64,000 nucleotides of DNA from Fulvivirga ligni (GTDB lineage: Bacteria > Bacteroidota > Bacteroidia > Cytophagales > Cyclobacteriaceae), in assembly GCF_021389935.1 (NCBI RefSeq), contig NZ_CP089979.1, positions 1,469,001 through 1,533,000 on the forward strand, given 5' to 3'. The first letter of the stretch is position 1. Each line of letters opens with the position of its first letter. Under the pieces are notes generated by a model. It was not told the origin of the DNA and made no database searches. It saw only the letters and a list, made by a program, of their open reading frames with translations. Positions 1 to 64,000 of this stretch are shown here, one piece after another. The translations under genes were made by a program, and so were the position numbers.

Positions 1-457
1 CGCCAATAGCTACAGCTATGATATAGTTAAGGCCAAACATGGCCTGGTCTTTTACTACTGACTCCCGCCAGATTTCTGTAGTAACTAAATTGTAAGTAAG
101 AACAATCCGTATCAGTGACATGGCTATGAGTGCCACGAATAACATCATGAGGTACTTAGTAAGGCGAGACGGAATGTATCTGGGGAGGAGATAATAAAGA
201 TTAAAGTAAACCAGTACCAGATGTATTGGAAACTCTACCAAGTTAGAACGTAGAGAATAGCCATAATCATCAAAATAGTTTCCCCATCTAAAGATGTTGA
301 AAACAAAATAGCCTATCCAGAATAGAGAGTGATAAACGACCGGCTTCTTGAGTAGAGTAATTATTTTTTCTTTCAAACCAGCACTAATATAGTGATCTCT
401 CAATATGATTGAAAATGATTCCATAAATAAGAAAGTGGCTTTGTAATAACTAAACAT
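1..457 (-). CDS. LytS/YehU-type sensor histidine kinase, N-terminal part (cut by window start)
   Basis: Reading the minus strand from an ATG at 457 (or a second one at 424) gives an open frame of about 152 codons that runs off the window. The visible part is membrane protein: a short cytoplasmic start, then hydrophobic helices around residues 47-62, 70-90, 101-120 and the last visible residues. The order of helices and phrases such as YHSLFWIGYFVFN and NLYYLLPRYI resemble the N-terminal sensor region of Bacteroidota LytS-type kinases, whose His_kinase and HATPase domains would lie outside the window. It is transcribed divergently from the SusC gene, so it could report on cell-surface conditions, but no link is shown. 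The kinase call rests on the N-terminal region only; another polytopic membrane protein is possible. Confidence 0.6.
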   Translation of the reverse strand, partial: MFSYYKATFLFMESFSIILRDHYISAGLKEKIITLLKKPVVYHSLFWIGYFVFNIFRWGNYFDDYGYSLRSNLVEFPIHLVLVYFNLYYLLPRYIPSRLTKYLMMLFVALIAMSLIRIVLTYNLVTTEIWRESVVKDQAMFGLNYIIAVAIG

Positions 458-637
458 AGTGAAAAAAAGCTATTGAAAAGATGGTGTCAGAAGCTATATA
501 AACCGCTTATTTTCAGGCAATCGATTGAATAATGCCAAACAGCTACAAATTTTAACCATTTAGCTAATAAGGTTTATTTATTTTCCTTTTTACGCTTTTC
601 ATTATCAAATTGGGATTCCTAATCAACCTTATTATCT

Positions 638-3600
638 ATGAAAAATCTTTTACTAACTGGTCTATTTATGGCGTTGCTGATACCTGGCGCCTGGGCCCAA
701 TTTCAGGTATCAGGAAAAGTTACTGACCCTCTAGAGAACGCACCGATCCCCGGTGTGAACATAGTGGTGGAAGGCTCCAGCGTGGGCACCACTACCGACA
801 TGCAGGGTAACTACAGTTTGCAAGTACCTAATGAAAATGCCGTTTTAGTTTTCTCCTTTATTGGTTACACTACTAAGGAGGTAACGGTAGGCAATCAAAC
901 CACTATCAACATAGAGCTCTCTCAAGATGTGACCGAGCTTGGTGAGGTAGTAGTGACAGCGTTGGGTATTGAGAGGGAGGAAGGAAGTCTTACCTATGCT
1001 ACGCAACAAATAGATGCAGAGGAGCTAACTACCGTTAAGGAACAGAATTTAGTTAATAGTCTTGCCGGTAAAACGGCAGGTATTAGTATTACTAGAACTG
1101 CAGGTGGTGTTGGTTCGTCTTCAAGGGTCCTATTAAGGGGGAATAAATCTATTAATGGCCCTAATGAACCATTATATGTTATTGACGGTGTCCCAATGAA
1201 TAGTGGAGATTTAGGTACCGCTACTGATTTGTTCGGAACTGTTGATAATGGAGATGCAATTGGAAACTTAAACCCAGATGATATTGAGAGCATTAACGTT
1301 CTTAAAGGTGCATCAGCTGCGGCACTTTATGGAAGTCAGGCAGCAAATGGTGTTATATTAATTACTACCAAAAAAGGGAAAGAAGGATCGAGTCAAGTTT
1401 CTTTTTCCTCATCTATCACCTTTGAATCGCCTTTACTTACTCCAGATTTGCAAAGTAAATACGGACAGGATGCTCCTGGAGCTTCATTGAGTACCTGGGG
1501 TAGCGCAAATAATACGGCTAGTGAAGATCATGTTGATGAATTCTTTAGAACTGGTTCTACTTTTATCAATAGCTTGTCTCTTTCAAGTGGAAATGACTTG
1601 GGACAATATTACATTTCTTATGCAAGAACGGATGCAAAGGGTATCGTTCCTGAAAACAACATGGAAAAAAACAACTTTATGGTGAGGTTGTCTGGTAAGG
1701 TATTCGACAAGGTTACCGTAGACGGAAGTGCTAATTTTATCAATCAGAAAATCAAGAATACTCCTTTACCTGGTTTTTATCATAACCCTGTTTTGGCTAC
1801 TTATATGTATCCTGAATCTTTCGAAGCATTTAAGGATTATAAATCAAATTACGAGGTGTTCGATCCGGCCAGGAATTTGAACGCTCAAAATTATCCTTAC
1901 AAGGATAATAACTATATTTTTACGGCAGAAAACCCATATTGGATTGTAAACAGACAGCCAAATGATAGCTGGAGAAATAGAGGAATTTATAAGTTAGGAA
2001 TAACAGTTCCTGTAGCCAGTAATCTAAAAGTAATGGGGCGGGTTAACCTTGATAGAATTGAGGACCAGTTTGAACAACGTTTATATGCAACATCATCAGC
2101 AATCAACGTAAATACTGGTGGGGATTATCAGACAAGAAGTCAAACATCATCCTTTTTATATTCTGATTTATTGTTGACTTACAATAAGTATTTTGGTGAT
2201 AATTTGTCTTTGAATGCCACTGCTGGATTTAGTAATTATTACACCACTGTAGAGAGTATGTTACTTAGGTCTACTGGTGATAATACCGTAGGAATAATTG
2301 TTCCAAACTATTTTGCGATACAAAACTTACAGTCAGGATTTTATAAAGAAGAAACAGCCACTGAAGAGCTATTGCAAGCTGCATTTGCCACAGCTTCTTT
2401 AGGAATCAAAGATATGGTTTTTGTTGATTTCACTTTGAGAAATGAGTGGTCGTCGACACTGCCGTCAGATAATAATTCATTCCTTTATCCTTCGGGAGGT
2501 TTAACCTTTATTTTATCCGAACTTATAGGACAATCAGATGCTTTAAGTTTTGCTAAAATACGTGGATCTTACAGTGAGGTTGGTAATGATTTACCATTCG
2601 GTTATGCATTTGCGCAGCCTAGAACAATTAATGGAAATGGACAAATTCAATCTCCAACCACAGCTCCTTTGGGAGAGCTTAGCCCTGAGAGATCTAAATC
2701 TTTCGAATTAGGTACAAATTTGAAATTCTTAAATAATAAAATTGGTCTGGATATTACTTATTACAATAATAAGATTGAAGATCAAATATTTACAATTCCG
2801 GCAGCAGTAGGTGATGCTTATGAAAATTATTATATCAATGGCGGTGCTGTTAGAAACAGTGGAATTGAAGCTATGCTAAGTGCTGATGTGGCTACTAGTG
2901 GAGCACTTACTTACTCTACTATTTTTAACTTCTCTAAGAATAATAATGAAGTGCTTTCAATAGATCCGCGTCTAGAAAATTCTTCATTTATCGTAACTAA
3001 GTTTGTAGATGGACGAATGATGGAGATACGTGTAGAAGAAGGTGGATCATATGGTGATTTCTACGGTATTGATTTTTTAAGAGATTCAAATGGAAACATA
3101 GAAGTGTTGGAAGAAACAGATCCTAATACAGGAGAAGTAACCCGTTCTATTCAGACTACCCCAAGTAATGAATTAGTTTATTTAGGAAACCCTAATCCAG
3201 ACTGGCAGCTTGGATGGCAAAATACTTTCCATTATAAAAATTTCACATTCAAATTTTTAATTGATGGTAAATTTGGCGGAGAAGTTCTTTCTCAAACTGA
3301 GTCAATTCTCGATTCATATGGTAGATCTCAGGCCAGTGCTGATGCCAGAGACGCAGAAGTGGTAAATATAGGTGGTCAATCTTTTGATCCTCAGTTCTAT
3401 TATACTTCAGTGGGAGGAATTGCAGGTGTAGGAAGCCAGTATGTTTATGATGCAACCAATGTTAGACTAAGAGAATTATCTTTAGGATATACATTGCCTG
3501 CTGGTTTCTTAGGGAAAGCTGTTAAAAGCATGACTTTGTCAGCAATAGGTAGAAACCTTTTCTTCTTCAAAAATGATGCACCATTTGATCCGGAAGTTTC

Positions 3601-3691
3601 AGCAGGTTCAAGTAATGTGCTTCAAGGTATGCACACATTCTTTGTGCCGTCTACCAGATCTTATGGCTTTAGTCTTAAAGCTACATTTTAA
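638..3691 (+). CDS. SusC/RagA-family TonB-linked outer-membrane transporter
   Basis: A 1017-residue TonB-dependent outer-membrane importer that would take up glycan fragments captured by its SusD partner. In order: signal peptide (about 1-20, ending AWAQ), CarboxypepD_reg-like domain (about 24-98, with the typical GKVTD, GVNIVV and FIGYTTKEV elements), a TonB-box-like stretch with EVVVTALGI (about 105-113), a plug domain (to about 230, containing LYGSQAANGVILITTKKG), and a beta barrel ending in the terminal Phe expected of outer-membrane barrels. Length is normal for the family. It is the first gene of a seven-gene run in one direction, followed after 17 bp by the SusD gene. The downstream genes indicate amino-sugar containing oligosaccharides as substrate; the barrel sequence itself does not reveal specificity. 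Confidence 0.96.
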   Translation: MKNLLLTGLFMALLIPGAWAQFQVSGKVTDPLENAPIPGVNIVVEGSSVGTTTDMQGNYSLQVPNENAVLVFSFIGYTTKEVTVGNQTTINIELSQDVTELGEVVVTALGIEREEGSLTYATQQIDAEELTTVKEQNLVNSLAGKTAGISITRTAGGVGSSSRVLLRGNKSINGPNEPLYVIDGVPMNSGDLGTATDLFGTVDNGDAIGNLNPDDIESINVLKGASAAALYGSQAANGVILITTKKGKEGSSQVSFSSSITFESPLLTPDLQSKYGQDAPGASLSTWGSANNTASEDHVDEFFRTGSTFINSLSLSSGNDLGQYYISYARTDAKGIVPENNMEKNNFMVRLSGKVFDKVTVDGSANFINQKIKNTPLPGFYHNPVLATYMYPESFEAFKDYKSNYEVFDPARNLNAQNYPYKDNNYIFTAENPYWIVNRQPNDSWRNRGIYKLGITVPVASNLKVMGRVNLDRIEDQFEQRLYATSSAINVNTGGDYQTRSQTSSFLYSDLLLTYNKYFGDNLSLNATAGFSNYYTTVESMLLRSTGDNTVGIIVPNYFAIQNLQSGFYKEETATEELLQAAFATASLGIKDMVFVDFTLRNEWSSTLPSDNNSFLYPSGGLTFILSELIGQSDALSFAKIRGSYSEVGNDLPFGYAFAQPRTINGNGQIQSPTTAPLGELSPERSKSFELGTNLKFLNNKIGLDITYYNNKIEDQIFTIPAAVGDAYENYYINGGAVRNSGIEAMLSADVATSGALTYSTIFNFSKNNNEVLSIDPRLENSSFIVTKFVDGRMMEIRVEEGGSYGDFYGIDFLRDSNGNIEVLEETDPNTGEVTRSIQTTPSNELVYLGNPNPDWQLGWQNTFHYKNFTFKFLIDGKFGGEVLSQTESILDSYGRSQASADARDAEVVNIGGQSFDPQFYYTSVGGIAGVGSQYVYDATNVRLRELSLGYTLPAGFLGKAVKSMTLSAIGRNLFFFKNDAPFDPEVSAGSSNVLQGMHTFFVPSTRSYGFSLKATF

Positions 3692-3708
3692 TCATTAAAA
3701 ATATTGAT

Positions 3709-5262
3709 ATGAAAAAGCAGACTAAATATACATTAATCACATTGATGATGGTTGCTATTCTATTCGGCTGTAATGACGTAATGGAAGATATGCAAACTAG
3801 TGATAAGGCTCTGAATGAAGAACTGCTTAAGGCAGATGCATTAAATGTAAAATCTTTCATTCCAAGCTTATCAACAAACGTTAATAACATTACAACATCC
3901 TGGCAGTATCAGGTAGAGCAAAATCTAAATGCTGATCATTTTAGTGGTTATATGATGAGTGCTAATCCGTTTGGCTTACCTGGAACCAATGCCCATTACA
4001 ATATTAATGATGGCTGGAATGGGTGGATTTACACAGTGGCTTCTACTAACCTCACTCAAATGGTGGCATTAAAGAGAGAGGCATTACCTGAATATTCAGA
4101 TTATTATTCTTACGGTTTATTGTTGAAAATACTTTCGGCTTTACCAATGGTAGATGCTTTTGGAGCCTTTCCTTATAAAGATTTTGGAACGGGAACAGAT
4201 GTGCAGTGGGATAACCTGGAAACTATTTACGATGAAATGTTTTCAGAGCTAGATTTCGCCATTGATACATTAAGTTCTTATGTGGGTACAGAAAGAGCTA
4301 ATAGAATCAGTAATGATGTTTCTTCTTATAGTGGTGATTACATTAAATTTATAAAACTGGCTAACACGCTTAAGTTAAGGCTGGCTATGCGTATTTCTGA
4401 TGTTGCTCCTAGCAAGGCGCAAACTTTGGCTGAGGAGGTAATTGCTGATGAGTATGGGACTTTAACGGCTGATGACGGCGAATTTTCAATAGTGACATCA
4501 TACAACCATCCTTTGTGGCAGTTGGCTGCTTGGGGTGATATTCAAATGGGAGCTGATGTTGAGTCTATACTAGGTGGATATCAAGATCCTAGGCTAGGTG
4601 AATTTTTCAGTGCTGCGGCAGATGAAGAAGTTGCAGGTGAGTACAAAGGAATAAGACAGGGTGCACCTCCAATACAAGGGGCGTATGTAGGTTTTTCAAA
4701 ACCTAATTTTGCTCAAACCGCACCGATGGTATTAGTGACAGCAGCAGAAGCCTATTTTCTGAAAGCTGAGGCAGCCCTATATGGCTGGAACATGGGTGGG
4801 ACAGCTCAGGAATTTTATGAAGAAGGTATTAAAACATCATTTGCACAATATGGTCTTGAAGATGCGGATGATTACATTAAGAGCCACCTGACTCCTAAAA
4901 GCTATACTGATCCTAAAAATGCTTCTAACGCATTTGCAGCTATGACAACCGTAACCCCATCTTGGGAGGATGCTACTGCTGATGAGGAACGCTTAGAGAA
5001 GATTATTACTCAAAAGTGGATTGCCATATTCCCTGATGGCGCAGAGGCTTGGGCTGAATTTAGACGAACTGGATACCCTAAGTTAAAGCCAATACCTGCC
5101 AGTCAGAATGCTAACATTCCAACAGGGCAGTTTATAAAGAAATTACCTGTTCCATCTAATGTTACCAGTGTGTCTCCTACTAGATATCAAGAGGCTAAAG
5201 ATAATTTCTTCGGAGGAAATGATAATGCAGGTACGTCAGTCTGGTGGGACGTAGAAAATTAA
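3709..5262 (+). CDS. SusD/RagB-family glycan-binding lipoprotein (SusD-like_2 type)
   Basis: A 517-residue surface lipoprotein that would act as the lid and ligand-binding subunit of the SusC channel. The signal peptide ends in a lipobox LFGC, giving a lipidated Cys21, followed by an Asn-Asp-rich start of the mature chain. The sequence has the alpha-helical, TPR-like pattern of the SusD fold, with an early block WQYQVEQNLNADHF and a late block with EKIITQKWIAIFPDGAEAW, which is characteristic of the SusD-like_2 group. It follows the SusC gene by 17 bp and is almost certainly cotranscribed. A hairpin lies between it and the cytoplasmic catabolic genes (5303-5353). Specificity for GlcNAc oligomers is inferred from neighbours only. 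Confidence 0.93.
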   Translation: MKKQTKYTLITLMMVAILFGCNDVMEDMQTSDKALNEELLKADALNVKSFIPSLSTNVNNITTSWQYQVEQNLNADHFSGYMMSANPFGLPGTNAHYNINDGWNGWIYTVASTNLTQMVALKREALPEYSDYYSYGLLLKILSALPMVDAFGAFPYKDFGTGTDVQWDNLETIYDEMFSELDFAIDTLSSYVGTERANRISNDVSSYSGDYIKFIKLANTLKLRLAMRISDVAPSKAQTLAEEVIADEYGTLTADDGEFSIVTSYNHPLWQLAAWGDIQMGADVESILGGYQDPRLGEFFSAAADEEVAGEYKGIRQGAPPIQGAYVGFSKPNFAQTAPMVLVTAAEAYFLKAEAALYGWNMGGTAQEFYEEGIKTSFAQYGLEDADDYIKSHLTPKSYTDPKNASNAFAAMTTVTPSWEDATADEERLEKIITQKWIAIFPDGAEAWAEFRRTGYPKLKPIPASQNANIPTGQFIKKLPVPSNVTSVSPTRYQEAKDNFFGGNDNAGTSVWWDVEN

Positions 5263-5302
5263 TCAATCAACCAAAACAATCAACTTAAACTATTCCCCTG
5301 TA

Positions 5303-5354
5303 TAAAGAGCCTTGCCGGTTAATCTGTTAAGGTGTTAGCTGGCAGGCTCTTTAA
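5303..5354 (+). terminator. Intercistronic hairpin between SusD and ROK kinase genes
   Basis: An imperfect inverted repeat pairs TAAAGAGCCTTGCC (5303-5316) with GGCAGGCTCTTTA (5341-5353), with one bulged T and a loop of about 24 nt. The 3' arm ends in only three T residues before AACT, so it is weak as a full terminator. It could be a partial terminator or a 3'-end stabiliser that sets a higher level of SusCD mRNA than of the downstream catabolic mRNA. Confidence 0.5.
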
Positions 5355-5370
5355 CTAAACTTTATCTCTT

Positions 5371-6342
5371 ATGCTTGTAGCGGTAGGTATAGATGTAGGC
5401 GGTACTAATACTAAGCTTGGCCTGGTTACTAAGGGTGGTAAAATCATAAATAAAACCAGATTTAGAACCCGCGAGCTTACCAGTGCGGAGAGTTTTGCTA
5501 ATCATCTTATTCTTAATATCAGAGCGTTGCTGGAAACCAGCGCGCAAGAGTTGCAGCTGGTAGGTATTGGCATAGGGGCTCCTATGGCTAATATTCATAC
5601 AGGGCTTATAGCAGGAGCCGCTAACTTACAGTGGTCCTTCCCGGCAGATATTAGAAAGCCTCTTTCCGATCATTTTGCAGTACCTGTGAAAATCACTAAT
5701 GATGCTAATCTGGCCGCTATAGGAGAAAAAGTATATGGAAATGCCATTACCATGGAGAATTTCCTTTCTGTAACCATTGGTACCGGGCTTGGTTGTGGTG
5801 TTTTTACATCCGGGCAGTTGCAACATGGTGAAAGTGATCTTGCAGGGGAGCTAGGCCATACATCCGTAAAAAAGCGTGGTAGACAGTGCTCTTGTGGTAA
5901 GAGAGGGTGTTTAGAAACTTATGTTTCAGCCCGCGGCGTTATTACTACAGCATATAAAACTTTAGGGGAGTATAAAGGAGAAACAAGGCTGAGATCAATT
6001 GCTCAGCATGATTTTAATCCGGCCATTATTGATCAACTGGCAAGAGAGGGAGATGGCGCGGCTATTAAAATAATAGCCAAAACTGCTGATACACTGGGTT
6101 TTAAGTTGGCAGATGTGGTGGCCATGTATAATCCCGAGGCCATATTCATTACAGGAGGCGTTGCTAATAGCCACCTTCTTATCGAGAAGACCTTAGAATC
6201 TATTAAGAAATACATTTATAAAACTTACAGCCACCCCATACAGGTGCTACCATCAGCTTTGAAAGATGATGAGATAGCAGTGCTTGGTGGTGCTGCCATA
6301 ATTTGGAGTGCATTGCGCCAGGAAGAAGCGGTGTTATCCTGA
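5371..6342 (+). CDS. ROK-family sugar kinase (probable glucokinase/N-acetylglucosamine kinase)
   Basis: A 323-residue cytoplasmic kinase that phosphorylates a hexose at C6; in this locus GlcNAc is the likely substrate. Seen: the N-terminal phosphate-binding motif GIDVGGTNTK (residues 6-15), the sugar-binding GELGHTSV with the family ExGH motif, the ROK zinc-binding CSCGKRGCLE motif, and a C-terminal adenosine-binding region FITGGVA. Length is typical of ROK kinases. The DNA-binding N-terminal domain of ROK repressors is absent, so it is an enzyme rather than a NagC-type regulator. It precedes the NagB/PIG-L gene by 37 bp. Glucokinase activity cannot be excluded from the sequence. Confidence 0.9.
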   Translation: MLVAVGIDVGGTNTKLGLVTKGGKIINKTRFRTRELTSAESFANHLILNIRALLETSAQELQLVGIGIGAPMANIHTGLIAGAANLQWSFPADIRKPLSDHFAVPVKITNDANLAAIGEKVYGNAITMENFLSVTIGTGLGCGVFTSGQLQHGESDLAGELGHTSVKKRGRQCSCGKRGCLETYVSARGVITTAYKTLGEYKGETRLRSIAQHDFNPAIIDQLAREGDGAAIKIIAKTADTLGFKLADVVAMYNPEAIFITGGVANSHLLIEKTLESIKKYIYKTYSHPIQVLPSALKDDEIAVLGGAAIIWSALRQEEAVLS

Positions 6343-6379
6343 TTGAACAGATAAAAAACGCAAAAAATATAAATAGGAA

Positions 6380-8329
6380 ATGAAAACTTTGACAGCTTCA
6401 CGAAGTATTGACCATCAACCGAGTGGTACTACAGAGAAGACTAAATTCGAGAGAATACACTCAGAAGTGTTTGAAACATCAGCAGAGGCATCTTTTTCCG
6501 TAGCTCAGGAAATTGCACAGCTGATAAGAGGAAAGGCAGAGAATGGTGAGCCTTGTGTGCTCGGACTTGCTACGGGATCATCTCCTACTTCAGTGTATAA
6601 TGAGCTGGTAAGAATGCACAAAGAGGAGGGTTTGAGCTTTCAGAATGTGGTTACGTTCAATCTGGATGAGTATTTTCCAATGGAGCCGGACGCACTTCAG
6701 AGTTATGTCCGTTTCATGAATGAATACTTGTTTGATCATGTAGACATCAAAAAAGAAAACATACACATACCTGATGGCACCTTGCCTTATGAGCTGGTAG
6801 ATTCTTTCTGTAAAGATTATGAAAAGCTCATTAATGAATATGGAGGCTTAGATTTGCAGGTGCTGGGTATTGGTAGAACAGGACATATTGGTTTTAACGA
6901 GCCAGGTTCTCATATCAACTCCAAAACCAGAATGATCAGCCTTGACCACATTACTCGTGTGGATGCTGCCAGTGATTTCTTCGGTCAGGAAAATGTGCCT
7001 AGAAGAGCCATTACCATGGGTGTTGGTACTATCATGAAGGCGAAAAGGATTATCCTTATGGCCTGGGGTGAAGGTAAGGCGAAGATTATTCAACGTACTG
7101 TTGAGGGTGAAATGTCAGATTCTGTTCCGGCGACTTACCTTCAAAATCATCCTAATACCACAGTGGTTTTAGACGAGGCTGCTTCTGCAGAATTGGTGAG
7201 AATAAAAACACCTTGGTTGGTGCAGACTTGCAAATGGGATAATTACTTAATAAAAAAGGCAGTTATTTGGCTTTCACAGAAGCTTGATAAGCCCGTGCTT
7301 AAGCTTACCGACAGAGACTATAATGACCACGGTATGAGTGACCTTGTAACCGAGCATGGTCCTGCTTATAATATTAATATTCAGATATTTAACGAGCTTC
7401 AGCATACCATTACCGGCTGGCCGGGTGGTAAGCCCAATGCTGATGATACACACAGGCCAGAAAGAGCTGAGCCGGCTAAGAAAAGAGTAATCATTTTCAG
7501 CCCTCATCCAGATGATGATGTGATCTCTATGGGAGGTACATTTATCAGGCTGGTAGATCAGGGACACGATGTTCATGTAGCTTATCAAACTTCAGGTAAT
7601 ATTGCTGTGTTTGATCAGGACGTGATCAGATTTGCCGACTTCTTTCAGGAGTTTAATGCAGAGTATAATGAAGGTGGTAAAGATGGAAAAGCTCTTTACG
7701 ATGAAATTGTTGAAAGCATAAAGAGTAAAAAGCCAGGCGATATTGATAGTCCTAAAGTTCAAGCTATAAAAGGCTTGATAAGAAGGGGTGAGGCGAAAGC
7801 TGGCTGTAGATATGTAGGGCTTACAGATGATAAAGCACACTTTTTAGATATGCCTTTTTATGAAACTGGGTTGGTTAAAAAGAAGCCAATCGGTGAAGAG
7901 GATGTGCAAATTATTGTCGATCTTATAAAAGAAATTAAGCCTCATCAGATTTATGCAGCTGGAGATCTTTCAGACCCTCACGGAACACACCGCGTTTGTC
8001 TGGATGCTATCTTTAGAGCGGTAGATCGATTAAAAGATGAAGATTACATGAAAGACTGCTGGGTGTGGTTGTACAGAGGAGCGTGGCAGGAATGGGATGT
8101 AAACGATATTGAAATGGCAGTACCTGTGAGCCCTGAAGAGCTGAGTAGAAAGAGGCAAGCTATATTCAAGCACCAGTCTCAAAAAGATACAGCACTCTTC
8201 CCAGGTGCGGATCCAAGAGAGTTCTGGAAGCGTGCCGAAGATCGCAATCATGACACAGCCACGCTTTATGATCAACTAGGGTTGCCAGAGTATGAGGCAA
8301 TAGAAGGATTTAAAAGATATCATTTTTAA
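6380..8329 (+). CDS. nagB: Glucosamine-6-phosphate deaminase fused to PIG-L/LmbE-type deacetylase
   Basis: A 649-residue two-domain protein. Residues about 25-300 are NagB-like (glucosamine-6-P to fructose-6-P plus ammonia): phosphate loop GLATGSSPTSVY, FNLDEY with Asp96 matching E. coli Asp72, and GHIGFNEPGS with His169 and Glu174 matching His143 and Glu148. The position matching E. coli Asp141 is Thr167 here (GRTGH rather than VDGH). Residues about 368-600 are a PIG-L/LmbE deacetylase domain with the zinc motifs HPDDD (376-380) and DPHGTH (532-537). I infer that the C-terminal domain could deacetylate GlcNAc-6-P and so replace NagA, which is absent from this locus. The fusion architecture is known among Bacteroidota. 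It lies between the ROK kinase and GH20 genes, 10 bp before the latter. Confidence 0.9.
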   Translation: MKTLTASRSIDHQPSGTTEKTKFERIHSEVFETSAEASFSVAQEIAQLIRGKAENGEPCVLGLATGSSPTSVYNELVRMHKEEGLSFQNVVTFNLDEYFPMEPDALQSYVRFMNEYLFDHVDIKKENIHIPDGTLPYELVDSFCKDYEKLINEYGGLDLQVLGIGRTGHIGFNEPGSHINSKTRMISLDHITRVDAASDFFGQENVPRRAITMGVGTIMKAKRIILMAWGEGKAKIIQRTVEGEMSDSVPATYLQNHPNTTVVLDEAASAELVRIKTPWLVQTCKWDNYLIKKAVIWLSQKLDKPVLKLTDRDYNDHGMSDLVTEHGPAYNINIQIFNELQHTITGWPGGKPNADDTHRPERAEPAKKRVIIFSPHPDDDVISMGGTFIRLVDQGHDVHVAYQTSGNIAVFDQDVIRFADFFQEFNAEYNEGGKDGKALYDEIVESIKSKKPGDIDSPKVQAIKGLIRRGEAKAGCRYVGLTDDKAHFLDMPFYETGLVKKKPIGEEDVQIIVDLIKEIKPHQIYAAGDLSDPHGTHRVCLDAIFRAVDRLKDEDYMKDCWVWLYRGAWQEWDVNDIEMAVPVSPEELSRKRQAIFKHQSQKDTALFPGADPREFWKRAEDRNHDTATLYDQLGLPEYEAIEGFKRYHF

Positions 8330-8339
8330 GAAAGATTCA

Positions 8340-11045
8340 ATGAGATATAAGAGAATAGTAGGGTGGGCCTTGGGCCTGATAATGATAGGTAGTGCCTATG
8401 TGGGGTATGCTGGTGGAGGAGAGGAAGGTCTTAACCTAATGCCATACCCTAAAGAAGTGAAGTTGCATGAGGGTAAATATTATTTGAATGAAAATTTTAA
8501 TGTTTCAATAGGTGAAAATGCATCAGACCGTCTGTCTGATGCTGCCACCAGATTTCTCCGTCGTTTGGATGCCAAGACCGGGCTTTTCTTTTTGCAAAAC
8601 CTGGTAAAGCCGGCAGCAAGTGAAGCCGTCTTGAATGTGAAGACTGAACAGATGGGAGAAATTAAATTATATGAAAACGAGTCTTATCAGCTGGAAGTTA
8701 AGGCTGATGGTGTTATGCTTGCCGCTACAACGGATTTGGGAGCTATGCACGGACTTGAGACTTTGCTGCAGTTGGTAATGGCCGACGAAAAGGGATATTA
8801 CTTGCCTTTAGTGGCTATTGCTGACGAACCGCGCTTTCCGTGGAGAGGCCTTATGATTGATGTGTCCAGACATTTTCACCCTATAGATGTCATCAAAAGA
8901 AATATCGATGGATTGGCAGCAGTAAAAATGAATGTGCTCCATTTGCATTTATGTGATGATCAGGGTTTTAGAGTGGAAAGTAAAGTCTATCCTCAGCTGA
9001 TGGAAAAGGCCTCTGATGGTAAATACTTCACACAGGTGGAGATTAAAGAAGTAGTAAATTATGCTGCAAGTCGTGGTATAAGAGTGGTGCCTGAGTTTGA
9101 TTTTCCTGGGCACGCCACTAGCTTTTTGACGGCTTTTCCGGAGCTGGCAAGTGCGCCTGGTCCATATACCATAGAAAGACATTCGGGCATATTTGACCCT
9201 ACGGTAGATCCTACCAATGAGAAAACTTATGAGGTACTAGACAAGCTATTCACTGAAATGGCCAGTCTTTTTCCTGATGAATACTTCCATATTGGAGGAG
9301 ATGAAAACGAAGGAAAACATTGGGATGCCAATGCTGATATTCAGGCATTTATGAAGAAAAACGGTATAGCTAATAACCACGAGCTACAAACCTATTTTAA
9401 CAATCGCATTCTTAAAACCTTAAAAGCCTCTGGTAAGAAAATGATGGGCTGGGATGAAATTCTTCATGAAGGTATTCCAACTTCAGCTCTTATTCAATCA
9501 TGGAGAGGACATGAGGGGTTAGCTGAAGCTGCTAAAAAGGGGTATAAAACCATACTTTCTAATGGTTACTATATTGATTTAATGCATCATGGAGCTAAGC
9601 ATTATCTGAATGATCCTTTGCCGGAAGGTCATGGACTTACAGCAGAGCAACAGAAAAATGTGCTGGGAGGTGAAGCTACGCAGTGGAGTGAGCTAACTAC
9701 ATCATTAACAATTGATTCACGAATCTGGCCAAGAACAGCAGCTATTGCTGAGAGGCTTTGGTCTCCAGGCAATATCAATGATGTGCAAAGCATGTACAAG
9801 CGTATGGAGGTGATAAGCAGAGAACTTGAAGGAGTGGGATTAACGCATATCAGAAATAGAGATGTGATTTTGAGAAATCTTTGTAACTCTTATGATGTGC
9901 AGGCTCTTAAGACATTGGCCAATGTGGCTGAGCCTATGAAAGGTTACACCAGAAATACCAATGGTACTTTGTACGCCACCTATTCGCCTTACACACTATT
10001 CGCCGATGTGTGTATTACTGATGCTCCAGACGCCTTGCAGTTCAAGTATCTAGTAGATGAGTATTTGGCTGATGAAAATGAGCAGTCGTTAGAAAAGATC
10101 AAAAAATGGTTAACAAAATGGGAGCAAAACGAGGCAGAACTAAAGCCTGTTATTGATGCTAATCCTGTGTTGAAATCCATCGAGCCTATGTCTAAGAACT
10201 TGGCGACCATATCGTCATTAGCACTTGAGGCACTTTCAGGTATTGAGGGCGACGCTAGAACTCAGATAGACTGGTTCAATAATACCCTTTCTACGTTAAA
10301 TGATAGTCGAGAGCAAAGCGGGCGAACCAGACTTGAAGTAGTAGATCCTATCGAACGAATCATCAAGTTTAAAACTGCCATTATTGGTGCTGATAAAACC
10401 GGTAGCATTAAAGTAGACGGTAGCCTTGGTGAATGGGCTACGGCAGAATGGTATGCCTTCAAGCCATTTAACTATCCTTACTGGAATTACTTGAGCGACT
10501 CATGTTATTTCTCAGTAAAATGGGATGATCAGAATCTATATGTGGCCATGAAAGTGAAGAATAGAAATCTTCAGGCTTTGGCAAAGAAAAGAGATCAAAA
10601 AGGTTTGCATATGGATGATGGTATAGAAGTGCTTATAGATGCTAATTATGATCAATCCACCACCTGGCAGGATGATGATTATGCCTATCACATTAATATT
10701 CTAAATGCAATATTAGATGATAGAGGCATGAAAAAAGGCGAATACAATAGCGCCTGGAATGGTAAATTGAAGTCTGCTGTAGCATTGAATGGCACCTTAA
10801 ATAACTCTAAAGACAAAGATCAGGGTTATCAGGTAGAGCTGGCCATCAGCTGGAAAGAACTCAACGTGAAGCCGGAGCATAATAAAGCTCTGGGGATTGA
10901 TTTCGCAGTAAATGATCGAAATGATAAAACCTCAGAATATCAGTATTATGATTTTATGAATCTCACTATGTTTCATAATTCAAAAGGTTTTGCCAAATTG
11001 GTTCTTTTAGCAGACGACAACAAATCACAAACCTCTATTGAGTAA
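8340..11045 (+). CDS. Glycoside hydrolase family 20 beta-N-acetylhexosaminidase with C-terminal CBM9-like domain
   Basis: A 901-residue exported enzyme that removes terminal GlcNAc/GalNAc residues. The signal peptide spans about 1-25. A GH20b-like N-terminal domain (about 30-160) is followed by the catalytic barrel starting at EPRFPWRGLMIDVSRHF (163-179), with LCDDQGFRVES (204-214) and the catalytic pair Asp321-Glu322 in HIGGDENEGKHWD. After a helical middle region, residues about 685-890 (IKVDGSLGEW, YAFKPFNYPYW) resemble a CBM9-type sugar-binding domain. The chain is longer than a minimal GH20 because of this module. No lipobox is seen, so it is probably periplasmic. It provides the substrate for the neighbouring kinase and deaminase. 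Its stop codon overlaps the start of the next gene by 8 bp. Confidence 0.95.
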   Translation: MRYKRIVGWALGLIMIGSAYVGYAGGGEEGLNLMPYPKEVKLHEGKYYLNENFNVSIGENASDRLSDAATRFLRRLDAKTGLFFLQNLVKPAASEAVLNVKTEQMGEIKLYENESYQLEVKADGVMLAATTDLGAMHGLETLLQLVMADEKGYYLPLVAIADEPRFPWRGLMIDVSRHFHPIDVIKRNIDGLAAVKMNVLHLHLCDDQGFRVESKVYPQLMEKASDGKYFTQVEIKEVVNYAASRGIRVVPEFDFPGHATSFLTAFPELASAPGPYTIERHSGIFDPTVDPTNEKTYEVLDKLFTEMASLFPDEYFHIGGDENEGKHWDANADIQAFMKKNGIANNHELQTYFNNRILKTLKASGKKMMGWDEILHEGIPTSALIQSWRGHEGLAEAAKKGYKTILSNGYYIDLMHHGAKHYLNDPLPEGHGLTAEQQKNVLGGEATQWSELTTSLTIDSRIWPRTAAIAERLWSPGNINDVQSMYKRMEVISRELEGVGLTHIRNRDVILRNLCNSYDVQALKTLANVAEPMKGYTRNTNGTLYATYSPYTLFADVCITDAPDALQFKYLVDEYLADENEQSLEKIKKWLTKWEQNEAELKPVIDANPVLKSIEPMSKNLATISSLALEALSGIEGDARTQIDWFNNTLSTLNDSREQSGRTRLEVVDPIERIIKFKTAIIGADKTGSIKVDGSLGEWATAEWYAFKPFNYPYWNYLSDSCYFSVKWDDQNLYVAMKVKNRNLQALAKKRDQKGLHMDDGIEVLIDANYDQSTTWQDDDYAYHINILNAILDDRGMKKGEYNSAWNGKLKSAVALNGTLNNSKDKDQGYQVELAISWKELNVKPEHNKALGIDFAVNDRNDKTSEYQYYDFMNLTMFHNSKGFAKLVLLADDNKSQTSIE

Positions 11046-12117
11046 ACAAGACAGGCTACTTTCCTTAGATATTTTCAGGGGAATCACTATGGTGGGAATG
11101 ATAATCGTAAATGATCCGGGATCATGGAGCTATATTTATGCGCCTTTGGAACATGCCGAGTGGCACGGCTGTACTCCTACAGACCTGGTTTTTCCTTTTT
11201 TCCTATTTATAGTGGGGGTAGCAATTTGTTTGTCTTTACAAAAAGCCAGATATGAAACTGCCCATCATAGCGGCAGAATATGGCATATCGCTAAGCGTAG
11301 CATGATATTATTTGCCATAGGATTATTCCTCAATACCTTTCCTGTTTTTGACATCGCGAACATCCGAATACCAGGGGTGCTGCAAAGAATAGCTATTGCT
11401 TTTCTGGCTTGTGCTGTTCTATTCCTAAAAACGAATTGGAAGACTCAGGTAAGTATTGGTGTGGGTGTATTGGTTGTTTATTGGTTGATTATGAGTGTTT
11501 TGCCTCTGCCTCATGGTCAGGTTTTAGAGCCTGGAAATAACCTGGCAGCTTTTGTAGATTCTAAAATACTCACTGGCCACATGTGGTCAGCTACTAAGAC
11601 CTGGGACCCGGAAGGTCTATTAAGCACATTCCCAGCCATAGTCACGGGAATGATAGGAATGCTGGCAGGGCAGTGGCTTCAATCAGATAGGGATCCTTAT
11701 GAGAAAGTGGTGGGATTCTTTGTGGTGGGCAATATTCTCATGGTGCTAGGCCTTTTTTGGGATATGAGTTTTCCCATTAATAAAGCTTTATGGACCAGCT
11801 CCTATGTAATTTACACAGGTGGTATTGCACTTAACTTATTAGCTATATTATTTTGGCTGTTGGATATTAAAAAATGGAGAGGCAGTTTTTGGCAGCCGTT
11901 CCAGGCTTTTGGTATGAACGCTATTTTCGCCTACATACTTGCAGGAATCATGGCATTTGTAATAGGAAGTACCATTCAGCAACCAATATTTAATACTTTA
12001 AAAGATCTGACGGGAGATGCTTATTTAAGCTCATTAATGTTTGCACTAATGTTCACTGCGCTCATGTTTATCCCTGTCTGGATCATGTATAAAAAGAAAA
12101 TTTTCCTCAAAGTTTAA
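11038..12117 (+). CDS. HGSNAT/DUF5009-like membrane acyltransferase
   Basis: A 359-residue polytopic inner-membrane protein of the heparan-alpha-glucosaminide N-acetyltransferase-like family. The N-terminus carries the family signature RLLSLDIFRGITMVGMI, then NDPGSWSYIYAPLEHAEWHG and DLVFPFFLFIVGVA, with the conserved His in the first loop; about ten hydrophobic segments follow. The start is TTG at 11038, inside the last codons of the GH20 gene (8-bp overlap); I choose it because the next ATG lies inside the conserved signature. This arrangement suggests translational coupling. The family transfers acetyl groups across membranes to glucosamine residues in animals; the bacterial role is unknown, but many copies sit in amino-sugar loci. 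Acetylation of free GlcN groups on imported oligosaccharide is an inference. Confidence 0.85.
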   Translation: MSKQDRLLSLDIFRGITMVGMIIVNDPGSWSYIYAPLEHAEWHGCTPTDLVFPFFLFIVGVAICLSLQKARYETAHHSGRIWHIAKRSMILFAIGLFLNTFPVFDIANIRIPGVLQRIAIAFLACAVLFLKTNWKTQVSIGVGVLVVYWLIMSVLPLPHGQVLEPGNNLAAFVDSKILTGHMWSATKTWDPEGLLSTFPAIVTGMIGMLAGQWLQSDRDPYEKVVGFFVVGNILMVLGLFWDMSFPINKALWTSSYVIYTGGIALNLLAILFWLLDIKKWRGSFWQPFQAFGMNAIFAYILAGIMAFVIGSTIQQPIFNTLKDLTGDAYLSSLMFALMFTALMFIPVWIMYKKKIFLKV

Positions 12118-12131
12118 AAACTTTTACCTTA

Positions 12132-13913
12132 ATGATACTCGAAACAATCGACTGGCTTTCTGTAATCGCTTTCTTTATTATCTCACTCTTTATTGGTCTT
12201 CTTGTAGCCAGACAGGCAGGATCCAGTGTGTCAGAATATTTTCTTTCAGGAAGAGACATGCCGTGGTGGCTTTTAGGTGTTTCCATGGTAGCCACTACCT
12301 TTTCGGCAGATACTCCAAATTTGGTCACAGATATTGTTCGTCAGAATGGTGTTTCTGGTAACTGGGAATGGTGGGCTTTCCTACTCACTGGTATGCTTAC
12401 CGTATTCGTGTACTCCAAGCTTTGGAGGCGCTCAGAAGTACTTACCGATCTCGAATTTTATGAGATGCGTTACAGTGGTAAAACAGCGGCCTTTCTTCGT
12501 GGCTTCAGGGCTTTATACCTGGGTGTATTCTTCAACATAATGATTATGGCCACCGTATGTCTGGCGGCCATTAAAATAGGCGGTGTCTTACTGGATTTAT
12601 CGCCAGTTCAAACCTTGTTGATAGCTTCTGTAGTTACGGTGATTTACAGTTCTTTAGGAGGTTTAAAAGGAGTTTTAATAACTGACTTTGTACAGTTTGT
12701 TATAGCCATGGCAGGTTCCGTGTGGGCGGCTTATGTTATTGTAAACTTACCTGAGGTGGGTGGTATAGAGGCTTTGCTTTCTCATGAGGAAGTAGCCACA
12801 AAACTGGATATATTACCAGATTTCACCAAAACAGAAACGCTGGTGCCATTATTCATTATACCATTGGCCGTACAGTGGTGGAGTGTTTGGTATCCGGGCG
12901 CTGAGCCAGGTGGTGGAGGCTACATCGCACAGAGAATGCTCTCAGCTAAGGATGAGAAAAATGCCATTGGTGCAACCTTATTTTTCAATGTAGCACATTA
13001 TGCTTTAAGACCATGGCCATGGATTTTAATTGCCTTAGCCTCTATTGTGGTTTTTCCTAATTTAGAATCTATTCAGGCGGCATTCCCTAATGTAGCTCCA
13101 GGCATAATTAAAAACGATTTGGCTTACCCTGCTATGCTTACCTACCTTCCACATGGTTTGTTAGGAATAGTAATCGCTTCATTGATAGCGGCATTTATGT
13201 CTACCATTTCAACCCATCTTAACTGGGGGTCCAGCTATGTGGTAAATGACTTTTATAAACGATTCGTAAACCCTGAAAGCTCTGACAAAACACTGGTAAA
13301 CGTGGGTAGAATATCTACCGTCATACTTATGGTATTCTCAGCTATTCTAGCGCTTTATTTAGAAAATGCTATTCAGGCATTTAGAATATTGCTAACCATT
13401 GGGGCAGGAACAGGTCTCATCTTTATATTAAGATGGTTCTGGTGGAGGATCAATGCCTTTACAGAGCTATCAGGCATGTTTATATCCTTCTTTATCGCCA
13501 TCTACTTTGAATTTATTCATGAAAGCCTTGGCTTCACTGCGCTAGAAGGTTGGGAAAAACTGCTCATAGGTGTCATTGTTACCACAGTGGTTTGGCTCAT
13601 AGTTACTTTTACTACCCGTAAGACCGATATGGACCAACTTATTCAGTTCTATATCAAAGTGCGTCCTGCTGGGCCGGGATGGTCAAAAGTGAAAGAAGCT
13701 GCTAAAGACAGAGGCGTGGATATGCCAGAAGTAAAGCATGCACTAAGTGCAGAGATATTAAGTGTCTTCATAGGAACTGTGGCTGTTTTCGCTGCATTAT
13801 TTGCCACCGGATACATCATCTATGGTCGCACAGGTCTGGCATCTATCCTTATATGTGTTTCCGCCGCCTGCTTCGGTTATTTAATTTATATGTGGAAGAG
13901 GTTATCGAGTTAA
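12132..13913 (+). CDS. Sodium:solute symporter (SSS family), probable amino-sugar importer
   Basis: A 593-residue inner-membrane Na+-coupled symporter. It has about 14 hydrophobic segments, starting with an outward N-terminal helix (about 8-25), then the SSS block SEYFLSGRDMPWWLLGVSMVATTFSADTP split over 35-65 and the central GGLKGVLITDFVQF. A cytoplasmic stretch (about 500-545) precedes a last helix pair near the C-terminus. The gene follows the acyltransferase after 14 bp and ends the locus at a strong terminator (13937-13970). Its position suggests transport of GlcNAc or a chito-disaccharide across the inner membrane, replacing the NagP-type MFS carrier used elsewhere. Substrate cannot be read from sequence. 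Confidence 0.9.
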   Translation: MILETIDWLSVIAFFIISLFIGLLVARQAGSSVSEYFLSGRDMPWWLLGVSMVATTFSADTPNLVTDIVRQNGVSGNWEWWAFLLTGMLTVFVYSKLWRRSEVLTDLEFYEMRYSGKTAAFLRGFRALYLGVFFNIMIMATVCLAAIKIGGVLLDLSPVQTLLIASVVTVIYSSLGGLKGVLITDFVQFVIAMAGSVWAAYVIVNLPEVGGIEALLSHEEVATKLDILPDFTKTETLVPLFIIPLAVQWWSVWYPGAEPGGGGYIAQRMLSAKDEKNAIGATLFFNVAHYALRPWPWILIALASIVVFPNLESIQAAFPNVAPGIIKNDLAYPAMLTYLPHGLLGIVIASLIAAFMSTISTHLNWGSSYVVNDFYKRFVNPESSDKTLVNVGRISTVILMVFSAILALYLENAIQAFRILLTIGAGTGLIFILRWFWWRINAFTELSGMFISFFIAIYFEFIHESLGFTALEGWEKLLIGVIVTTVVWLIVTFTTRKTDMDQLIQFYIKVRPAGPGWSKVKEAAKDRGVDMPEVKHALSAEILSVFIGTVAVFAALFATGYIIYGRTGLASILICVSAACFGYLIYMWKRLSS

Positions 13914-13936
13914 TTGAATTATAATGTTTTATAGTT

Positions 13937-13970
13937 AAAGCCCGTGTTTTTTAGCATGGGCTTTTTTATT
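13937..13970 (+). terminator. Rho-independent terminator of the amino-sugar locus
   Basis: AAAGCCCGTG (13937-13946) pairs with CATGGGCTTT (13955-13964), with one G-T pair and an 8-nt loop, followed by TTTATT. It lies 23 bp after the symporter stop codon. Confidence 0.85.
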
Positions 13971-14052
13971 TATGTATGGAGAAAAGTTGGATAGTTAATA
14001 ATTGATGGAGTAAGTACCTGATAATGAGAGGTATGTGTATATTGGATTTAAC

Positions 14053-14658
14053 ATGAAAAGATTTCTTTTTTGTTTTCAAATATTTACCATATCCATTTTG
14101 GGTGCCTGTGATTCAAATTTTGATCAATGTTCCCATGATTTGAAATACTTAAGTGGTGGTAATAAGCCGGTGATAGCCATAACCGGTAAAGATAATTCAG
14201 TAAAAGACAGCTGTCAGTATTTAATTGATTTTAACTACTGGTTTAAAGATAATGCCGTCTCCAGAAAGGGTAGCTTATTAATTCATAATGATGCTTTTTA
14301 TGTTAGGCTGAAAGAAAGTCAGAGTGGCTTCGTTAGGTATTTCGACTTCACCAAAAAAGCTCATGATGCATACGAAGTGGAAATGCTGGTTGACGGTAAG
14401 AAGTATGTCATTAAAATTATCGTTGAGGAGGTGGTTGTGAAAAATAACCAGCAATACCATGTTTTTAGGTTTATAGACTCATTTGAATTTAAAAACAATA
14501 GGACAGATACTATAATTATTGCTTCTCTCAACAAAGGCATATTAGGATCTTATTTTACCTATAATAGAAATGGTGTTAATATCATGCTAATGCCAGAGGG
14601 AGAGCTTTTAGATGATATGATAGATTATTCTAATGTTGAGAAAAGGAATTTGAATTGA
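14053..14658 (+). CDS. Small lipoprotein of unknown function
   Basis: A 201-residue lipoprotein. I use the ATG at 14053 rather than an in-frame ATG 18 bp upstream, because it starts a proper signal peptide (MKRFLF) ending in the lipobox LGAC, giving lipidated Cys19. The mature chain is beta-rich, polar and has three early cysteines (Cys19, one near residue 26, one near residue 50). No known domain is recognised. It stands alone between the amino-sugar locus terminator and a hairpin repeat (14690-14720), with a similarly built but frameshifted lipoprotein gene downstream. The function is unknown; an outer- or inner-membrane anchored binding or inhibitor-type protein would fit. Confidence 0.75.
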   Translation: MKRFLFCFQIFTISILGACDSNFDQCSHDLKYLSGGNKPVIAITGKDNSVKDSCQYLIDFNYWFKDNAVSRKGSLLIHNDAFYVRLKESQSGFVRYFDFTKKAHDAYEVEMLVDGKKYVIKIIVEEVVVKNNQQYHVFRFIDSFEFKNNRTDTIIIASLNKGILGSYFTYNRNGVNIMLMPEGELLDDMIDYSNVEKRNLN

Positions 14659-14685
14659 TGTTTTTTAATCAAAATAAATAATGTA

Positions 14686-14728
14686 AAACGGATGCGTTAG
14701 CGCTACGCTCAAACGCATCCTAACGGGG
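14686..14728. repeat. REP-like palindromic element, copy A
   Basis: GGATGCGTT (14690-14698) pairs perfectly with AACGCATCC (14712-14720). The hairpin is flanked by AAACGG at the left (14686-14691) and AACGGGG at the right (14722-14728). No U-tract follows, so it is not a standard terminator. The same flank layout recurs in copy B at 15532-15568. Confidence 0.55.
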
Positions 14729-14751
14729 GTGTGAAATAGAGGAAAACAGAA

Positions 14752-15185
14752 ATGAGAAGAATAATATTTTATATTTTAGTACTACTTGTAACAATGATAT
14801 TTTCCTGTTCAAGCTTACAACACTCAATGAAAAAAGAGAATAATTTTTCTGTCATTTTTGGGGATTGTTTAATCAGGATGATGTGAGTGTTACTATAAAT
14901 GGGGTACAGCTTTTAGAAAATGTTGTATTTAACTCTGGATTTTCTACAGGAAGTGTCCCCAATACATACATTATTTATGAAAATGGCAAACTAAAAACAA
15001 GGCAAGATCAAAATGTAAATGAAATTGAGTTGTCAATTGGCAATCAATTGACACTTGAGTTAAAGGTAAGTGACAAGGATAACTTATTTAATCTCTCGCT
15101 TTCAAAAGGAAGAATAATAATAGTTGATGCTTGTCAATCAAAGTTGAGTGTTACCCAGCATAGAAAGACAGTTACATTTGAATAA
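14752..15185 (+). pseudogene. Frameshifted small lipoprotein gene
   Basis: An ATG at 14752 opens a lipoprotein signal peptide (MRRIIFYILV) with lipobox IFSC and Cys19, but this frame stops at a TGA near 14887, giving only about 44 codons. The continuation is open in another frame from about 14853 to 15185 and encodes about 106 residues of beta-rich sequence (SVTINGVQLLENVVF, IELSIGNQLTLELKV). The two frames meet at a run of five T and four G (14855-14863); one added base there would join them into a single protein of about 144 residues. It is either a real pseudogene or a homopolymer sequencing error. I do not recognise the family. The downstream part has only a TTG as possible separate start. 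Confidence 0.6.
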
Positions 15186-15319
15186 ATGAGTGTGTCTTGT
15201 GTTATATAATGGAAAATATTTCCCAGCATCGAGTTGGGGCTTTTAATGACTTTGGATAATCTGAGCAACTTCAATCTGAATGAGTAGCGACACTCGTTAC
15301 CGCGCGTTTAACGTAAGCG

Positions 15320-15350
15320 TAACCGTCCCGCCATGCTGAGCATGGTGGTT
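15320..15350 (-). repeat. REP-like palindromic element, copy C (inverted)
   Basis: The palindrome CCATGCTGAGCATGG (15331-15345) lies next to CCGTCCCG; read on the minus strand the element is AAACCACCATGC, a short loop, GCATGGCGGGACGG, which parallels copy B in the opposite direction. Confidence 0.45.
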
Positions 15351-15531
15351 TAGTAAAGCAGATCTGTAATCATAAGCTTTGCTGTTGAGTTAGCAGTGAA
15401 ATGAAATAATATCACCAAGAATAAATTCAATTTTCGCGACGGCATAATAAGCCTCTAGATTCTGCGAAGAGACTCATCACTATCTTTATATCTCAGCAAT
15501 CAACTATGCTGTCCATTTGTTTAATGATCTG

Positions 15532-15568
15532 AAACGGCACCACCATGCTGGGCATGGTGCGAACGGGG
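15532..15568 (+). repeat. REP-like palindromic element, copy B
   Basis: CACCATGC (15541-15548) pairs with GCATGGTG (15552-15559) around a 3-nt loop. It is flanked by AAACGG (15532-15537) and GAACGGGG (15561-15568), the same flank layout as copy A at 14686-14728. Confidence 0.55.
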
Positions 15569-15576
15569 CACAAAAA

Positions 15577-15606
15577 AAAGCGCCTGTTACCAGAGCGCTT
15601 TCTTTT
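15577..15606 (+). terminator. Strong orphan terminator-like hairpin
   Basis: AAAGCGCCTG (15577-15586) pairs with CAGAGCGCTTT (15591-15601) with one bulged A and a TTAC loop, followed by CTTTT; eight A residues precede it (15572-15579), so it works on either strand. No clear gene ends near it. It could end a transcript from the frameshifted lipoprotein gene about 390 bp upstream, or an unannotated RNA across the repeats. Confidence 0.6.
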
Positions 15607-15966
15607 ACTTAACTAATCAACCTAAACCCTAATCTTAAATATCTTTATATCTGTTTTATCAGATTTTAGCTCTTTTTGAAATCATTTTTCTGAATGATTA
15701 TAGATCAAAGGTATAACATGTTATGGTCTGAAACTTCAGGGGAAATGTGTAATTTACAAGTTAAGGGATACCCCTAGGTTATGTGATAAGCCACTAAGTA
15801 GATCAGCTTAGAAAACTGTAGGAAAATGTATTTCGATCTACAACTTTGAGTAAACTCTTACTCAATAATTCTAGTCCCAGGTGTAGTAATCCTTGAAAAT
15901 CAGCGATAATTGATGATTTGGCATAGTTGTTTCATGTGATCTCATAAATCAAATGAAATAATAACT

Positions 15967-16605
15967 ATGAAAAAATTGAAGGTTAAGCTAGGAGTTGTGG
16001 CTGTGTTGTTAATGTTAGTGGGCGTGAAGCAGGCAAGCGCTCAGGAGGCCAGATCAGGGATTAAAGGAGGTTTAAACCTTAGTAATTTATATGTAGATGA
16101 TGTGGATGATGAAAACGTAAGAGGTGGATTTAATGCTGGTATCTACACACAAATCATGGTAGGAGAAACTTTCGCAATCCAGCCAGAATTGCTTTACTCT
16201 GCTAAAGGTGCAAAAACCGAATATGACAATACATTCGGTAATGGTGAAACTGATTTTAATCTAAACTATATTGAAGCACCAATCTTAGCTACTTTTAAGT
16301 TAGGTGATGCTGCAGATATTCACATAGGTCCTTATTTCGGATACTTAGTAAGTGCAAAATCTAAAAGTACTAATGATACCGTATTTGGAGGTATCGATTC
16401 TGAAGGTGAATTGGACAGAGATAACTTTAACAAGTTTGACTATGGTTTAGCCGGTGGTATTGGATTTAACTTTTCAGCCCTTACTATAGGTTTAAGATAT
16501 AATTATGGATTAGCCGAAATAGCTAAGTCTGATAGAGCAGAAACTTTCTTAGGAGATTCTAAAAACTCAACCGCTCAGGTATATGCTGCTTTTAACTTGC
16601 AGTAA
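15967..16605 (+). CDS. PorT/OMP_b-brl family outer-membrane beta-barrel protein
   Basis: A 212-residue small outer-membrane barrel. The signal peptide ends at about residue 25 (KQASAQ), and the mature chain opens with SGIKGGLNLSNLYV, the usual first strand of the Bacteroidota outer-membrane beta-barrel family (PF13568 type). Alternating strands such as AIQPELLYSAKGAK, YIEAPILATFKLG and IGLRYNYGLAEI follow, and it ends FNLQ. Length fits an eight-stranded barrel. It is monocistronic and ends at the bidirectional hairpin 16627-16660. Members are generally of unknown function and often stress- or condition-regulated. No SD-like sequence is seen, as expected in Bacteroidota. Confidence 0.85.
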   Translation: MKKLKVKLGVVAVLLMLVGVKQASAQEARSGIKGGLNLSNLYVDDVDDENVRGGFNAGIYTQIMVGETFAIQPELLYSAKGAKTEYDNTFGNGETDFNLNYIEAPILATFKLGDAADIHIGPYFGYLVSAKSKSTNDTVFGGIDSEGELDRDNFNKFDYGLAGGIGFNFSALTIGLRYNYGLAEIAKSDRAETFLGDSKNSTAQVYAAFNLQ

Positions 16606-16626
16606 TAACTAAAATATTGAGACCGC

Positions 16627-16662
16627 AAAAAGCCTTTTGATTAACTTCAAAAGGCTTTTTTT
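16627..16662. terminator. Bidirectional terminator between barrel and bactofilin genes
   Basis: AAAAAGCCTTTTGA (16627-16640) pairs perfectly with TCAAAAGGCTTTTT (16647-16660), 14 bp with a 6-nt loop and T-runs in both directions. It separates two convergent genes. Confidence 0.9.
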
Positions 16663-16668
16663 GTTTTA

Positions 16669-17124
16669 TTAATTAGCTTTCGGTGAATTTACGGGAGTGC
16701 TGTTAGCTACTGGCTGTCCGTTGTCACTGCCAAACTCTACTTTCTTGGTGGCTTTCCCCATATTACATTTTCCATCAAACATAGCTCCTGACTCTACCAC
16801 TAATTTGTTGGTGTTGATGTCGCCGTTGATTTTACAATTCGGTTTTAAAACCAATAAATCACTAACCTCTACTGATCCTTTGACTTCGCCTTCTATTTCG
16901 GCTACCTGAGAGTGGATATTTCCTTCTATCACTGCAGACTGCCCCACAGCTACCTTAGATTTAGATTTTACATCACCAATGATACGACCTTCTACACGCA
17001 GGTTTCCATAGGTTTCAATATTACCTCTAAATGTACTTCCCTGACCGATGATATTATTGGAGTTAGCATACTCCGCGGAGGCCTTGCCTTCGTTGCCTTT
17101 AGTTGGATTGTTTTTGTTGAACAT
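16669..17124 (-). CDS. Bactofilin (polymer-forming cytoskeletal protein)
   Basis: A 151-residue bactofilin. The central part, about 30-125, is a right-handed beta-helix of short hydrophobic repeats: STFRGNIETYGNLRVEGRI, then SAVIEGNIHSQVAEIEGEV and LLVLKPNCKINGDI, ending KLVVESGAMFDGKC. The flanking tails are polar and disordered, with Asn/Lys at the N-terminus and Asn/Pro at the C-terminus, as is usual. Bactofilins polymerise without nucleotide on the inner face of the membrane and scaffold cell-wall or polarity machinery. No M23 peptidase gene, a common partner, is adjacent. It is monocistronic, with two TAnnTTTG-type elements on the minus strand upstream (17169-17176 and 17209-17216), neither with an ideal -33 spacing. 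Confidence 0.93.
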   Translation of the reverse strand: MFNKNNPTKGNEGKASAEYANSNNIIGQGSTFRGNIETYGNLRVEGRIIGDVKSKSKVAVGQSAVIEGNIHSQVAEIEGEVKGSVEVSDLLVLKPNCKINGDINTNKLVVESGAMFDGKCNMGKATKKVEFGSDNGQPVANSTPVNSPKAN

Positions 17125-17239
17125 GAGCGCTTTTTTTATCTAATCTATTCAATGGACCTATATGTTGCCAAACATACTCTTCTATTAGCACAAACATTAG
17201 CTTAAATACAAAATTATAAGACGATTGGTTTAAGTCTTT

Positions 17240-18487
17240 CTAATTTTTTGAAGAAACAAACTTAAGACAGTATTTCATTAAAGGTGCAGAGGCTACTATA
17301 GTTACTACTACCATTACCAGAATGGCTACTAACACTTCATCGGTAATTAGGCCAGCTTGCAGTGCAATGGCTCCGAGGATTACTTCTAAAGTGCCATGGG
17401 TGTTCATGCCGAAGCCTACTGCGTATGATTCGTATTTAGGAAGTCCGCCCATACGAGCGCCTAAAGTGGCACCCAAGACTTTAAAAATAAAGGCGAGTAC
17501 AAGTAGTACCAGGATGATTTGCAGATTGAATGCTGCTATGAAGTTGATGCCTAAACCAATAGAAATGAAGAATAAAGGTGCGAATATATTATTGATAAAC
17601 TGATGTATGATTTCTTTCGCTCTTTCAGAAAGATGCTTTGAATCTCCTAATGCAACACCAATAATAAAGGCGCCGAAGATACTGTGAATACCAATATATT
17701 CGGTAAAGGCTGCTCCTAAGAAACAGAAGGCTAATGATAATGATAACAAACCGCCAGGCCAGGCCAAACGTTTGTTGATCCAGGGTAATGCTTTGTTAAT
17801 CAATCCTTTACCAATAGTTAGCATTAATACTGTAAATCCTATTGATATCCATATTGTCTTGGAAAGGCTTAGAGATTCTGAGTTTGTGCCCATCATATTT
17901 AATATAATGGTAAAAATGATCCATCCCACCAGATCTATTATCATGGCCGATGCGATGATAAGCATGCCCATTCTGGTCTTGAAAACTTCAAGGTCCATAA
18001 GTACTCTGGCCACTACCGGTAAGGCAGTAATAGACATTACAGTGCCTATAAACATAGCAAAGACCAGCCTTTTATCTTCATCTGCATAGTCAAAAAGCTC
18101 GGGGAAGAACCAGGTAACTATAAAACCTGCCACAAAAGGTATAACTAGTGATACTAAACTTACATAGAGCGCTTGTTTTCCCTGTTGCCAGACTATATGG
18201 AGATCTACCTCCAGCCCGGCTATGAATAGCAAGAGCACTACTGATACCTGAATAAATCCATCCAGCACCACTGCAGAGGCACCTGTGGAGGGGAAAAGCA
18301 TCTCAAATATCTCAGGGGTAAAGTTTCCCAGAATGGTTGGTCCCAGAATAATTCCCGCCAATATTTCTCCTACCACAGCGGGTTGTTTAAACTTACGGGC
18401 AAGCTCTGCTAACAGTCTTCCTAAGCTAAGCATTACACATAGCTGTATGAGTAAGTTAATAACTTCGCTATGGTTCAGCTTATCCAT
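17240..18487 (-). CDS. CPA2-family cation:proton antiporter
   Basis: A 415-residue inner-membrane exchanger of the KefB/NapA-like monovalent cation:proton antiporter-2 family. It has about 12-13 hydrophobic segments filling the whole chain. Seen: KQPAVVGEILAGIILGPTILG (a family signature in the second helix pair, here across residues 33-53), FIAGLEVD, and a later FFISIGLGINF. It ends without the TrkA-N domain of KefB/KefC, so it is the short form. Its start overlaps the end of the universal stress protein gene by 8 bp, so the two form one operon transcribed USP first. The pairing suggests ion and pH homeostasis under stress. The ion (Na+ or K+) is not evident. Confidence 0.92.
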   Translation of the reverse strand: MDKLNHSEVINLLIQLCVMLSLGRLLAELARKFKQPAVVGEILAGIILGPTILGNFTPEIFEMLFPSTGASAVVLDGFIQVSVVLLLFIAGLEVDLHIVWQQGKQALYVSLVSLVIPFVAGFIVTWFFPELFDYADEDKRLVFAMFIGTVMSITALPVVARVLMDLEVFKTRMGMLIIASAMIIDLVGWIIFTIILNMMGTNSESLSLSKTIWISIGFTVLMLTIGKGLINKALPWINKRLAWPGGLLSLSLAFCFLGAAFTEYIGIHSIFGAFIIGVALGDSKHLSERAKEIIHQFINNIFAPLFFISIGLGINFIAAFNLQIILVLLVLAFIFKVLGATLGARMGGLPKYESYAVGFGMNTHGTLEVILGAIALQAGLITDEVLVAILVMVVVTIVASAPLMKYCLKFVSSKN

Positions 18488-19325
18488 TCTTTTTCTTTGG
18501 GTTTACAATTAAAAGATCGCACGGAAGATCAGCGAACACATACTCAAGATCATGTGGGAAAACCCGATCAAAGATTCCCATTTTCCTGTTAGGAGATCCT
18601 ACTACCAATAAGTCTGCTCTGGTACGATTGCAGAAGTTGGCTAACTCAAAACCAGATTTACCTGAGATCACCTTTATATTTACTTTCAGACCGCTGATAT
18701 CCATCTTTTTCAAAATGTTCTCAACGATAAGAATTTCCTCGTTCACTAAGTTTCTTCTTATTTCCGTTAGCTCCTCCTCTGTTTTTTCGCTACTCACGGA
18801 CATGGCTAGCCCATATAATTTTATCTCTCGTACAATATGGAGCTGCTGAGAATGCTGTGTTTTTCCAATATATGTTCCTGCCTTAATCGCTTGTATCGAA
18901 TAAGGGCTGTTCTCTGCATAAATTACCATTCTCTTGCTAGGGTTGCTTTCAAGCGAAGGCTCCGTAAGCATAAGTACAGAACAATCAGCTTTACGCAATA
19001 TTTTTCTGGCAATGGAGCCAAGGTAATAGTTGATAAAATCCTCTTTTTTTAAAGCACCAGCTACTAAAAGATCAATGCGTTCCTTTTTACAAACTGCCAG
19101 AATTCTTTTGGCAGGGTCTCCCGCTTCCCAGATAACCTTCACATCTTCCGTGATGTCTGCTTGCTGCAGATTTTCCATCATAAAAGCATCCTCTTTATCA
19201 GTATGTGAGCCCACATGGATGATGATTAGCTCACTTTTGAAAAGCGCCTGAACCCTCTTTGCTTCCGCAAGCAGAGTTTGAAGTCTTGGAGAAAAAGCTA
19301 TAGCGATGGCTATCTTATTGAACAT
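18480..19325 (-). CDS. Tandem universal stress protein (UspA family)
   Basis: A 281-residue cytoplasmic protein with two UspA-type domains (about 1-140 and 148-278). The first carries KIAIAIAFSPRLQ and a late LLVAGAL with LGSIARKILRKADCSVLML; the second starts KRMVIYAENSPYS and ends LLVVGSPNRKMGIFDRVF followed by LPCDLLIV. The ATP-binding GxxG-type loop is only partly conserved in either half. Its 3' end overlaps the antiporter start by 8 bp, so the two products are likely made together and may act together on the antiporter's activity. No recognisable promoter element was found in the upstream intergenic region. Confidence 0.9.
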   Translation of the reverse strand: MFNKIAIAIAFSPRLQTLLAEAKRVQALFKSELIIIHVGSHTDKEDAFMMENLQQADITEDVKVIWEAGDPAKRILAVCKKERIDLLVAGALKKEDFINYYLGSIARKILRKADCSVLMLTEPSLESNPSKRMVIYAENSPYSIQAIKAGTYIGKTQHSQQLHIVREIKLYGLAMSVSSEKTEEELTEIRRNLVNEEILIVENILKKMDISGLKVNIKVISGKSGFELANFCNRTRADLLVVGSPNRKMGIFDRVFPHDLEYVFADLPCDLLIVNPKKKNG

Positions 19326-19709
19326 AGTTGGTTATTGCAGATTCATTAAAAATAAGGATTTTAATTAAACTGTCTATCTAACGGACGGCTATCTCTTGAT
19401 TTTATTTTATAAAAAATAACAATTGTATTTCATTACCGCATCTATGAAGATGAGCTTCTTCAGCTGGCAACCAGTTTTTTAGACCAAAATCTATAATACG
19501 AATACTATAATTAATTGATCGTTTTAAATAATCGTAAATGGCCTACCCGTCAATTGAGTCCCGATTTTGGAAAGTAATTCCTAATTCTGCTTTTAAATTT
19601 CTGTTCATATGTAAGAAAACGCTCAAAAATGTCGTTTTTAGATTGGCACAGTGTTAGGTTAATACCATGCAGTATTTAACTGACACAACTATTTATATTT
19701 AATTAAATT
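19326..19709. other. Divergent intergenic region upstream of USP and rhodanese genes
   Basis: This 384-bp region has no coding frame with credible composition. A sigma-54-like element for the rhodanese gene is described at 19643-19658. I see no terminator and no TAnnTTTG element; the minus-strand promoter for the stress protein is not identified. Confidence 0.4.
19643..19658 (+). promoter_or_regulatory. Sigma-54-like -24/-12 element upstream of rhodanese gene
   Basis: TTGGCAC (19643-19649), a 5-bp spacer and TAGG (19655-19658). The GG at 19645-19646 and G at 19657 keep the sigma-54 distance of 12, but the -12 block departs from TTGC. The predicted start is near 19670, 40 bp before the ATG. 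It is a weaker match than the two sRNA elements, but identical to them in the -24 block. Confidence 0.4.
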
Positions 19710-20066
19710 ATGAAAGCGTATAGAAATTTAAATTCTAAGGAATTTTTGGAGTTGTTTAATACGACTCCTGATGCAGTGTTGTTGGATGTAAGAACGGAGA
19801 AAGAATTTAAAGCAGAATCATTCGCTGAGGCCTCAAATATTCCTTGTACTGAAACCGATAAGCTTTTGGCTCTAAATAAGGACAAAGCTTATTTTATTCA
19901 TTGCAGGATGGGAGGAAGAAGTGCTATGGTGGCGTTCACTATGTCTCAAGCTGGTTTTCAAAATCTTTACAATCTAAACGAAGAGTTTAGTAAGCTTAAA
20001 ACTGAAGCGAAAGGTTATAGTCTGTCTGCCGGAAAAGTTTCCGAAAACGAGACCAAAATTATGTAA
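19710..20066 (+). CDS. Rhodanese-domain protein (single domain)
   Basis: A 118-residue cytoplasmic single-domain rhodanese that would move sulfane sulfur to an acceptor. Seen: AVLLDVRTEKEF (about residues 22-33, the conserved DVR block) and the active-site loop HCRMGGRSA with catalytic Cys65. The loop has the six-residue form typical of sulfurtransferases rather than the longer Cdc25-like form. The last 20 residues are a polar tail. No signal peptide is present. It is monocistronic, with a sigma-54-like element upstream at 19643, and is followed by two small RNA candidates behind similar elements. The shared promoter type suggests a common condition, such as sulfur or nitrogen status, but this is inference. 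Confidence 0.9.
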   Translation: MKAYRNLNSKEFLELFNTTPDAVLLDVRTEKEFKAESFAEASNIPCTETDKLLALNKDKAYFIHCRMGGRSAMVAFTMSQAGFQNLYNLNEEFSKLKTEAKGYSLSAGKVSENETKIM

Positions 20067-20104
20067 AAACTTACATATATGACCTCTCAGAAGCATTTTT
20101 GCTT

Positions 20105-20120
20105 TTGGCACATAGGTTGT
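20105..20120 (+). promoter_or_regulatory. Sigma-54-like promoter of sRNA candidate 1
   Basis: TTGGCAC (20105-20111), 5 bp, TTGT (20117-20120). GG at 20107-20108 and G at 20119 are 12 bp apart as in the sigma-54 consensus TTGGCAC-N5-TTGC. The predicted start is about 20132. Confidence 0.55.
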
Positions 20121-20131
20121 AATAAGGAAGA

Positions 20132-20229
20132 TAGGTTTAGGTTGATTAAAAGGCTGTATGATTTTCGTTTTTAGTTGGTTTTAGTATGTACAGCTAATGG
20201 CCGCCCTCTGGTAAAGGGCGGCTTTTTTT
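20132..20229 (+). ncRNA. Small RNA candidate 1 of a tandem sibling pair
   Basis: A transcript of about 98 nt is predicted from the sigma-54-like start to the terminator. Seen in order: a 5' segment with two AGGTT units (TAGGTTTAGGTTGATT), a stem GCTGTA (20153-20158) with TACAGC (20189-20194) enclosing the conserved loop AGTTGGTTTTAGTA, and a terminator hairpin GCCGCCC/GGGCGGC with seven T. The same elements in the same order recur in candidate 2, 240 bp downstream, although the connecting bases differ; both arms of each stem are kept. No open reading frame of credible length is present. Conserved structure plus terminator supports a trans-acting RNA; a short leader RNA or 3' UTR fragment is less likely. 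Confidence 0.6.
20200..20229 (+). terminator. Terminator of sRNA candidate 1
   Basis: GCCGCCCT with AGGGCGGC (20200-20207 and 20215-20222), 7-nt loop, then TTTTTTT. A very stable Rho-independent signal. Confidence 0.9.
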
Positions 20230-20346
20230 ATGTCTTTATATTATGATTAATTCAATCTTGAGATTCAAAATGAGATCAGATTCTCTTATTGGGATAGATT
20301 CTTTTCTGAAATGTGTCTTTAAACTTGTTTTTGGTACATTCTGCCT

Positions 20347-20362
20347 TTGGCACAAGCCTTGG
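20347..20362 (+). promoter_or_regulatory. Sigma-54-like promoter of sRNA candidate 2
   Basis: TTGGCAC (20347-20353), 5 bp, TTGG (20359-20362); GG to G spacing is 12. The predicted start is about 20374. The -24 block and the two bases before it match candidate 1. Confidence 0.55.
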
Positions 20363-20373
20363 ATATAGTTATA

Positions 20374-20469
20374 TCGTTAGGTTAAGGTTAAAGAAGCTGT
20401 AGTTGTTTTAGTTGGTTTTAGTAATTTACAGCGCTTAAGTCGCCCTTTTGGCTAGGGGCGACTTTTTTT
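20374..20469 (+). ncRNA. Small RNA candidate 2 of a tandem sibling pair
   Basis: A transcript of about 96 nt, parallel in layout to candidate 1: TTAGGTTAAGGTTAAAG at the 5' end, stem GCTGTA (20396-20401) with TACAGC (20427-20432) around the loop TTTTAGTTGGTTTTAGTA, and a terminator hairpin GTCGCCC/GGGGCGAC followed by seven T. The hairpin bases differ from candidate 1 while pairing is preserved, which argues for selection on structure. Its last 50 or so bases (from 20418) lie antisense to the final codons of the SSS symporter gene, so it could also act on that mRNA. The pair resembles the multi-copy sigma-54-dependent sRNAs of gammaproteobacteria (Qrr, GlmY/GlmZ) in logic only; no sequence relationship is claimed. 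Confidence 0.6.
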
Positions 20470-21911
20470 ATGAGCAATAATAACCCGATAAAGGTCAGAG
20501 CTCCATTCACGATCAAAATTTCAAATCCGAATTTATAGCCATTGAACCATGCTTCGGAATTTATATTAATAACATAAGATATTATCGGGCTTAAAAGGCA
20601 TACTATTGGTACTCCTCCATCTTTTAATTTATAGTTTGTAAATAGCCCAAAAGCATAAAGCCCCAACAAAGGTCCGTAGGTATATCCTGCGGCTTTAAAT
20701 ACCAGACTGATTACGGCCTCATTGTTAATTTCATTGAAAATGATAATAACAATGTAGAGCAGTAGCGAGAATGAAACGTGTACAATCAATCTTGTTCTTT
20801 TTTGCTTTTTCTGTACTTCCAGTGTTTCTTCTCTTTGTTTGAAATTTAAAAAGTCTACGCAAAAAGAAGTGGTAAGTGCAGTAAGTGCAGAGTCAGCACT
20901 GCTATATGCGGCAGCAATGATTCCGAGTAAGAACATGGCTCCGGCAAACTGGCTAAAATGATCCAGTGCCAGCATAGGGAATAGATTATCTGTTTTAGCT
21001 GGTATGGCTATGCCATTATTGTTAGCATATAAATACAGAAGAGCCCCCATACAGAGGAAGAGTAAGTTTACAAAAACCAGAATCACAGAGAACCAGAGCA
21101 TGTTCTTTTGAGCCTCTCCAATATTTTTACAAGTGAGATTCTTTTGCATCATATCCTGGTCTAAACCAGTCATTACTATGGCTATGAAGGCACCGGAGAT
21201 AAATTGTTTGAAGAAATTGTTGCCACTTTTCCAATCCCAGAAAAACATTTTAGAATAATCACTCTCTTTAATCGTATTCACCAGTTGACCACCAGATATA
21301 TCCAGATCTTTGGCTACCAAATAAATTACTACTATTACCGCTGTGATCATAAAAAGCGTTTGTAGTGTATCTGTCCATACAATGGTTTTGATGCCACTTC
21401 TAAACGTATAAATCCAGATAAGGGCGATTGTGACTAAGACCGTTACAGAAAAGTCAACACCCAAATCGTTGAAAACAGCAAATTGAAGTACACCGGCTAC
21501 TAAAAAGAGCCTAAAGGCTGCGCCAACCGTTCTTGATAGGAGAAAATAAAAAGCCCCAGTTTTATATGACCAGAAGCCAAAACGCTGATCCAAATACTCA
21601 TAAATGGATGTGAGATTCATACGATAATATAGAGGCATAAGTACTTTGCCAATAAATAAATAGCCGAGTAAGTAGCCAAATACTACCTGCATGTAGCCAA
21701 ACTGGGTGTCAGCTACCCAGCCGGGAATAGAGACGAAAGTTACTCCGGATAAAGAGGCTCCAATCATTCCAAATGCCACCAAATACCAGGGTGACTGGCG
21801 GTTAGCGGTGAAAAAGGTCTTGGAATCTGCATTTCTTCCGGTGAGAAATGAAATAAGAATTAATAAGGCGAAATACGCCGCAATTATCGATAAAACTAGA
21901 TTTGGGCTCAT
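20418..21911 (-). CDS. Sodium:solute symporter (SSS family)
   Basis: A 497-residue inner-membrane symporter with about 13 helices. Seen: FTANRQSPWYLVAFGMIGAS (about residues 34-53, the SSS N-terminal signature region), TLVTIALIWIYTFRSGIKTIVWTDTLQ (split near residue 165-190), QDMMQKNLTCKN and AAYSSADSALTALTTSF. It is of the Bacteroidota-specific subgroup usually annotated only as sodium:solute symporter; the substrate is unknown. The last 17 or so residues (KKVAPSQKGDLSAVNY) are encoded by the complement of the sRNA candidate 2 terminator and stem, so this tail may be a byproduct of overlap rather than a family feature. It is divergent from clpS across 74 bp. Confidence 0.9.
   Translation of the reverse strand: MSPNLVLSIIAAYFALLILISFLTGRNADSKTFFTANRQSPWYLVAFGMIGASLSGVTFVSIPGWVADTQFGYMQVVFGYLLGYLFIGKVLMPLYYRMNLTSIYEYLDQRFGFWSYKTGAFYFLLSRTVGAAFRLFLVAGVLQFAVFNDLGVDFSVTVLVTIALIWIYTFRSGIKTIVWTDTLQTLFMITAVIVVIYLVAKDLDISGGQLVNTIKESDYSKMFFWDWKSGNNFFKQFISGAFIAIVMTGLDQDMMQKNLTCKNIGEAQKNMLWFSVILVFVNLLFLCMGALLYLYANNNGIAIPAKTDNLFPMLALDHFSQFAGAMFLLGIIAAAYSSADSALTALTTSFCVDFLNFKQREETLEVQKKQKRTRLIVHVSFSLLLYIVIIIFNEINNEAVISLVFKAAGYTYGPLLGLYAFGLFTNYKLKDGGVPIVCLLSPIISYVININSEAWFNGYKFGFEILIVNGALTFIGLLLLIKKVAPSQKGDLSAVNY
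20439..20469 (+). terminator. Terminator of sRNA candidate 2
   Basis: GTCGCCC (20439-20445) pairs with GGGCGAC (20456-20462), with a 10-nt loop, then TTTTTTT. Confidence 0.9.
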
Positions 21912-21952
21912 AAAATGTGTTCTAATTCCGGCTAAAGTTGTAATTTTTTTTT

Positions 21953-21960
21953 TACTTTTG
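21953..21960 (+). promoter_or_regulatory. Bacteroidota -7 element upstream of clpS
   Basis: TACTTTTG fits TAnnTTTG, 25 bp before the clpS ATG. No TTG is found at the -33 spacing. Confidence 0.4.
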
Positions 21961-21985
21961 ACAAGTAAACTCTAAAGCTCGCTTT

Positions 21986-22261
21986 ATGGATTTTGGATAT
22001 AAGGAAGAAGAATTAGTTGACGTTTTAGAAGATGTAGATGGCGTACGTGATCTCATGGTGTTTAATGATGATGTAAATACTTTTGATCATGTAATTGAAA
22101 CACTCGTACGTGTTTGCCAGCATTCTACCACTCAGGCAGAGCAATGTGCCTACATAATTCACTATACAGGTAAGTGCTCTGTTAAAAAAGGAGCTTTCGC
22201 AAAACTGAAGCCTTTGAAAGAGGCCATTTGCGAAGTGGGTATAGATGCTCAGGTAGTTTAA
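21986..22261 (+). CDS. clpS: ATP-dependent Clp protease adaptor ClpS
   Basis: A 91-residue cytoplasmic adaptor that delivers N-end-rule substrates to ClpA/ClpC with ClpP. Seen: LMVFNDDVNTFDHVIETLV (about residues 21-39, the family's hallmark FNDDxxT block with the substrate-pocket residues), followed by the CxHSTTQAEQCAYIIHYTGKC helix segment where the family usually has EGKA or similar. Length matches the ClpS core with a short acidic N-terminal extension used to reach the Clp ATPase. It is monocistronic, divergent from an SSS symporter and 341 bp before recR. The cognate Clp ATPase is not in the window. Confidence 0.93.
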   Translation: MDFGYKEEELVDVLEDVDGVRDLMVFNDDVNTFDHVIETLVRVCQHSTTQAEQCAYIIHYTGKCSVKKGAFAKLKPLKEAICEVGIDAQVV

Positions 22262-22602
22262 GCTGATTTACATCTCTTTAGCTCTCCTTAAAGCCTTGAA
22301 CTCTCAAGGTTATTGGAATTTTCTGGAAGAGAAAACTTTTCTTTACAGCGAAATAGGTCTGTTTTCATAAAACCGGTCTTGTCTTCGAGGGTCTCAGACT
22401 GACCTCAGGTGGCATTTACTTTAAAGAATAGTTAAGACCTACTTACCTAAGCTAGACCGATTACTCTAGCAAAGTCCTTCTGAGGTACTCGAAGGGTAGA
22501 CCTTCTGCAAAACCTGGAGAAGCCTAAAACTCAAGTTTTAACCTAAATAAATCACGTTTTCTTATCGGCCGGAAGGTTCTAGTCATGTATCTTTGAGGTA
22601 AT
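22262..22602. other. Intergenic region with long inverted repeat, clpS-recR
   Basis: A 341-bp stretch without a coding frame. CTTCGAG-n3-CTCAGA (22383-22398) is complementary to TCTGAG-n3-CTCGAAG (22479-22494), giving a 7 bp plus 6 bp stem around an 80-nt loop. Sequences of the form CTTCGAG..CTCAG are a common type of dispersed bacterial intergenic repeat, so a REP-like element or an unassigned structured RNA are both possible. A -7-like TATCTTTG follows at 22588. Confidence 0.45.
22588..22595 (+). promoter_or_regulatory. Bacteroidota -7 element immediately before recR
   Basis: TATCTTTG fits TAnnTTTG and ends 7 bp before the recR ATG (22603). The implied transcript leader is only a few nucleotides. 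No clear -33 TTG is present. Confidence 0.4.
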
Positions 22603-23217
22603 ATGGAATATCCTTCAAAGTTGATAGAGCAGGCCGTGGAAGAGATTTCAAAACTTCCCGGTATTGGGAAGAAGACCGCCCTGCGGTTAGCACTTCATTT
22701 ATTAAAGGAATCAGAAGATCAGACACTGGCACTTTCCGCTGCTTTGCAGGAAATGAGGCAGAATATAAAATACTGCAAGCATTGTTTTAATATTTCTGAT
22801 GATGATGTCTGTAATATTTGTATCAGCCACAGAAGAGATAAATCTATTGTGTGCGTGGTGGAAGACACCAGAGATGTGATGGCCATTGAAAATACATCGC
22901 AGTTCACGGGGCTTTACCATGTCTTGGGCGGAGTGATCTCTCCCATAGAAGGAATAGGTCCATCAGACCTGAATATTGATGCGCTAGTGAATAGAGTGAG
23001 TGCATCGCAGGGTGAGATTAAAGAGATTATTTTTGCCCTTAGCTCTACCATGGAAGGTGATACCACCACCTTCTATCTTACCAAAAAATTGAAAGAATTT
23101 GACATTTCACTCAGCACCATCGCTAGAGGTATACCTATTGGTGGTGAACTTGAATATGCGGATGAAATTACTCTTGGTAGAAGTATTTTGAGTAGGACGG
23201 CTTATTCTAAGGAGTAA
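22603..23217 (+). CDS. recR: Recombination mediator RecR
   Basis: A 204-residue DNA-repair protein that works with RecF/RecO to load RecA on gapped DNA. In order: helix-hairpin-helix with [20 protein letters not shown] (about residues 15-34), the four-cysteine zinc finger CKHC..CNIC (about 58-72), and the Toprim domain with [14 protein letters not shown] (about 84-97) and the late [20 protein letters not shown]. Length is typical. It is followed after 47 bp by the hybrid kinase gene, which has its own promoter-like element overlapping the end of this gene, so cotranscription is not required. Confidence 0.97.
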
Positions 23218-23218
23218 A

Positions 23219-23249
23219 TTGTTAGGAATTATTACTATATTTAGATTTG
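23219..23249 (+). promoter_or_regulatory. Promoter of the hybrid two-component regulator gene
   Basis: A -33 TTG (23219-23221), a 20-bp spacer and the -7 element TAGATTTG (23242-23249) match the Bacteroidota consensus TTG-N19-21-TAnnTTTG. The predicted start is near 23255, about 10 bp before the ATG at 23265. It begins right after the recR stop codon. Confidence 0.65.
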
Positions 23250-23264
23250 GTAATAATTCATATC

Positions 23265-25841
23265 ATGAGACAAATTCTTCTAGGTCTGTCTCTGGCTTTA
23301 AGTTGTTTATCTGTTTGTCAGGCACAGTCATCAGAGGTGTTATTAGATACACTGCTGGTGAAGGCTCGTGGTTATTATAGCAATAATGACTTTGCTAATG
23401 CTATTCCCTATTATTTGCAAATAGATTCCATTGCGGAGGCTAATCACATCAACAATAAAACTGTAGTTCAGGCTATTTTAGATAGGTCTGAGATTTCACG
23501 CTCCACGTTTACCTCTGATGGAGTGGCAATAGCTCATGAACTACAAATGTTGGCTTTGCACAAAGCTGAAGAGTTGAAGAATCGAGAGCTCATTTATAAG
23601 ATATATACACAACTTTCGGACATGCACGGGTTAATGGGCAACTATGATAGCGCCAAGTTATTTCTTGATAAAGCTTTTCCATACTACTATAGCGAGAGTG
23701 ATAATCATGCCATATTAGCTCGTATCTATACCACTTACGGCAATTATTACACTTCAGTAAAACAAAATGATAGCGCATTATGGAAACTTGAGGAAGGTAT
23801 AGAGCGATTAGAAGAACTAGGAGAAGAGAAAGGCTTGGCAGAGGTTCTGGTCTTCTATGGGGGAGTGCTTAGTGGGCGATTAGAAAATTGTAAAGCTGCG
23901 CTAAGTCCATTATTAAGAGCGAAGGCTATTTATGAAAAACTGGATCTGACTGTGGTTGATCGATACATTTACCTCAATGAAGATTTAGCATACTGCTACG
24001 CGGAGGTAGGAGATCATGAAAAGGCTTATGAGCTTGCTCAGTTAGCTCATGATAAGAGAAAAGCATATTATAAAAAGACCAAGAATGATATTACTCTGGC
24101 GCTCGAAACCAAGTACCAGGCTAATACCAAGCAAAAGGAAATAGAGCTACTTGCCGCCAAAAATGATCTGGCTGAACAACAGAATGAAAATCAACTGCTG
24201 TTGTTCATTGGGGTCATTTTTGTGCTCATAGTAGTGGTGTTTTTGATTATTCTGCTTTACGTAAATAGACAGAAAACCACTAAAAAACTACAAGAAATTG
24301 ACAAGGCAAAGAATAGGTTTTTCGCCAATATATCTCATGAATTTCGAACTCCGCTTACTCTTATTAAAGGCCCTGTAGAGCAAGAGTTAAAATCACAAGA
24401 TTTAGATCCTGGGTTAAAAAAGCATTTGGAATTAATTGATGGCAATGCCAATAGGCTTTTGAACCTGGTGGATCAGTTATTGGAACTTACCAAGCTAGAT
24501 AGTAATACGGATCAGCTTCATGTATCAGTTTTTTCATTAGATGAATATTTAAAGGCCCTGCTCTCTTCATTTTATTTTGCCGCTGAGCAGAAGGAAGTTC
24601 CTCTGCAGTATGAGGCCAATATGGGCGAGCCAGTTTGGTTGGATGTTTCGGTGGTGGAGAAAGTGGTGGTTAACCTGATGTATAATGCCATTAAGTATAC
24701 TCCGGCGAAAGAAGGAAGAATAGATGTGAAAGCTGAACTTAGCCAGGGCAACTTCAAGTTGAATATTGGCAACACAGGTAGCATTCCTAAATCAGATTTG
24801 AAGCATATTTTTGATCGCTTTTATAGGGCTACCAAATCCGAGGAAGGTGTAGGGTTAGGATTGGCGCTTACCAAAGAGTTAGTGCAACTTCACAAAGGTA
24901 ATATTGCCGTTACCAGTGATAATAATTATACCGAGTTCACTGTCATAATTCCTGCTCATAAAGATGCTTATGCTGCAAGTGAAATTTCAGAAGGTAAAGG
25001 TATTGGAGGAACAACCATCCAGGTAAACTATACTCATGATGAGGTAGAGAACGATACTGAAAAGACATCTGAAGTTCCACTATTATTACTGGTAGAGGAT
25101 AATCGAGAGCTAAGGAAGTTATTGGTAGAATTGTTTTCGGAAACTTTTCAAATTAAAGAGGCCAGAAACGGTGAAGAGGGTATTAAGCTGGCCCTGGAGT
25201 TTGTTCCTGATATCATTATTTCTGATATCATGATGCCTAAGAAGAATGGTATTGAGTTATGTGAAGAGCTGAAAAAAGATGAACGAACCAGTCATATACC
25301 TATCATTTTGCTTACGGCAAGAGCAGGTGAAGAGAATGAGCTAGAAGGTGTAGTGCATGGCGCAGATGATTATATTGTAAAGCCATTCAATCAAGATATT
25401 CTTAAAGCAAGGGTTAATAATCTTATTGAGTTAAGGAAGCAGCTTAGATCCAGATATAGTCAGGAGGTTATCCTAAAGCCGAAAGATTTAGCAGTTACCT
25501 CGGCAGATGAAAAATTCCTGAACAGACTACAGGTATTGCTTGATGCCAGGCTTACGGAACCTGATTTTAGTGCAGAGAATTTCAGTAAAGATATTGGCAT
25601 GAGCCGTATGCAACTACATAGAAAGTTAAAAGCGCTCATGGGTGTATCTACCACTGAGTTTATTCGCTCTCAGCGATTAAAAATGGCCGCTGATCTGTTA
25701 GAAAAAGCCGATGTAAATATGTCCGAAATAGCCTATTCCGTAGGCTTTAATGACCCATCCTATTTCACCAAATGCTTTAAAGAGAGCTATGGTTGCACCC
25801 CGGGACAATATGCTCAAAAGTATGTTGCTGATGTAGAGTGA
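23265..25841 (+). CDS. Hybrid two-component system: TPR sensor, histidine kinase, receiver and AraC output
   Basis: An 858-residue membrane regulator combining sensor and transcription factor. I start at ATG 23265, which opens a signal peptide (MRQILLGLSL, cleavage after about residue 20); an in-frame TTG 18 bp upstream lies inside the -7 element. In order: periplasmic TPR-like helices (about 30-290), a transmembrane helix (about 303-330), HisKA with phosphoacceptor His358 (NISHEFRTPL), HATPase_c (GVGLGLALTKELVQLH), receiver with Asp654 (SDIMMPKKNG), and an AraC HTH (about 755-858, IAYSVGFNDPSYFTKCFKESYG). A TPR sensor rather than Reg_prop beta-propellers distinguishes it from classic polysaccharide HTCS. 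The seven-gene exported-protein run starts 157 bp downstream and is the obvious candidate target. Confidence 0.94.
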   Translation: MRQILLGLSLALSCLSVCQAQSSEVLLDTLLVKARGYYSNNDFANAIPYYLQIDSIAEANHINNKTVVQAILDRSEISRSTFTSDGVAIAHELQMLALHKAEELKNRELIYKIYTQLSDMHGLMGNYDSAKLFLDKAFPYYYSESDNHAILARIYTTYGNYYTSVKQNDSALWKLEEGIERLEELGEEKGLAEVLVFYGGVLSGRLENCKAALSPLLRAKAIYEKLDLTVVDRYIYLNEDLAYCYAEVGDHEKAYELAQLAHDKRKAYYKKTKNDITLALETKYQANTKQKEIELLAAKNDLAEQQNENQLLLFIGVIFVLIVVVFLIILLYVNRQKTTKKLQEIDKAKNRFFANISHEFRTPLTLIKGPVEQELKSQDLDPGLKKHLELIDGNANRLLNLVDQLLELTKLDSNTDQLHVSVFSLDEYLKALLSSFYFAAEQKEVPLQYEANMGEPVWLDVSVVEKVVVNLMYNAIKYTPAKEGRIDVKAELSQGNFKLNIGNTGSIPKSDLKHIFDRFYRATKSEEGVGLGLALTKELVQLHKGNIAVTSDNNYTEFTVIIPAHKDAYAASEISEGKGIGGTTIQVNYTHDEVENDTEKTSEVPLLLLVEDNRELRKLLVELFSETFQIKEARNGEEGIKLALEFVPDIIISDIMMPKKNGIELCEELKKDERTSHIPIILLTARAGEENELEGVVHGADDYIVKPFNQDILKARVNNLIELRKQLRSRYSQEVILKPKDLAVTSADEKFLNRLQVLLDARLTEPDFSAENFSKDIGMSRMQLHRKLKALMGVSTTEFIRSQRLKMAADLLEKADVNMSEIAYSVGFNDPSYFTKCFKESYGCTPGQYAQKYVADVE

Positions 25842-25878
25842 TCCTTTTAAATGTTTTATGTTCAGTAATTTATGATCT

Positions 25879-25909
25879 TGTTACATATTTAATAGCTTCT
25901 GTTACATAT
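25879..25909 (+). promoter_or_regulatory. Direct repeat TGTTACATAT x2, candidate AraC-type operator
   Basis: TGTTACATAT occurs at 25879-25888 and again at 25900-25909, 21 bp start to start, i.e. two helical turns. It lies 28 bp upstream of a -7-like element. AraC-family proteins typically bind such in-phase direct repeats next to the promoter; the adjacent hybrid regulator has an AraC domain. Confidence 0.5.
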
Positions 25910-25936
25910 CACCTATATAGAAAAATAGTATCATAA

Positions 25937-25944
25937 TACCTTTG
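25937..25944 (+). promoter_or_regulatory. Bacteroidota -7 element of the exported-protein operon
   Basis: TACCTTTG fits TAnnTTTG. There is no TTG at the -33 spacing, which would fit an activator-dependent promoter. The predicted start is near 25950, about 49 bp before the first ATG. Confidence 0.45.
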
Positions 25945-25998
25945 GTTTGAAGACGGCTCTGTGAAGTTGGGTTTTTGTTCACCTCTAAACTTCAGACC

Positions 25999-26568
25999 AT
26001 GATACTTTTTAAAACCAATCAAATTACTGTCCTTCTAAGCCGGGCAGGTCATTATTTATCTCTTTTAGTAGCGCTATTGTTTTTAGGCTCTTGCGAGGTA
26101 GATGAGATTCCTGAAAATGATGTCACTAGGCCTAGTTTTGTCTTCTACATTTCTGGCCCCGGAGTGAATGTTAATCTCACAGATGAAATGGATTACTCCG
26201 ATCTTGTCTTAAAGCTGGCAAGAGGGGGAGAATATAGTTTTGTGTTCATCGCCTCAGACGCTGGAGCTATGGCTTACATGCATATAGGTGTACCTGTAGG
26301 TGGTTTTGATTTTTTTGACCTTGAACCTGAAAATATTGATTTTCACGATAATCTGTCTTACAAATACTTGGCCTTATACGGTGATCGCAATGATCCGAGG
26401 CGCTCATTAATAATGACAGGAGACTTCATTAGTCAAGAAACTACATCCACTGAATCAAGTATACAACTCTATATGTATGATTTCGGGACAAATATAAGCA
26501 GGCAAAACGTTAAAGTCAGATGGGTGGACCAAGATCCAGGAATAGAAAGGCGACTCAAATCAGAATGA
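25999..26568 (+). CDS. Exported lipoprotein of unknown function, first gene of surface operon
   Basis: A 189-residue lipoprotein. I use ATG 25999; the longer frame would need a TTG 24 bp upstream. The signal peptide has an unusually long N-region (about 18 residues) before the hydrophobic stretch and lipobox LGSC, lipidated Cys32. The mature chain starts with an acidic linker (EVDEIPEND) and is beta-rich, ending in a charged tail. No known domain is recognised. It is preceded by a promoter-like element and followed by a small reading frame and then six larger exported proteins in the same direction. A structural or accessory part of one surface assembly is the simplest reading. Confidence 0.7.
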   Translation: MILFKTNQITVLLSRAGHYLSLLVALLFLGSCEVDEIPENDVTRPSFVFYISGPGVNVNLTDEMDYSDLVLKLARGGEYSFVFIASDAGAMAYMHIGVPVGGFDFFDLEPENIDFHDNLSYKYLALYGDRNDPRRSLIMTGDFISQETTSTESSIQLYMYDFGTNISRQNVKVRWVDQDPGIERRLKSE

Positions 26569-26597
26569 TTTAAATCCTTTATCTGAATGAACCTAGC

Positions 26598-26762
26598 GTG
26601 AAAAGTTACAATGAAAAACCAAAGGAATACAGAGGCTCTTTGTCGGAGCTGACTAGCAAGAAGATTTACCTCAATATTGATGAGATGAGAGCGGGTAAGT
26701 ACGAACTGAAAATTTTACATCAGGGAAGAATTATAAAAACTATATTTTTTAGAAAGCCATGA
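26598..26762 (+). CDS. Small protein, about 54 residues, unclear start
   Basis: A frame open from about 26574 to the TGA at 26760-26762 encodes sequence of gene-like composition, ending KIYLNIDEMRAG and KYELKILHQGRIIKTIFFRK. The stop overlaps the ATG of the next gene as ATGA, a classic coupling arrangement. The only start-like codon near the beginning is GTG at 26598; no in-frame ATG exists before the middle. The C-terminal pattern (an N-x-D-x-L-x-x-G-x-Y-x-L-like strand pair ending in basic residues) resembles the tail of Bacteroidota secretion-sorting-like modules, though weakly. It is therefore either a small cytoplasmic protein or a broken end of a gene. Confidence 0.45.
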   Translation: MKSYNEKPKEYRGSLSELTSKKIYLNIDEMRAGKYELKILHQGRIIKTIFFRKP

Positions 26763-27997
26763 AACTTAACAAAATCAAATCTTACTTATTCCTTGGGCTG
26801 GTTGCTCTAGGGCAAGTCATTCTATTATCAGGTTGTGGTGAAGATGAGGGTGGTCTCGGACAGGAGACCTTATCGGATAATATCACCGAAGATTTACATC
26901 TGGTAAATATTCATGATGATCCGGATATTCCTGATTACGTGATTGATGGTTTTCTTACGGTAACCGCAGAGCTCACCATCGATCCAGATGTACACATTGC
27001 TTTTACAGCAAACTCTGGTCTGTTTATAAACGGAGATGGTATGATTGAAGCCATAGGTGAGGAAGATTTACCGATTAGATTTACAGGAGTTCAAAAAACA
27101 CCAGGTTATTGGCTGGGTATCAAAGTGAGAGCCAATGACGTTCGTAATCAGCTGGATCATGTCATAGTAGAATATGCAGGCAGCGACATTATTGCTTCTT
27201 ATGGCAGTGTAGATTTAAAGGCAGGGGTAGCTATAGACGGTGCTTCCGGTAATAGTGGAAGTCTAACTCTAAGGAATTCTACTATTCAAAATTGTGAAGG
27301 GTATGGGTTTTTGGTAGAACATGGTACTTTACTCAGAGGATTTCTAAATAACACGTTCTCTGGAAATGAGGAAGCTGCGGTAAGAATTGATGCAGAGAAC
27401 GCAGACATGCTCGATGACCTATCTAATTACAATAATAATAACGGATATGATGGTGTTGAGATCAACGCTAGTGGCTCGCCTGTTCATGCTTTAACATCTG
27501 ATGCTGACTGGGTTAACCTTGGTGAAGATGTACCTTACAAAATAGCGCAATCATTTGATGTAGAGGCGGAGCTGACCATTATGGCAGGAGCTACATTGTC
27601 CTTCGACGCTAACCAAACCATGTATTTTAAGCAAGATTACAATGGCCCTAATGACGGAATTATTATCGCAAAAGGTACCTCCGGTAACATGATCACTTTT
27701 ACTGCGGTGAATAAAACTCCTGGTTTTTGGCGTGGTCTGGTAGTCCAAAGCAATAGTGTGCTTAATGAAATGAACTATTGTATAGTGGAGTATGGAGGTA
27801 GTGATTTAATCACTGATGAACTGGCCAATATAATCTTAGATAAAGATGGGGCCTATGATCCTCCGGTGCTAAAAGTAACAAACTCCACCATTAGAAATAG
27901 TGCAGGCTGCGGTATAGTGGTAGATAACTTCGGAGGCTCGCTTACCGCTTCAGGCAATACCTTCTCCGATAACTCTGGATCAGATGTGTGTGATTGA
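26759..27997 (+). CDS. Lipoprotein with duplicated parallel beta-helix
   Basis: A 412-residue lipoprotein. The signal peptide ends in lipobox LSGC with lipidated Cys26. The mature chain is two homologous halves (about 60-195 and 270-410): both run ELTI-x-x-GA/DV, then a block MIEAIG or IIIAKG, PIRFTGV or MITFTAV, KTPGYWLGI or KTPGFWRGL, a VEYAGSDII or VEYGGSDLI segment, and NSTIQNCEGYGF or NSTIRNSAGCGI. This is the pattern of a right-handed parallel beta-helix of the pectate-lyase-like fold. No catalytic residues can be assigned. Such helices on the surface usually bind carbohydrates or serve as structural rods. Its start overlaps the preceding small frame, and the next gene begins 30 bp downstream. 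Confidence 0.8.
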   Translation: MKLNKIKSYLFLGLVALGQVILLSGCGEDEGGLGQETLSDNITEDLHLVNIHDDPDIPDYVIDGFLTVTAELTIDPDVHIAFTANSGLFINGDGMIEAIGEEDLPIRFTGVQKTPGYWLGIKVRANDVRNQLDHVIVEYAGSDIIASYGSVDLKAGVAIDGASGNSGSLTLRNSTIQNCEGYGFLVEHGTLLRGFLNNTFSGNEEAAVRIDAENADMLDDLSNYNNNNGYDGVEINASGSPVHALTSDADWVNLGEDVPYKIAQSFDVEAELTIMAGATLSFDANQTMYFKQDYNGPNDGIIIAKGTSGNMITFTAVNKTPGFWRGLVVQSNSVLNEMNYCIVEYGGSDLITDELANIILDKDGAYDPPVLKVTNSTIRNSAGCGIVVDNFGGSLTASGNTFSDNSGSDVCD

Positions 27998-28027
27998 TAA
28001 GCATTAAAAACAACTTAATCTAAACCA

Positions 28028-29320
28028 ATGAACCAATCCCTAAGAGCCGCATGCTTCGGCCTGTTGCTCTTTATCCTTTCTTGTACTGACCCGGATGTGC
28101 TGAAAGAAGACCCTAATTTACCACAGATAACAAGCTTAATGCCTGCTGAAGGTTATTTAGGGGATAGTGTAGAGGTTTTGGGATCAAATTTACAAAATGT
28201 AGACTCTGCATGGGTGAATGGAGAGTTAGCGGTTATTTTGTCTTCCGGCAACAACAGCGTTAGGGTCATTGTCCCAGACAGCGCTACTAGTGGTCCTGTA
28301 TTATTACATAATGGTATCGGCTATAGCCTGGGGTCGGATTTTACAGTGCTCTTTAACCCTCTAGCCGAGCTGGTGGTATCTACATTTCCTGGATTATCTC
28401 CAAACGACAACTTCGGTCCTGCATTTCAGATAGTTCCTGCCCCCCAGGGAGGATTTTACTTTTCAGCTCCTGAGAGAAATCAGATCAATTATATATCAGA
28501 AAAAGGAGAAGTGTCAGTTTATGCAGGTACTGGCCAAACTGGTTGGCAGGATGGTGAAGCAAATGAAGCCAGTTTTAATGGCCCGTCAGGTATTGATATT
28601 GATGCGGAAGGTAATTTATATGTAGCTGATACCTATAATAATGCTATCCGAAAAATTTCAGTAGGTGGTTTAGTATCTACTCTGGCAGGTAGCGGACAGA
28701 GCGGTTTTCAAAATGGTTTCTCACTTCAGGAGGCTTCTTTCAATGCCCCTATTGATGTAGCGGTAGACGATCAATTGCTATATATTTCAGATTTCGGTAA
28801 TCATGCCATTCGTGTTTTAAATATGTCTGAGCAGCAGGTTTCTACTGCTATCGGCACAGGTGAGGGTGGGTTTCAGGATGGTGATGCGGAAGTTGCCATG
28901 TTAAACTTTCCATTAGGCATTTATTATAAAACCAATGACAACACGCTCATAATTGCGGATGCGCTTAACCATAGCATCCGCAGTTATGATGCTGAAAATG
29001 GAACCCTCAGTACTCTTGCTGGAAATGGAGAAGCTGGTCTGGTAAATGGCTCATTGGCTGAAGCCCAATTCAGTGTCCCTTATGATGTTATAGCAGATGG
29101 TGACGTGATTTATTTGGTAGAGCGCACCAATCATGATGTGCGCAGACTAAGCAATGGACAGGTGCGTACCTGGGCAGGAACGGGAGAAGCTGGTTTTCAA
29201 AATGGCCAGGCGGGACAGGCAAAATTTTACGAACCCACCGGCATAACCATAGGGCCGGATGGAGCCTGGTATGTGTGTGATTACAATAATGGTCTCTTAA
29301 GAAAAATTCATAGGCCATGA
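28028..29320 (+). CDS. Lipoprotein with IPT/TIG domain and NHL-type beta-propeller
   Basis: A 430-residue lipoprotein. The signal peptide ends with lipobox ILSC, lipidated Cys19. Residues about 35-115 form an IPT/TIG immunoglobulin-like domain (ITSLMPAEGYLGDSVEVLG). Residues about 130-430 carry five NHL-type repeats, each with a G-x-G-x-x-G-x-x-x-G-x-x-x-x-A-x-F core, e.g. GTGQTGWQDGEANEASF, GSGQSGFQNG, GTGEGGFQDGDAEVAML, GNGEAGLVNG and GTGEAGFQNG, forming a propeller. IPT/NHL proteins of Bacteroidota are surface-exposed and often bind other proteins or glycans. Its stop codon overlaps the start of the next gene (ATGA), so the two are coupled. Confidence 0.85.
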   Translation: MNQSLRAACFGLLLFILSCTDPDVLKEDPNLPQITSLMPAEGYLGDSVEVLGSNLQNVDSAWVNGELAVILSSGNNSVRVIVPDSATSGPVLLHNGIGYSLGSDFTVLFNPLAELVVSTFPGLSPNDNFGPAFQIVPAPQGGFYFSAPERNQINYISEKGEVSVYAGTGQTGWQDGEANEASFNGPSGIDIDAEGNLYVADTYNNAIRKISVGGLVSTLAGSGQSGFQNGFSLQEASFNAPIDVAVDDQLLYISDFGNHAIRVLNMSEQQVSTAIGTGEGGFQDGDAEVAMLNFPLGIYYKTNDNTLIIADALNHSIRSYDAENGTLSTLAGNGEAGLVNGSLAEAQFSVPYDVIADGDVIYLVERTNHDVRRLSNGQVRTWAGTGEAGFQNGQAGQAKFYEPTGITIGPDGAWYVCDYNNGLLRKIHRP

Positions 29321-30999
29321 AAGCACTATTACCCGCTTTAATTATATCAGTACTGCCATTCTATTTGAGTGCGCAAAATCTGGAAAATATTCAGGATCAA
29401 AAGCCAGTTCAACTTACTGGAGGTCTCAATTTAAGTACGAATTTTTATTCCACCACCCGGAGTAGGGCCTCCCGCGATGCGTTTCTGTGGACACTTTCCG
29501 GGAGCCCTACTCTAAACATTTATGGTGTTACACTGCCTTTTACCTTTGTTTTAAGTAAGAAAAATGAGGATTTCAGGCAGCCTTTTAATCAATTTGGCTT
29601 AAGCCCTTATTACAAATGGGCTAAGCTGCATTTAGGCTATAGAAGCTTGTCTTTCTCTGATTATAGCTTAAATGGTCATATTTTTAATGGTGTAGGTGCC
29701 GAGCTAACTCCTGGTAATTGGCGCCTGGCTGGCATGTATGGCACCTTGCTCAAGCCCATTGAGCCTGATCCTTTTGCCGAATATGCTGTGCAGCCTACTT
29801 ATAAGAGAAAGGGATATTCGTTTAAAATAGGCTACGGCCCATCTAGCAACTTTCTTGATTTAATATTTCTGAAAGGTTGGGATGACCCGAATTCAATAGA
29901 GCGCCCTGCGGATAGTGCCATGGTAAACCCTCAGGAAAACGTAGTGTTGGCTGTAAAAACACACCAGGTAATTTTTAAAAAGTTAATCTTTGATCTGGAT
30001 GTAGGACTCAGTGGTTTCACCAGCAATCTTTATGTGGAGGATGTTCCTGAAGAAGATCTTCCGAATAGTGGATTGGTGTCTAATTTACTCACAGTCAATT
30101 ATTCAACACAATTTCTCACCGCGGGAAAAGCAGGGCTCTCGTACCGGCTTAAAGGCGTTTCTCTGAGGCTTCAATACGAGCGCGTGGAACCCGAATACCA
30201 AACCATGGGCGCTTATTACTTCAATACCGATCAGGAGAATATCACCATAGCGCCTGGCTTTTCTCTATTCAAAAGAAAAATGAGGGTTAATGCCAGCGTT
30301 GGGTGGATGCGGAATAATATTCTGGATAATAAGGCTAATCAAACCAACAGAAGGATAAACTCTCTCCAGCTCAGCTATGCGCCGAGCGCCAAGTTTAACA
30401 TCAGTGGTACATATAACAACTATCAGATTACCCAGCAACTGATAGATAGGGTGAAAAGAGATGTTATTGATTCGCTACAGCTTGAGCAGTTTACTAACAA
30501 TCTGAATGTAAACGCTAATTATAATTTCGGATCTAAAACTAAGCGCTATGTATTTAGCTTGGGCTATAGTCGTCAGGCTACAGATCAGGAGTTTGCCAAT
30601 GAGGCAGTTGGAAATAATAACACAGTCTCAGAATCGCCTATGGCTTCGTTTCGCTTTAATAACCGAGAGTCCGACTGGGGATATCGAGTTAATTTCAATT
30701 ATAACAGTTTCGAAAATGCAAGCATCAACTCCACTCGGTGGGGACTCACGCTGGGAGCTAACAAGTCACTTTGGGATAAGAAAATGACCTTGAATGGTAA
30801 TATGGCCTATTTCAAGACGAAACTTAGTGGCCAAGATGGGGGATCCACGATACGCTTTAACCTCAGGAGCAACTACAAGCTGTCTGAAAAACATGCTTTG
30901 GGAGTAACGAGTACTTTGGTGAAAAGAAGTTCTCAAAACGAAAGGATAGAAGCTTTTTCTGAGTTTCTGGGAAGCATCAATTATAGCTATTCATTTTAA
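29317..30999 (+). CDS. Predicted outer-membrane beta-barrel protein of unknown function
   Basis: A 560-residue exported protein with a signal peptide of about 20 residues (ending LSAQ) and no lipobox. From about residue 30 onward the chain is a long run of alternating amphipathic strands with aromatic belts (SPYYKWAKLHLGYRSLSF, YRLKGVSLRLQYERV, FVFSLGYSRQ-like segments), ending in a strand with terminal Phe (INYSYSF), the outer-membrane barrel signature. Length suggests about 22-26 strands. No plug domain or TonB box is present, so it is not a SusC-type receptor. It starts inside the stop codon of the NHL gene and is followed after 9 bp by the giant protein gene. A secretion or anchoring pore for neighbours is possible. 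Confidence 0.78.
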   Translation: MKALLPALIISVLPFYLSAQNLENIQDQKPVQLTGGLNLSTNFYSTTRSRASRDAFLWTLSGSPTLNIYGVTLPFTFVLSKKNEDFRQPFNQFGLSPYYKWAKLHLGYRSLSFSDYSLNGHIFNGVGAELTPGNWRLAGMYGTLLKPIEPDPFAEYAVQPTYKRKGYSFKIGYGPSSNFLDLIFLKGWDDPNSIERPADSAMVNPQENVVLAVKTHQVIFKKLIFDLDVGLSGFTSNLYVEDVPEEDLPNSGLVSNLLTVNYSTQFLTAGKAGLSYRLKGVSLRLQYERVEPEYQTMGAYYFNTDQENITIAPGFSLFKRKMRVNASVGWMRNNILDNKANQTNRRINSLQLSYAPSAKFNISGTYNNYQITQQLIDRVKRDVIDSLQLEQFTNNLNVNANYNFGSKTKRYVFSLGYSRQATDQEFANEAVGNNNTVSESPMASFRFNNRESDWGYRVNFNYNSFENASINSTRWGLTLGANKSLWDKKMTLNGNMAYFKTKLSGQDGGSTIRFNLRSNYKLSEKHALGVTSTLVKRSSQNERIEAFSEFLGSINYSYSF

Positions 31000-31008
31000 G
31001 TAAATACT

Positions 31009-34000
31009 ATGAAAAGAATTATCTACCTGGCTTTATTTCTTATGACAGCACCAGTGTTCCAGCTGGTGGCTCAGAATCAGGATCAGTATCCACTGTCCGT
31101 TTCATTGACTTTGGGGCAGCCTTACCCTGTTAAGCTCTCAGATTTTAAAGATATAAATTCACAGGTATTCATTAATATTACTAATTCCTCAGATCAGGAT
31201 TATACCATAAAACTGCAGGCAGAACTTCGGGGGCCAATCTTTATCAGGTCCAAAGACATCTATTTGTCTACACCAGGTTCTTGCATTCAGCAAACCATTT
31301 TAGCTAATACCACTACCACCTTAACTACCCTTGATCTCTCAGAGGTATATGATCCTGATAATCTTACGGCCAGTAATGAAATTATCGAAGCAATAAGAGG
31401 TGACAGAGCCTTGCCACAAGGCGAATATGAACTTTGCTTTCGTGCGTTTGACTGCTCCACCAGAAAAGCCCTGTCTCCCAAATATTCATCTTTTGATGGA
31501 TGTTTCTCATTCCCAATAGATTATGTGCAGCCACCTAGGCTTCAATTGCCGAGTTGTGGTGAGGTGATTTCTGAGCCTTTCAATACCACTACTTTCATGT
31601 GGGATCCTGTTCTATCTCTGCGACCAGGGCAGGTTTTGTACAGATTTAGGTTGGTAGAAATTGATCCAGCTGGTACCAATCCTAATCAGGCTATGCTCAG
31701 CTCCACTGCTCGTTATCTGGTGGATGAAGAGGATATTGCGGCCACTTCTTTCAACCTGAATTACGGAGCTGATGTAACGTTGGAAGAAGGTAAATCCTAT
31801 GCCTGGCAAGTTATAGCATACGATCCAGATGAGAATATCACCTTTGAAAATAATGGTGCTAGTGAGGTGTGCTATTTTAGATACGGAGGGACACTTCAAG
31901 GCCTTTCATTCGATCCGATTTATCCACAAACCGGAGATTATTTGCCATTTAATTTCATGCCCTTCATTGTGAAATTTAGTCCTTTTAGCAATGACTATAT
32001 TCAATATAACGGCAATATGGTGCTTAAAGAAAATATGGGATCAGGTTATCATAACATAGATAGAAAATCTACTAATAATAGTTGGAGGCCAGATGGACCC
32101 TGGGAGGTTCAAAAGAGGCGGGTTTTTACTGAGATGACGCAGGAACAGAGTCAGCACCTCCCAGTTTATAAAACTAACTCCGAAGCAGGACTCACTTTTC
32201 AGAGAGGCGGGGCTTACTCCTGGGAGTTTAATGGAGAAATGGAAACGAACGATGGTGAGGTGTTGTCAGCAAATTTCTCCAGTCAGGAATTCAAAATAGG
32301 GATGGCTCCGGTGAATCAATTGGCTCCTGGCAATGGCGTAAGTAAAGAGCCTGGAATGGTAAAGCTTGAATGGCAGGCTGTGAAACCAGAAAGATTGTTT
32401 CCTCCTTTTGATATAGTTAGATCTGACCGAAGAAGAGATGCTCAATTTTTTACAGGCACATTAGATGAACATTGGGTGCTGGAAGTTTCCCGAGACAGCT
32501 CATTTGATAGTATTTATTTTAAAAGCGATGATAGAATTCAGGGTATGGACATCCTCAATACTCCAGAAGAGGATATTGTTGCTGCATTGTATCATCCAGT
32601 GAGTGTAGATACGATTTTTAATGAAACAGGAACATATTACTGGCGAGTCAAGTGGCTTAAAAATCCTGCAGATATAAGATCTGAGGTATATAGTGTTAGC
32701 GAGGTGTTTAATTTTGTTATTGGTGAACCCGGAGAGGAAGCGCCTGAGGAAAGTGCCAGGGAAGAAAGCGAATGTGTTTCTGGATGTGATGCCCCGGCAA
32801 TTACCGATAATACTGCCACCGGAGGTCTTCGGGTGGATGATGTTTTGAAAATAGGTATGTTTGATCTGGTGGTAAAAAGCATATCGAGCTCCTCCAGCAA
32901 TAGCTTCACAGGTGAAGGCGAAGTTGAAATTCCATTTCTTCATTTTAAGGCATTGGTATCCTTTCAAAATGTGCAGTATAATGCGGCCAAAATAATATTT
33001 TCGGGGACTGTAAAAGCAAAGGATGATCGAGAGTTTGCCTATTCAAGTACCGTAAGTAATGGCGTTGAGGCTCTCGGTATGGAAGAAAGCACGGCGAATG
33101 ATCTCAAGGATTACCTCAATACAGGTGAGCGTCTGGTGAGTCTATTCACTGGCAATAGAGCCATCGGTTTGCCTATAGGTATTGATAAAGAAATAGAGGG
33201 TAAGCAATTTACCATTGCCATTGTAGAAATGGTATTTACACCAGAACGCGCACATCTAAATGCCGTAGCCAATATTGACCTGGACCTATTGGATGATACT
33301 CATTTCTTCTCGGCGGGTATCGGTGATTTCTGTTTTTCACCTAATGGCTTTGGCAAAGAAGGAAAAGCATTTCTTCCCACTGATCATAGTTTCGAGCTGG
33401 GAGGTGGAAGAAATTTCACCTTAAAAGGTCTAAGCAATGCTACCAGTCTTAATGATAGTAGCTCATATTCATACTTCAATTGGGACTGTAACGGTTTTAA
33501 GTGTCTCAACCTTACTGGTGAGTATAAATTCTCAAGAGATGTAATAGTGCCTGATGGAGAAGATGGCATGCCTGGCGAAGGGCAGGTAACGGCCCGAATG
33601 AGCTTCAAGTCTTGCAGAGGAAATAATTTTATGGCCTCTTTTGATATGGACCCGTTTCAAATACCCTCTCAGGCTTTAGAGGGGTATGCCTTTGTGGTAG
33701 ACGAAGCCTGGGTAGACTGGTCTACTTTTGATAATCCTCCTGAATTTCAGGAGAATATACCTTCAAATTATGATCATGCTGGTTTAAGAAGTGAAGAGGC
33801 AAGGCTTCGAAATGTTTGGAAAGGATTTTGGCTTAAAAGGCTTCATCTAAAGGTGCCAGAGTATATTGGGAATGTAGAACGAGAGCAGCTAGAGGCCGGA
33901 ATTTCAAATTTGATCATTGATAATACTGGTTTTACCTGCTCTATAGATGTTGAAAATGTTGTTACTTGGGCTCGCGGTGGGCATGTAGAAGGCTATTCAT

Positions 34001-37000
34001 TTTCACTGGATCGGATTTATGTCAATATAGTCCAGAATAGCTTTTCAGAGGCAGGTCTACAAGGTAAAATAGGGCTACCTATATCCGGAGAAACAGAGTA
34101 CCTGGAATATACCGCTGCCGTAGATCATACTTCTGCCGGTACTGGTTTTAAGTTTGTAGTACAGCCGAAAGATACCTTAAATGTACCTGTATTTATAGCC
34201 AAAGCTTCTATAGAGCCTACTTCTACTTTTGAAATCAGGCTGGGTAGAGAAAACTTTATTGGGGTTGATCTGAATGGATCGATGTCCATTGCCAGTGATA
34301 ATCAGCCTTCATCCGGAGGAGCTCGGAATGGTGCGCTTGATCTAAATATGCCGGGTGTTCATGTGGAGCATTTAAGGCTAAATAGCCGTGATGGTTTTGA
34401 TGATACTGACTTTCGATATAGCCTGGCTAGCCCTCAAAAGAACATGTCGGGTTTTCCTATAAGTTTAGATCCGAGGGAGGGGATAAAACTCAAACTCAAT
34501 GGTATGAATCCGGCTTTGGCTATTAAGCCTAAATTAACTCTTGCTGGCGAGTCCACAGGGTTTGCCGCTTCTGCTGAAATAGAATTACAGTCTGAATTAA
34601 ACCTTGGAGATGAAGGCAAGCAGCGGTTCAGGCTTACGGGCATAGATCTAAATTCCATTGAAATAGAAGTGGAAGGCTCCGTCTCTATGAAGGGTTATCT
34701 GGAGTTTTATAAAACAGAGGCTGCTAAAGGAGTCAGAGGAGGTCTTCAGGTGGGACTTCCCATGGGCATAGGTGCAGAGTTTAATGCGGAATTTGGAGTT
34801 TATAAGGCTAATCCTACGGCGACATTCGGCAGTAGAGATCATTACGCTTACTGGTATGTAGATGGCATGGTGAAGTTTGGTGATAGTGGAATCGATCTTT
34901 TCCCACCATCACTGTTATTATATGGAATAGGAGGAGGCGCTTATTATCATATGGCACCTGCAGGATTACCTTCGGTGACGTCCATCATGAGAGATGCTGG
35001 AGATTCCACACGATCCACTTCAAGCGGCACTCGATATGTCCCTAGCTATGATACCCGATTTGGTTTTAAAATGATGGCGCTCATGGGTTCCTCAGGAAGC
35101 GGTAAAGCCTATAATTTTGACGTGTCTCTTGAGGCTAATTTTGCTACTCAAGGTGGGTTGTCAGAGTTTATTGTTCAGGGAAATGCCCGTATTCTTTCCA
35201 AAGGTATTAGCTCTTTAGAGGAGGCTCCGATTATGGGCTCGCTACGGGTGGCTTATCATAATCCGCCTGGAGGTGATAAAGTGGTAGAAGGCGATCTGAT
35301 TATAACAGTCGATGTTTATGATGTCATCACCGGAGTAGGGGAGTTATCTGAAAGACCTCCATGGTATACTGGCCCTTTGGATAATGTGTTTGTGAAAGCC
35401 AGGTTCTACGCCGGGCCTGGAGAATGGTATTTTCATATGGGTACACCTGAAAACAGAGCAGGCCTACAGGTGGCTGGCATCGCCAGGTTTGATAGTTATT
35501 TAATGATTGGTCATGGTATAAACCCAAATCTGCCGCGGCCTAGTGAAGCGTTCCTGGCCATATTTAATAGAGGAAGATCCTCTGAAGATTTTGATTCAGG
35601 AAATGATGATCAACTCAGCCAGTTTATGAGTGGAGCTGTCACTCGTGAGGATGCTGGTTATGCTGAGGCTGAAGGTTTTGCACTTGGAAGTAGTTTCAGT
35701 TTTGATTTAAATGCTAATCCATGGCCTTTCTATTTTGAATTAGGCCTTGCACTTGGCTTTGACATCAACGTGATCAAGACCAGAGAAGATTTACAGGTGT
35801 GTCAGAATATAGATGGCGAAATTGGATCTAACGGCTGGTTTGCGCAAGGTCAATTCTATGCAGGCCTTTACGGAAGCTTTGGCATTCGGGTAAAGCTATT
35901 TCGGGAAAGAAGAATTCCCTTCTTAGAGCTCTCAGCCGGTATGATTCTGAAGGGGCATATGCCAAATCCTACGGGGGCTAAAGGTGAAGCCAGAATTTCA
36001 TATTCGGTTTTGGCTGGTTTATTCGAGGGCAATTTCTCTTTCAAGGCAGAGGTTGGGGATCAATGTATAACCCGGGGAGGTATTTATGAAATTACATTTC
36101 TGCAAGACCTAAAACCTGATATGGAAGATAATGATGTAAGTGTCTACTCCTCCTGTACTGCCGCCTTTGCAGTACCAATAAATGAAATATTGGAAATACC
36201 CAGAGAAGATATGAGTGACCCACCTCAAAGGGTGATTGCGTCAGTTGATAGCTGGGAGCTTAAAGATCATACTGGGGTCAAAGTGCAAACCTATGAGATA
36301 GAATACCTTGAAGAAAATACCATGGCAGAAATGCAGCCAAAAGATATGCTGAGAGGCAATCATCGTTATCACCAAAAAATCACTTTAAAGGCTAAGGAAC
36401 TGGTTGGTGGTGAGTGGGTTGCAATGGATTGGAGTGAAAGCAGAGAGGCTGATTTTGTTACAGGTGATGCCCCTGATACCTTCGAGGAAGAGAACATTGT
36501 ATTTAGCTATCCTTTCAAAAATCAACGTTTTTTTCTTAAAGGAGAAACCCAGGCGGGTAAAGGTTATATGCAGTTAAACCAAGGTGATGTGAATAACCTG
36601 GGTGATTATGGTAGTATTGAGTTTAGAACTCATGATTATAAAGCCAGATTTTATGAGCTGGGTCAAGATGATTATACCGAGGTGCCACTGGTAATCACCA
36701 ATCGATATAGCACGATCAGCTTTGATGTTTCTGGTTTGGATAATGATAAATACTACGCTGTTCAAATATTGAAAATTAAAATAGAGGAACCGAGTGAGAA
36801 TACAGCTACTGCTTCTACTAATGGTCTCAATGCCTCTGTTTTAGGTGATGTAAATGTCAGACATAGTCCTTATGCCGCACAAATTAGAGAGTCCAGCATT
36901 TTGATGAATAGCAGCATTGGCACTATTACTTCTGACATCATTAAAAAGAGAAGCTTGCCGGGGCCAAAGGTGAGGTCAGCCAATGAGCATATTTTGTACT

Positions 37001-37926
37001 ACTATTATTTTAAAACAGATAAGCAAAACACCTTTTTGCAAAAAGTAGCCTCTGAAGACTTAAGGCCTGATTACACCAGTGGAATCATAGAGAAATTTGA
37101 ATTTGAATTTTCTGATAACGTTCAGTTTGATTGGCTGGATGGGGAAGGCTATCGCAATCAAAATGGACGTGAGATTTTTCCTTCATTAATAGATATGAGC
37201 ATCAACACTCAGGGTGGTGAATTTGCAACTAATAGCTGGCCAGTTAACTATTATTATACTTTATTCTATGGTAAAGTCAGGGTGCCTGAAATGGAGATTA
37301 TCCGATTGATAGGGATGCATAGCTTACCCTCATTATCAAGATATACCAGGATACCTTTTGAGGGTATGACCACCTTCACTTCAGATAGCCCATTCAAATC
37401 AGCTCTGAACACAGATGAGATGAACAGGGCTAATAATCCGCCACCTTCTACCCTGCAAAGTCGTATGGGCATCAGTAATCATAGCAGATTTGGTAATGTG
37501 GTGAATACAGGTGTTCCAGGTAATTTCACTATTGAAATGCCAACATATAAAGTGGTTCAAAGCCTTTCTTTAGCAGGTAAATGGAATCTTTCCAGCTTCA
37601 AATCTTCATTAGCTGGCTACATGACACGTTCTTTGCCGGTGAGCATTGGCTGGAGTGGGGAAAATCACTTCCGCGAGCAATATAGAAATGCAGGCTTAAG
37701 CAGGGTAGATAGAAATATGGCTGGCTACTTTCTAAGATTTTACCCAAGGCAATATGCAGAGTTCTTTAGGGTATTATTTACACCTGTATCTGATTTGAAC
37801 TATCAAGCAACTACTGCTTCTAACAAGCATTCTTTCATTATGCAATATAGATATCCGGCCCCTGGCAGAGAGGCGAGACCTTTTGATGGAAGCAATAAAC
37901 GAATCACCTTTAACCATACACCTTAA
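31009..37926 (+). CDS. Giant exported multi-domain protein, 2305 residues
   Basis: A 2305-residue protein with a signal peptide of about 21 residues (MKRIIYLALF, ending LVAQ). The N-terminal part (about 25-570) has a TANFOR-like or Ig-like pattern (LTLGQPYPVKLSDF, FINITNSSDQDYTIKLQAEL) followed by Fn-type modules (YRFRLVEIDP, SYAWQVIAYD and YYWRVKWL). A Glu-rich linker at about 575-595 leads to a very long second part of repeated beta-rich segments, some with Cys pairs, and a C-terminal region with FnIII-like strands (KYYAVQILKIKI). No enzymatic motif was seen. It is larger than any neighbour and unbroken, so likely functional. In layout it resembles giant surface adhesin or scaffold proteins of Bacteroidota; TANFOR membership needs a profile search. 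Confidence 0.72.
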   Translation: MKRIIYLALFLMTAPVFQLVAQNQDQYPLSVSLTLGQPYPVKLSDFKDINSQVFINITNSSDQDYTIKLQAELRGPIFIRSKDIYLSTPGSCIQQTILANTTTTLTTLDLSEVYDPDNLTASNEIIEAIRGDRALPQGEYELCFRAFDCSTRKALSPKYSSFDGCFSFPIDYVQPPRLQLPSCGEVISEPFNTTTFMWDPVLSLRPGQVLYRFRLVEIDPAGTNPNQAMLSSTARYLVDEEDIAATSFNLNYGADVTLEEGKSYAWQVIAYDPDENITFENNGASEVCYFRYGGTLQGLSFDPIYPQTGDYLPFNFMPFIVKFSPFSNDYIQYNGNMVLKENMGSGYHNIDRKSTNNSWRPDGPWEVQKRRVFTEMTQEQSQHLPVYKTNSEAGLTFQRGGAYSWEFNGEMETNDGEVLSANFSSQEFKIGMAPVNQLAPGNGVSKEPGMVKLEWQAVKPERLFPPFDIVRSDRRRDAQFFTGTLDEHWVLEVSRDSSFDSIYFKSDDRIQGMDILNTPEEDIVAALYHPVSVDTIFNETGTYYWRVKWLKNPADIRSEVYSVSEVFNFVIGEPGEEAPEESAREESECVSGCDAPAITDNTATGGLRVDDVLKIGMFDLVVKSISSSSSNSFTGEGEVEIPFLHFKALVSFQNVQYNAAKIIFSGTVKAKDDREFAYSSTVSNGVEALGMEESTANDLKDYLNTGERLVSLFTGNRAIGLPIGIDKEIEGKQFTIAIVEMVFTPERAHLNAVANIDLDLLDDTHFFSAGIGDFCFSPNGFGKEGKAFLPTDHSFELGGGRNFTLKGLSNATSLNDSSSYSYFNWDCNGFKCLNLTGEYKFSRDVIVPDGEDGMPGEGQVTARMSFKSCRGNNFMASFDMDPFQIPSQALEGYAFVVDEAWVDWSTFDNPPEFQENIPSNYDHAGLRSEEARLRNVWKGFWLKRLHLKVPEYIGNVEREQLEAGISNLIIDNTGFTCSIDVENVVTWARGGHVEGYSFSLDRIYVNIVQNSFSEAGLQGKIGLPISGETEYLEYTAAVDHTSAGTGFKFVVQPKDTLNVPVFIAKASIEPTSTFEIRLGRENFIGVDLNGSMSIASDNQPSSGGARNGALDLNMPGVHVEHLRLNSRDGFDDTDFRYSLASPQKNMSGFPISLDPREGIKLKLNGMNPALAIKPKLTLAGESTGFAASAEIELQSELNLGDEGKQRFRLTGIDLNSIEIEVEGSVSMKGYLEFYKTEAAKGVRGGLQVGLPMGIGAEFNAEFGVYKANPTATFGSRDHYAYWYVDGMVKFGDSGIDLFPPSLLLYGIGGGAYYHMAPAGLPSVTSIMRDAGDSTRSTSSGTRYVPSYDTRFGFKMMALMGSSGSGKAYNFDVSLEANFATQGGLSEFIVQGNARILSKGISSLEEAPIMGSLRVAYHNPPGGDKVVEGDLIITVDVYDVITGVGELSERPPWYTGPLDNVFVKARFYAGPGEWYFHMGTPENRAGLQVAGIARFDSYLMIGHGINPNLPRPSEAFLAIFNRGRSSEDFDSGNDDQLSQFMSGAVTREDAGYAEAEGFALGSSFSFDLNANPWPFYFELGLALGFDINVIKTREDLQVCQNIDGEIGSNGWFAQGQFYAGLYGSFGIRVKLFRERRIPFLELSAGMILKGHMPNPTGAKGEARISYSVLAGLFEGNFSFKAEVGDQCITRGGIYEITFLQDLKPDMEDNDVSVYSSCTAAFAVPINEILEIPREDMSDPPQRVIASVDSWELKDHTGVKVQTYEIEYLEENTMAEMQPKDMLRGNHRYHQKITLKAKELVGGEWVAMDWSESREADFVTGDAPDTFEEENIVFSYPFKNQRFFLKGETQAGKGYMQLNQGDVNNLGDYGSIEFRTHDYKARFYELGQDDYTEVPLVITNRYSTISFDVSGLDNDKYYAVQILKIKIEEPSENTATASTNGLNASVLGDVNVRHSPYAAQIRESSILMNSSIGTITSDIIKKRSLPGPKVRSANEHILYYYYFKTDKQNTFLQKVASEDLRPDYTSGIIEKFEFEFSDNVQFDWLDGEGYRNQNGREIFPSLIDMSINTQGGEFATNSWPVNYYYTLFYGKVRVPEMEIIRLIGMHSLPSLSRYTRIPFEGMTTFTSDSPFKSALNTDEMNRANNPPPSTLQSRMGISNHSRFGNVVNTGVPGNFTIEMPTYKVVQSLSLAGKWNLSSFKSSLAGYMTRSLPVSIGWSGENHFREQYRNAGLSRVDRNMAGYFLRFYPRQYAEFFRVLFTPVSDLNYQATTASNKHSFIMQYRYPAPGREARPFDGSNKRITFNHTP

Positions 37927-37930
37927 GCTC

Positions 37931-40000
37931 ATGAAAAAGTATCTTATACTATGGCTGTTGGCTTTTTCTTCTTTGCAGATTCATGCTCAGACTGACAGCT
38001 TGAAAACGCCAACTATTTTCCTTACGGGTAAAAACACGGGTAAGGAAGTTATCTTGCGTTGGGCGCCAGAAACCCCAGGTGTATGGACATTATCTAATGC
38101 TCATGGTTATCAATTAGATAGAATGGAGTTCTCATCACAGCAGGACTTCTTAGAGGCTGGATATCAGCCATTAAGCAATACTCCTATAAAGCCATGGCCC
38201 ATGGAAAAATGGAGGCAGCCTGCTCTTGAAAATGATTATGCAGCACTGGCAGCAGAGATATTGTATGGTGAATCTGACTATTCGCCTGACATCTTTAGGA
38301 AGGCAGAGCAATTTAAAAATCTCTTAGGATCAGCCCTGATGGCGGCAGAGTTTTCATCAGTTGCCGCAGAAGGTTTAGGATTGAGATATGTTGATACGGA
38401 TATTAATCCTGATAAGAAATATTTATACCGGCTATACAGCTTAGGGGCATCCTCAGATTATCCCATTGATACAGCCTATCTTATGATTTCTGGTAATGAA
38501 ATAGATGCTAATCCTGCTGTAGATATTGCCGAGGTAAAGGAAAGGGAAGGTCATATTGAAATCTGGTGGGATAGAGCCGCGCATGAAAAACTGTTTTCTG
38601 GCTATTACATTGAAAAATCGACCAATAAAAAGAACTTTCAAAGAATCAACCAGGCGCCTTTCGTCAGTAGTCCCTTGCCAGGTAGTAGTATTTCCAAAAG
38701 TTATATAATCTTTACCGATTCCGTTGAAAATTATCAGCCTCATTACTATCGCATTATTGGAATCAATACTTTTGGGGAGCAGGCGCCAGTCTCTAAAGTG
38801 ATCAAAGCTATGGGCCGAGACAGGACGCCCCCGCCGCCACCTATCAATGCAAAAGCGGAGCAGATAGCACCAGGTAAAATGAAAATTTCATGGGAGATAA
38901 GTGGTGACGATAAAAATATTAAAGGCTTTTTAATTGCCAGGGGGCATAACCCTGAGGTAAAGCCAGTGACTATAACTACTGAGCCGCTCAAGCCTAAGGC
39001 AAGGTCGTTTATAGATGAAACTTATGATGAGCTGCAGAATAACTGGTATTTCATCGGCGTGATGGATACCGCCAATAATGCCAATGTCACACTACCTATC
39101 TATGGAAATGTAGTGGATACCATTCCACCAGCCGTTCCAGCAAATATTAAAGGCAAAATTGATACTACTGGTGTGGTCACATTATCCTGGAATTTAAACA
39201 GGGAGAGAGATTTGCAGGGGTATGCTATTTTCTTTACAAATCAAAATGACCACGTATATGCCAGGGTGAATCAGCAGGTTTTTCAGGATACTGTTTTCTA
39301 TGATACTTTAAGTGTAAACGTGCTTACGGAAGAGATTTATTACAAAGTGGTGGCTATTGACGCAAATTTTAATCACTCTGATTTTTCCAATCCTATAAAA
39401 TTAATGAAGCCGGATGTGGTGCCTCCGGTAGCTCCTGTTTTTACTAATTACAAGGTTTCAGAAAAGGGCATTTCTCTCACCTGGGCTCAAAGCTCTAGTG
39501 CCGATGTGAATAATCATATGCTTTATCGGAAATTATCAGATACCGATGCCTGGCAAGTGGTTTTTAAAACTGATTCAATAAAGCGCTACCAGAGTTATTT
39601 AGATACTAACCTTACTTTAAACGAATCTTACAACTATAAAATAATAGCTGTTGATGACGCTGGCTTAAGCTCAGATGTTTCTTATGAACTCACCTTGCGG
39701 GCCATAGATTTTAAAGAGCGGCCAGCAGTGAAGAAATTCAATGCTAAACTTTCAGGTAAAGAAACTAAGCAGGTAGATTTATCCTGGGCATATCCGGTAG
39801 AAGGAGATTTTTATTTTAGGATTTACAGAGCCGTAGATGGAGGCGGATTTTCTCCTCTGGATAAAATTCAGAAAGGTCAATTGTCTTTTAAAGATCAGGA
39901 GGTGAGGGCTAATAAAAAGTATGAATATGCCATTAAAGTGGTTTATAAAGATGGCAAAGAAAGTGGCTTCGGTCCTATTGCATCGGTCACCATAAATTAG
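37931..40000 (+). CDS. Exported protein with about five fibronectin type III domains
   Basis: A 689-residue exported protein. I use ATG 37931, which opens a signal peptide (MKKYLILWLL, ending IHAQ); an upstream in-frame ATG lies inside the previous gene. After an N-terminal unit (about 25-170), residues about 190-689 contain repeated FnIII modules, each with a [LI]-[ST]-W start and a YxxxAxD end: IEIWWDRA, MKISWEIS, VTLSWNLN with YYKVVAID, ISLTWAQS with NYKIIAVDDAG, and VDLSWAYP with YEYAIKVVYKDGKESG. No catalytic domain or sorting tail is recognised; it ends with the last FnIII strand. It follows the giant gene by 4 bp and is the last of the run. FnIII chains commonly act as spacers or binding arms of surface systems. 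Confidence 0.82.
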   Translation: MKKYLILWLLAFSSLQIHAQTDSLKTPTIFLTGKNTGKEVILRWAPETPGVWTLSNAHGYQLDRMEFSSQQDFLEAGYQPLSNTPIKPWPMEKWRQPALENDYAALAAEILYGESDYSPDIFRKAEQFKNLLGSALMAAEFSSVAAEGLGLRYVDTDINPDKKYLYRLYSLGASSDYPIDTAYLMISGNEIDANPAVDIAEVKEREGHIEIWWDRAAHEKLFSGYYIEKSTNKKNFQRINQAPFVSSPLPGSSISKSYIIFTDSVENYQPHYYRIIGINTFGEQAPVSKVIKAMGRDRTPPPPPINAKAEQIAPGKMKISWEISGDDKNIKGFLIARGHNPEVKPVTITTEPLKPKARSFIDETYDELQNNWYFIGVMDTANNANVTLPIYGNVVDTIPPAVPANIKGKIDTTGVVTLSWNLNRERDLQGYAIFFTNQNDHVYARVNQQVFQDTVFYDTLSVNVLTEEIYYKVVAIDANFNHSDFSNPIKLMKPDVVPPVAPVFTNYKVSEKGISLTWAQSSSADVNNHMLYRKLSDTDAWQVVFKTDSIKRYQSYLDTNLTLNESYNYKIIAVDDAGLSSDVSYELTLRAIDFKERPAVKKFNAKLSGKETKQVDLSWAYPVEGDFYFRIYRAVDGGGFSPLDKIQKGQLSFKDQEVRANKKYEYAIKVVYKDGKESGFGPIASVTIN

Positions 40001-40130
40001 TGTGTAAAGCTCAGATTTTTCATATCATAATAATGTTGGGCGAAAACGGATTTTTTTGAATCTGAATTGCCAATTATCTCACTTTAATTAAAAGTATTTC
40101 AATTTTGTGGTAACTCTTTGGTATAATCAA

Positions 40131-40138
40131 TAATTTTG
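40131..40138 (+). promoter_or_regulatory. Bacteroidota -7 element upstream of the aminotransferase gene
   Basis: TAATTTTG fits TAnnTTTG, 24 bp before the ATG. A TTG at 40105-40107 gives a spacer of 23 bp, slightly long. Confidence 0.4.
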
Positions 40139-40162
40139 GCTCGTTTTTAAAATAAAAGAAAA

Positions 40163-41374
40163 ATGAGTGAATCACTAACCGTTCAATTGTCTGATAGAAT
40201 TGCCAACATGGAGGAATCCGCCACACTTGCCATGGCTGCGAAAGCCAGGGAGTTTAAGGCAAAAGGGATTAATGTTATTAGCCTAAGCTTAGGTGAGCCC
40301 GATTTTAAGACTCCCAAGCATATTCAAGAGGGAGCCAAACAGGCAATTGATGAAGGTAAGTACTTCGCTTATCCTCCAGTGCCTGGTTATCAGGATTTAA
40401 GAGAGGCCATTGCTAAAAAATTCAACGACGAAAATAATATACCTTACAAAGCTGAGAATGTGGTAGTTTCTAACGGAGCGAAGCAGTCTATTGCTAATGT
40501 AATGTTCTCATTACTAAATCCTGGTGATGAAGTAATCGTTTATTCTCCTTACTGGGTGAGCTACTCTGCCCTTATCCAATTGGCAGAAGGTACTCCGGTA
40601 TTCATTACAGGAGGTTTAGAAAATGATTTTAAAGCTACTGCAGAGCAGCTTAAGAATGCTATCACTGATAGAACTAAAGCTATTATCTTCTCTTCTCCAT
40701 GTAACCCAACAGGTTCTGTGTTTACGAAAGAGGAATTAGAAGCTATTGCTGAGGTAGTTTTAGCTCATGATAGCCTTATGGTGATCTCAGATGAGATCTA
40801 TGAGCATATCAACTATACCGGCGAGCAGGTGAGCATCGGTTCATTACCAGGTATGGTTGATAGAACTATCACCGTAAATGGTTTCGCTAAAGGTTTTGCT
40901 ATGACTGGCTGGAGAGTAGGTTATATAGGAGCTCCTTTATGGGTGGCTAAAGCATGCACTAAAATGCAGGGGCAGGTAACTTCAGCTAACTGTTCTATTG
41001 CTCAGAGAGCAGCGTTAACAGCTCTTACTTCAGATCTAGGACCTACCTATGAAATGAAGAAGGCTTATGAAGAAAGAAGACAGCTGGTTTATGATCTATT
41101 ATCAGAAATTCCAGGTGTGAAATTGAATATGCCTAAAGGTGCCTTCTATTTCTTCCCAGACGTAAGCAGCTATTTCGGTAAGTCTACTGACGGTTATGAA
41201 ATTAAAGATGCTTCTGACCTATGTTTATACATTTTAGAGAAAGCTCACGTTTCATTAGTTACTGGTGAAGCTTTTGGAGCTCCTGAGTGTATAAGATTAT
41301 CTTATGCAGCTTCAGAAACAGAGCTTAAAGAGGCTATCAGCAAGATTAAAGAAGTATTGAGCTTATTATCATAA
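40163..41374 (+). CDS. PLP-dependent aminotransferase, class I/II (aspartate aminotransferase type)
   Basis: A 403-residue cytoplasmic aminotransferase of fold type I, probably aspartate:2-oxoglutarate or aspartate/prephenate type. Seen: the substrate-specificity N-terminal block SLSLGEPDF, the phosphate-loop region SNGAKQSI (about 100-107), SPCNPTGSVF (about 174-183, with the PLP-contacting Asn), ISDEIYEHI with the pyridine-binding Asp, and the Schiff-base Lys243 in NGFAKGFAMTGWRVGYIG. Length is typical. The PfkB-type kinase gene starts 1 bp after its stop, so they are cotranscribed, though no shared pathway is evident. A promoter-like element lies upstream at 40131. Confidence 0.9.
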   Translation: MSESLTVQLSDRIANMEESATLAMAAKAREFKAKGINVISLSLGEPDFKTPKHIQEGAKQAIDEGKYFAYPPVPGYQDLREAIAKKFNDENNIPYKAENVVVSNGAKQSIANVMFSLLNPGDEVIVYSPYWVSYSALIQLAEGTPVFITGGLENDFKATAEQLKNAITDRTKAIIFSSPCNPTGSVFTKEELEAIAEVVLAHDSLMVISDEIYEHINYTGEQVSIGSLPGMVDRTITVNGFAKGFAMTGWRVGYIGAPLWVAKACTKMQGQVTSANCSIAQRAALTALTSDLGPTYEMKKAYEERRQLVYDLLSEIPGVKLNMPKGAFYFFPDVSSYFGKSTDGYEIKDASDLCLYILEKAHVSLVTGEAFGAPECIRLSYAASETELKEAISKIKEVLSLLS

Positions 41375-41375
41375 C

Positions 41376-42368
41376 ATGTCGTACCGTTCAGTTGAGGAAA
41401 TATTTGAGGCGTTTGATGATCTGAAAGTTTTAATTGTAGGAGATGTAATGGTGGATGCCTACATCTGGGGTGTGGTGGAGAGAATATCTCCGGAAGCTCC
41501 TGTTCCTGTGGTAAGAACAACTAAGAGAGATTTTCGACTGGGCGGTGCTGCAAACGTAGCGCTAAATGTACAATCACTTGGCGCTACTCCATTGCTTTGC
41601 GCTGTAGTTGGTGACGATGACAGCGGTAAGCGATTTATTGATAGACTTTCAGAAAAAGATATATCTTCAGAAGGCATAGTGGTAAGCGCTGAGCGCCCTA
41701 CCACTGTGAAAACCAGAGTCATGACCTCTCATCAGCACGTGGTGAGGGTAGATGAAGAAACGGATGTGCTTCTTTCTAAGCAGGAGGAGGCCGCTGTTTA
41801 CAAAAAAATACAGCAGCTGATGGATCAGGCTGATGTGGTTATTTTTGAAGATTATGATAAAGGCGTTTTAAGTAAAGGCCTAATCAAAGACGTGGTAGAC
41901 CTGGCTCAGAAAAAGGGCATTCCTACCGTAGTAGATCCTAAAAAACGAAATTTCCTTCACTATAAACATGTCACTTTCTTTAAGCCTAATTTAAAAGAAC
42001 TCAAAGAGGGTTTAAAATTAGATTTTGATAAAAGTGATCAAAAGGCCATTGAAGAAGCAGTGGCTGTCCTATCTAAAAAGCTGGAAAGTAAAGGTAGTCT
42101 TATAACGCTTTCAGAAAGAGGCGTTTATGTAGATTACAAAGGTGAGAATCATCTGGTGCCAGCGCACATGAGAGAAATATCTGATGTTTCAGGTGCGGGT
42201 GATACTGTGATCAGCATTGCTGCACTTTGCGTAGCTCTTGATCTGCCTCCTTTTATGATCGCAGCCTTATCTAATCTTGGTGGTGGTCTGGTGTGTGAGT
42301 ATGTTGGCGTGGTGCCAATCAATAAACAATCTCTTCTAAAAGAAGCTGTAAAACAGAATTGGATTTAA
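41376..42368 (+). CDS. PfkB-family sugar kinase, RfaE1-like (heptose-7-phosphate kinase type)
   Basis: A 330-residue ribokinase-family kinase. The opening VLIVGDVMVDAYIWG, PEAPVPVV and RLGGAANVALNV match the kinase half of HldE/RfaE (D-glycero-beta-D-manno-heptose-7-phosphate kinase), and the C-terminal SDVSGAGDTVISIAAL holds the catalytic Asp276 and anion hole. The nucleotidyltransferase half of bifunctional HldE is missing, as in split forms. Heptose-containing LPS is not universal in Bacteroidota, so a different sugar substrate is possible. It lies 1 bp after the aminotransferase stop codon and ends before the bidirectional terminator at 42403-42440. Confidence 0.86.
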   Translation: MSYRSVEEIFEAFDDLKVLIVGDVMVDAYIWGVVERISPEAPVPVVRTTKRDFRLGGAANVALNVQSLGATPLLCAVVGDDDSGKRFIDRLSEKDISSEGIVVSAERPTTVKTRVMTSHQHVVRVDEETDVLLSKQEEAAVYKKIQQLMDQADVVIFEDYDKGVLSKGLIKDVVDLAQKKGIPTVVDPKKRNFLHYKHVTFFKPNLKELKEGLKLDFDKSDQKAIEEAVAVLSKKLESKGSLITLSERGVYVDYKGENHLVPAHMREISDVSGAGDTVISIAALCVALDLPPFMIAALSNLGGGLVCEYVGVVPINKQSLLKEAVKQNWI

Positions 42369-42402
42369 GCTTCCGCTCAAAACAAAAATCCTTATAAACG
42401 AA

Positions 42403-42441
42403 AAAAACATCCAAAAGCACCTGGGCCTAGGGATGTTTTTC
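42403..42441. terminator. Bidirectional terminator between kinase and CarboxypepD_reg gene
   Basis: AAAAACATCC (42403-42412) pairs with GGATGTTTTT (42431-42440) around an 18-nt loop, with A- and T-rich arms on both sides. It is about 110 bp from the end of the convergent gene. Confidence 0.75.
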
Positions 42442-42549
42442 GTGTCTATAGTTGGCTTTAATTGATACGAAGTACGCCCTATTCTTTTAGAAAATAAATA
42501 TGTGCTCGGTGGAGTTGTTTAGGCTACGATGAGTAGCCATATATGCCGA

Positions 42550-43779
42550 TTAATAATCGAATTGATCAGGAAGTTCGCCTTGTTCTTTTAGGTCAGTCAT
42601 GATCTCTTTATCAAGCGGCGTATCCTTTATTACGTTGTAGTTGTCCCAGAATTCTCTATTGTATTTTTCATCCTGGTACTGTAAGCCATATCTGCGCATT
42701 TTGCGCGTATTGCCTATTCTGTTGTCGGTGTTGCTGTGAATTTTATTTATCAGCAGCTCTTGATATAACTCCGTTTCAAACTTGAGTTTATCATCTTTTA
42801 CAGCATACCAGTTTACTTTTGAAACCAGCTTCATATAGTTCAGATAGAATTTGCCATCATACTCTTTAAAATCAATGGTCTTCTTATCGCTAATGTACTT
42901 GCTGTAAGCCTGGTTTTTCTTTCTAACCACATAGTCATTGGGGTATTTTCTGTCTAGCTCAAGCCTAATGATGGCGTAGGTTTTAGTATCTATATAAAGT
43001 TTCAATTTGTAGTCAGACTGTGAAGCTACCACAAAAACCCTGTGTCCGTTATAGAAGGTAATTCGGATTCGCTCAAAAGTATCGTAAAACTTATCTTCAT
43101 CCTCTTCATTGCCATGGAAAAGCCTGTATCTCACATCGTTATGAAGTAGCAAATCTTCCAGCAGGTTGTTCTGGTCAAAATAATTGGTGAATTTATGGTT
43201 GTATCCTAAGCTTTTTCTTACTTCTACCAGGGCTACTCTTTCCCTTAGTCTATTCTTGTTTCTAGGCTCATGATAATCTTCATCATAGATTTTAACAGCC
43301 GCTTCTAATAAAGAATAATAAGTGCCGCCAATCTTTTTAAGATCTCTGTAAAATCCATCAAGCAAGAAAGGAGTGTTAGGGTAATTCTGATCAATTCTAT
43401 TTACGGCTATACTCACAATATCACCTCCGCTCAGGCTGTCTTGTATAACCACCTCATCAAGTAACTGAACTGCCTTTTTTAGCTTAAAAATAATGGTATC
43501 CTGATTAGGAAGGCTTCTAATGTTAGTCTCTATATTTTCATAGCCTAACATTTTGATAACCAATAGCTTGTTTCTATATTCTGGTGGTATGTGGAAATCG
43601 AATTCACCCAGGGAATTAGATACTGTACCTATGGCTTCTCCTTTTACTCCAATAGAGGCAAAAATCAAAGGTTCACTAGTCTCTTGATCTACGATTTTAC
43701 CTGATATGGTTATAGTAGCTTGTGCCCAAGCGAATAAAGGAGTAATTAAAAATAAAAGTATAAAACCAAACAGGCGCAT
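42550..43779 (-). CDS. Exported CarboxypepD_reg-like domain protein
   Basis: A 409-residue exported protein. I use the ATG at 43779, 14 codons inside the longest frame, since it starts a clean signal peptide (MRLFGFILLF, ending AWAQ). A CarboxypepD_reg-like domain (about residues 24-100: GKIVDQETSEPLIFASIGVKG, split, then MLGYENIETNI) is followed by a long alpha/beta region (about 110-409) rich in Lys, Asp and Tyr, with no recognised family signature, resembling the non-barrel proteins of the DUF5686-neighbour kind. No barrel and no plug are seen, so it is probably periplasmic or surface attached. It is transcribed alone toward the terminator at 42403-42440. Confidence 0.75.
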   Translation of the reverse strand: MRLFGFILLFLITPLFAWAQATITISGKIVDQETSEPLIFASIGVKGEAIGTVSNSLGEFDFHIPPEYRNKLLVIKMLGYENIETNIRSLPNQDTIIFKLKKAVQLLDEVVIQDSLSGGDIVSIAVNRIDQNYPNTPFLLDGFYRDLKKIGGTYYSLLEAAVKIYDEDYHEPRNKNRLRERVALVEVRKSLGYNHKFTNYFDQNNLLEDLLLHNDVRYRLFHGNEEDEDKFYDTFERIRITFYNGHRVFVVASQSDYKLKLYIDTKTYAIIRLELDRKYPNDYVVRKKNQAYSKYISDKKTIDFKEYDGKFYLNYMKLVSKVNWYAVKDDKLKFETELYQELLINKIHSNTDNRIGNTRKMRRYGLQYQDEKYNREFWDNYNVIKDTPLDKEIMTDLKEQGELPDQFDY

Positions 43780-43944
43780 AGGATTGGTGTTAGCAATATT
43801 AATTAAAGCCACAAATGCCAAATATGTAAACGAAACCCCAATTTGTCAATATTTACTGATCATATATTAAGGGAAAATGCAGGTGATGCAAGGTTTTGTT
43901 TATAAATGACTTATTTTGGAAAACGATGGAACTGGATAAAGTTA

Positions 43945-43952
43945 TATCTTTG
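43945..43952 (+). promoter_or_regulatory. Bacteroidota -7 element upstream of LytS-type kinase gene
   Basis: TATCTTTG fits TAnnTTTG, 33 bp before the proposed TTG start codon. No TTG lies at the -33 spacing. Confidence 0.4.
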
Positions 43953-43985
43953 AATCAAACTTTCGGCCTTAATAACTGATTATTA

Positions 43986-45119
43986 TTGCAACAAAATTAC
44001 TCTGGCTTGAAAATAATTGAAAAAATACCGAGGATATGGAAAATAGCATACCTGCTCATTTGCGCATGGTACGCTATAAACTATACTTTAGGTTCAATAA
44101 TGAAATGGCAAATTTTACAGCCCTATAATAAGGCGGTGCTGTGGAATGGTTTTTACCTGTTTGAGGCCATATGTATTTTGGTGGCGCTCACCTTCATTTA
44201 TAGTAATTGGCTTTTAAGGTTTAAGCTGGGTGTGCAGATAGCCGGTCATATCGGCGGTCTTTTGACGTACTTCCTCATTATCAGCTACTTGTCATATTAT
44301 TTCGATTACTATCTGGATGGCAAAGTGTACTTTGATGACTGGAAAGAGTACATGCTGGACCTGCTAAGCTTTGAAGCGATGCGTTTTTATGATCAGTATC
44401 TTATCACCGTAGCGGTTTATTATATTATCAGATATTTCGAAAGCCTACAGAGAAAAGATCAGGAGAAAAGTGAGCTGGCTTTAAAAAATAAAGAGATGGA
44501 GCTGTCGTTGCTAAAGTCTCAGATTAACCCGCATTTCTTGTTCAACACGCTTAACTCTATCAGTACGCTGGTAGGTACTAATAAAGAGAAAGCAAGAAAA
44601 GTGATCTCGCAATTATCTGATCTGTTTAGATATTCACTAGATTCACATTCGGATCAGAATGTAAGGTTGATACATGAGCTCGATTTTATTGAGAATTATA
44701 TTCGGATTCAGCAGGTAAGATTCGGTGATAGGCTGAGATATGTGACCGATGTAGAGTCTACTTGCTTAAGTGTGGAAATACCACCGATGGTTTTGCAGCC
44801 TCTTATCGAAAATTCCGTTAAATACGGTATAGGTCCTAAAGAAGAAGGGGGTACCATCTGGCTAATCGTGAAAAGGACAGAGCATGGTATTTATTTTGAG
44901 ATTACAGATGATGGGCTGGGTATAAATGCTAAGAAAGTTCTAGATGGAAACTCCACGGGAGTAGGACTTAAAAATTCTGATCGAAGGTTGCAGAGTACCT
45001 ATGGTAGGTCTGCATGTTTGCATATAAATGCAGGTAAATATGGATACTCAGTAAGTTTTACGCTACCATCTAATTGGGAGGAAATCAAAAATGAGGAAAA
45101 ACAATTAGAAGCAGTGTAA
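43986..45119 (+). CDS. LytS-type sensor histidine kinase
   Basis: A 377-residue membrane histidine kinase. The start is TTG at 43986; the frame is closed by TGA nine bases upstream and no ATG precedes the first membrane helix. Four to five hydrophobic segments (about residues 17-150) form the sensor, then a short coiled coil (RKDQEKSELALKNKEMELSL) and the His_kinase domain with SQINPHFLFNTLNSI and phosphoacceptor His183, and a C-terminal HATPase (ENSVKYGIGP, GVGLKNSDRRL). It partners the LytTR regulator encoded 27 bp downstream. The signal and regulon are unknown. Confidence 0.92.
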   Translation: MQQNYSGLKIIEKIPRIWKIAYLLICAWYAINYTLGSIMKWQILQPYNKAVLWNGFYLFEAICILVALTFIYSNWLLRFKLGVQIAGHIGGLLTYFLIISYLSYYFDYYLDGKVYFDDWKEYMLDLLSFEAMRFYDQYLITVAVYYIIRYFESLQRKDQEKSELALKNKEMELSLLKSQINPHFLFNTLNSISTLVGTNKEKARKVISQLSDLFRYSLDSHSDQNVRLIHELDFIENYIRIQQVRFGDRLRYVTDVESTCLSVEIPPMVLQPLIENSVKYGIGPKEEGGTIWLIVKRTEHGIYFEITDDGLGINAKKVLDGNSTGVGLKNSDRRLQSTYGRSACLHINAGKYGYSVSFTLPSNWEEIKNEEKQLEAV

Positions 45120-45146
45120 GCTAAAAATGATTAAATTGAAGAGACT

Positions 45147-45896
45147 ATGAAAATTGAATGTTTAGTTATAGATGACGAAAAGTTAGCCAGGGATTTATTA
45201 TTGGAATTTCTGGAGCCCTATCCTGAGATAGAGGTTATTGGCGAATGCTCAAAAGGGCAGGAGGCCGTTGAAAAGATAAATAAACTAAAGCCTAAGCTCA
45301 TATTCCTTGATGTGCAGATGCCTGGAATGAATGGCTTTGATGTATTAGAAGCCATAGATCATAAACCATATGTGATTTTCACCACAGCTTATGATCAATA
45401 TGCTATTCAGGCTTTTGATAAAAATGCAGTGGATTATGTTTTAAAGCCATTGGATGAAGAGCGTTTTAGCTTAGCTATAAAAAGAGTAACTGACCGCATA
45501 GGTACTGATAAGTCCAACGTGGAGGATATTCTAATGAATATTCAGGCTAATAAAAAGGAGGATGAAAAGTTTAGCAGCCACCTTTTTGTGCAGAAATCTG
45601 AAAAGCTTTTAAATCTGGATGTAAATGACATTGTTCATCTTGAAGCTTCTGGAGATTACACTATCCTAACTACCAAAAATGATCAATACCTGAGTTCTTC
45701 TGGTATTGGTAAGCTGGAGGAAAAGTTAGACCCTAACAAATTCATTAGGATACACCGATCTACAATCATTAACCTGAATTATCTTAAAGAGATTGAGAAG
45801 CACTTTAACGGTGGGCTAATTGTGAAAATGGAAAACAGCAAAAGCTTTCCTGTAAGCCGTACTTATGCTAAGCAAATAAGAAAGAAAGTAGTGTAA
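45147..45896 (+). CDS. LytTR-family response regulator
   Basis: A 249-residue DNA-binding response regulator. Receiver domain about 1-118 with the acidic pair DDEK (residues 10-13), phosphoacceptor Asp55 in FLDVQMPGMNGFD, the Thr/Lys switch residues in FTTAYDQY and LKPLDEERF; LytTR DNA-binding domain about 147-249 with LFVQKSEKLLNLDVNDIVHLEASGDYT (split) and FIRIHRSTIINLNYL. It is the second gene of a kinase-regulator pair; LytTR proteins bind paired direct repeats. It ends 3 bp from the end of the convergent gene. Confidence 0.95.
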   Translation: MKIECLVIDDEKLARDLLLEFLEPYPEIEVIGECSKGQEAVEKINKLKPKLIFLDVQMPGMNGFDVLEAIDHKPYVIFTTAYDQYAIQAFDKNAVDYVLKPLDEERFSLAIKRVTDRIGTDKSNVEDILMNIQANKKEDEKFSSHLFVQKSEKLLNLDVNDIVHLEASGDYTILTTKNDQYLSSSGIGKLEEKLDPNKFIRIHRSTIINLNYLKEIEKHFNGGLIVKMENSKSFPVSRTYAKQIRKKVV

Positions 45897-45898
45897 GG

Positions 45899-46441
45899 CT
45901 AGTGTACTGTTAGCTTACTCTTAATCAATATCGCCTCATCAGGAGTGCAAACTTCTGGTGAGGACATATATTTAATGATATACTTCACTATATCTTCTCC
46001 CAAAACAGAGGCATTGAGCTGATTTAAGTTGCTCATAATCACTTGCTTGTCTTCCTCAATATCTTCGCTCATACCCATATAATCAGGAATGCTCCTTTGT
46101 ATATAAAGCCTTAAGAATCTTATTTCTAAATTATTCTTATCCTCACTTACTGCTTTGTCCATTAAGTGAGCACTTTTCTTTAGGTAATTGTACTTGCTCA
46201 TAGGGTTCCAACTGTATTTGGCTATTAGCGCATCAGCCACTGCCTCATATGCTTTAATTACTGCGCTACCATCTTTTACGGAAGTAACATAGTTGTAAAA
46301 CTCCCAACATTTATCAATGTCAAAATCTGAGTAGAATAGATCTTCTCTAATAGTTTGAATCTCTTTTGGTGTGTTTCCAAAGGAGTTGTTGGTCAGACTT
46401 ATCTGAGCAAAAATGAGCAATATAATGAAGTACTTTTTCAA
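45899..46441 (-). CDS. Small exported protein of unknown function
   Basis: A 180-residue protein with a signal peptide of about 22 residues (MKKYFIILLI, ending NSFG). The mature chain is alpha-helical with short, evenly spaced helices, in a TPR-like manner (KCWEFYNYVTSV, YLKKSAHLMDKAVSEDKNNLEIRFLRLYI), the last part containing the phrase SVLGEDIVKYIIKYM. It has no cysteine pair or catalytic motif. It is convergent with the LytTR gene, with only 2 bp between the stop codons. The function is unknown; small exported helical proteins of this kind occur widely in Bacteroidota. Confidence 0.72.
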   Translation of the reverse strand: MKKYFIILLIFAQISLTNNSFGNTPKEIQTIREDLFYSDFDIDKCWEFYNYVTSVKDGSAVIKAYEAVADALIAKYSWNPMSKYNYLKKSAHLMDKAVSEDKNNLEIRFLRLYIQRSIPDYMGMSEDIEEDKQVIMSNLNQLNASVLGEDIVKYIIKYMSSPEVCTPDEAILIKSKLTVH

Positions 46442-46632
46442 TACCTGTTTATGGTTAGTATGGTTTTAAACGGGATGGAGCCAAAAGGTTGTTTTTTTAA
46501 CAATTATTTTTACTTCCAGTAACAATTTTAACACCAAAAACGTCCAAAACGCTCCGCTGGCATAAAAAAACTTTGCCATCTGGATTTATTTATTAGATTT
46601 GCCAACTATCCTAAAAACTATAAACTCTAAGC

Positions 46633-48336
46633 ATGCAAAAACTTAACGATATTCTTGTTCTTATAGATAGTTATATTGGAAGCGCCTGGTGGTTTCCTTA
46701 TGCCTTATTAGGAACAGGTCTTTTCTTCACTATTTATCTGGGCTTTCCACAGATTAGATATTTCAGACACGCCTTAAGAATTGTTAGAGGTAAATACGAC
46801 AAAGACACCGATCAGGGTGATGCTACTCACTTTCAGGCTCTGGCTACGGCATTATCAGGTACTATCGGTACTGGTAATATTGGTGGTGTAGCTTTGGCTA
46901 TTCACCTGGGTGGTCCGGCGGCCTTATTTTGGATGCTCGTTACTGCTTTTTTAGGTATGACTACCAAATTTGTGGAAGTTACCCTTTCTCATAAATACAG
47001 GGAAAAAGATGAAACCGGGCGTATTGCGGGTGGTCCTATGTATTATATGAAGAATGCTGAGTTTAAGGTTGGCGGTAAGAAATTTAAACTGGCCTGGTTA
47101 GGAGGTATCTTTGCATTTGCTACCATCCTTTCTTCTTTTGGTACAGGAAACCTTCCTCAGATCAATCAGATTGCCAGTTCGGTATTTGCTTCGTTCGGTC
47201 TGGAGCAGTGGATCACTGGTGCCGTGCTTGCTTTAGTCTTGGCTCTGGTAATCTTAGGCGGAATTAAAAGAATTGTACAGGTTACTGAAAAGTTAGTGCC
47301 AGGTATGGCTATCCTTTATTTCTTAGGAGCCTTGGCGGTAATTTTTACTAACTATGAAAATATCATCCCTTCATTCATTTCAATCTTTCAAGATGTGTTT
47401 ACAGGTTCTGCGGCTGCAGGCGGATTTTTAGGTGCTAACCTTGCTTTTGCCTTTAACCGTGGTGTAAACAGAGGTCTTTTCTCTAATGAAGCAGGTCAGG
47501 GTTCTGCACCTATTGCTCACGCAGCAGCTAAAGCGCATGAGCCGGTTTCTGAAGGTATGGTGGCTATATTAGAGCCTTTTATTGATACCATCATTATTTG
47601 TACCCTTACAGGTCTTGTTCTCCTTTCTTCAGGAGCCTGGAAAGATAAAGTATCCAATCAGTTTGAATACACAGAGCTGGATATCCTTACTTCTAAGTTT
47701 GATGAGAAAAAGGATGAAGATAGAGCCAGACTTTATGACTATCTGGTAAACGATAAGGAGATGACGAAATACACTGGTGACCTGGAAGTGAATAATGGTC
47801 AAATTATCAGTGATGTTACTTTGGTTCACTCCAGATCATTTGCTGATAATGTAGAGGTGTTTGATGAAAACGGACCGTACACAGGTTCTTTAGAAGTGAA
47901 AGATGGTGATGTAATTGATCCTGACAGGTCAATCATATTCCAGGGAGAATCATTGGTACACAGTGCTCCATTAACGGCGGAGGCTTTTAGAAGAAGTTTC
48001 TTAGGTAAATATGGTGAATACATTGTGACCTTCGGTCTTTTGCTATTCGCCTTCTCTACAGCCATCTCATGGTCTTATTATGGAGATAGAGCTACTACCT
48101 ATCTATTTGGTAGCAAATACATCTTCATCTATAGAATTTTATATATCGTAGGTTTCTTCCTGGCATCATTTGCTGATACCACCGTCATTTGGACGCTATC
48201 AGGAATTACAATTGCCTTAATGACACTGCCTAACCTCTTTGGTATATTACTCTTAAGCGGAGAAATGAAAACTACCGTGAAAGAATATTGGGAGGACTTT
48301 AAAGCGAGCTGGCCAAACGAGAAAACGCCAGAATAA
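46633..48336 (+). CDS. AGCS-family alanine/glycine:cation symporter with a soluble insertion
   Basis: A 567-residue inner-membrane Na+:alanine symporter. Family signatures: [21 protein letters not shown] (about residues 70-90, here in shortened quotation), [26 protein letters not shown] (275-294), [16 protein letters not shown]. It is about 100 residues longer than most AGCS proteins because of an insertion at about 335-445, between two helices, that contains two related units: [10 protein letters not shown] (380-389) and [10 protein letters not shown] (416-425), each followed by a strand ending LVHS. The insertion is likely periplasmic. The gene is alone and ends 1 bp from a convergent gene. 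Confidence 0.92.
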
Positions 48337-48337
48337 A

Positions 48338-49750
48338 TTATTGTTCAGAGGTGAATTTTACTTTCACTCTGACCCTATCTAAAGTAGGAATACCATTAGG
48401 GCTAGCCGGCGACCAGGCTGGCCCTTCTTTTATTAATCTTATAGCCTCTTTATCATAATCAGCATTCAAACTCTTGATGACTTCAAAGTTAGAAAGCTCG
48501 CCATCTTTAGATACATCAAAGGCTATTGTAACCGTCCCTTCCATGGGCTGGGCCAGTTGCTTTGCATTTTCTTTCAGATAGTTTTCTAAAGCATCTTTTC
48601 CATCAGCAGGGGTGGCATATGGCAGGCCTGTAATTCTGGATTTCTTTGATCTCGCAAAGCCCAGAACTTCTACTTCTTCGTCTTCAGCATCTGCGTAAGC
48701 ATAGAAATCTTCAAACATTTCTACATTTATGCTTTCCTTGTCATTGATAGTGATTTCTTGGGTAGTATGACCCTCTGAACTAAATATCAGGGCTTTTTGC
48801 TCGAAACCATCTGGTGCAACTATGGTATATTCTCCATTTTCATCGGTAATGGCTCCTATTGGCGTGCCGGATAAAACTACACTGGCACCAGCTATTGGTT
48901 TTCCATCTTCAGTGGTCACCTTGCCTTTAATCAGGCTGGGGTAGTCCTCTTTAAACTTGCTGTAAGGTATAATATCTGTAGTAGGCGGATTTTTAAGTCT
49001 TCCCTGATCAGAGCTTTTAATATTTTCTCCAGCAATGCGGCCTCTTAAGTCTTGCTGTCTAAGTATCAAGGTATCAGATGTATCAACATACCCTTTGGAA
49101 CTTATTGCATCCTCATTAGTGATGGTGGAGAGAGATGGTGGTGCGAATTCGGTCATGATGTCCTTGTCAGCTTCTGCTTCTTCCATTTTGTAAGCATAAG
49201 CCGGTTCCTCAGCTGCTTTTTTGGGAGATGCAGCTTTTTTCTGAACTGATACAGAATTTCGATGTGATGACTCTTGCTCTGCTGTAGGTTCAGATTCTTT
49301 TGCTTCACTTACTTGCTCCTGTTCATCATACTTCTGTATTTCATCAGTAGTGGCATTGCCGATAGGGGAATTGTCAGCTGCTTCAATTTCTGCCTCTTCT
49401 TGCGGAGCATCATTCAGAGCGATCATTTCCTTTTTGTCATTATTAAAAAGGGAATTATTAAATACAATGGTTACGGCTATTCCAATTACAGCTACTGAAG
49501 CTGCAATTTTCATCCATACAGGTATACCACTTTTCTTGCGCTCTGTTTTCTGGTTTATCTTGTTTTCAAGATCTGGCAGGTCATTAAATGCAGGATAATC
49601 TTCAAAGCCATCCATAGCTTCGCTGTCGAAATCGCTATTGAGCATAATTCGTTCTACCCGGTTTCTTTCTTGCGGAGTAAGCTCATCATTGAGGTATTGC
49701 TCCATAATTTCCGGACTCAGGGTGTCGCTATGGTGATTTTTGTTATTCAC
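48338..49750 (-). CDS. Anti-sigma-like membrane protein with CarboxypepD_reg and TonB C-terminal domains
   Basis: A 470-residue single-pass membrane protein. In order: cytoplasmic N-terminus (about 1-75) with a short helical acidic region (MEQYLNDELTPQERNRVERIM), a membrane helix (about 78-102), a long low-complexity Glu/Ala/Ser/Lys periplasmic stretch (about 105-215), a CarboxypepD_reg-like domain (about 265-330: LIKGKVTTEDGKPIAGASVV) and a TonB C-terminal domain (about 385-470: EGTVTIAFDVSKDGELSNFEVI, split). It overlaps the 3' end of the ECF sigma gene by 8 bp and is translated after it, so it is the likely anti-sigma factor. The TonB part would let it contact an outer-membrane receptor, giving a FecR-like signalling route. 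The N-terminus lacks a ZAS zinc motif. Confidence 0.82.
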   Translation of the reverse strand: MNNKNHHSDTLSPEIMEQYLNDELTPQERNRVERIMLNSDFDSEAMDGFEDYPAFNDLPDLENKINQKTERKKSGIPVWMKIAASVAVIGIAVTIVFNNSLFNNDKKEMIALNDAPQEEAEIEAADNSPIGNATTDEIQKYDEQEQVSEAKESEPTAEQESSHRNSVSVQKKAASPKKAAEEPAYAYKMEEAEADKDIMTEFAPPSLSTITNEDAISSKGYVDTSDTLILRQQDLRGRIAGENIKSSDQGRLKNPPTTDIIPYSKFKEDYPSLIKGKVTTEDGKPIAGASVVLSGTPIGAITDENGEYTIVAPDGFEQKALIFSSEGHTTQEITINDKESINVEMFEDFYAYADAEDEEVEVLGFARSKKSRITGLPYATPADGKDALENYLKENAKQLAQPMEGTVTIAFDVSKDGELSNFEVIKSLNADYDKEAIRLIKEGPAWSPASPNGIPTLDRVRVKVKFTSEQ

Positions 49751-50315
49751 TTTTCTTATCCATACAAATTTTTAAATTCCTTTTCCCGTTCTGAATATAG
49801 CTCTTTACTTTATTTAATCCATATTGGGTGATGTCTTCCACCTCTTTATACGATTTATTTTGTAGGTAGAACAATTCAATACACCGTTTCTGTTCATTTT
49901 GAAGCGTTTCAATGCATTTTTCTAAACTTTGCAAATCATCTTCAAGTAATGGCTCATCATTATGATGCAGTAAGTGGCCGGATTCCACATGGGTTTCGGT
50001 AATATCTTTATGTTTTTGCAGATTTTTATGCTGCGCCGATCGCAGGTACATCAGACAATGGTTTTTGGTGAGTACATAAAGCCAGCTTTTAAAGTTGTCA
50101 ATGTCCTGAGTTCGAAGCTTTTCTACTAGCTTTTCAAAAATCTGCATAACAGCATCCTGGCTTTCCTCCCTGTTTTTTAAATACTTCAGGCAAACACCAT
50201 AAACCAGGTGCATATATTTTTTATAAAGCACGCCAATAACCTGCATATCTCCAGTTTTTTTAAACTGGCTGATGGCTCTCAAGTCATCTTCTACGTCAAC
50301 AGTTATTGGTGGCAT
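49743..50315 (-). CDS. ECF-type sigma-70 factor
   Basis: A 190-residue RNA-polymerase sigma factor with regions 2 and 4 only. Region 2 (about 20-90): YMHLVYGVCLKYLKNREESQDAVMQIF, LYVLTKNHCLMYLR; region 4 (about 120-185): LEKCIETLQNEQKRCIELFYLQNKSYKEVEDITQYGLNKVKSYI, with its helix-turn-helix. It is directly followed by, and overlaps by 8 bp, the membrane anti-sigma-like gene, the usual ECF layout. The likely target is the divergent VWA gene starting 101 bp away. There is no sign of regulation by a TonB receptor gene nearby. Confidence 0.92.
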   Translation of the reverse strand: MPPITVDVEDDLRAISQFKKTGDMQVIGVLYKKYMHLVYGVCLKYLKNREESQDAVMQIFEKLVEKLRTQDIDNFKSWLYVLTKNHCLMYLRSAQHKNLQKHKDITETHVESGHLLHHNDEPLLEDDLQSLEKCIETLQNEQKRCIELFYLQNKSYKEVEDITQYGLNKVKSYIQNGKRNLKICMDKKSE

Positions 50316-50416
50316 TAGTCTGATTTAGCTCTAAACTTAAAAAAAAATCTTCATCATTTATGGAATAATGAGAAGCAGTGCATCTCCATGATAAGTTTAT
50401 TTTAAAATCTAATGTC

Positions 50417-52249
50417 ATGAAGAAGTATATAATCTTACTATTGGTCCTTTTAGTTGAATTTTCATCAATAGCCCAATCCCGAAAAATTACTGGAAAAGTG
50501 ATTTCAGCAGAGGATGGTAGTGCATTGCCAGGTGTCACAGTGTTGATAAAAGGTGCCTCTGCTGGTGTGACTACTGATGTGGATGGTGTTTATGAAATAC
50601 AAGCAGAGTCAAAGGACGTTTTAATCTTTTCATTTATCGGTTTCAAAAGCAAAGAGATAAAAGTAGCTGCTCAATCAATTATTAATGTATCCTTAGAAAT
50701 GGGTTCAATGCTATTGGATGAGGTAGAGTTAAAGGTAGAAAGACCAGCAGTGAAAAAAAGGAATTTGGGGTATAGCGTAGCATCTGTATCTACGGAAAGG
50801 GGTTATATTAGTGATAATAGTTCTTACTACAACACAGAATCCTACTCTGCCATAGAAGAGAACATTTTCAAAGGAGCATTAAAAAGTCCACTTTCAACTT
50901 TCAGTATAGATGTGGATGCTGCCTCTTATAGCAACGTAAGAAGATTTTTAAACAATGGTCAGCACCCACCAAAAGATGCGGTGCGCATAGAGGAAATGGT
51001 AAATTATTTTACCTATGATTATGCCGAGCCCAAAGGTGATGATCCGTTTTCTATCAATACTGAAATATCTACCGCGCCCTGGAATGATAAACATAAACTA
51101 GTGCACATTGGGCTCCAGGGTAAAAATATTCCTACAGATGATCTTCCTCCATCCAATCTGGTTTTTTTGATTGATGTGTCGGGCTCAATGGGTGCTGCCA
51201 ACAAACTGCCCCTGTTAAAGTCTGCCTTTAAACTTTTGGTGAAGCAAATGAGGCCTGAAGATAAAGTAGCGATAGTAGTATATGCAGGAGCAGCAGGTAT
51301 GGTGCTGCCTTCAACTACGGGTGATGAAAAAGATGAGATACTCAAGGCTTTGGATCAGCTTCAGGCGGGAGGATCAACAGCTGGTGGACAAGGAATTAAA
51401 CTAGCCTATAAGGTGGCAAAAGATAACTTTATAACAGGAGGTAACAATAGAATTCTCCTGGCTACTGACGGTGATTTTAATGTGGGAGCTTCCAGCGATG
51501 CCGAAATGCAAAGGTTAGTAGAGGAGAAAAGAGATGAAGGTGTGTTTTTAACTACTCTAGGGTTTGGTATGGGAAATTACAAAGACTCTAAAATGGAAAC
51601 ACTGGCAGATAAAGGCAATGGGAATTATGCCTACATCGATAATATCCTGGAAGCTAAAAAGGTGTTTGTGAATGAATTTGGAGGCACCCTCTTTACCATA
51701 GCCAAGGATGTGAAAATCCAGGTGGAATTCAATCCTGCTAAAGTAAAAGCCTATCGTTTAATCGGATATGAGAATAGAGCCTTAGAAAATGAGGATTTCA
51801 ATAATGACAAAAAAGATGCTGGCGAACTGGGTGCAGGTCATACAGTGACAGCGCTTTATGAAATCATTCCGGTGGGCGTTAATAGTAAGTTTGACCCTGT
51901 GGATGACTTGAAATATCAGGAAAGTAAAATTTCTAATGAAGCCAAAAAGTCTGATGAGTTGATGACTGTAAAGCTTAGGTATAAGCAGCCTGATGGCGAT
52001 ACAAGTAAATTAATAACCATGCCGCTTAAAGATAAGGCAGTAGCTATTGAAGACACTTCGGATAATTTCCGCTGGTCAGCCGCTGTAGCAGGTTTTGGTA
52101 TGTTACTTCGAGATTCTGAGTATAAAGGAGACCTTACCTATAGCGCCGTGCAAGCCATGGCAGAGAAAGCTAAAGGCAAAGATAAAGAAGGATATAGAGC
52201 TGAATTCATCAATATGGTGAATGCCAGTACTCTATTGGCTAGTAAATAG
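50417..52249 (+). CDS. VWA-domain protein with CarboxypepD_reg-like N-terminus (YfbK type)
   Basis: A 610-residue exported protein. I use ATG 50417, which starts the signal peptide (MKKYIILLLV, ending SIAQ); an in-frame ATG 39 bp upstream is possible but adds a polar stretch. Order: CarboxypepD_reg-like domain (about 22-95: KITGKVISAEDGSALPGVTV, FIGFKSKE), a linker, a conserved von Willebrand A preceding segment (about 145-220), the VWA domain (about 245-420) with MIDAS motif DVSGSMGAA and later ATDGDFNVG, and a C-terminal DUF3520-like tail (about 425-610). It has no membrane anchor beyond the signal. Divergent from the ECF sigma gene; similar domain use in the anti-sigma-like protein suggests a shared role. 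Confidence 0.88.
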   Translation: MKKYIILLLVLLVEFSSIAQSRKITGKVISAEDGSALPGVTVLIKGASAGVTTDVDGVYEIQAESKDVLIFSFIGFKSKEIKVAAQSIINVSLEMGSMLLDEVELKVERPAVKKRNLGYSVASVSTERGYISDNSSYYNTESYSAIEENIFKGALKSPLSTFSIDVDAASYSNVRRFLNNGQHPPKDAVRIEEMVNYFTYDYAEPKGDDPFSINTEISTAPWNDKHKLVHIGLQGKNIPTDDLPPSNLVFLIDVSGSMGAANKLPLLKSAFKLLVKQMRPEDKVAIVVYAGAAGMVLPSTTGDEKDEILKALDQLQAGGSTAGGQGIKLAYKVAKDNFITGGNNRILLATDGDFNVGASSDAEMQRLVEEKRDEGVFLTTLGFGMGNYKDSKMETLADKGNGNYAYIDNILEAKKVFVNEFGGTLFTIAKDVKIQVEFNPAKVKAYRLIGYENRALENEDFNNDKKDAGELGAGHTVTALYEIIPVGVNSKFDPVDDLKYQESKISNEAKKSDELMTVKLRYKQPDGDTSKLITMPLKDKAVAIEDTSDNFRWSAAVAGFGMLLRDSEYKGDLTYSAVQAMAEKAKGKDKEGYRAEFINMVNASTLLASK

Positions 52250-52700
52250 CCGCTGTTGTTTATGTTGTTGGCAAACAAAAAGAGCACCTGACCGCTGGTG
52301 CTCTTTTTTATTTAGTGATTTCTAAATAAATCCTATTTTGAGTTGTTGACCTTTGTTGTTGTGTTGTGATAATCATTATACTAAGAGTATGCCAAATTTG
52401 GTAAATGCGGTTTCTGACTCATTTGCAAAGGTTTACACTTTTAAACTGTTCGAACTTGAACAATGCGGTGAACGATTTTATCTCTTTTCAAACTCTGCGT
52501 ATTCTGGCTTCTATGTTTTTTAAAGTTGCGAGAAGTACAGCCAAATAGAAATAATGCAGACTACCCTTGTTAGGGCTGGTGTATTCCAAATGATATATTA
52601 AATTGCCACATTAATAGAAAAAGTTTTAATTATAAAATCAGTAAAGTGGAGGCGTGTAAAGAATACTACTTCACTTGTTGACAATGTTTTTCAGTTAACT
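52250..52700. other. Intergenic region after VWA gene
   Basis: 451 bp; the first 60 hold the terminator (52277-52311). The rest is AT-rich with a GTTCGAAC palindrome (52447-52454) in a region near ACTGTTCGAACTTGAACA, but no coding frame, RNA gene or clear promoter element. Confidence 0.4.
52277..52311 (+). terminator. Terminator after VWA gene
   Basis: AGAGCACC (52281-52288) pairs with GGTGCTCT (52297-52304) around an 8-nt loop, with A-rich 5' flank and TTTTTA behind. Confidence 0.9.
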
Positions 52701-54209
52701 ATGGTAGAAAGATTATTTATTGAATTTTTTCACAATAGAGTGGTAAGAGTTATCTCCTTGCTTCTAATACTTATTATTTCATTTAGTCTTTACCATAGAT
52801 ATATTCAGCAAGACGAGCCTTGGTTTGGTGAGCAAGCTTACTGGCTTTTGAAGGAGGGTGATGTCAAGATCAAAAGTATGCCAGGGGTTTTCGATTGGAC
52901 CAATAAGATGCTTATTTTTCATAAGCTCTTTGTCTGGGTGGGAGCAGTTATCATAGCTGTTTTTGGATGGTCATTATATCCGATGAAGCTATTTATTCTG
53001 GCGTGCTTTATACTGCTTGCCTATTTTCTAAATAAGCATGCAAGTGACTTAATGGATAAGAAAAAATGGAATTGGCTTACACTTTTACTTCTCATTTCTA
53101 TTCCTGAATTAATCCATCGAAGCTTCATGTTTAGGCCTGAGGTCATGATCATGTCCTTAGGATTTTTGTCATACTACTGCTTAATCAATTTCGAAAATAA
53201 AGGACGGGCCTATTTTGCGGTTTTGGCAGGGCTATTCTCAGGGTTAGCATTTTTAACCCATCTAAATGCCGTAGTTTTTCCGGTAGTAGGCTTTATTTTT
53301 CTGCTCTGGAGGAAAGAGTGGAAAGGCCTAATGTTTTACTCATTGATTTGCTTTGGGGTGTGCATGATTTATACCATTGGCCTGTGGGATGCAAATACAT
53401 TTGACCAGTACATGTTTGAAATGAAGCATTGGCCAACCCATCAAAAGACTTTTGGTGACAAGGTTAATGGAGGAATTTTAGATGTAGTATATAACAATGT
53501 ATTAAGATTACTTGGTGAGCATAAACGCTACTTCTGGGATCAAGATGTTTGGGGTATTAGTGGTCTGTTTTTGGTAACAATAATAGCTCAGTTTCGATAT
53601 CTGTGGAATAATTATAGAGCTTTGACTCAGTATGCTCTGCTTTCAGTATTGTGTCTGGCAGTGCTGAGCAGTAGCCCGGGTCCGCGATATCTGGTATATA
53701 TCATGCCATATATGATCTTGACTACTGCAGTTGGTATTTTCAGATTAAAAGATCATACGGGCTTGGTTGGGCTCAAAGCTTTTTACGTTTTAGCAGTGGC
53801 GGCTCAATTGGTTTTTGCTAGCCTCACTCTCAAGTCAATTTTTGAGAAAAATTATGATCATGTGGCTCTGCATGACAAATATTTATCATCCATACCTGAA
53901 GGAGATAGGGTGCTGGCTCCCTGGGAATTTATCTATAATCATATTGATGATCATCAGATATTCTCATACAAAACCTATGAATATATTGAGGATCAGGAAA
54001 AGATTAAGTTATCGCAGCTAGATCTTTTGCAGCTTGCCGCTGAAAAATTTGAAATGGATTATATTATTCTTGATCATAAACGGAAGGATGATAAAGAATT
54101 TCCATGGTTCAACCAGTGGGAAATTCAGCCCAATAATTATTACAAGGAAGATTATAGAACTGATAAGTTCTTGATTTTGAAAAGAATAGCGGCTACCCCA
54201 GACCAATAA
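52701..54209 (+). CDS. GT39/ArnT-like membrane glycosyltransferase
   Basis: A 502-residue polytopic membrane protein of the dolichyl-phosphate-mannose mannosyltransferase-like superfamily, transferring a lipid-linked sugar to a periplasmic acceptor. The first helix (about 14-30) is followed by the extracytoplasmic loop holding the catalytic Asp38-Glu39 in QQDEPWFGEQAYW. About ten more helices cover residues 75-385; the rest is soluble periplasmic. It overlaps the convergent kinase-like gene by 17 bp at the 3' end. A second, related enzyme is at the window end (62544 onward). Likely acceptor: lipid A/LPS or a surface polymer, which is inference. Confidence 0.83.
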   Translation: MVERLFIEFFHNRVVRVISLLLILIISFSLYHRYIQQDEPWFGEQAYWLLKEGDVKIKSMPGVFDWTNKMLIFHKLFVWVGAVIIAVFGWSLYPMKLFILACFILLAYFLNKHASDLMDKKKWNWLTLLLLISIPELIHRSFMFRPEVMIMSLGFLSYYCLINFENKGRAYFAVLAGLFSGLAFLTHLNAVVFPVVGFIFLLWRKEWKGLMFYSLICFGVCMIYTIGLWDANTFDQYMFEMKHWPTHQKTFGDKVNGGILDVVYNNVLRLLGEHKRYFWDQDVWGISGLFLVTIIAQFRYLWNNYRALTQYALLSVLCLAVLSSSPGPRYLVYIMPYMILTTAVGIFRLKDHTGLVGLKAFYVLAVAAQLVFASLTLKSIFEKNYDHVALHDKYLSSIPEGDRVLAPWEFIYNHIDDHQIFSYKTYEYIEDQEKIKLSQLDLLQLAAEKFEMDYIILDHKRKDDKEFPWFNQWEIQPNNYYKEDYRTDKFLILKRIAATPDQ

Positions 54210-54906
54210 ACTTTTTAAGTTTTCTTCTGGTTCGGGTCCATTTTCTTTCATAGATGTCATACTTGTAAGCCAGCTTATATAGCCACCAGTTGTTTATCTC
54301 CCCGAAGTATTCCTCTATGCCAGGCGCGCTTTTTCGGAGGTAAGCAAACTCATAGGCTTTCGAAAATGGAAATATGCCCGCTGGCTTTGGGTTGCTATCT
54401 ATAACATAGATTTTTTGATCTTCCTTCTTATAAAGGAAATTTCTGATTTGTGGATCACCGTGCAGGTAGCCTTTAGCATGTATTTCTTTGAGCTTCTCTA
54501 TTACTTTTGGGTAGTACTCTTCGTGGCCCAGACATGGTCTGCCTTTTAGGTATTCGTAGAGTAGCCAAGAGTCTACCACCATGCCTTTCTTTCTTTTTTC
54601 AGCGGCCATTATGGGTTCCGTAGAGGGTATGCCTAGTTCTTTGTAAGTGAGCATGCCCTTGATGTTTTTAAAGGCCTCTCCATCTCTAAACCAGGTAGTT
54701 AAGCGGATCCATTTTCGTTGGTTTTTTTCTTTCGGAATTTTGAGCACATACTTTTTATCTTCAACCTTTATGATTGTTACCTTGCTGCGCTGATTGTTTT
54801 TCAGAACCTTTTTTCTGTTATATCTCTTCTTTTGCACCTCTTTAAAAAGGTGTTTGTCTTCCGGGCTACACAATAAGCTCCAATTTTTCTTCAGAATAAC
54901 CTCCAT
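54193..54906 (-). CDS. LPS-kinase-like protein (InaA/RfaY family)
   Basis: A 237-residue cytoplasmic protein of the eukaryotic-like kinase fold. Seen: a Lys (Lys56) in YVLKIPKE equal to the ATP-binding lysine, the catalytic loop YLHGDPQIRNFL with HGD at 149-151 and Asn156, and VIDSNPKP with Asp170 in the DFG-equivalent place. The N-terminal glycine loop is not obvious. Length and HGDxxxxN pattern resemble the lipopolysaccharide core heptose kinases (InaA, RfaY, KdkA), which phosphorylate sugars of the LPS core. It is convergent with and overlaps the 3' end of the glycosyltransferase, so both may modify the same surface glycolipid. Confidence 0.8.
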   Translation of the reverse strand: MEVILKKNWSLLCSPEDKHLFKEVQKKRYNRKKVLKNNQRSKVTIIKVEDKKYVLKIPKEKNQRKWIRLTTWFRDGEAFKNIKGMLTYKELGIPSTEPIMAAEKRKKGMVVDSWLLYEYLKGRPCLGHEEYYPKVIEKLKEIHAKGYLHGDPQIRNFLYKKEDQKIYVIDSNPKPAGIFPFSKAYEFAYLRKSAPGIEEYFGEINNWWLYKLAYKYDIYERKWTRTRRKLKKFIGLG

Positions 54907-55119
54907 CGCTGCAAAAATAAAGGATAAAATTAAAACCGTTTTTAGTAAGGCTTATATTAACCAAACGAAAGCTTCGTTGTTATACCATAGACTGTCCGAA
55001 AAACGACATCGCCATCTTTTATTGAAACATTTACGTAAATATGGTGACCGCCGAAAATGGTTTTTCGTTGAGTTAAAGTATAAAAGCAAAATAAGCTATT
55101 AATTAAATTGTATAATTAT

Positions 55120-55127
55120 TACTTTTG
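55120..55127 (+). promoter_or_regulatory. Bacteroidota -7 element next to ECF sigma start
   Basis: TACTTTTG fits TAnnTTTG and ends 5 bp before the ATG at 55133, implying a nearly leaderless mRNA. No -33 TTG at 19-21 bp. Confidence 0.35.
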
Positions 55128-55132
55128 AACCA

Positions 55133-55714
55133 ATGTCCGATACAAACAGACAAAGTTATTCACAACGTGAAAAGGAGAAAACCTTCGAAAAAGAGTTTCT
55201 ACCTCACATAGATTCCATGTATAACTTTGCCTACCGCTTAACTTTTGATGAGGATGATGCGAAGGATCTTGTGCAAGATACCTACCTGAAAGCTTTCAGG
55301 TTTATCGAATCTTTTGAAAAAGGAACTAATGCAAAAGCGTGGTTGTTTCGGATACTGAAAAATAGTTTTATCAATGATTTCAGGAAGAAAAGTAAGCAGC
55401 CTGCTAAGGTAGATTATCAGGAGGTTGAAACTTTTTATAACTCTGAAGATGTTGATAAATCTATTACTACAGATCTAAGGATAGAGACTGTTCAGGACAT
55501 GATTGGAGATGAAATCTCTAATGCTCTAAATTCTTTAGATGTAGATTTTCGTACAGTTATTATTCTTTGTGACTTGGAAGGATTTAAGTATGATGAGATG
55601 GCCAAGATTTTGGATATTCCCATCGGTACGGTGCGTTCAAGGTTACATAGAGCACGAAACCTTTTGAAAGAAAGGCTCAATGATTATGCACAAAAAATGG
55701 GTTATAAAAATTAA
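55133..55714 (+). CDS. ECF-type sigma-70 factor (RpoE-like)
   Basis: A 193-residue sigma factor. Region 2 (about 22-95): HIDSMYNFAYRLTFDEDDAKDLVQDTYLKAF (split), NAKAWLFRILKNSFINDFRKKSK; region 4 (about 135-185): LDVDFRTVIILCDLEGFKYDEMAKILDIPIGTVRSRLHRARNLLKE (split) with its helix-turn-helix. It fits the Bacteroidota SigE-like ECF group that often precedes a small cytosolic anti-sigma gene. It leads a four-gene run with the anti-sigma-like gene, gmk and nadD (12, 6 and 14 bp gaps). Confidence 0.93.
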   Translation: MSDTNRQSYSQREKEKTFEKEFLPHIDSMYNFAYRLTFDEDDAKDLVQDTYLKAFRFIESFEKGTNAKAWLFRILKNSFINDFRKKSKQPAKVDYQEVETFYNSEDVDKSITTDLRIETVQDMIGDEISNALNSLDVDFRTVIILCDLEGFKYDEMAKILDIPIGTVRSRLHRARNLLKERLNDYAQKMGYKN

Positions 55715-55726
55715 TAGTTTGGTTAT

Positions 55727-56020
55727 ATGACAGTATCCTCTACAAATTCATTAGAAAAAGGACAGGTTGAAAGATCTGCCGAAGAAACACCTGATCATAA
55801 CGAATGCCTCAAGATACTTAGCTTAGTATTAGATCAGGAAGCTTCAGATGAGGAGCACGCCTATTTCAAAAAGCACGTTGAAAACTGCATGCCGTATTAC
55901 GAAATCTACAATGTAGATAAGGCTATAAAAGATATGATTAAGACAAAATGCATTAGTCAGGATACTCCAGCAGACCTGATTGACAGCATCAAATCAAAAA
56001 TCTATCAACAGGCAGACTAA
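55727..56020 (+). CDS. Small anti-sigma-like protein with degenerate zinc motif
   Basis: A 97-residue soluble protein. It has a Cys27, then H50-x3-C54-x2-Y57 where zinc-binding anti-sigma (ZAS) proteins have H-x3-C-x2-C, so one ligand is replaced by tyrosine. The rest is alpha-helical (KAIKDMIKTKC, DLIDSIKSKI). Its position 12 bp after an ECF sigma gene and size match the mycothiol/RsrA-like anti-sigma factors. The loss of one cysteine suggests no redox-controlled zinc release; binding could be constitutive or controlled otherwise. Gene gap to gmk is 6 bp. Confidence 0.72.
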   Translation: MTVSSTNSLEKGQVERSAEETPDHNECLKILSLVLDQEASDEEHAYFKKHVENCMPYYEIYNVDKAIKDMIKTKCISQDTPADLIDSIKSKIYQQAD

Positions 56021-56026
56021 TCAATT

Positions 56027-56599
56027 ATGCATAAAGGAAGAGCAATAATATTCTCCGCTCCGTCAGGATCGGGGAAAACCACTATTGTTAAGCATTTACT
56101 TAAGACGAATCCTAAATTAGGCTTTTCTATTTCTGCTTGCACCAGAGATAAGCGAGGTAGAAATGAGCAGCACGGAAAAGATTATTATTTCCTTACTCCT
56201 GATGAATTCAAGAAAAGCATCGATAATGATGAGTTTATTGAGTGGGAGGAAGTGTATGCAGGTAATTTCTACGGTACCCTAAAGTCAGAAGTAGAGCGCA
56301 TTTGGGAAGAAGGTAGACATGTAATCTTTGATGTAGACGTTAAAGGTGGCCTTCATCTTAAAAATTACTTTGGAGATAAAGCCCTGGCTGTTTTTGTGAA
56401 AGTACCTTCTTTAGATGAACTCAAAGAAAGGCTTCATGATAGAAAAACAGAAACGGAGGATAGCCTTTCGCAAAGAATATTCAAAGCTAAATTTGAAATG
56501 AGCTTTGAGGATAAATTCGATATCACTCTCGTAAACAAGGATTTAGATGAGTCTTTGGCTACAGCTGAGAAGTTGGTAGATGATTTCTTAGCCAAGTAA
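56027..56599 (+). CDS. gmk: Guanylate kinase
   Basis: A 190-residue cytoplasmic enzyme converting GMP and ATP to GDP and ADP. The P-loop is [16 protein letters not shown] (about residues 8-23), the GMP-binding region [19 protein letters not shown] (about 37-55, with Tyr50-Tyr51 style residues), and the lid [16 protein letters not shown]. The later [23 protein letters not shown] (split) matches the family's C-terminal block. Length and motif order are normal. It is cotranscribed with the ECF pair upstream and nadD 14 bp downstream. Confidence 0.97.
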
Positions 56600-56613
56600 T
56601 AAACCTACTCTGA

Positions 56614-57186
56614 ATGACTGTCGGATTATTTTTTGGTTCATTCAATCCCATTCATATCGGCCATCTGATCATTGCTAACGTGATGGCCGAATCACCAGAT
56701 ATCTCTCAGGTTTGGTTTGTGGTTTCTCCTCAAAATCCTTTTAAAAAAAGGAAAACTCTGCTGCATGAGTTTGATAGGCTTGATATGGTAAATGCAGCCA
56801 TACAAGATAACTTCAGTATGCAAGCTTGCGACATTGAGTTTAATATGCCCAAGCCCAGCTACACGATTGATACACTTACTTACCTATCTCAAAAGCATCC
56901 TGACTATACTTTTAAGCTAATTATAGGCGAGGATAATTTGAAGAGCTTTCCTAAATGGAAAAACGCTGATCAAATTCTTCGTGATTATGGCCTTTATGTT
57001 TACCCGCGGCCAAACTCTCAACCTTCAGAATTGTTAGAGCATGAGAATGTTAAAGTAATAGAGGCTCCTATGATGGACATATCCGCTACTTTTATTAGAG
57101 AAAGTATTAAGAATAATCGCTCTATAAGGTATCTGGTACCATCTGCTGTGGAGCAAATGATTTTAAGTAAGAAGTTTTATTTGTAA
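56614..57186 (+). CDS. nadD: Nicotinate-nucleotide adenylyltransferase
   Basis: A 190-residue cytoplasmic enzyme that makes nicotinate adenine dinucleotide from nicotinate mononucleotide and ATP in NAD synthesis. Seen: GLFFGSFNPIHIGHLIIA (residues 4-21; the HxGH nucleotidyltransferase motif) and the late SATFIRESIKNNRSIRYLVP (ISTxxR-type motif, here SATFIRES). Length is typical. It is the last gene of the run beginning with the ECF sigma. A 24-bp palindrome lies 40 bp downstream. Confidence 0.95.
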   Translation: MTVGLFFGSFNPIHIGHLIIANVMAESPDISQVWFVVSPQNPFKKRKTLLHEFDRLDMVNAAIQDNFSMQACDIEFNMPKPSYTIDTLTYLSQKHPDYTFKLIIGEDNLKSFPKWKNADQILRDYGLYVYPRPNSQPSELLEHENVKVIEAPMMDISATFIRESIKNNRSIRYLVPSAVEQMILSKKFYL

Positions 57187-57226
57187 CATCTTCCTCTAGA
57201 AATCGTCTTTACTTGCATTATAAATG

Positions 57227-57250
57227 TATTGAATATTATAATATTCAATA
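57227..57250. repeat. Perfect 24-bp AT-rich palindrome
   Basis: TATTGAATATTA at 57227-57238 is followed by its exact reverse complement TAATATTCAATA at 57239-57250, with no spacer. It lies 22 bp before the ATG of the DUF5686-type gene, in a short intergenic gap. A dimeric-protein operator is more likely than a terminator: it is all A/T apart from one C and one G, with no U-run. Confidence 0.5.
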
Positions 57251-57271
57251 GGTTAGCTCCATTATATTCTT

Positions 57272-59878
57272 ATGAGATATTTCTTTTTTGCTTTTAGTAT
57301 GTTGCTGGTGTCTGCGAGTTATGGCGGTGGCGTTCGCGGAACGGTATCTAATGATGCAGGTGAACTTCTTCCTTTTGCTACCATCTATGTAAAAGAAACA
57401 GGCAGCGGGACTACAACCAACTCAGAGGCCTTTTACGAGATTTCTCTCAAACCCGGTAATTACCAGATTATTTTTCAATACGTAGGTTATGCTTCGCTTA
57501 CCAAGGAAGTTATTGTGGAGAATGATTTTATTGAGCTAAATGTAAAGCTGCAGACTCAGGTGGTGATGCTTAAGGATATTGAGGTGCGTGCAGGAAAGGA
57601 GGATCCGGCTTACACCATTATGCGAAAGGCTATAGCCAAGAGTAAGTTTCATACCCAGCAGGTAGATGGCTATTCGGCAAAAGTATACATGAAGGGGACC
57701 GGGCAGCTAAAAGATTATCCATTCTTAATGAAAGGCCAGATAAAAAAGGCTGGAATTGATCCTGATCGTGTTTTTATTCAAGAATCTGTAAGTGAGGTTG
57801 AATACAAACGTCCTAATACCTATAACGAAAAAGTAATATCTATATATAGTACTGGTGATAATGAAAACACCAGTCCTAATGCCTATATCAACGGCTCTTT
57901 TTATGAGCCAGAGTTAGCCAAGTCGGTTTCTCCGCTGTCGCCAAAGGCTTTTTCATATTATACTTTTCAGTATTTGGGCACCTATCAGGATCAGGGTGTG
58001 GAGGTGAGTAAAATCAGGGTGCTGCCGCGGTCAAGAGGTGATAATGTTTTTGATGGTACCATCAGTATTGTGGAAGACTATTGGAGTATCTATAGTCTGG
58101 ATTTGAAGGTGACTAAGTTTGGAATAAATTTCCATATAATACAAGTATATAAGCCTATAGAGGAAGGTGTTTGGCTGCCGGTAACCCATAAATTTCATGT
58201 AGAAGGCAAGGTGCTCGGCTTCGAATTTGAGGGTGATTATTTAGCCACTTTAAGTGATTATAAAGTAACAATTAATCCTGACTTGGATGTGGAAATAGAA
58301 GTGGTGGATGAAAAGGTGGAGAAGGAGCTGGCCGAGAAGCTTGATAATCAGGTGAAAAGTAAGGAGGAGCAAGAGATACAGGAATTGCTTACCTCAGGAG
58401 AGGAAGTTACCCGTAAGCAGCTGAAGAAGGTATTAAAGGCCTATGAAAAGAATGAGCTGAAGTCAATAGATGGTGGTATGGATATTATGGCCAATCGGAC
58501 CTTTAAAATAGATTCAAATGCCTATGAGCATGATTCCACATATTGGGCTAAAATAAGGCCAGTGCCATTAAACAGAGGTGAGCAGCGTGGTTATGACATT
58601 CTTGATAGCCTTAATCAGGTTCGCGAGATGGAAGAAGGTGGAGATACGCTGAGAAACTCGAAAAGGAAAGGCTTTCATATTCAGGATTTGGTGCTGGGTA
58701 ATAGTTATAAGTTGGGAGACAAAGGGCATTTTACCATCAGAAATCCACTGCTCAATTTTAATTATAATACTGTAGAGGGTTTTAATCTGGACTATTCATT
58801 GGCCTATTCTAAAACCTTTGATGAAAAACACTGGATCCGCTTTGGGCCAACGGCCAGGTATGCCTTTGCCAGAGAAAAACTATCCGGATTCTTTAACATC
58901 CATTATGGTTTCGGAGACAAACTAACGCGTAATAATCTGGTGGTGAATACAGGTAGGTATGTGAGTCAGTTTAATAGTGATGAGCCTATTCATAGATATG
59001 TGAATAGTTTCATGTCATTATTTGCGGAAAGAAACTACATGAAGATTTACGAAAAGGATTTTGTGGAGTTGAAATACCATAAGAAATGGCATGATGAAGT
59101 GGATTTGCATGTGTATTCTGAAATAGCTCAAAGAAGGGAGTTGTTTAATAATACAGACTTTACAGTATTTAACTGGAAGGGCGATTATTTTACTCCTAAT
59201 GCTCCTGTAAGTCTCGAGCTTCCAGATACTTCTTTCCCTGAGCACAATGCTTTCACGGTTGGCGCTAGTATTTCCTACAAACCTTTTGTGAAGTATACTG
59301 TCTATAATGGTCGTAAAAATGCCATACCAAATTCTTCCCCAATTTTTGAGGTAAACTATAAAAAAGGAATACCTGAAATATTAAATAGCGCGATAGATTA
59401 TGATTTTCTGGAGTTAGGTTTTAAAGATCAGTTTGAAATTGGTATTAGAGGTTTGGTAGACATACATCTAAAAGGAGGTATGTTTTTGAATAGTGATAAG
59501 ATGCAATTCATTGATTATAAGCATTTTCTTGGAGGGAGAACTCCTTTTACTACCCTTGATCCCGTGGGGAGTTTCAGACTGCTGGATTATTATAAATACA
59601 GTACTAATGACAAATACTTTGCTGGAAATTTAAATTACCAGTTTAGAAAGCTTTTGGTAACGAGAATACCTTTGGTGAGAATGTCTGGTGTTAGAGAGAA
59701 TTTCTTTGTGAATTACCTGGCTAATGATGTTTCTTCGAATTATACAGAGCTGGGTTATAGCATCAATTATATCTTTAGAATCTTTAGAATAGAGTTTGCG
59801 TCAGCTTTTCAAGATGGACAATATAAGGATTGGGGTGTGAGAATAGGTATCGCCAGCAACCTGATGAACGCATTTTAG
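57272..59878 (+). CDS. DUF5686/CarboxypepD_reg family exported protein
   Basis: An 868-residue exported protein. The signal peptide ends about residue 19 (SYGGG start of mature chain). A CarboxypepD_reg-like domain (about 20-95: GTVSNDAGELLPFATIYVKE) is followed by a long DUF5686-type body with a helix-rich charged insert (about 350-395, with Glu/Lys) and a C-terminal half of alternating strands with aromatic residues, ending in NAF. The family is predicted to be an outer-membrane beta barrel of unknown role. The palindrome at 57227-57250 sits directly upstream and may regulate it. It is convergent with the sensor gene at 59924. Confidence 0.82.
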   Translation: MRYFFFAFSMLLVSASYGGGVRGTVSNDAGELLPFATIYVKETGSGTTTNSEAFYEISLKPGNYQIIFQYVGYASLTKEVIVENDFIELNVKLQTQVVMLKDIEVRAGKEDPAYTIMRKAIAKSKFHTQQVDGYSAKVYMKGTGQLKDYPFLMKGQIKKAGIDPDRVFIQESVSEVEYKRPNTYNEKVISIYSTGDNENTSPNAYINGSFYEPELAKSVSPLSPKAFSYYTFQYLGTYQDQGVEVSKIRVLPRSRGDNVFDGTISIVEDYWSIYSLDLKVTKFGINFHIIQVYKPIEEGVWLPVTHKFHVEGKVLGFEFEGDYLATLSDYKVTINPDLDVEIEVVDEKVEKELAEKLDNQVKSKEEQEIQELLTSGEEVTRKQLKKVLKAYEKNELKSIDGGMDIMANRTFKIDSNAYEHDSTYWAKIRPVPLNRGEQRGYDILDSLNQVREMEEGGDTLRNSKRKGFHIQDLVLGNSYKLGDKGHFTIRNPLLNFNYNTVEGFNLDYSLAYSKTFDEKHWIRFGPTARYAFAREKLSGFFNIHYGFGDKLTRNNLVVNTGRYVSQFNSDEPIHRYVNSFMSLFAERNYMKIYEKDFVELKYHKKWHDEVDLHVYSEIAQRRELFNNTDFTVFNWKGDYFTPNAPVSLELPDTSFPEHNAFTVGASISYKPFVKYTVYNGRKNAIPNSSPIFEVNYKKGIPEILNSAIDYDFLELGFKDQFEIGIRGLVDIHLKGGMFLNSDKMQFIDYKHFLGGRTPFTTLDPVGSFRLLDYYKYSTNDKYFAGNLNYQFRKLLVTRIPLVRMSGVRENFFVNYLANDVSSNYTELGYSINYIFRIFRIEFASAFQDGQYKDWGVRIGIASNLMNAF

Positions 59879-59885
59879 AAAAATG

Positions 59886-59914
59886 AGCGGAGACCGTCCT
59901 TAAGAGCCTCCGCT
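59886..59914. terminator. Weak hairpin between convergent genes
   Basis: AGCGGAG (59886-59892) pairs with CTCCGCT (59908-59914) around a 15-nt loop, located between two convergent genes. No real U-tract on either side, so termination strength is uncertain. Confidence 0.4.
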
Positions 59915-59923
59915 TCGCATTAG

Positions 59924-61732
59924 TTAGTTGTTGTTAACTTGTTCTAATTCTTTTACACTACTGAGTAGATCTTTTACCTGCTTATTATCAGTGAGTTTCT
60001 CTAAAGAATCAATAAGAGTTTGCATGGCTGTTACATCATGGCCGCTCAGTATAATCTTACTCACTCTGCCTGAGTTGTTGAAAATGGGATTGAATGATCC
60101 TTTTAAGATCAGCTTATTTCCAGAGTCTCCATGAAGTGTAAATGTGCCTCTCTGCTCTCTTCCTGTTCTCAGATTGGACCAGAATTCCTGGTAGTCACCT
60201 GAGCTTGCTATCCGGCTGTCTACCAGATCATTATACTTTAAATTTTTGAACCTGCCTTCTATACTTAGAACAGACGCTAACCTGGTGTTTACTTGTTTTA
60301 TTTTGCCTTCATGGTCTAATTCCATGTAGAGCAGTTCACCAGAGTTTAATGCCGTTAATGTTTCTTCCATCTCCTTGCTGTTCCTCTGCATTTCTTCCTG
60401 TGTGGCAGACAGTTCTTCCATATTTTGGCGCATCTCTTCTTCCTGAGATCTCAATTGCTCAGCCTGCTCTTTAGATTCACTATAGAGCTTGCTGGTGATT
60501 TCTGCTGTTCTTACATTGGAAATAGCACTACCAATGCTTTGACCAATTTTCAATAGAAAGTCAATTTGATATTTCTCAATCTTGTGGAAAGAGGCTAGTT
60601 CTATTACTCCCTCTACGTTTTCATTATAAATCAGAGGAATAATGATGATGGTGTTAGGATTGGCTTTACCCAGCCCTGAAGTGATGTTTAAATAGTTGTC
60701 AGGAATGTCCGTAAGATGAATGAACTGTTGCTCCTGAAAGCACTGACCTACCAGTCCCTGTCCGGGGATAATCTCCTTTTCGAAGTGTTTTTTACGTTCG
60801 TAAGCATAGCATCCTTTTAGAATGAGTTTCACTTCATGATGTTCTTCTGTTTTTATAAAGACACCACCTTGATTGGCGTTGAGATATTTTACCAGATAAG
60901 AGATGAGTTCATCAGATAGTTGCTCCTGATTTTCGCTGTTCCTAATAATCTCACTTACTTCTGCCAGCCCTACGTTCAAAAACTTATCCTGTTTTTCTCT
61001 TTGAGCACTCTCCTGAAGGTTTTTCTTCATGTGTAGCAGTGCTTCACCAAGATGATCACCGTCTTTTAGATCATAGCTGGTGTCATAATTACCGTTAGAG
61101 ATAGCATTAGCAAATTGTATGTTTTCTTGTATGATCTCTTTTTCTTTCTCCAACTCTATGATATTGTTGGCAGTATTTACGGTGTCTTTATGTAGCTGAT
61201 AAGCGTGGTAGCCCATAATGATGGCATAGATAGCATAGAGCCCAGCATGGAATAGGAAAGTTTGTAAGTCCATATAGTCCAGCTGGGTGAAATAGATATT
61301 CCTGTAGGCATCAATATTATCTCTTAACCCAATGAACTGGATGTATGCAAATGAGGCATGATGCACAACTACAAACAGAACTATAGGAATGAAAAGCTTC
61401 CAGTTTCTATAAAAGACCATAATAGAGATGGCTAAGAATGCTGTAAAGTGCATTTCGAAAAGGCCATGCATCTGATAGATAAACTGCGCCATAAAAATGC
61501 CCAGGCCTAAGCTGGCCACATAGTGGTGCGCTGTTTTGTTAGGAAAAGTAAGCTTAGTGACGAAATATAAAGCTAGAATTAATGGCCCCGAAGTGAGTGC
61601 TATAAGCCATGTGTCATAAAAAATAGCTAAAAAAATGCCGAATAGCAGATAAGCAGAAAGAAGTGTTTCAATAACCTTATCCGATGATTTGTTGATGGCA
61701 TCAAAAAATGTTTTTAGGTCCTTGCGTTTCAT
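59924..61732 (-). CDS. Membrane GAF/PAS sensor protein without output domain
   Basis: A 602-residue protein. Residues about 15-185 hold six membrane helices; a HAMP-like linker follows (about 195-245, IQENIQFANAISNGNYDTSYDL, split). A GAF domain spans about 270-395 (ISYLVKYLNANQGGVFIKTEEHH, IIIIPLIYNENVEGVIELAS), then a long coiled coil (about 400-455, QAEQLRSQEEEMRQNMEELS) and a PAS domain (about 455-575, LYMELDHEGKIKQVN, IILSGHDVTA). I see no kinase, GGDEF, methyl-accepting or DNA-binding domain, so it must signal through a partner. The arrangement is common in Bacteroidota membrane sensors. Its downstream neighbour on the same strand starts elsewhere. Confidence 0.78.
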   Translation of the reverse strand: MKRKDLKTFFDAINKSSDKVIETLLSAYLLFGIFLAIFYDTWLIALTSGPLILALYFVTKLTFPNKTAHHYVASLGLGIFMAQFIYQMHGLFEMHFTAFLAISIMVFYRNWKLFIPIVLFVVVHHASFAYIQFIGLRDNIDAYRNIYFTQLDYMDLQTFLFHAGLYAIYAIIMGYHAYQLHKDTVNTANNIIELEKEKEIIQENIQFANAISNGNYDTSYDLKDGDHLGEALLHMKKNLQESAQREKQDKFLNVGLAEVSEIIRNSENQEQLSDELISYLVKYLNANQGGVFIKTEEHHEVKLILKGCYAYERKKHFEKEIIPGQGLVGQCFQEQQFIHLTDIPDNYLNITSGLGKANPNTIIIIPLIYNENVEGVIELASFHKIEKYQIDFLLKIGQSIGSAISNVRTAEITSKLYSESKEQAEQLRSQEEEMRQNMEELSATQEEMQRNSKEMEETLTALNSGELLYMELDHEGKIKQVNTRLASVLSIEGRFKNLKYNDLVDSRIASSGDYQEFWSNLRTGREQRGTFTLHGDSGNKLILKGSFNPIFNNSGRVSKIILSGHDVTAMQTLIDSLEKLTDNKQVKDLLSSVKELEQVNNN

Positions 61733-61736
61733 AGTA

Positions 61737-62378
61737 TTAGAATATGTCGAAAAAATTTAGGGCGTTATCATTTTGATTTACTGGTAGTTCGCAGCCATAA
61801 GCTATCGTAGCTAATGAGCCAAACTGAGGTGCGGGTTCTTTCTTGAGCCAGGCTTCGAGCGCCATTTCGGCGAACTTGGTGTTTTTTGAAACACAATATC
61901 TGGCTCTGTTATAATTTCCTTTGTAAAATAAGGTGCTGTCCGTATTTATGATTACTGCTTGTGGTGTGGCATATACTCCAAGTTGACGAGCTATCTTTCC
62001 TGATGGATCTGCTAGAATAGGTATGCCAAGATTATACTTTTCTTTAAAAGCGTTCAGTTCTTCTTCAGCATCTTCATTGATTTGAACTACAGCATAGAAG
62101 TTAATGCTATCCTTATATTTTAAAACCATCTTATCGAACTCAGCGGCGTTAAATCTGGAGCAGGGGCAGTCGTTATTATAAAAATGCACGAAGGTGGCCT
62201 TGTTGCTGGAGGTGGCAAAAGGCAAATCTTTCAAATCTAGCTTCTCTCCGCTGGCAATTTCAACTAAGTTGGAAGGGACTTCTGTAGGAAGGGAGTATTG
62301 AAGCTCCTGTTTCCAAAATATATATGCCAGAGTGCTTAAAGCCATAAGACAAAAGGCTATATATAAAAATATCTTCAT
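61737..62378 (-). CDS. Membrane-anchored thioredoxin-fold protein (redoxin-like)
   Basis: A 213-residue protein with an N-terminal membrane anchor (about 3-22) that lacks a lipobox cleavage site, and a thioredoxin-like domain (about 35-200). Seen: TFVHFYNNDCPCSRFNAAEF with a Cys71-x-Cys73 (CPC) pair instead of the usual CxxC, and the cis-Pro element VYATPQAVIIN near residue 142. Later cysteines (about 158 and 193) could form other disulfides. The CPC spacing is unusual for a TlpA-like reductase, so it could act as a disulfide or metal-binding thiol protein. It is upstream of, and 4 bp from, the GAF sensor gene, suggesting cotranscription. Confidence 0.75.
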   Translation of the reverse strand: MKIFLYIAFCLMALSTLAYIFWKQELQYSLPTEVPSNLVEIASGEKLDLKDLPFATSSNKATFVHFYNNDCPCSRFNAAEFDKMVLKYKDSINFYAVVQINEDAEEELNAFKEKYNLGIPILADPSGKIARQLGVYATPQAVIINTDSTLFYKGNYNRARYCVSKNTKFAEMALEAWLKKEPAPQFGSLATIAYGCELPVNQNDNALNFFDIF

Positions 62379-62543
62379 TTTGATTAATTAAATATAGTAA
62401 ATATTACATGATACGTGCCAGTTTTTCTTTGATTTGTTTTTTGCAATTTATTCGTAGTAAAATTAATTTTTACCCATCAAATGAATTTATATTATTTCAA
62501 AGGCACAGTATTTTATAAATAATTGCGGTTGAGATTAAACTAT

Positions 62544-64000
62544 TTAATGGATATACGATGTCTGCTGATGATCTGGTTTTACTCTTGATAAGTAAAATGT
62601 TTCACCATGAATAGAGAAATGTTCTATTTCCTCAATTTTATTACTTGATAAATTGCTTGATGAGATAATATATCCGGAGGTGGGAAATGAGCTGCTACGC
62701 GTTAATGTTTGATCCATTTTAATTTCCAGGTAAGCGGCCAGTATGCTGTGTACATAAGTGATGTCATATAGATAGACGATTTCGTTGTCCGTAATTTGCG
62801 AAATGTGTAATGCGGTATCTTTTATATGCTGGTCTTTGGCGTATAATTCGCGCTCTTTAAAATATATACTGTCTATTCCTAGTCTGATGCTGATAACAAT
62901 AAAGATGAGAATGAGGAGACTTTGCTTGCTATATTTAAGTTGTACGCCAATCAACACCATGAAAATGACAGCCAAAATCCAGGAGTATGTTTTAACATCA
63001 GGAATGTTGGTGGCTATGGGGCTGAAAGGTAAATAGCAGCAGCTTACAAATAAAAGTGCGGTCAATGAAAGGTTAATATACTTAAAATGCTTGCTGTATG
63101 ATTTTGCTCTATTTATGAAGAGATGACTGATTGGTATGATCGCCAAAGGGAGTAACATCATAATGTATCTGTCTTTGGAGCCAGGCATAAACCAATATAG
63201 CCATGTGTTAGAAGCAAAAGCTACTATACAGAATGCTATGAAAGGGTTTCCGTGTAGGTATGACCAGAGGCCTTTCCACCGAATGAATGGTATGAGTAAT
63301 GAAGCGGGCAAACAGAGATATAGCAGCTTGAAGGGAAAAGTGACAAAGTATTGTGCGAATGCTGTGATAGAATGACCCGCTGGTGTTCTTTCTGAGGTTT
63401 CCGAAAAGAGAGTTTCTATTAGGGCTTGAAGTGTTCCGTGCGCATAATGCATGTATAAGTAGAGTCCAATAGGTGTAATTAAAAATATGATTCCTGTCAG
63501 ATGATAGCGACTAATAAGCAGTCTCCAATCTTTTTTATAAAGTAGATATCCGGTTAGCGTAAATAAAACGAAGAGTAAACTCTGAGGGCTTTTAGTAAGA
63601 ATGCCAATCGCAGCCACGAAATAGGGAATAGCAAAGAGAAGATACTTGTTCTTTCTTTGGTAAAGCGGGTAAATGATTAGGATTGAAGAAAGCGAAATGA
63701 AGCTGTAAAAAGTATCGATCTCTGCCAGGTAAGACATAGAAAAGTACAGCGGCGGAGTGATGCAGCACAAGAGAGCTGTGATGAATGCTGCTGATTTTGA
63801 CATGCTCTTTGTGCAAATCAGAAAGCAGAGTAAACCAATGGCAAGTAAAGAGAGGGCGCTAATCAGGCGGCTATTAAATTCTGAAGTATCTCCGGTGATG
63901 TTGTAGATGCCAGCTAAAAGCCAGTTATATAAAGGAGGTTTTTTAAAGTAGGGTTGGCCTTGAAAAGTAGGTTGAAGGTAATCGTTGGAATGTATCATCT
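62544..64000 (-). CDS. GT39/ArnT-like membrane glycosyltransferase, cut by window end
   Basis: At least 484 residues of a polytopic membrane transferase; the frame opens at the window edge, so the true start lies beyond 64000. The visible N-terminal loop LQPTFQGQPYFKKPPLYNWL corresponds to the ArnT-like acceptor/sugar-phosphate binding loop, and the catalytic Asp-Glu would lie just before it, outside the window. About ten hydrophobic segments follow, then a soluble C-terminal part (about 375-484) with KEREL and YDITYVHSIL. It is a distant relative of the enzyme at 52701. Substrate is unknown; undecaprenyl-linked sugar donors are typical. Confidence 0.83.
   Translation of the reverse strand, partial: MIHSNDYLQPTFQGQPYFKKPPLYNWLLAGIYNITGDTSEFNSRLISALSLLAIGLLCFLICTKSMSKSAAFITALLCCITPPLYFSMSYLAEIDTFYSFISLSSILIIYPLYQRKNKYLLFAIPYFVAAIGILTKSPQSLLFVLFTLTGYLLYKKDWRLLISRYHLTGIIFLITPIGLYLYMHYAHGTLQALIETLFSETSERTPAGHSITAFAQYFVTFPFKLLYLCLPASLLIPFIRWKGLWSYLHGNPFIAFCIVAFASNTWLYWFMPGSKDRYIMMLLPLAIIPISHLFINRAKSYSKHFKYINLSLTALLFVSCCYLPFSPIATNIPDVKTYSWILAVIFMVLIGVQLKYSKQSLLILIFIVISIRLGIDSIYFKERELYAKDQHIKDTALHISQITDNEIVYLYDITYVHSILAAYLEIKMDQTLTRSSSFPTSGYIISSSNLSSNKIEEIEHFSIHGETFYLSRVKPDHQQTSYIH

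Follow-up and report, generated by a model that had tools for sequence, protein, structure and literature searches.

The window analysed is a stretch of 64,000 nucleotides from the Fulvivirga ligni genome, which is a single contig of 6.52 Mb; the genus Fulvivirga belongs to Cytophagales. Downstream of a rhodanese-like gene, the window carries two homologous units, here called U1 and U2, which lie in tandem and contain the same elements in the same order. This layout had been proposed by a sequence-only reading of the region, and a check of the sequence located every element at the position claimed. The features of the region are as follows.

15572-15629, minus strand: putative short sibling RNA with seed GGGTTTAGGTTGATT and terminator, no sigma-54 box (covariance model, E 1.8e-4)
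19710-20066, plus strand: rhodanese-like gene, upstream of U1
20031-20052, plus strand: enhancer-like site of U1, with GGAA at -75, TTTCC at -68 and GAGA at -57 from the T of TGGCA
20105-20119, plus strand: sigma-54-like -24/-12 element of U1, TTGGCAC-N5-TTG (sequence; strict match)
20132-20229, plus strand: putative sRNA U1, start predicted from promoter spacing (genome BLAST, covariance model)
20133-20147, plus strand: seed S1 of U1, AGGTTTAGGTTGATT, at the predicted 5' end (complement enriched before ATG)
20153-20194, plus strand: U1 hairpin GCTGTA (20153)/TACAGC (20189) with loop core GTTGGTT (covariation)
20200-20229, plus strand: predicted intrinsic terminator of U1, GC hairpin and seven T ending at 20229 (sequence, folding, covariation)
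20271-20294, plus strand: enhancer-like site of U2, with GAGA, TTCTC at -67 and GGGA at -57
20347-20361, plus strand: sigma-54-like -24/-12 element of U2, TTGGCAC at 20347 followed by N5-TTG (strict match)
20374-20469, plus strand: putative sRNA U2, start predicted from promoter spacing (covariance model)
20379-20389, plus strand: seed region of U2, AGGTTAAGGTT (sequence)
20396-20432, plus strand: U2 hairpin GCTGTA (20396)/TACAGC (20427) with AGTTGGTTTTAGTA loop (sequence, folding)
20438-20469, plus strand: predicted intrinsic terminator of U2, GC hairpin and seven T ending at 20469 (sequence, folding)
20418-21911, minus strand: sodium:solute symporter gene, downstream

The RNA starts were predicted by setting the T of TGGCA as -26, which gives 20132 for U1 and 20374 for U2, the same values that had been suggested earlier. 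The U1 seed AGGUUUAGGUUGAUU begins at nucleotide 2 of the predicted RNA, and the U2 seed lies five nucleotides after the start, four bases farther from the -12 box than that of U1. Inside the GCTGTA/TACAGC stems, AGTTGGTTTTAGTA is found at 20173 in U1 and at 20410 in U2. The loop core GTTGGTT of the U1 hairpin is a candidate second seed; the complement of this loop is AAAACCAAC. Single-sequence folding energies of U1 and U2 are only mildly low (z -1.90 and -1.78), with stronger relative folding on the reverse strands (z -4.7 and -4.0); the structure of the units therefore rests on covariation. The 3' part of U2 (20418-20469) overlaps the end of the convergent symporter gene, and U2 would thus be antisense to the 3' end of this gene over about 50 nt. 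The symporter gene adjoins a unit in at least 13 of 15 Fulvivirga genomes (G418 has no model match). Before the rhodanese gene, at 19643-19658, there is TTGGCAC-N5-TAGG followed by TTAATA, whose -24 is sigma-54-like and whose -12 is poor; it might be the remnant of a unit or of a promoter.

BLAST of the genome with the U1/U2 pair led to three further places (E 2e-21, 2e-9 and 4e-6), where five more units were read. The genome therefore has seven sigma-54-type units, six with the strict box and the seventh with ATG in place of TTG. One extra unit adjoins asnS, whose far side is occupied by rpoN; the other four are short and form a tandem array flanked by an RtcB-like gene and one resembling CoA-disulfide reductase. 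Of these four genes, rpoN and asnS score above their NCBIfam cut-offs and the other two below. Seven copies of the exact 15-nt seed exist in the genome. Three further seed-plus-terminator units, one of them the short sibling at 15572-15629 in the window, have no sigma-54 box and share the upstream sequence AAAGAT.TTTAAGA.TA. In all, U1 and U2 are two of about ten related putative RNAs, seven of which have sigma-54-like boxes.

A covariance model was built from ten units with the promoter left out. The search for homologous units that the sequence-only reading had proposed returned relatives in 14 of the 15 Fulvivirga genomes (E 0.1), the number of matches per genome ranging from 1 to 11; in many of these genomes the units are repeated and close together. 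U1 and U2 score 98.7 and 80.4 bits, values that are not independent since both are among the model's own sequences. From 28 locus sources we aligned 67 matches, which gave 52 distinct rows. Pairing is kept in 98.9% of the alignment cells and 10 of 13 pairs change on both sides; cells with double changes number 60, versus 14.1 in shuffles, and none of 500 shuffles was as high, although the alignment was fitted to the covariance model, which favours this result. The pairs covary across the genus. The motif GTTGGTT is present in 45 of the 52 distinct matches. Fulvivirga species are related and therefore not independent in these counts.

In the window, the strict promoter pattern TGGCA[CT]-N5-TTG has two matches on both strands together, at 20106 and 20348, which are those of U1 and U2; a looser sigma-54 pattern has 20. 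Across the genus, the strict promoter was found no more than 60 nt upstream of 44 of the 52 distinct model matches, mostly 24-28 nt from the model start, with a chance expectation of about 0.0008 per upstream window. This count takes in all 10 model units, in whose initial discovery the promoter had been considered, and 34 of the 42 matches not used in the model. Five of the eight distinct matches without a strict box have a near match by eye. The rpoN gene is present in the genome. Farther upstream, the motif GGRA-N5..7-TYYC-N4..7-GRRA occurs in 17 of 43 non-redundant regions (shuffle mean 0.17, maximum 2). The motif had been picked out by reading the very sequences used for the count; where it lies played no role in picking it. 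Measured from the T of TGGCA, 14 of the 17 matches start between -75 and -79. The regular expression misses U1 and U2, which have a similar triple at like spacing; that of U1 overlaps the end of the rhodanese gene. The motif is a candidate enhancer-like site for a sigma-54 activator. A motif-free palindrome count upstream of the units gave nothing clear, and among the neighbourhoods listed a regular expression detected no activator gene near the arrays. The promoter frequency, the repeated units and the upstream motif at a fixed distance support the proposal of sibling sRNAs behind sigma-54-like promoters.

Relatives beyond the genus were sought in 291 genomes of the order. The promoter followed by GGTTTAGG is present in seven of them, comprising two Fulvivirga genomes (5 and 6 matches) and five others with one each, two of which are from one genus and alike in sequence; the third Fulvivirga genome of this sample has an altered seed and lies outside these matches. 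The covariance model matched 10 of the 291 genomes at E 0.01, seven of them from other genera. In none of these seven does a strict or loose sigma-54 box lie in the 80 nt upstream, and GGTT-AGGTT is absent; GTTGGTT is found in one of them (L061), and the strongest match (G279, E 7.9e-6) carries AAGGTTGAT with a terminator. The seven were counted as chance or terminator matches, an assignment that falls short of proof. Exact seeds in three genomes of the family (G019, G067 and G059) were set aside, being by eye without sRNA context; the exact seed in G076, also of the family, is followed by a hairpin and T-run and has no sigma-54 box. Two genomes of one other genus of the order (L222 and L223) share TGGCAC-N5-TTG followed by GGTTTAGGTCAAGGTTAATT with no clear terminator, possibly an independent sigma-54 element.

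A scan of contigs with the promoter plus GGTTNAGGTTNA gave 74 stretches: 4 in Fulvivirga, 10 in Olivibacter, 7 in Parapedobacter, 1 in bacterium A37T11 and 52 others. The last were read as a list and most look like matches inside genes, with L094 and L113 unit-like. These two, from Bacteroidota MAGs, have a sigma-54 box plus GGTTTAGGTTAAT and a common GCAGCAGT.TTCCGCC segment and are possibly RNAs of this type from another lineage. In 17 of the 21 Sphingobacteriales and MAG units, a T-rich run follows a hairpin with a folding energy of -8 kcal/mol or lower; across the 21, the gap from TTG to seed is 12-14, although 10-21 was allowed. The Fulvivirga upstream motif is present in one of the 21. 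The sequence-only reading had looked for homologous pairs beyond one lineage and held that their absence would speak against it. Paired long units were found in Fulvivirga only, an absence that counts against the reading only when the genus as a whole is taken to be a single lineage. Olivibacter and Parapedobacter have short relatives, which are single units and lie a few kb apart at best.

Possible targets were approached through AACCTAAACC, the complement of the seed, which was counted 1-15 nt before ATG with the reversed pattern as control. In the 15 Fulvivirga genomes it occurs 216 times versus 105 for the control, and in 43 genomes of other genera 164 versus 396 (Fisher 4e-28; per-Mb Mann-Whitney 4e-7). 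Within the genus, grouping by the fetched seeds, made after the counts were known, gives 195 versus 66 for 11 genomes and 21 versus 39 for the four with an altered or no unit (G421, G414, G418 and G036). The 11 consist of the GGTTTAGGTT genomes (G000, G107, G416, G412, G411, G417 and G420; 131 versus 36, a few sites in G411 and G412 being probably antisense to units), those with only GGTTAGGTT in the fetched units (G413, G415 and G422; 54 versus 25) and G419 (10 versus 5). In the GGTTAGGTT genomes AACCTAAACC is the enriched word (17 versus 12, 18 versus 5 and 19 versus 8, respectively); the word exactly complementary to their seeds, CAACCTAACC, shows no enrichment in two of these genomes (4 versus 5 and 2 versus 3), reaches 9 versus 0 in G415 and is not generally enriched before ATG. 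Tests of whether seed and target change together were mixed or negative within the genus. Duplex energies were mixed as well and are not taken as proof; for two out of three altered-seed leaders they gave own-type pairs no advantage. The word CAACCAAAA is common before ATG in all 58 genomes; per Mb, G414, G418 and G036, with an altered or no unit, are the highest of the 15, and several other genera are equally high. Ten Olivibacter, Parapedobacter and A37T11 genomes show no enrichment of AACCTAAACC (46 versus 54). In G150, from another family of the order, AACCTAAACC is enriched before ATG (13 versus 3) and no unit was found.

All 23 sites in the F. ligni genome were read. At 19 of them the gene that follows encodes, as judged by eye, a protein whose N-terminus is of the secreted or lipoprotein type, and at 17 it encodes a hydrolase, carbohydrate-binding or receptor domain, one of which (GH59) is below its cut-off. 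The secreted peptidases are M4, M57 (three), BSP and reprolysin-like; the secreted glycosidases and lyases are GH9, GH11, GH12, GH64, GH76 (two), the weak GH59 and PL14. The other candidate targets of secreted type are two CBM6 proteins, a SusC-like receptor, a secreted unknown and a lipoprotein. Of the remaining four sites, one falls within the first codons of a LytTR response regulator gene, one belongs to an unknown of 103 aa and two are chance-like. Fifteen of the 23 sites are near an ATG, 12 of these at 7-9 nt before it, and five lie 152-305 nt before the start codon. For M57 leaders (30 loci of 56 matches, two with undetermined start counted as no), the exact AACCTAAACC is present in 18 of 26 from the 11 genomes and in 1 of 4 from G418 and G036 (p 0.13). 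For two M57 leaders without AACCTAAACC, duplex energies that ignore internal structure predict pairing to the hairpin region of a unit from G422, and this pairing takes in the start codon. The conserved hairpin segment concerned is UUUUUAGUUGGUUUUA, for which leaders of the type CUAAAACCAACAAAAAUGAAA are possible pairing partners.

In gammaproteobacteria, sigma-54 and an enhancer-binding protein control sets of sibling sRNAs (Qrr, GlmY/GlmZ), families that are in Rfam. The Fulvivirga units resemble them as siblings under apparent sigma-54-like control; they belong to another phylum and have no Rfam match to them. An Rfam scan of the window gave no match, and the units themselves have none at the gathering threshold; 18 loci gave only a SAM riboswitch and a weak tRNA. 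A loose scan of 1 kb produced nine sub-threshold matches, none to FopS, a family that the library used may lack and with which the units were otherwise compared by description. Bacteroides thetaiotaomicron has the sRNAs FopS and GibS, with 14 paralogous FopS whose genes have canonical sigma-ABfr promoters, as far as the available text describes them (PMC11697453, PMC7366714). According to the accessible part of that work, FopS are paralogous sRNAs with a single-stranded 5' seed, a terminator and pairing at the translation starts of SusC and glycosidase mRNAs, a plan that the putative RNAs described here resemble; FopS differ in their sigma-ABfr housekeeping promoters, whereas 7 of about 10 units in the F. 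ligni genome have sigma-54-like boxes (PMC11697453).

In Flavobacterium psychrophilum, the available portion of one study lists the putative regulatory RNA Rfp36 under a sigma-54 motif and reports that the sRNA Rfp18 is needed for normal mRNA levels of two secreted metalloproteases; that portion mentions no multicopy family, and the likeness to the Fulvivirga units is by description only (PMC9723704). A 2025 comparison of sigma-54 regulons does not contain 'sRNA', 'small RNA' or 'non-coding' in its main text (PMC12316311), and the available text of a 2026 preprint on the Bacteroides regulatory RNA SnoA has no sigma54 or RpoN (PMC13370916). No paper on the present sRNA family was found in a search that lay outside most subscription journals. 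The suggestion that such a system was not yet described agrees with that search for the family and has to be narrowed for the promoter, as a sigma-54 motif before a putative Bacteroidota regulatory RNA is in print, judging from the accessible text (Rfp36, PMC9723704).

The family, the promoter motif, the upstream motif, the covariation, the enrichment of the complement and its link to secreted enzymes are computed results. The front end of the putative RNAs matches the start region of many mRNAs for secreted enzymes that digest sugars and proteins, and the RNAs may therefore control these mRNAs jointly. We consider it probable, at roughly two chances in three, that U1 and U2 belong to a multicopy family of sigma-54-driven, trans-acting sRNAs that repress secreted hydrolases in the manner of FopS.

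Pairing could also activate, if the leaders were stabilised or opened by binding close to the 5' end of the mRNA. The five sites at 152-305 nt before ATG, where blocking of initiation does not follow, would suit this, and deletion of Rfp18 lowers the mRNA of the two F. psychrophilum metalloproteases, according to the available text (PMC9723704). However, 12 of the 15 near sites lie 7-9 nt before ATG, and FopS pairing at translation starts represses, in the part of that report available (PMC11697453); activation is the less expected sign, a one-in-several prospect. Somewhat less probable still is that AACCTAAACC is a leader feature of the genus for another reason, for instance because a protein binds it or because enzyme families inherit their leaders, and that the RNAs have other targets or none. 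G150, the GGTTAGGTT genomes, the frequency of CAACCAAAA before ATG in all 58 genomes and the lack of enrichment in Sphingobacteriales with the same seed agree with such an origin. Yet AACCTAAACC is the exact complement of the most constant 5' segment of the RNAs in the F. ligni genome, it is found before unrelated enzyme families, and other genera show no enrichment.

CsrB is a protein-titrating RNA, and the units might act likewise, the repeated AGGUU and GUUGGUU binding an RNA-binding protein that many copies would soak up. The GGUU motifs are indeed repeated in the 5' end and the loop, the copies are many, and the loose match between seed variants and leader words within the genus would suit a protein reading a motif better than strict pairing. 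By itself, however, titration predicts neither the complement before ATG in Fulvivirga only nor the link of this complement to secreted enzymes, and we regard it as improbable, about as much so as an unrelated leader feature.

For repression by pairing, the mechanism that we infer, including transcription, pairing, its effect and the signal, would run as follows. A sigma-54 activator bound about 100 bp upstream of the start would turn on the sigma-54-type copies under some condition. Each RNA would begin no more than about five nucleotides from its AGGUU-rich seed, the GUUGGUU hairpin would be present in many, and all would end at an intrinsic terminator. The seed would bind AACCUAAACC, which mostly lies 7-9 nt ahead of the start codon, in the transcripts of secreted peptidases, secreted glycosidases and a SusC-like receptor, and translation would be blocked. 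Several copies would give dosage, and the three siblings with the same seed and no sigma-54 box may link the same targets to another signal. More tentatively, and rather against the odds, the family may form a regulon with two seeds, the 5' seed acting on AACCUAAACC and the hairpin-region UUUUUAGUUGGUUUUA on leaders like CUAAAACCAACAAAAAUGAAA, start codon included, as in the two M57 leaders. One sigma-54 signal would then make several RNAs silence the secreted digestive enzymes as a set through both seeds, with the siblings under other promoters as a second input; we doubt this wider scheme to the same degree.

The analysis provides predicted RNA ends, a seed, an operator and a target list for a possible post-transcriptional switch of secreted hydrolases in environmental Bacteroidota. 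If the proposal is true, it would unite the enhancer-controlled sibling sRNAs of gammaproteobacteria with the multicopy sRNAs that restrain polysaccharide degradation in Bacteroides, and the signal that tells degraders to stop enzyme production would become testable.
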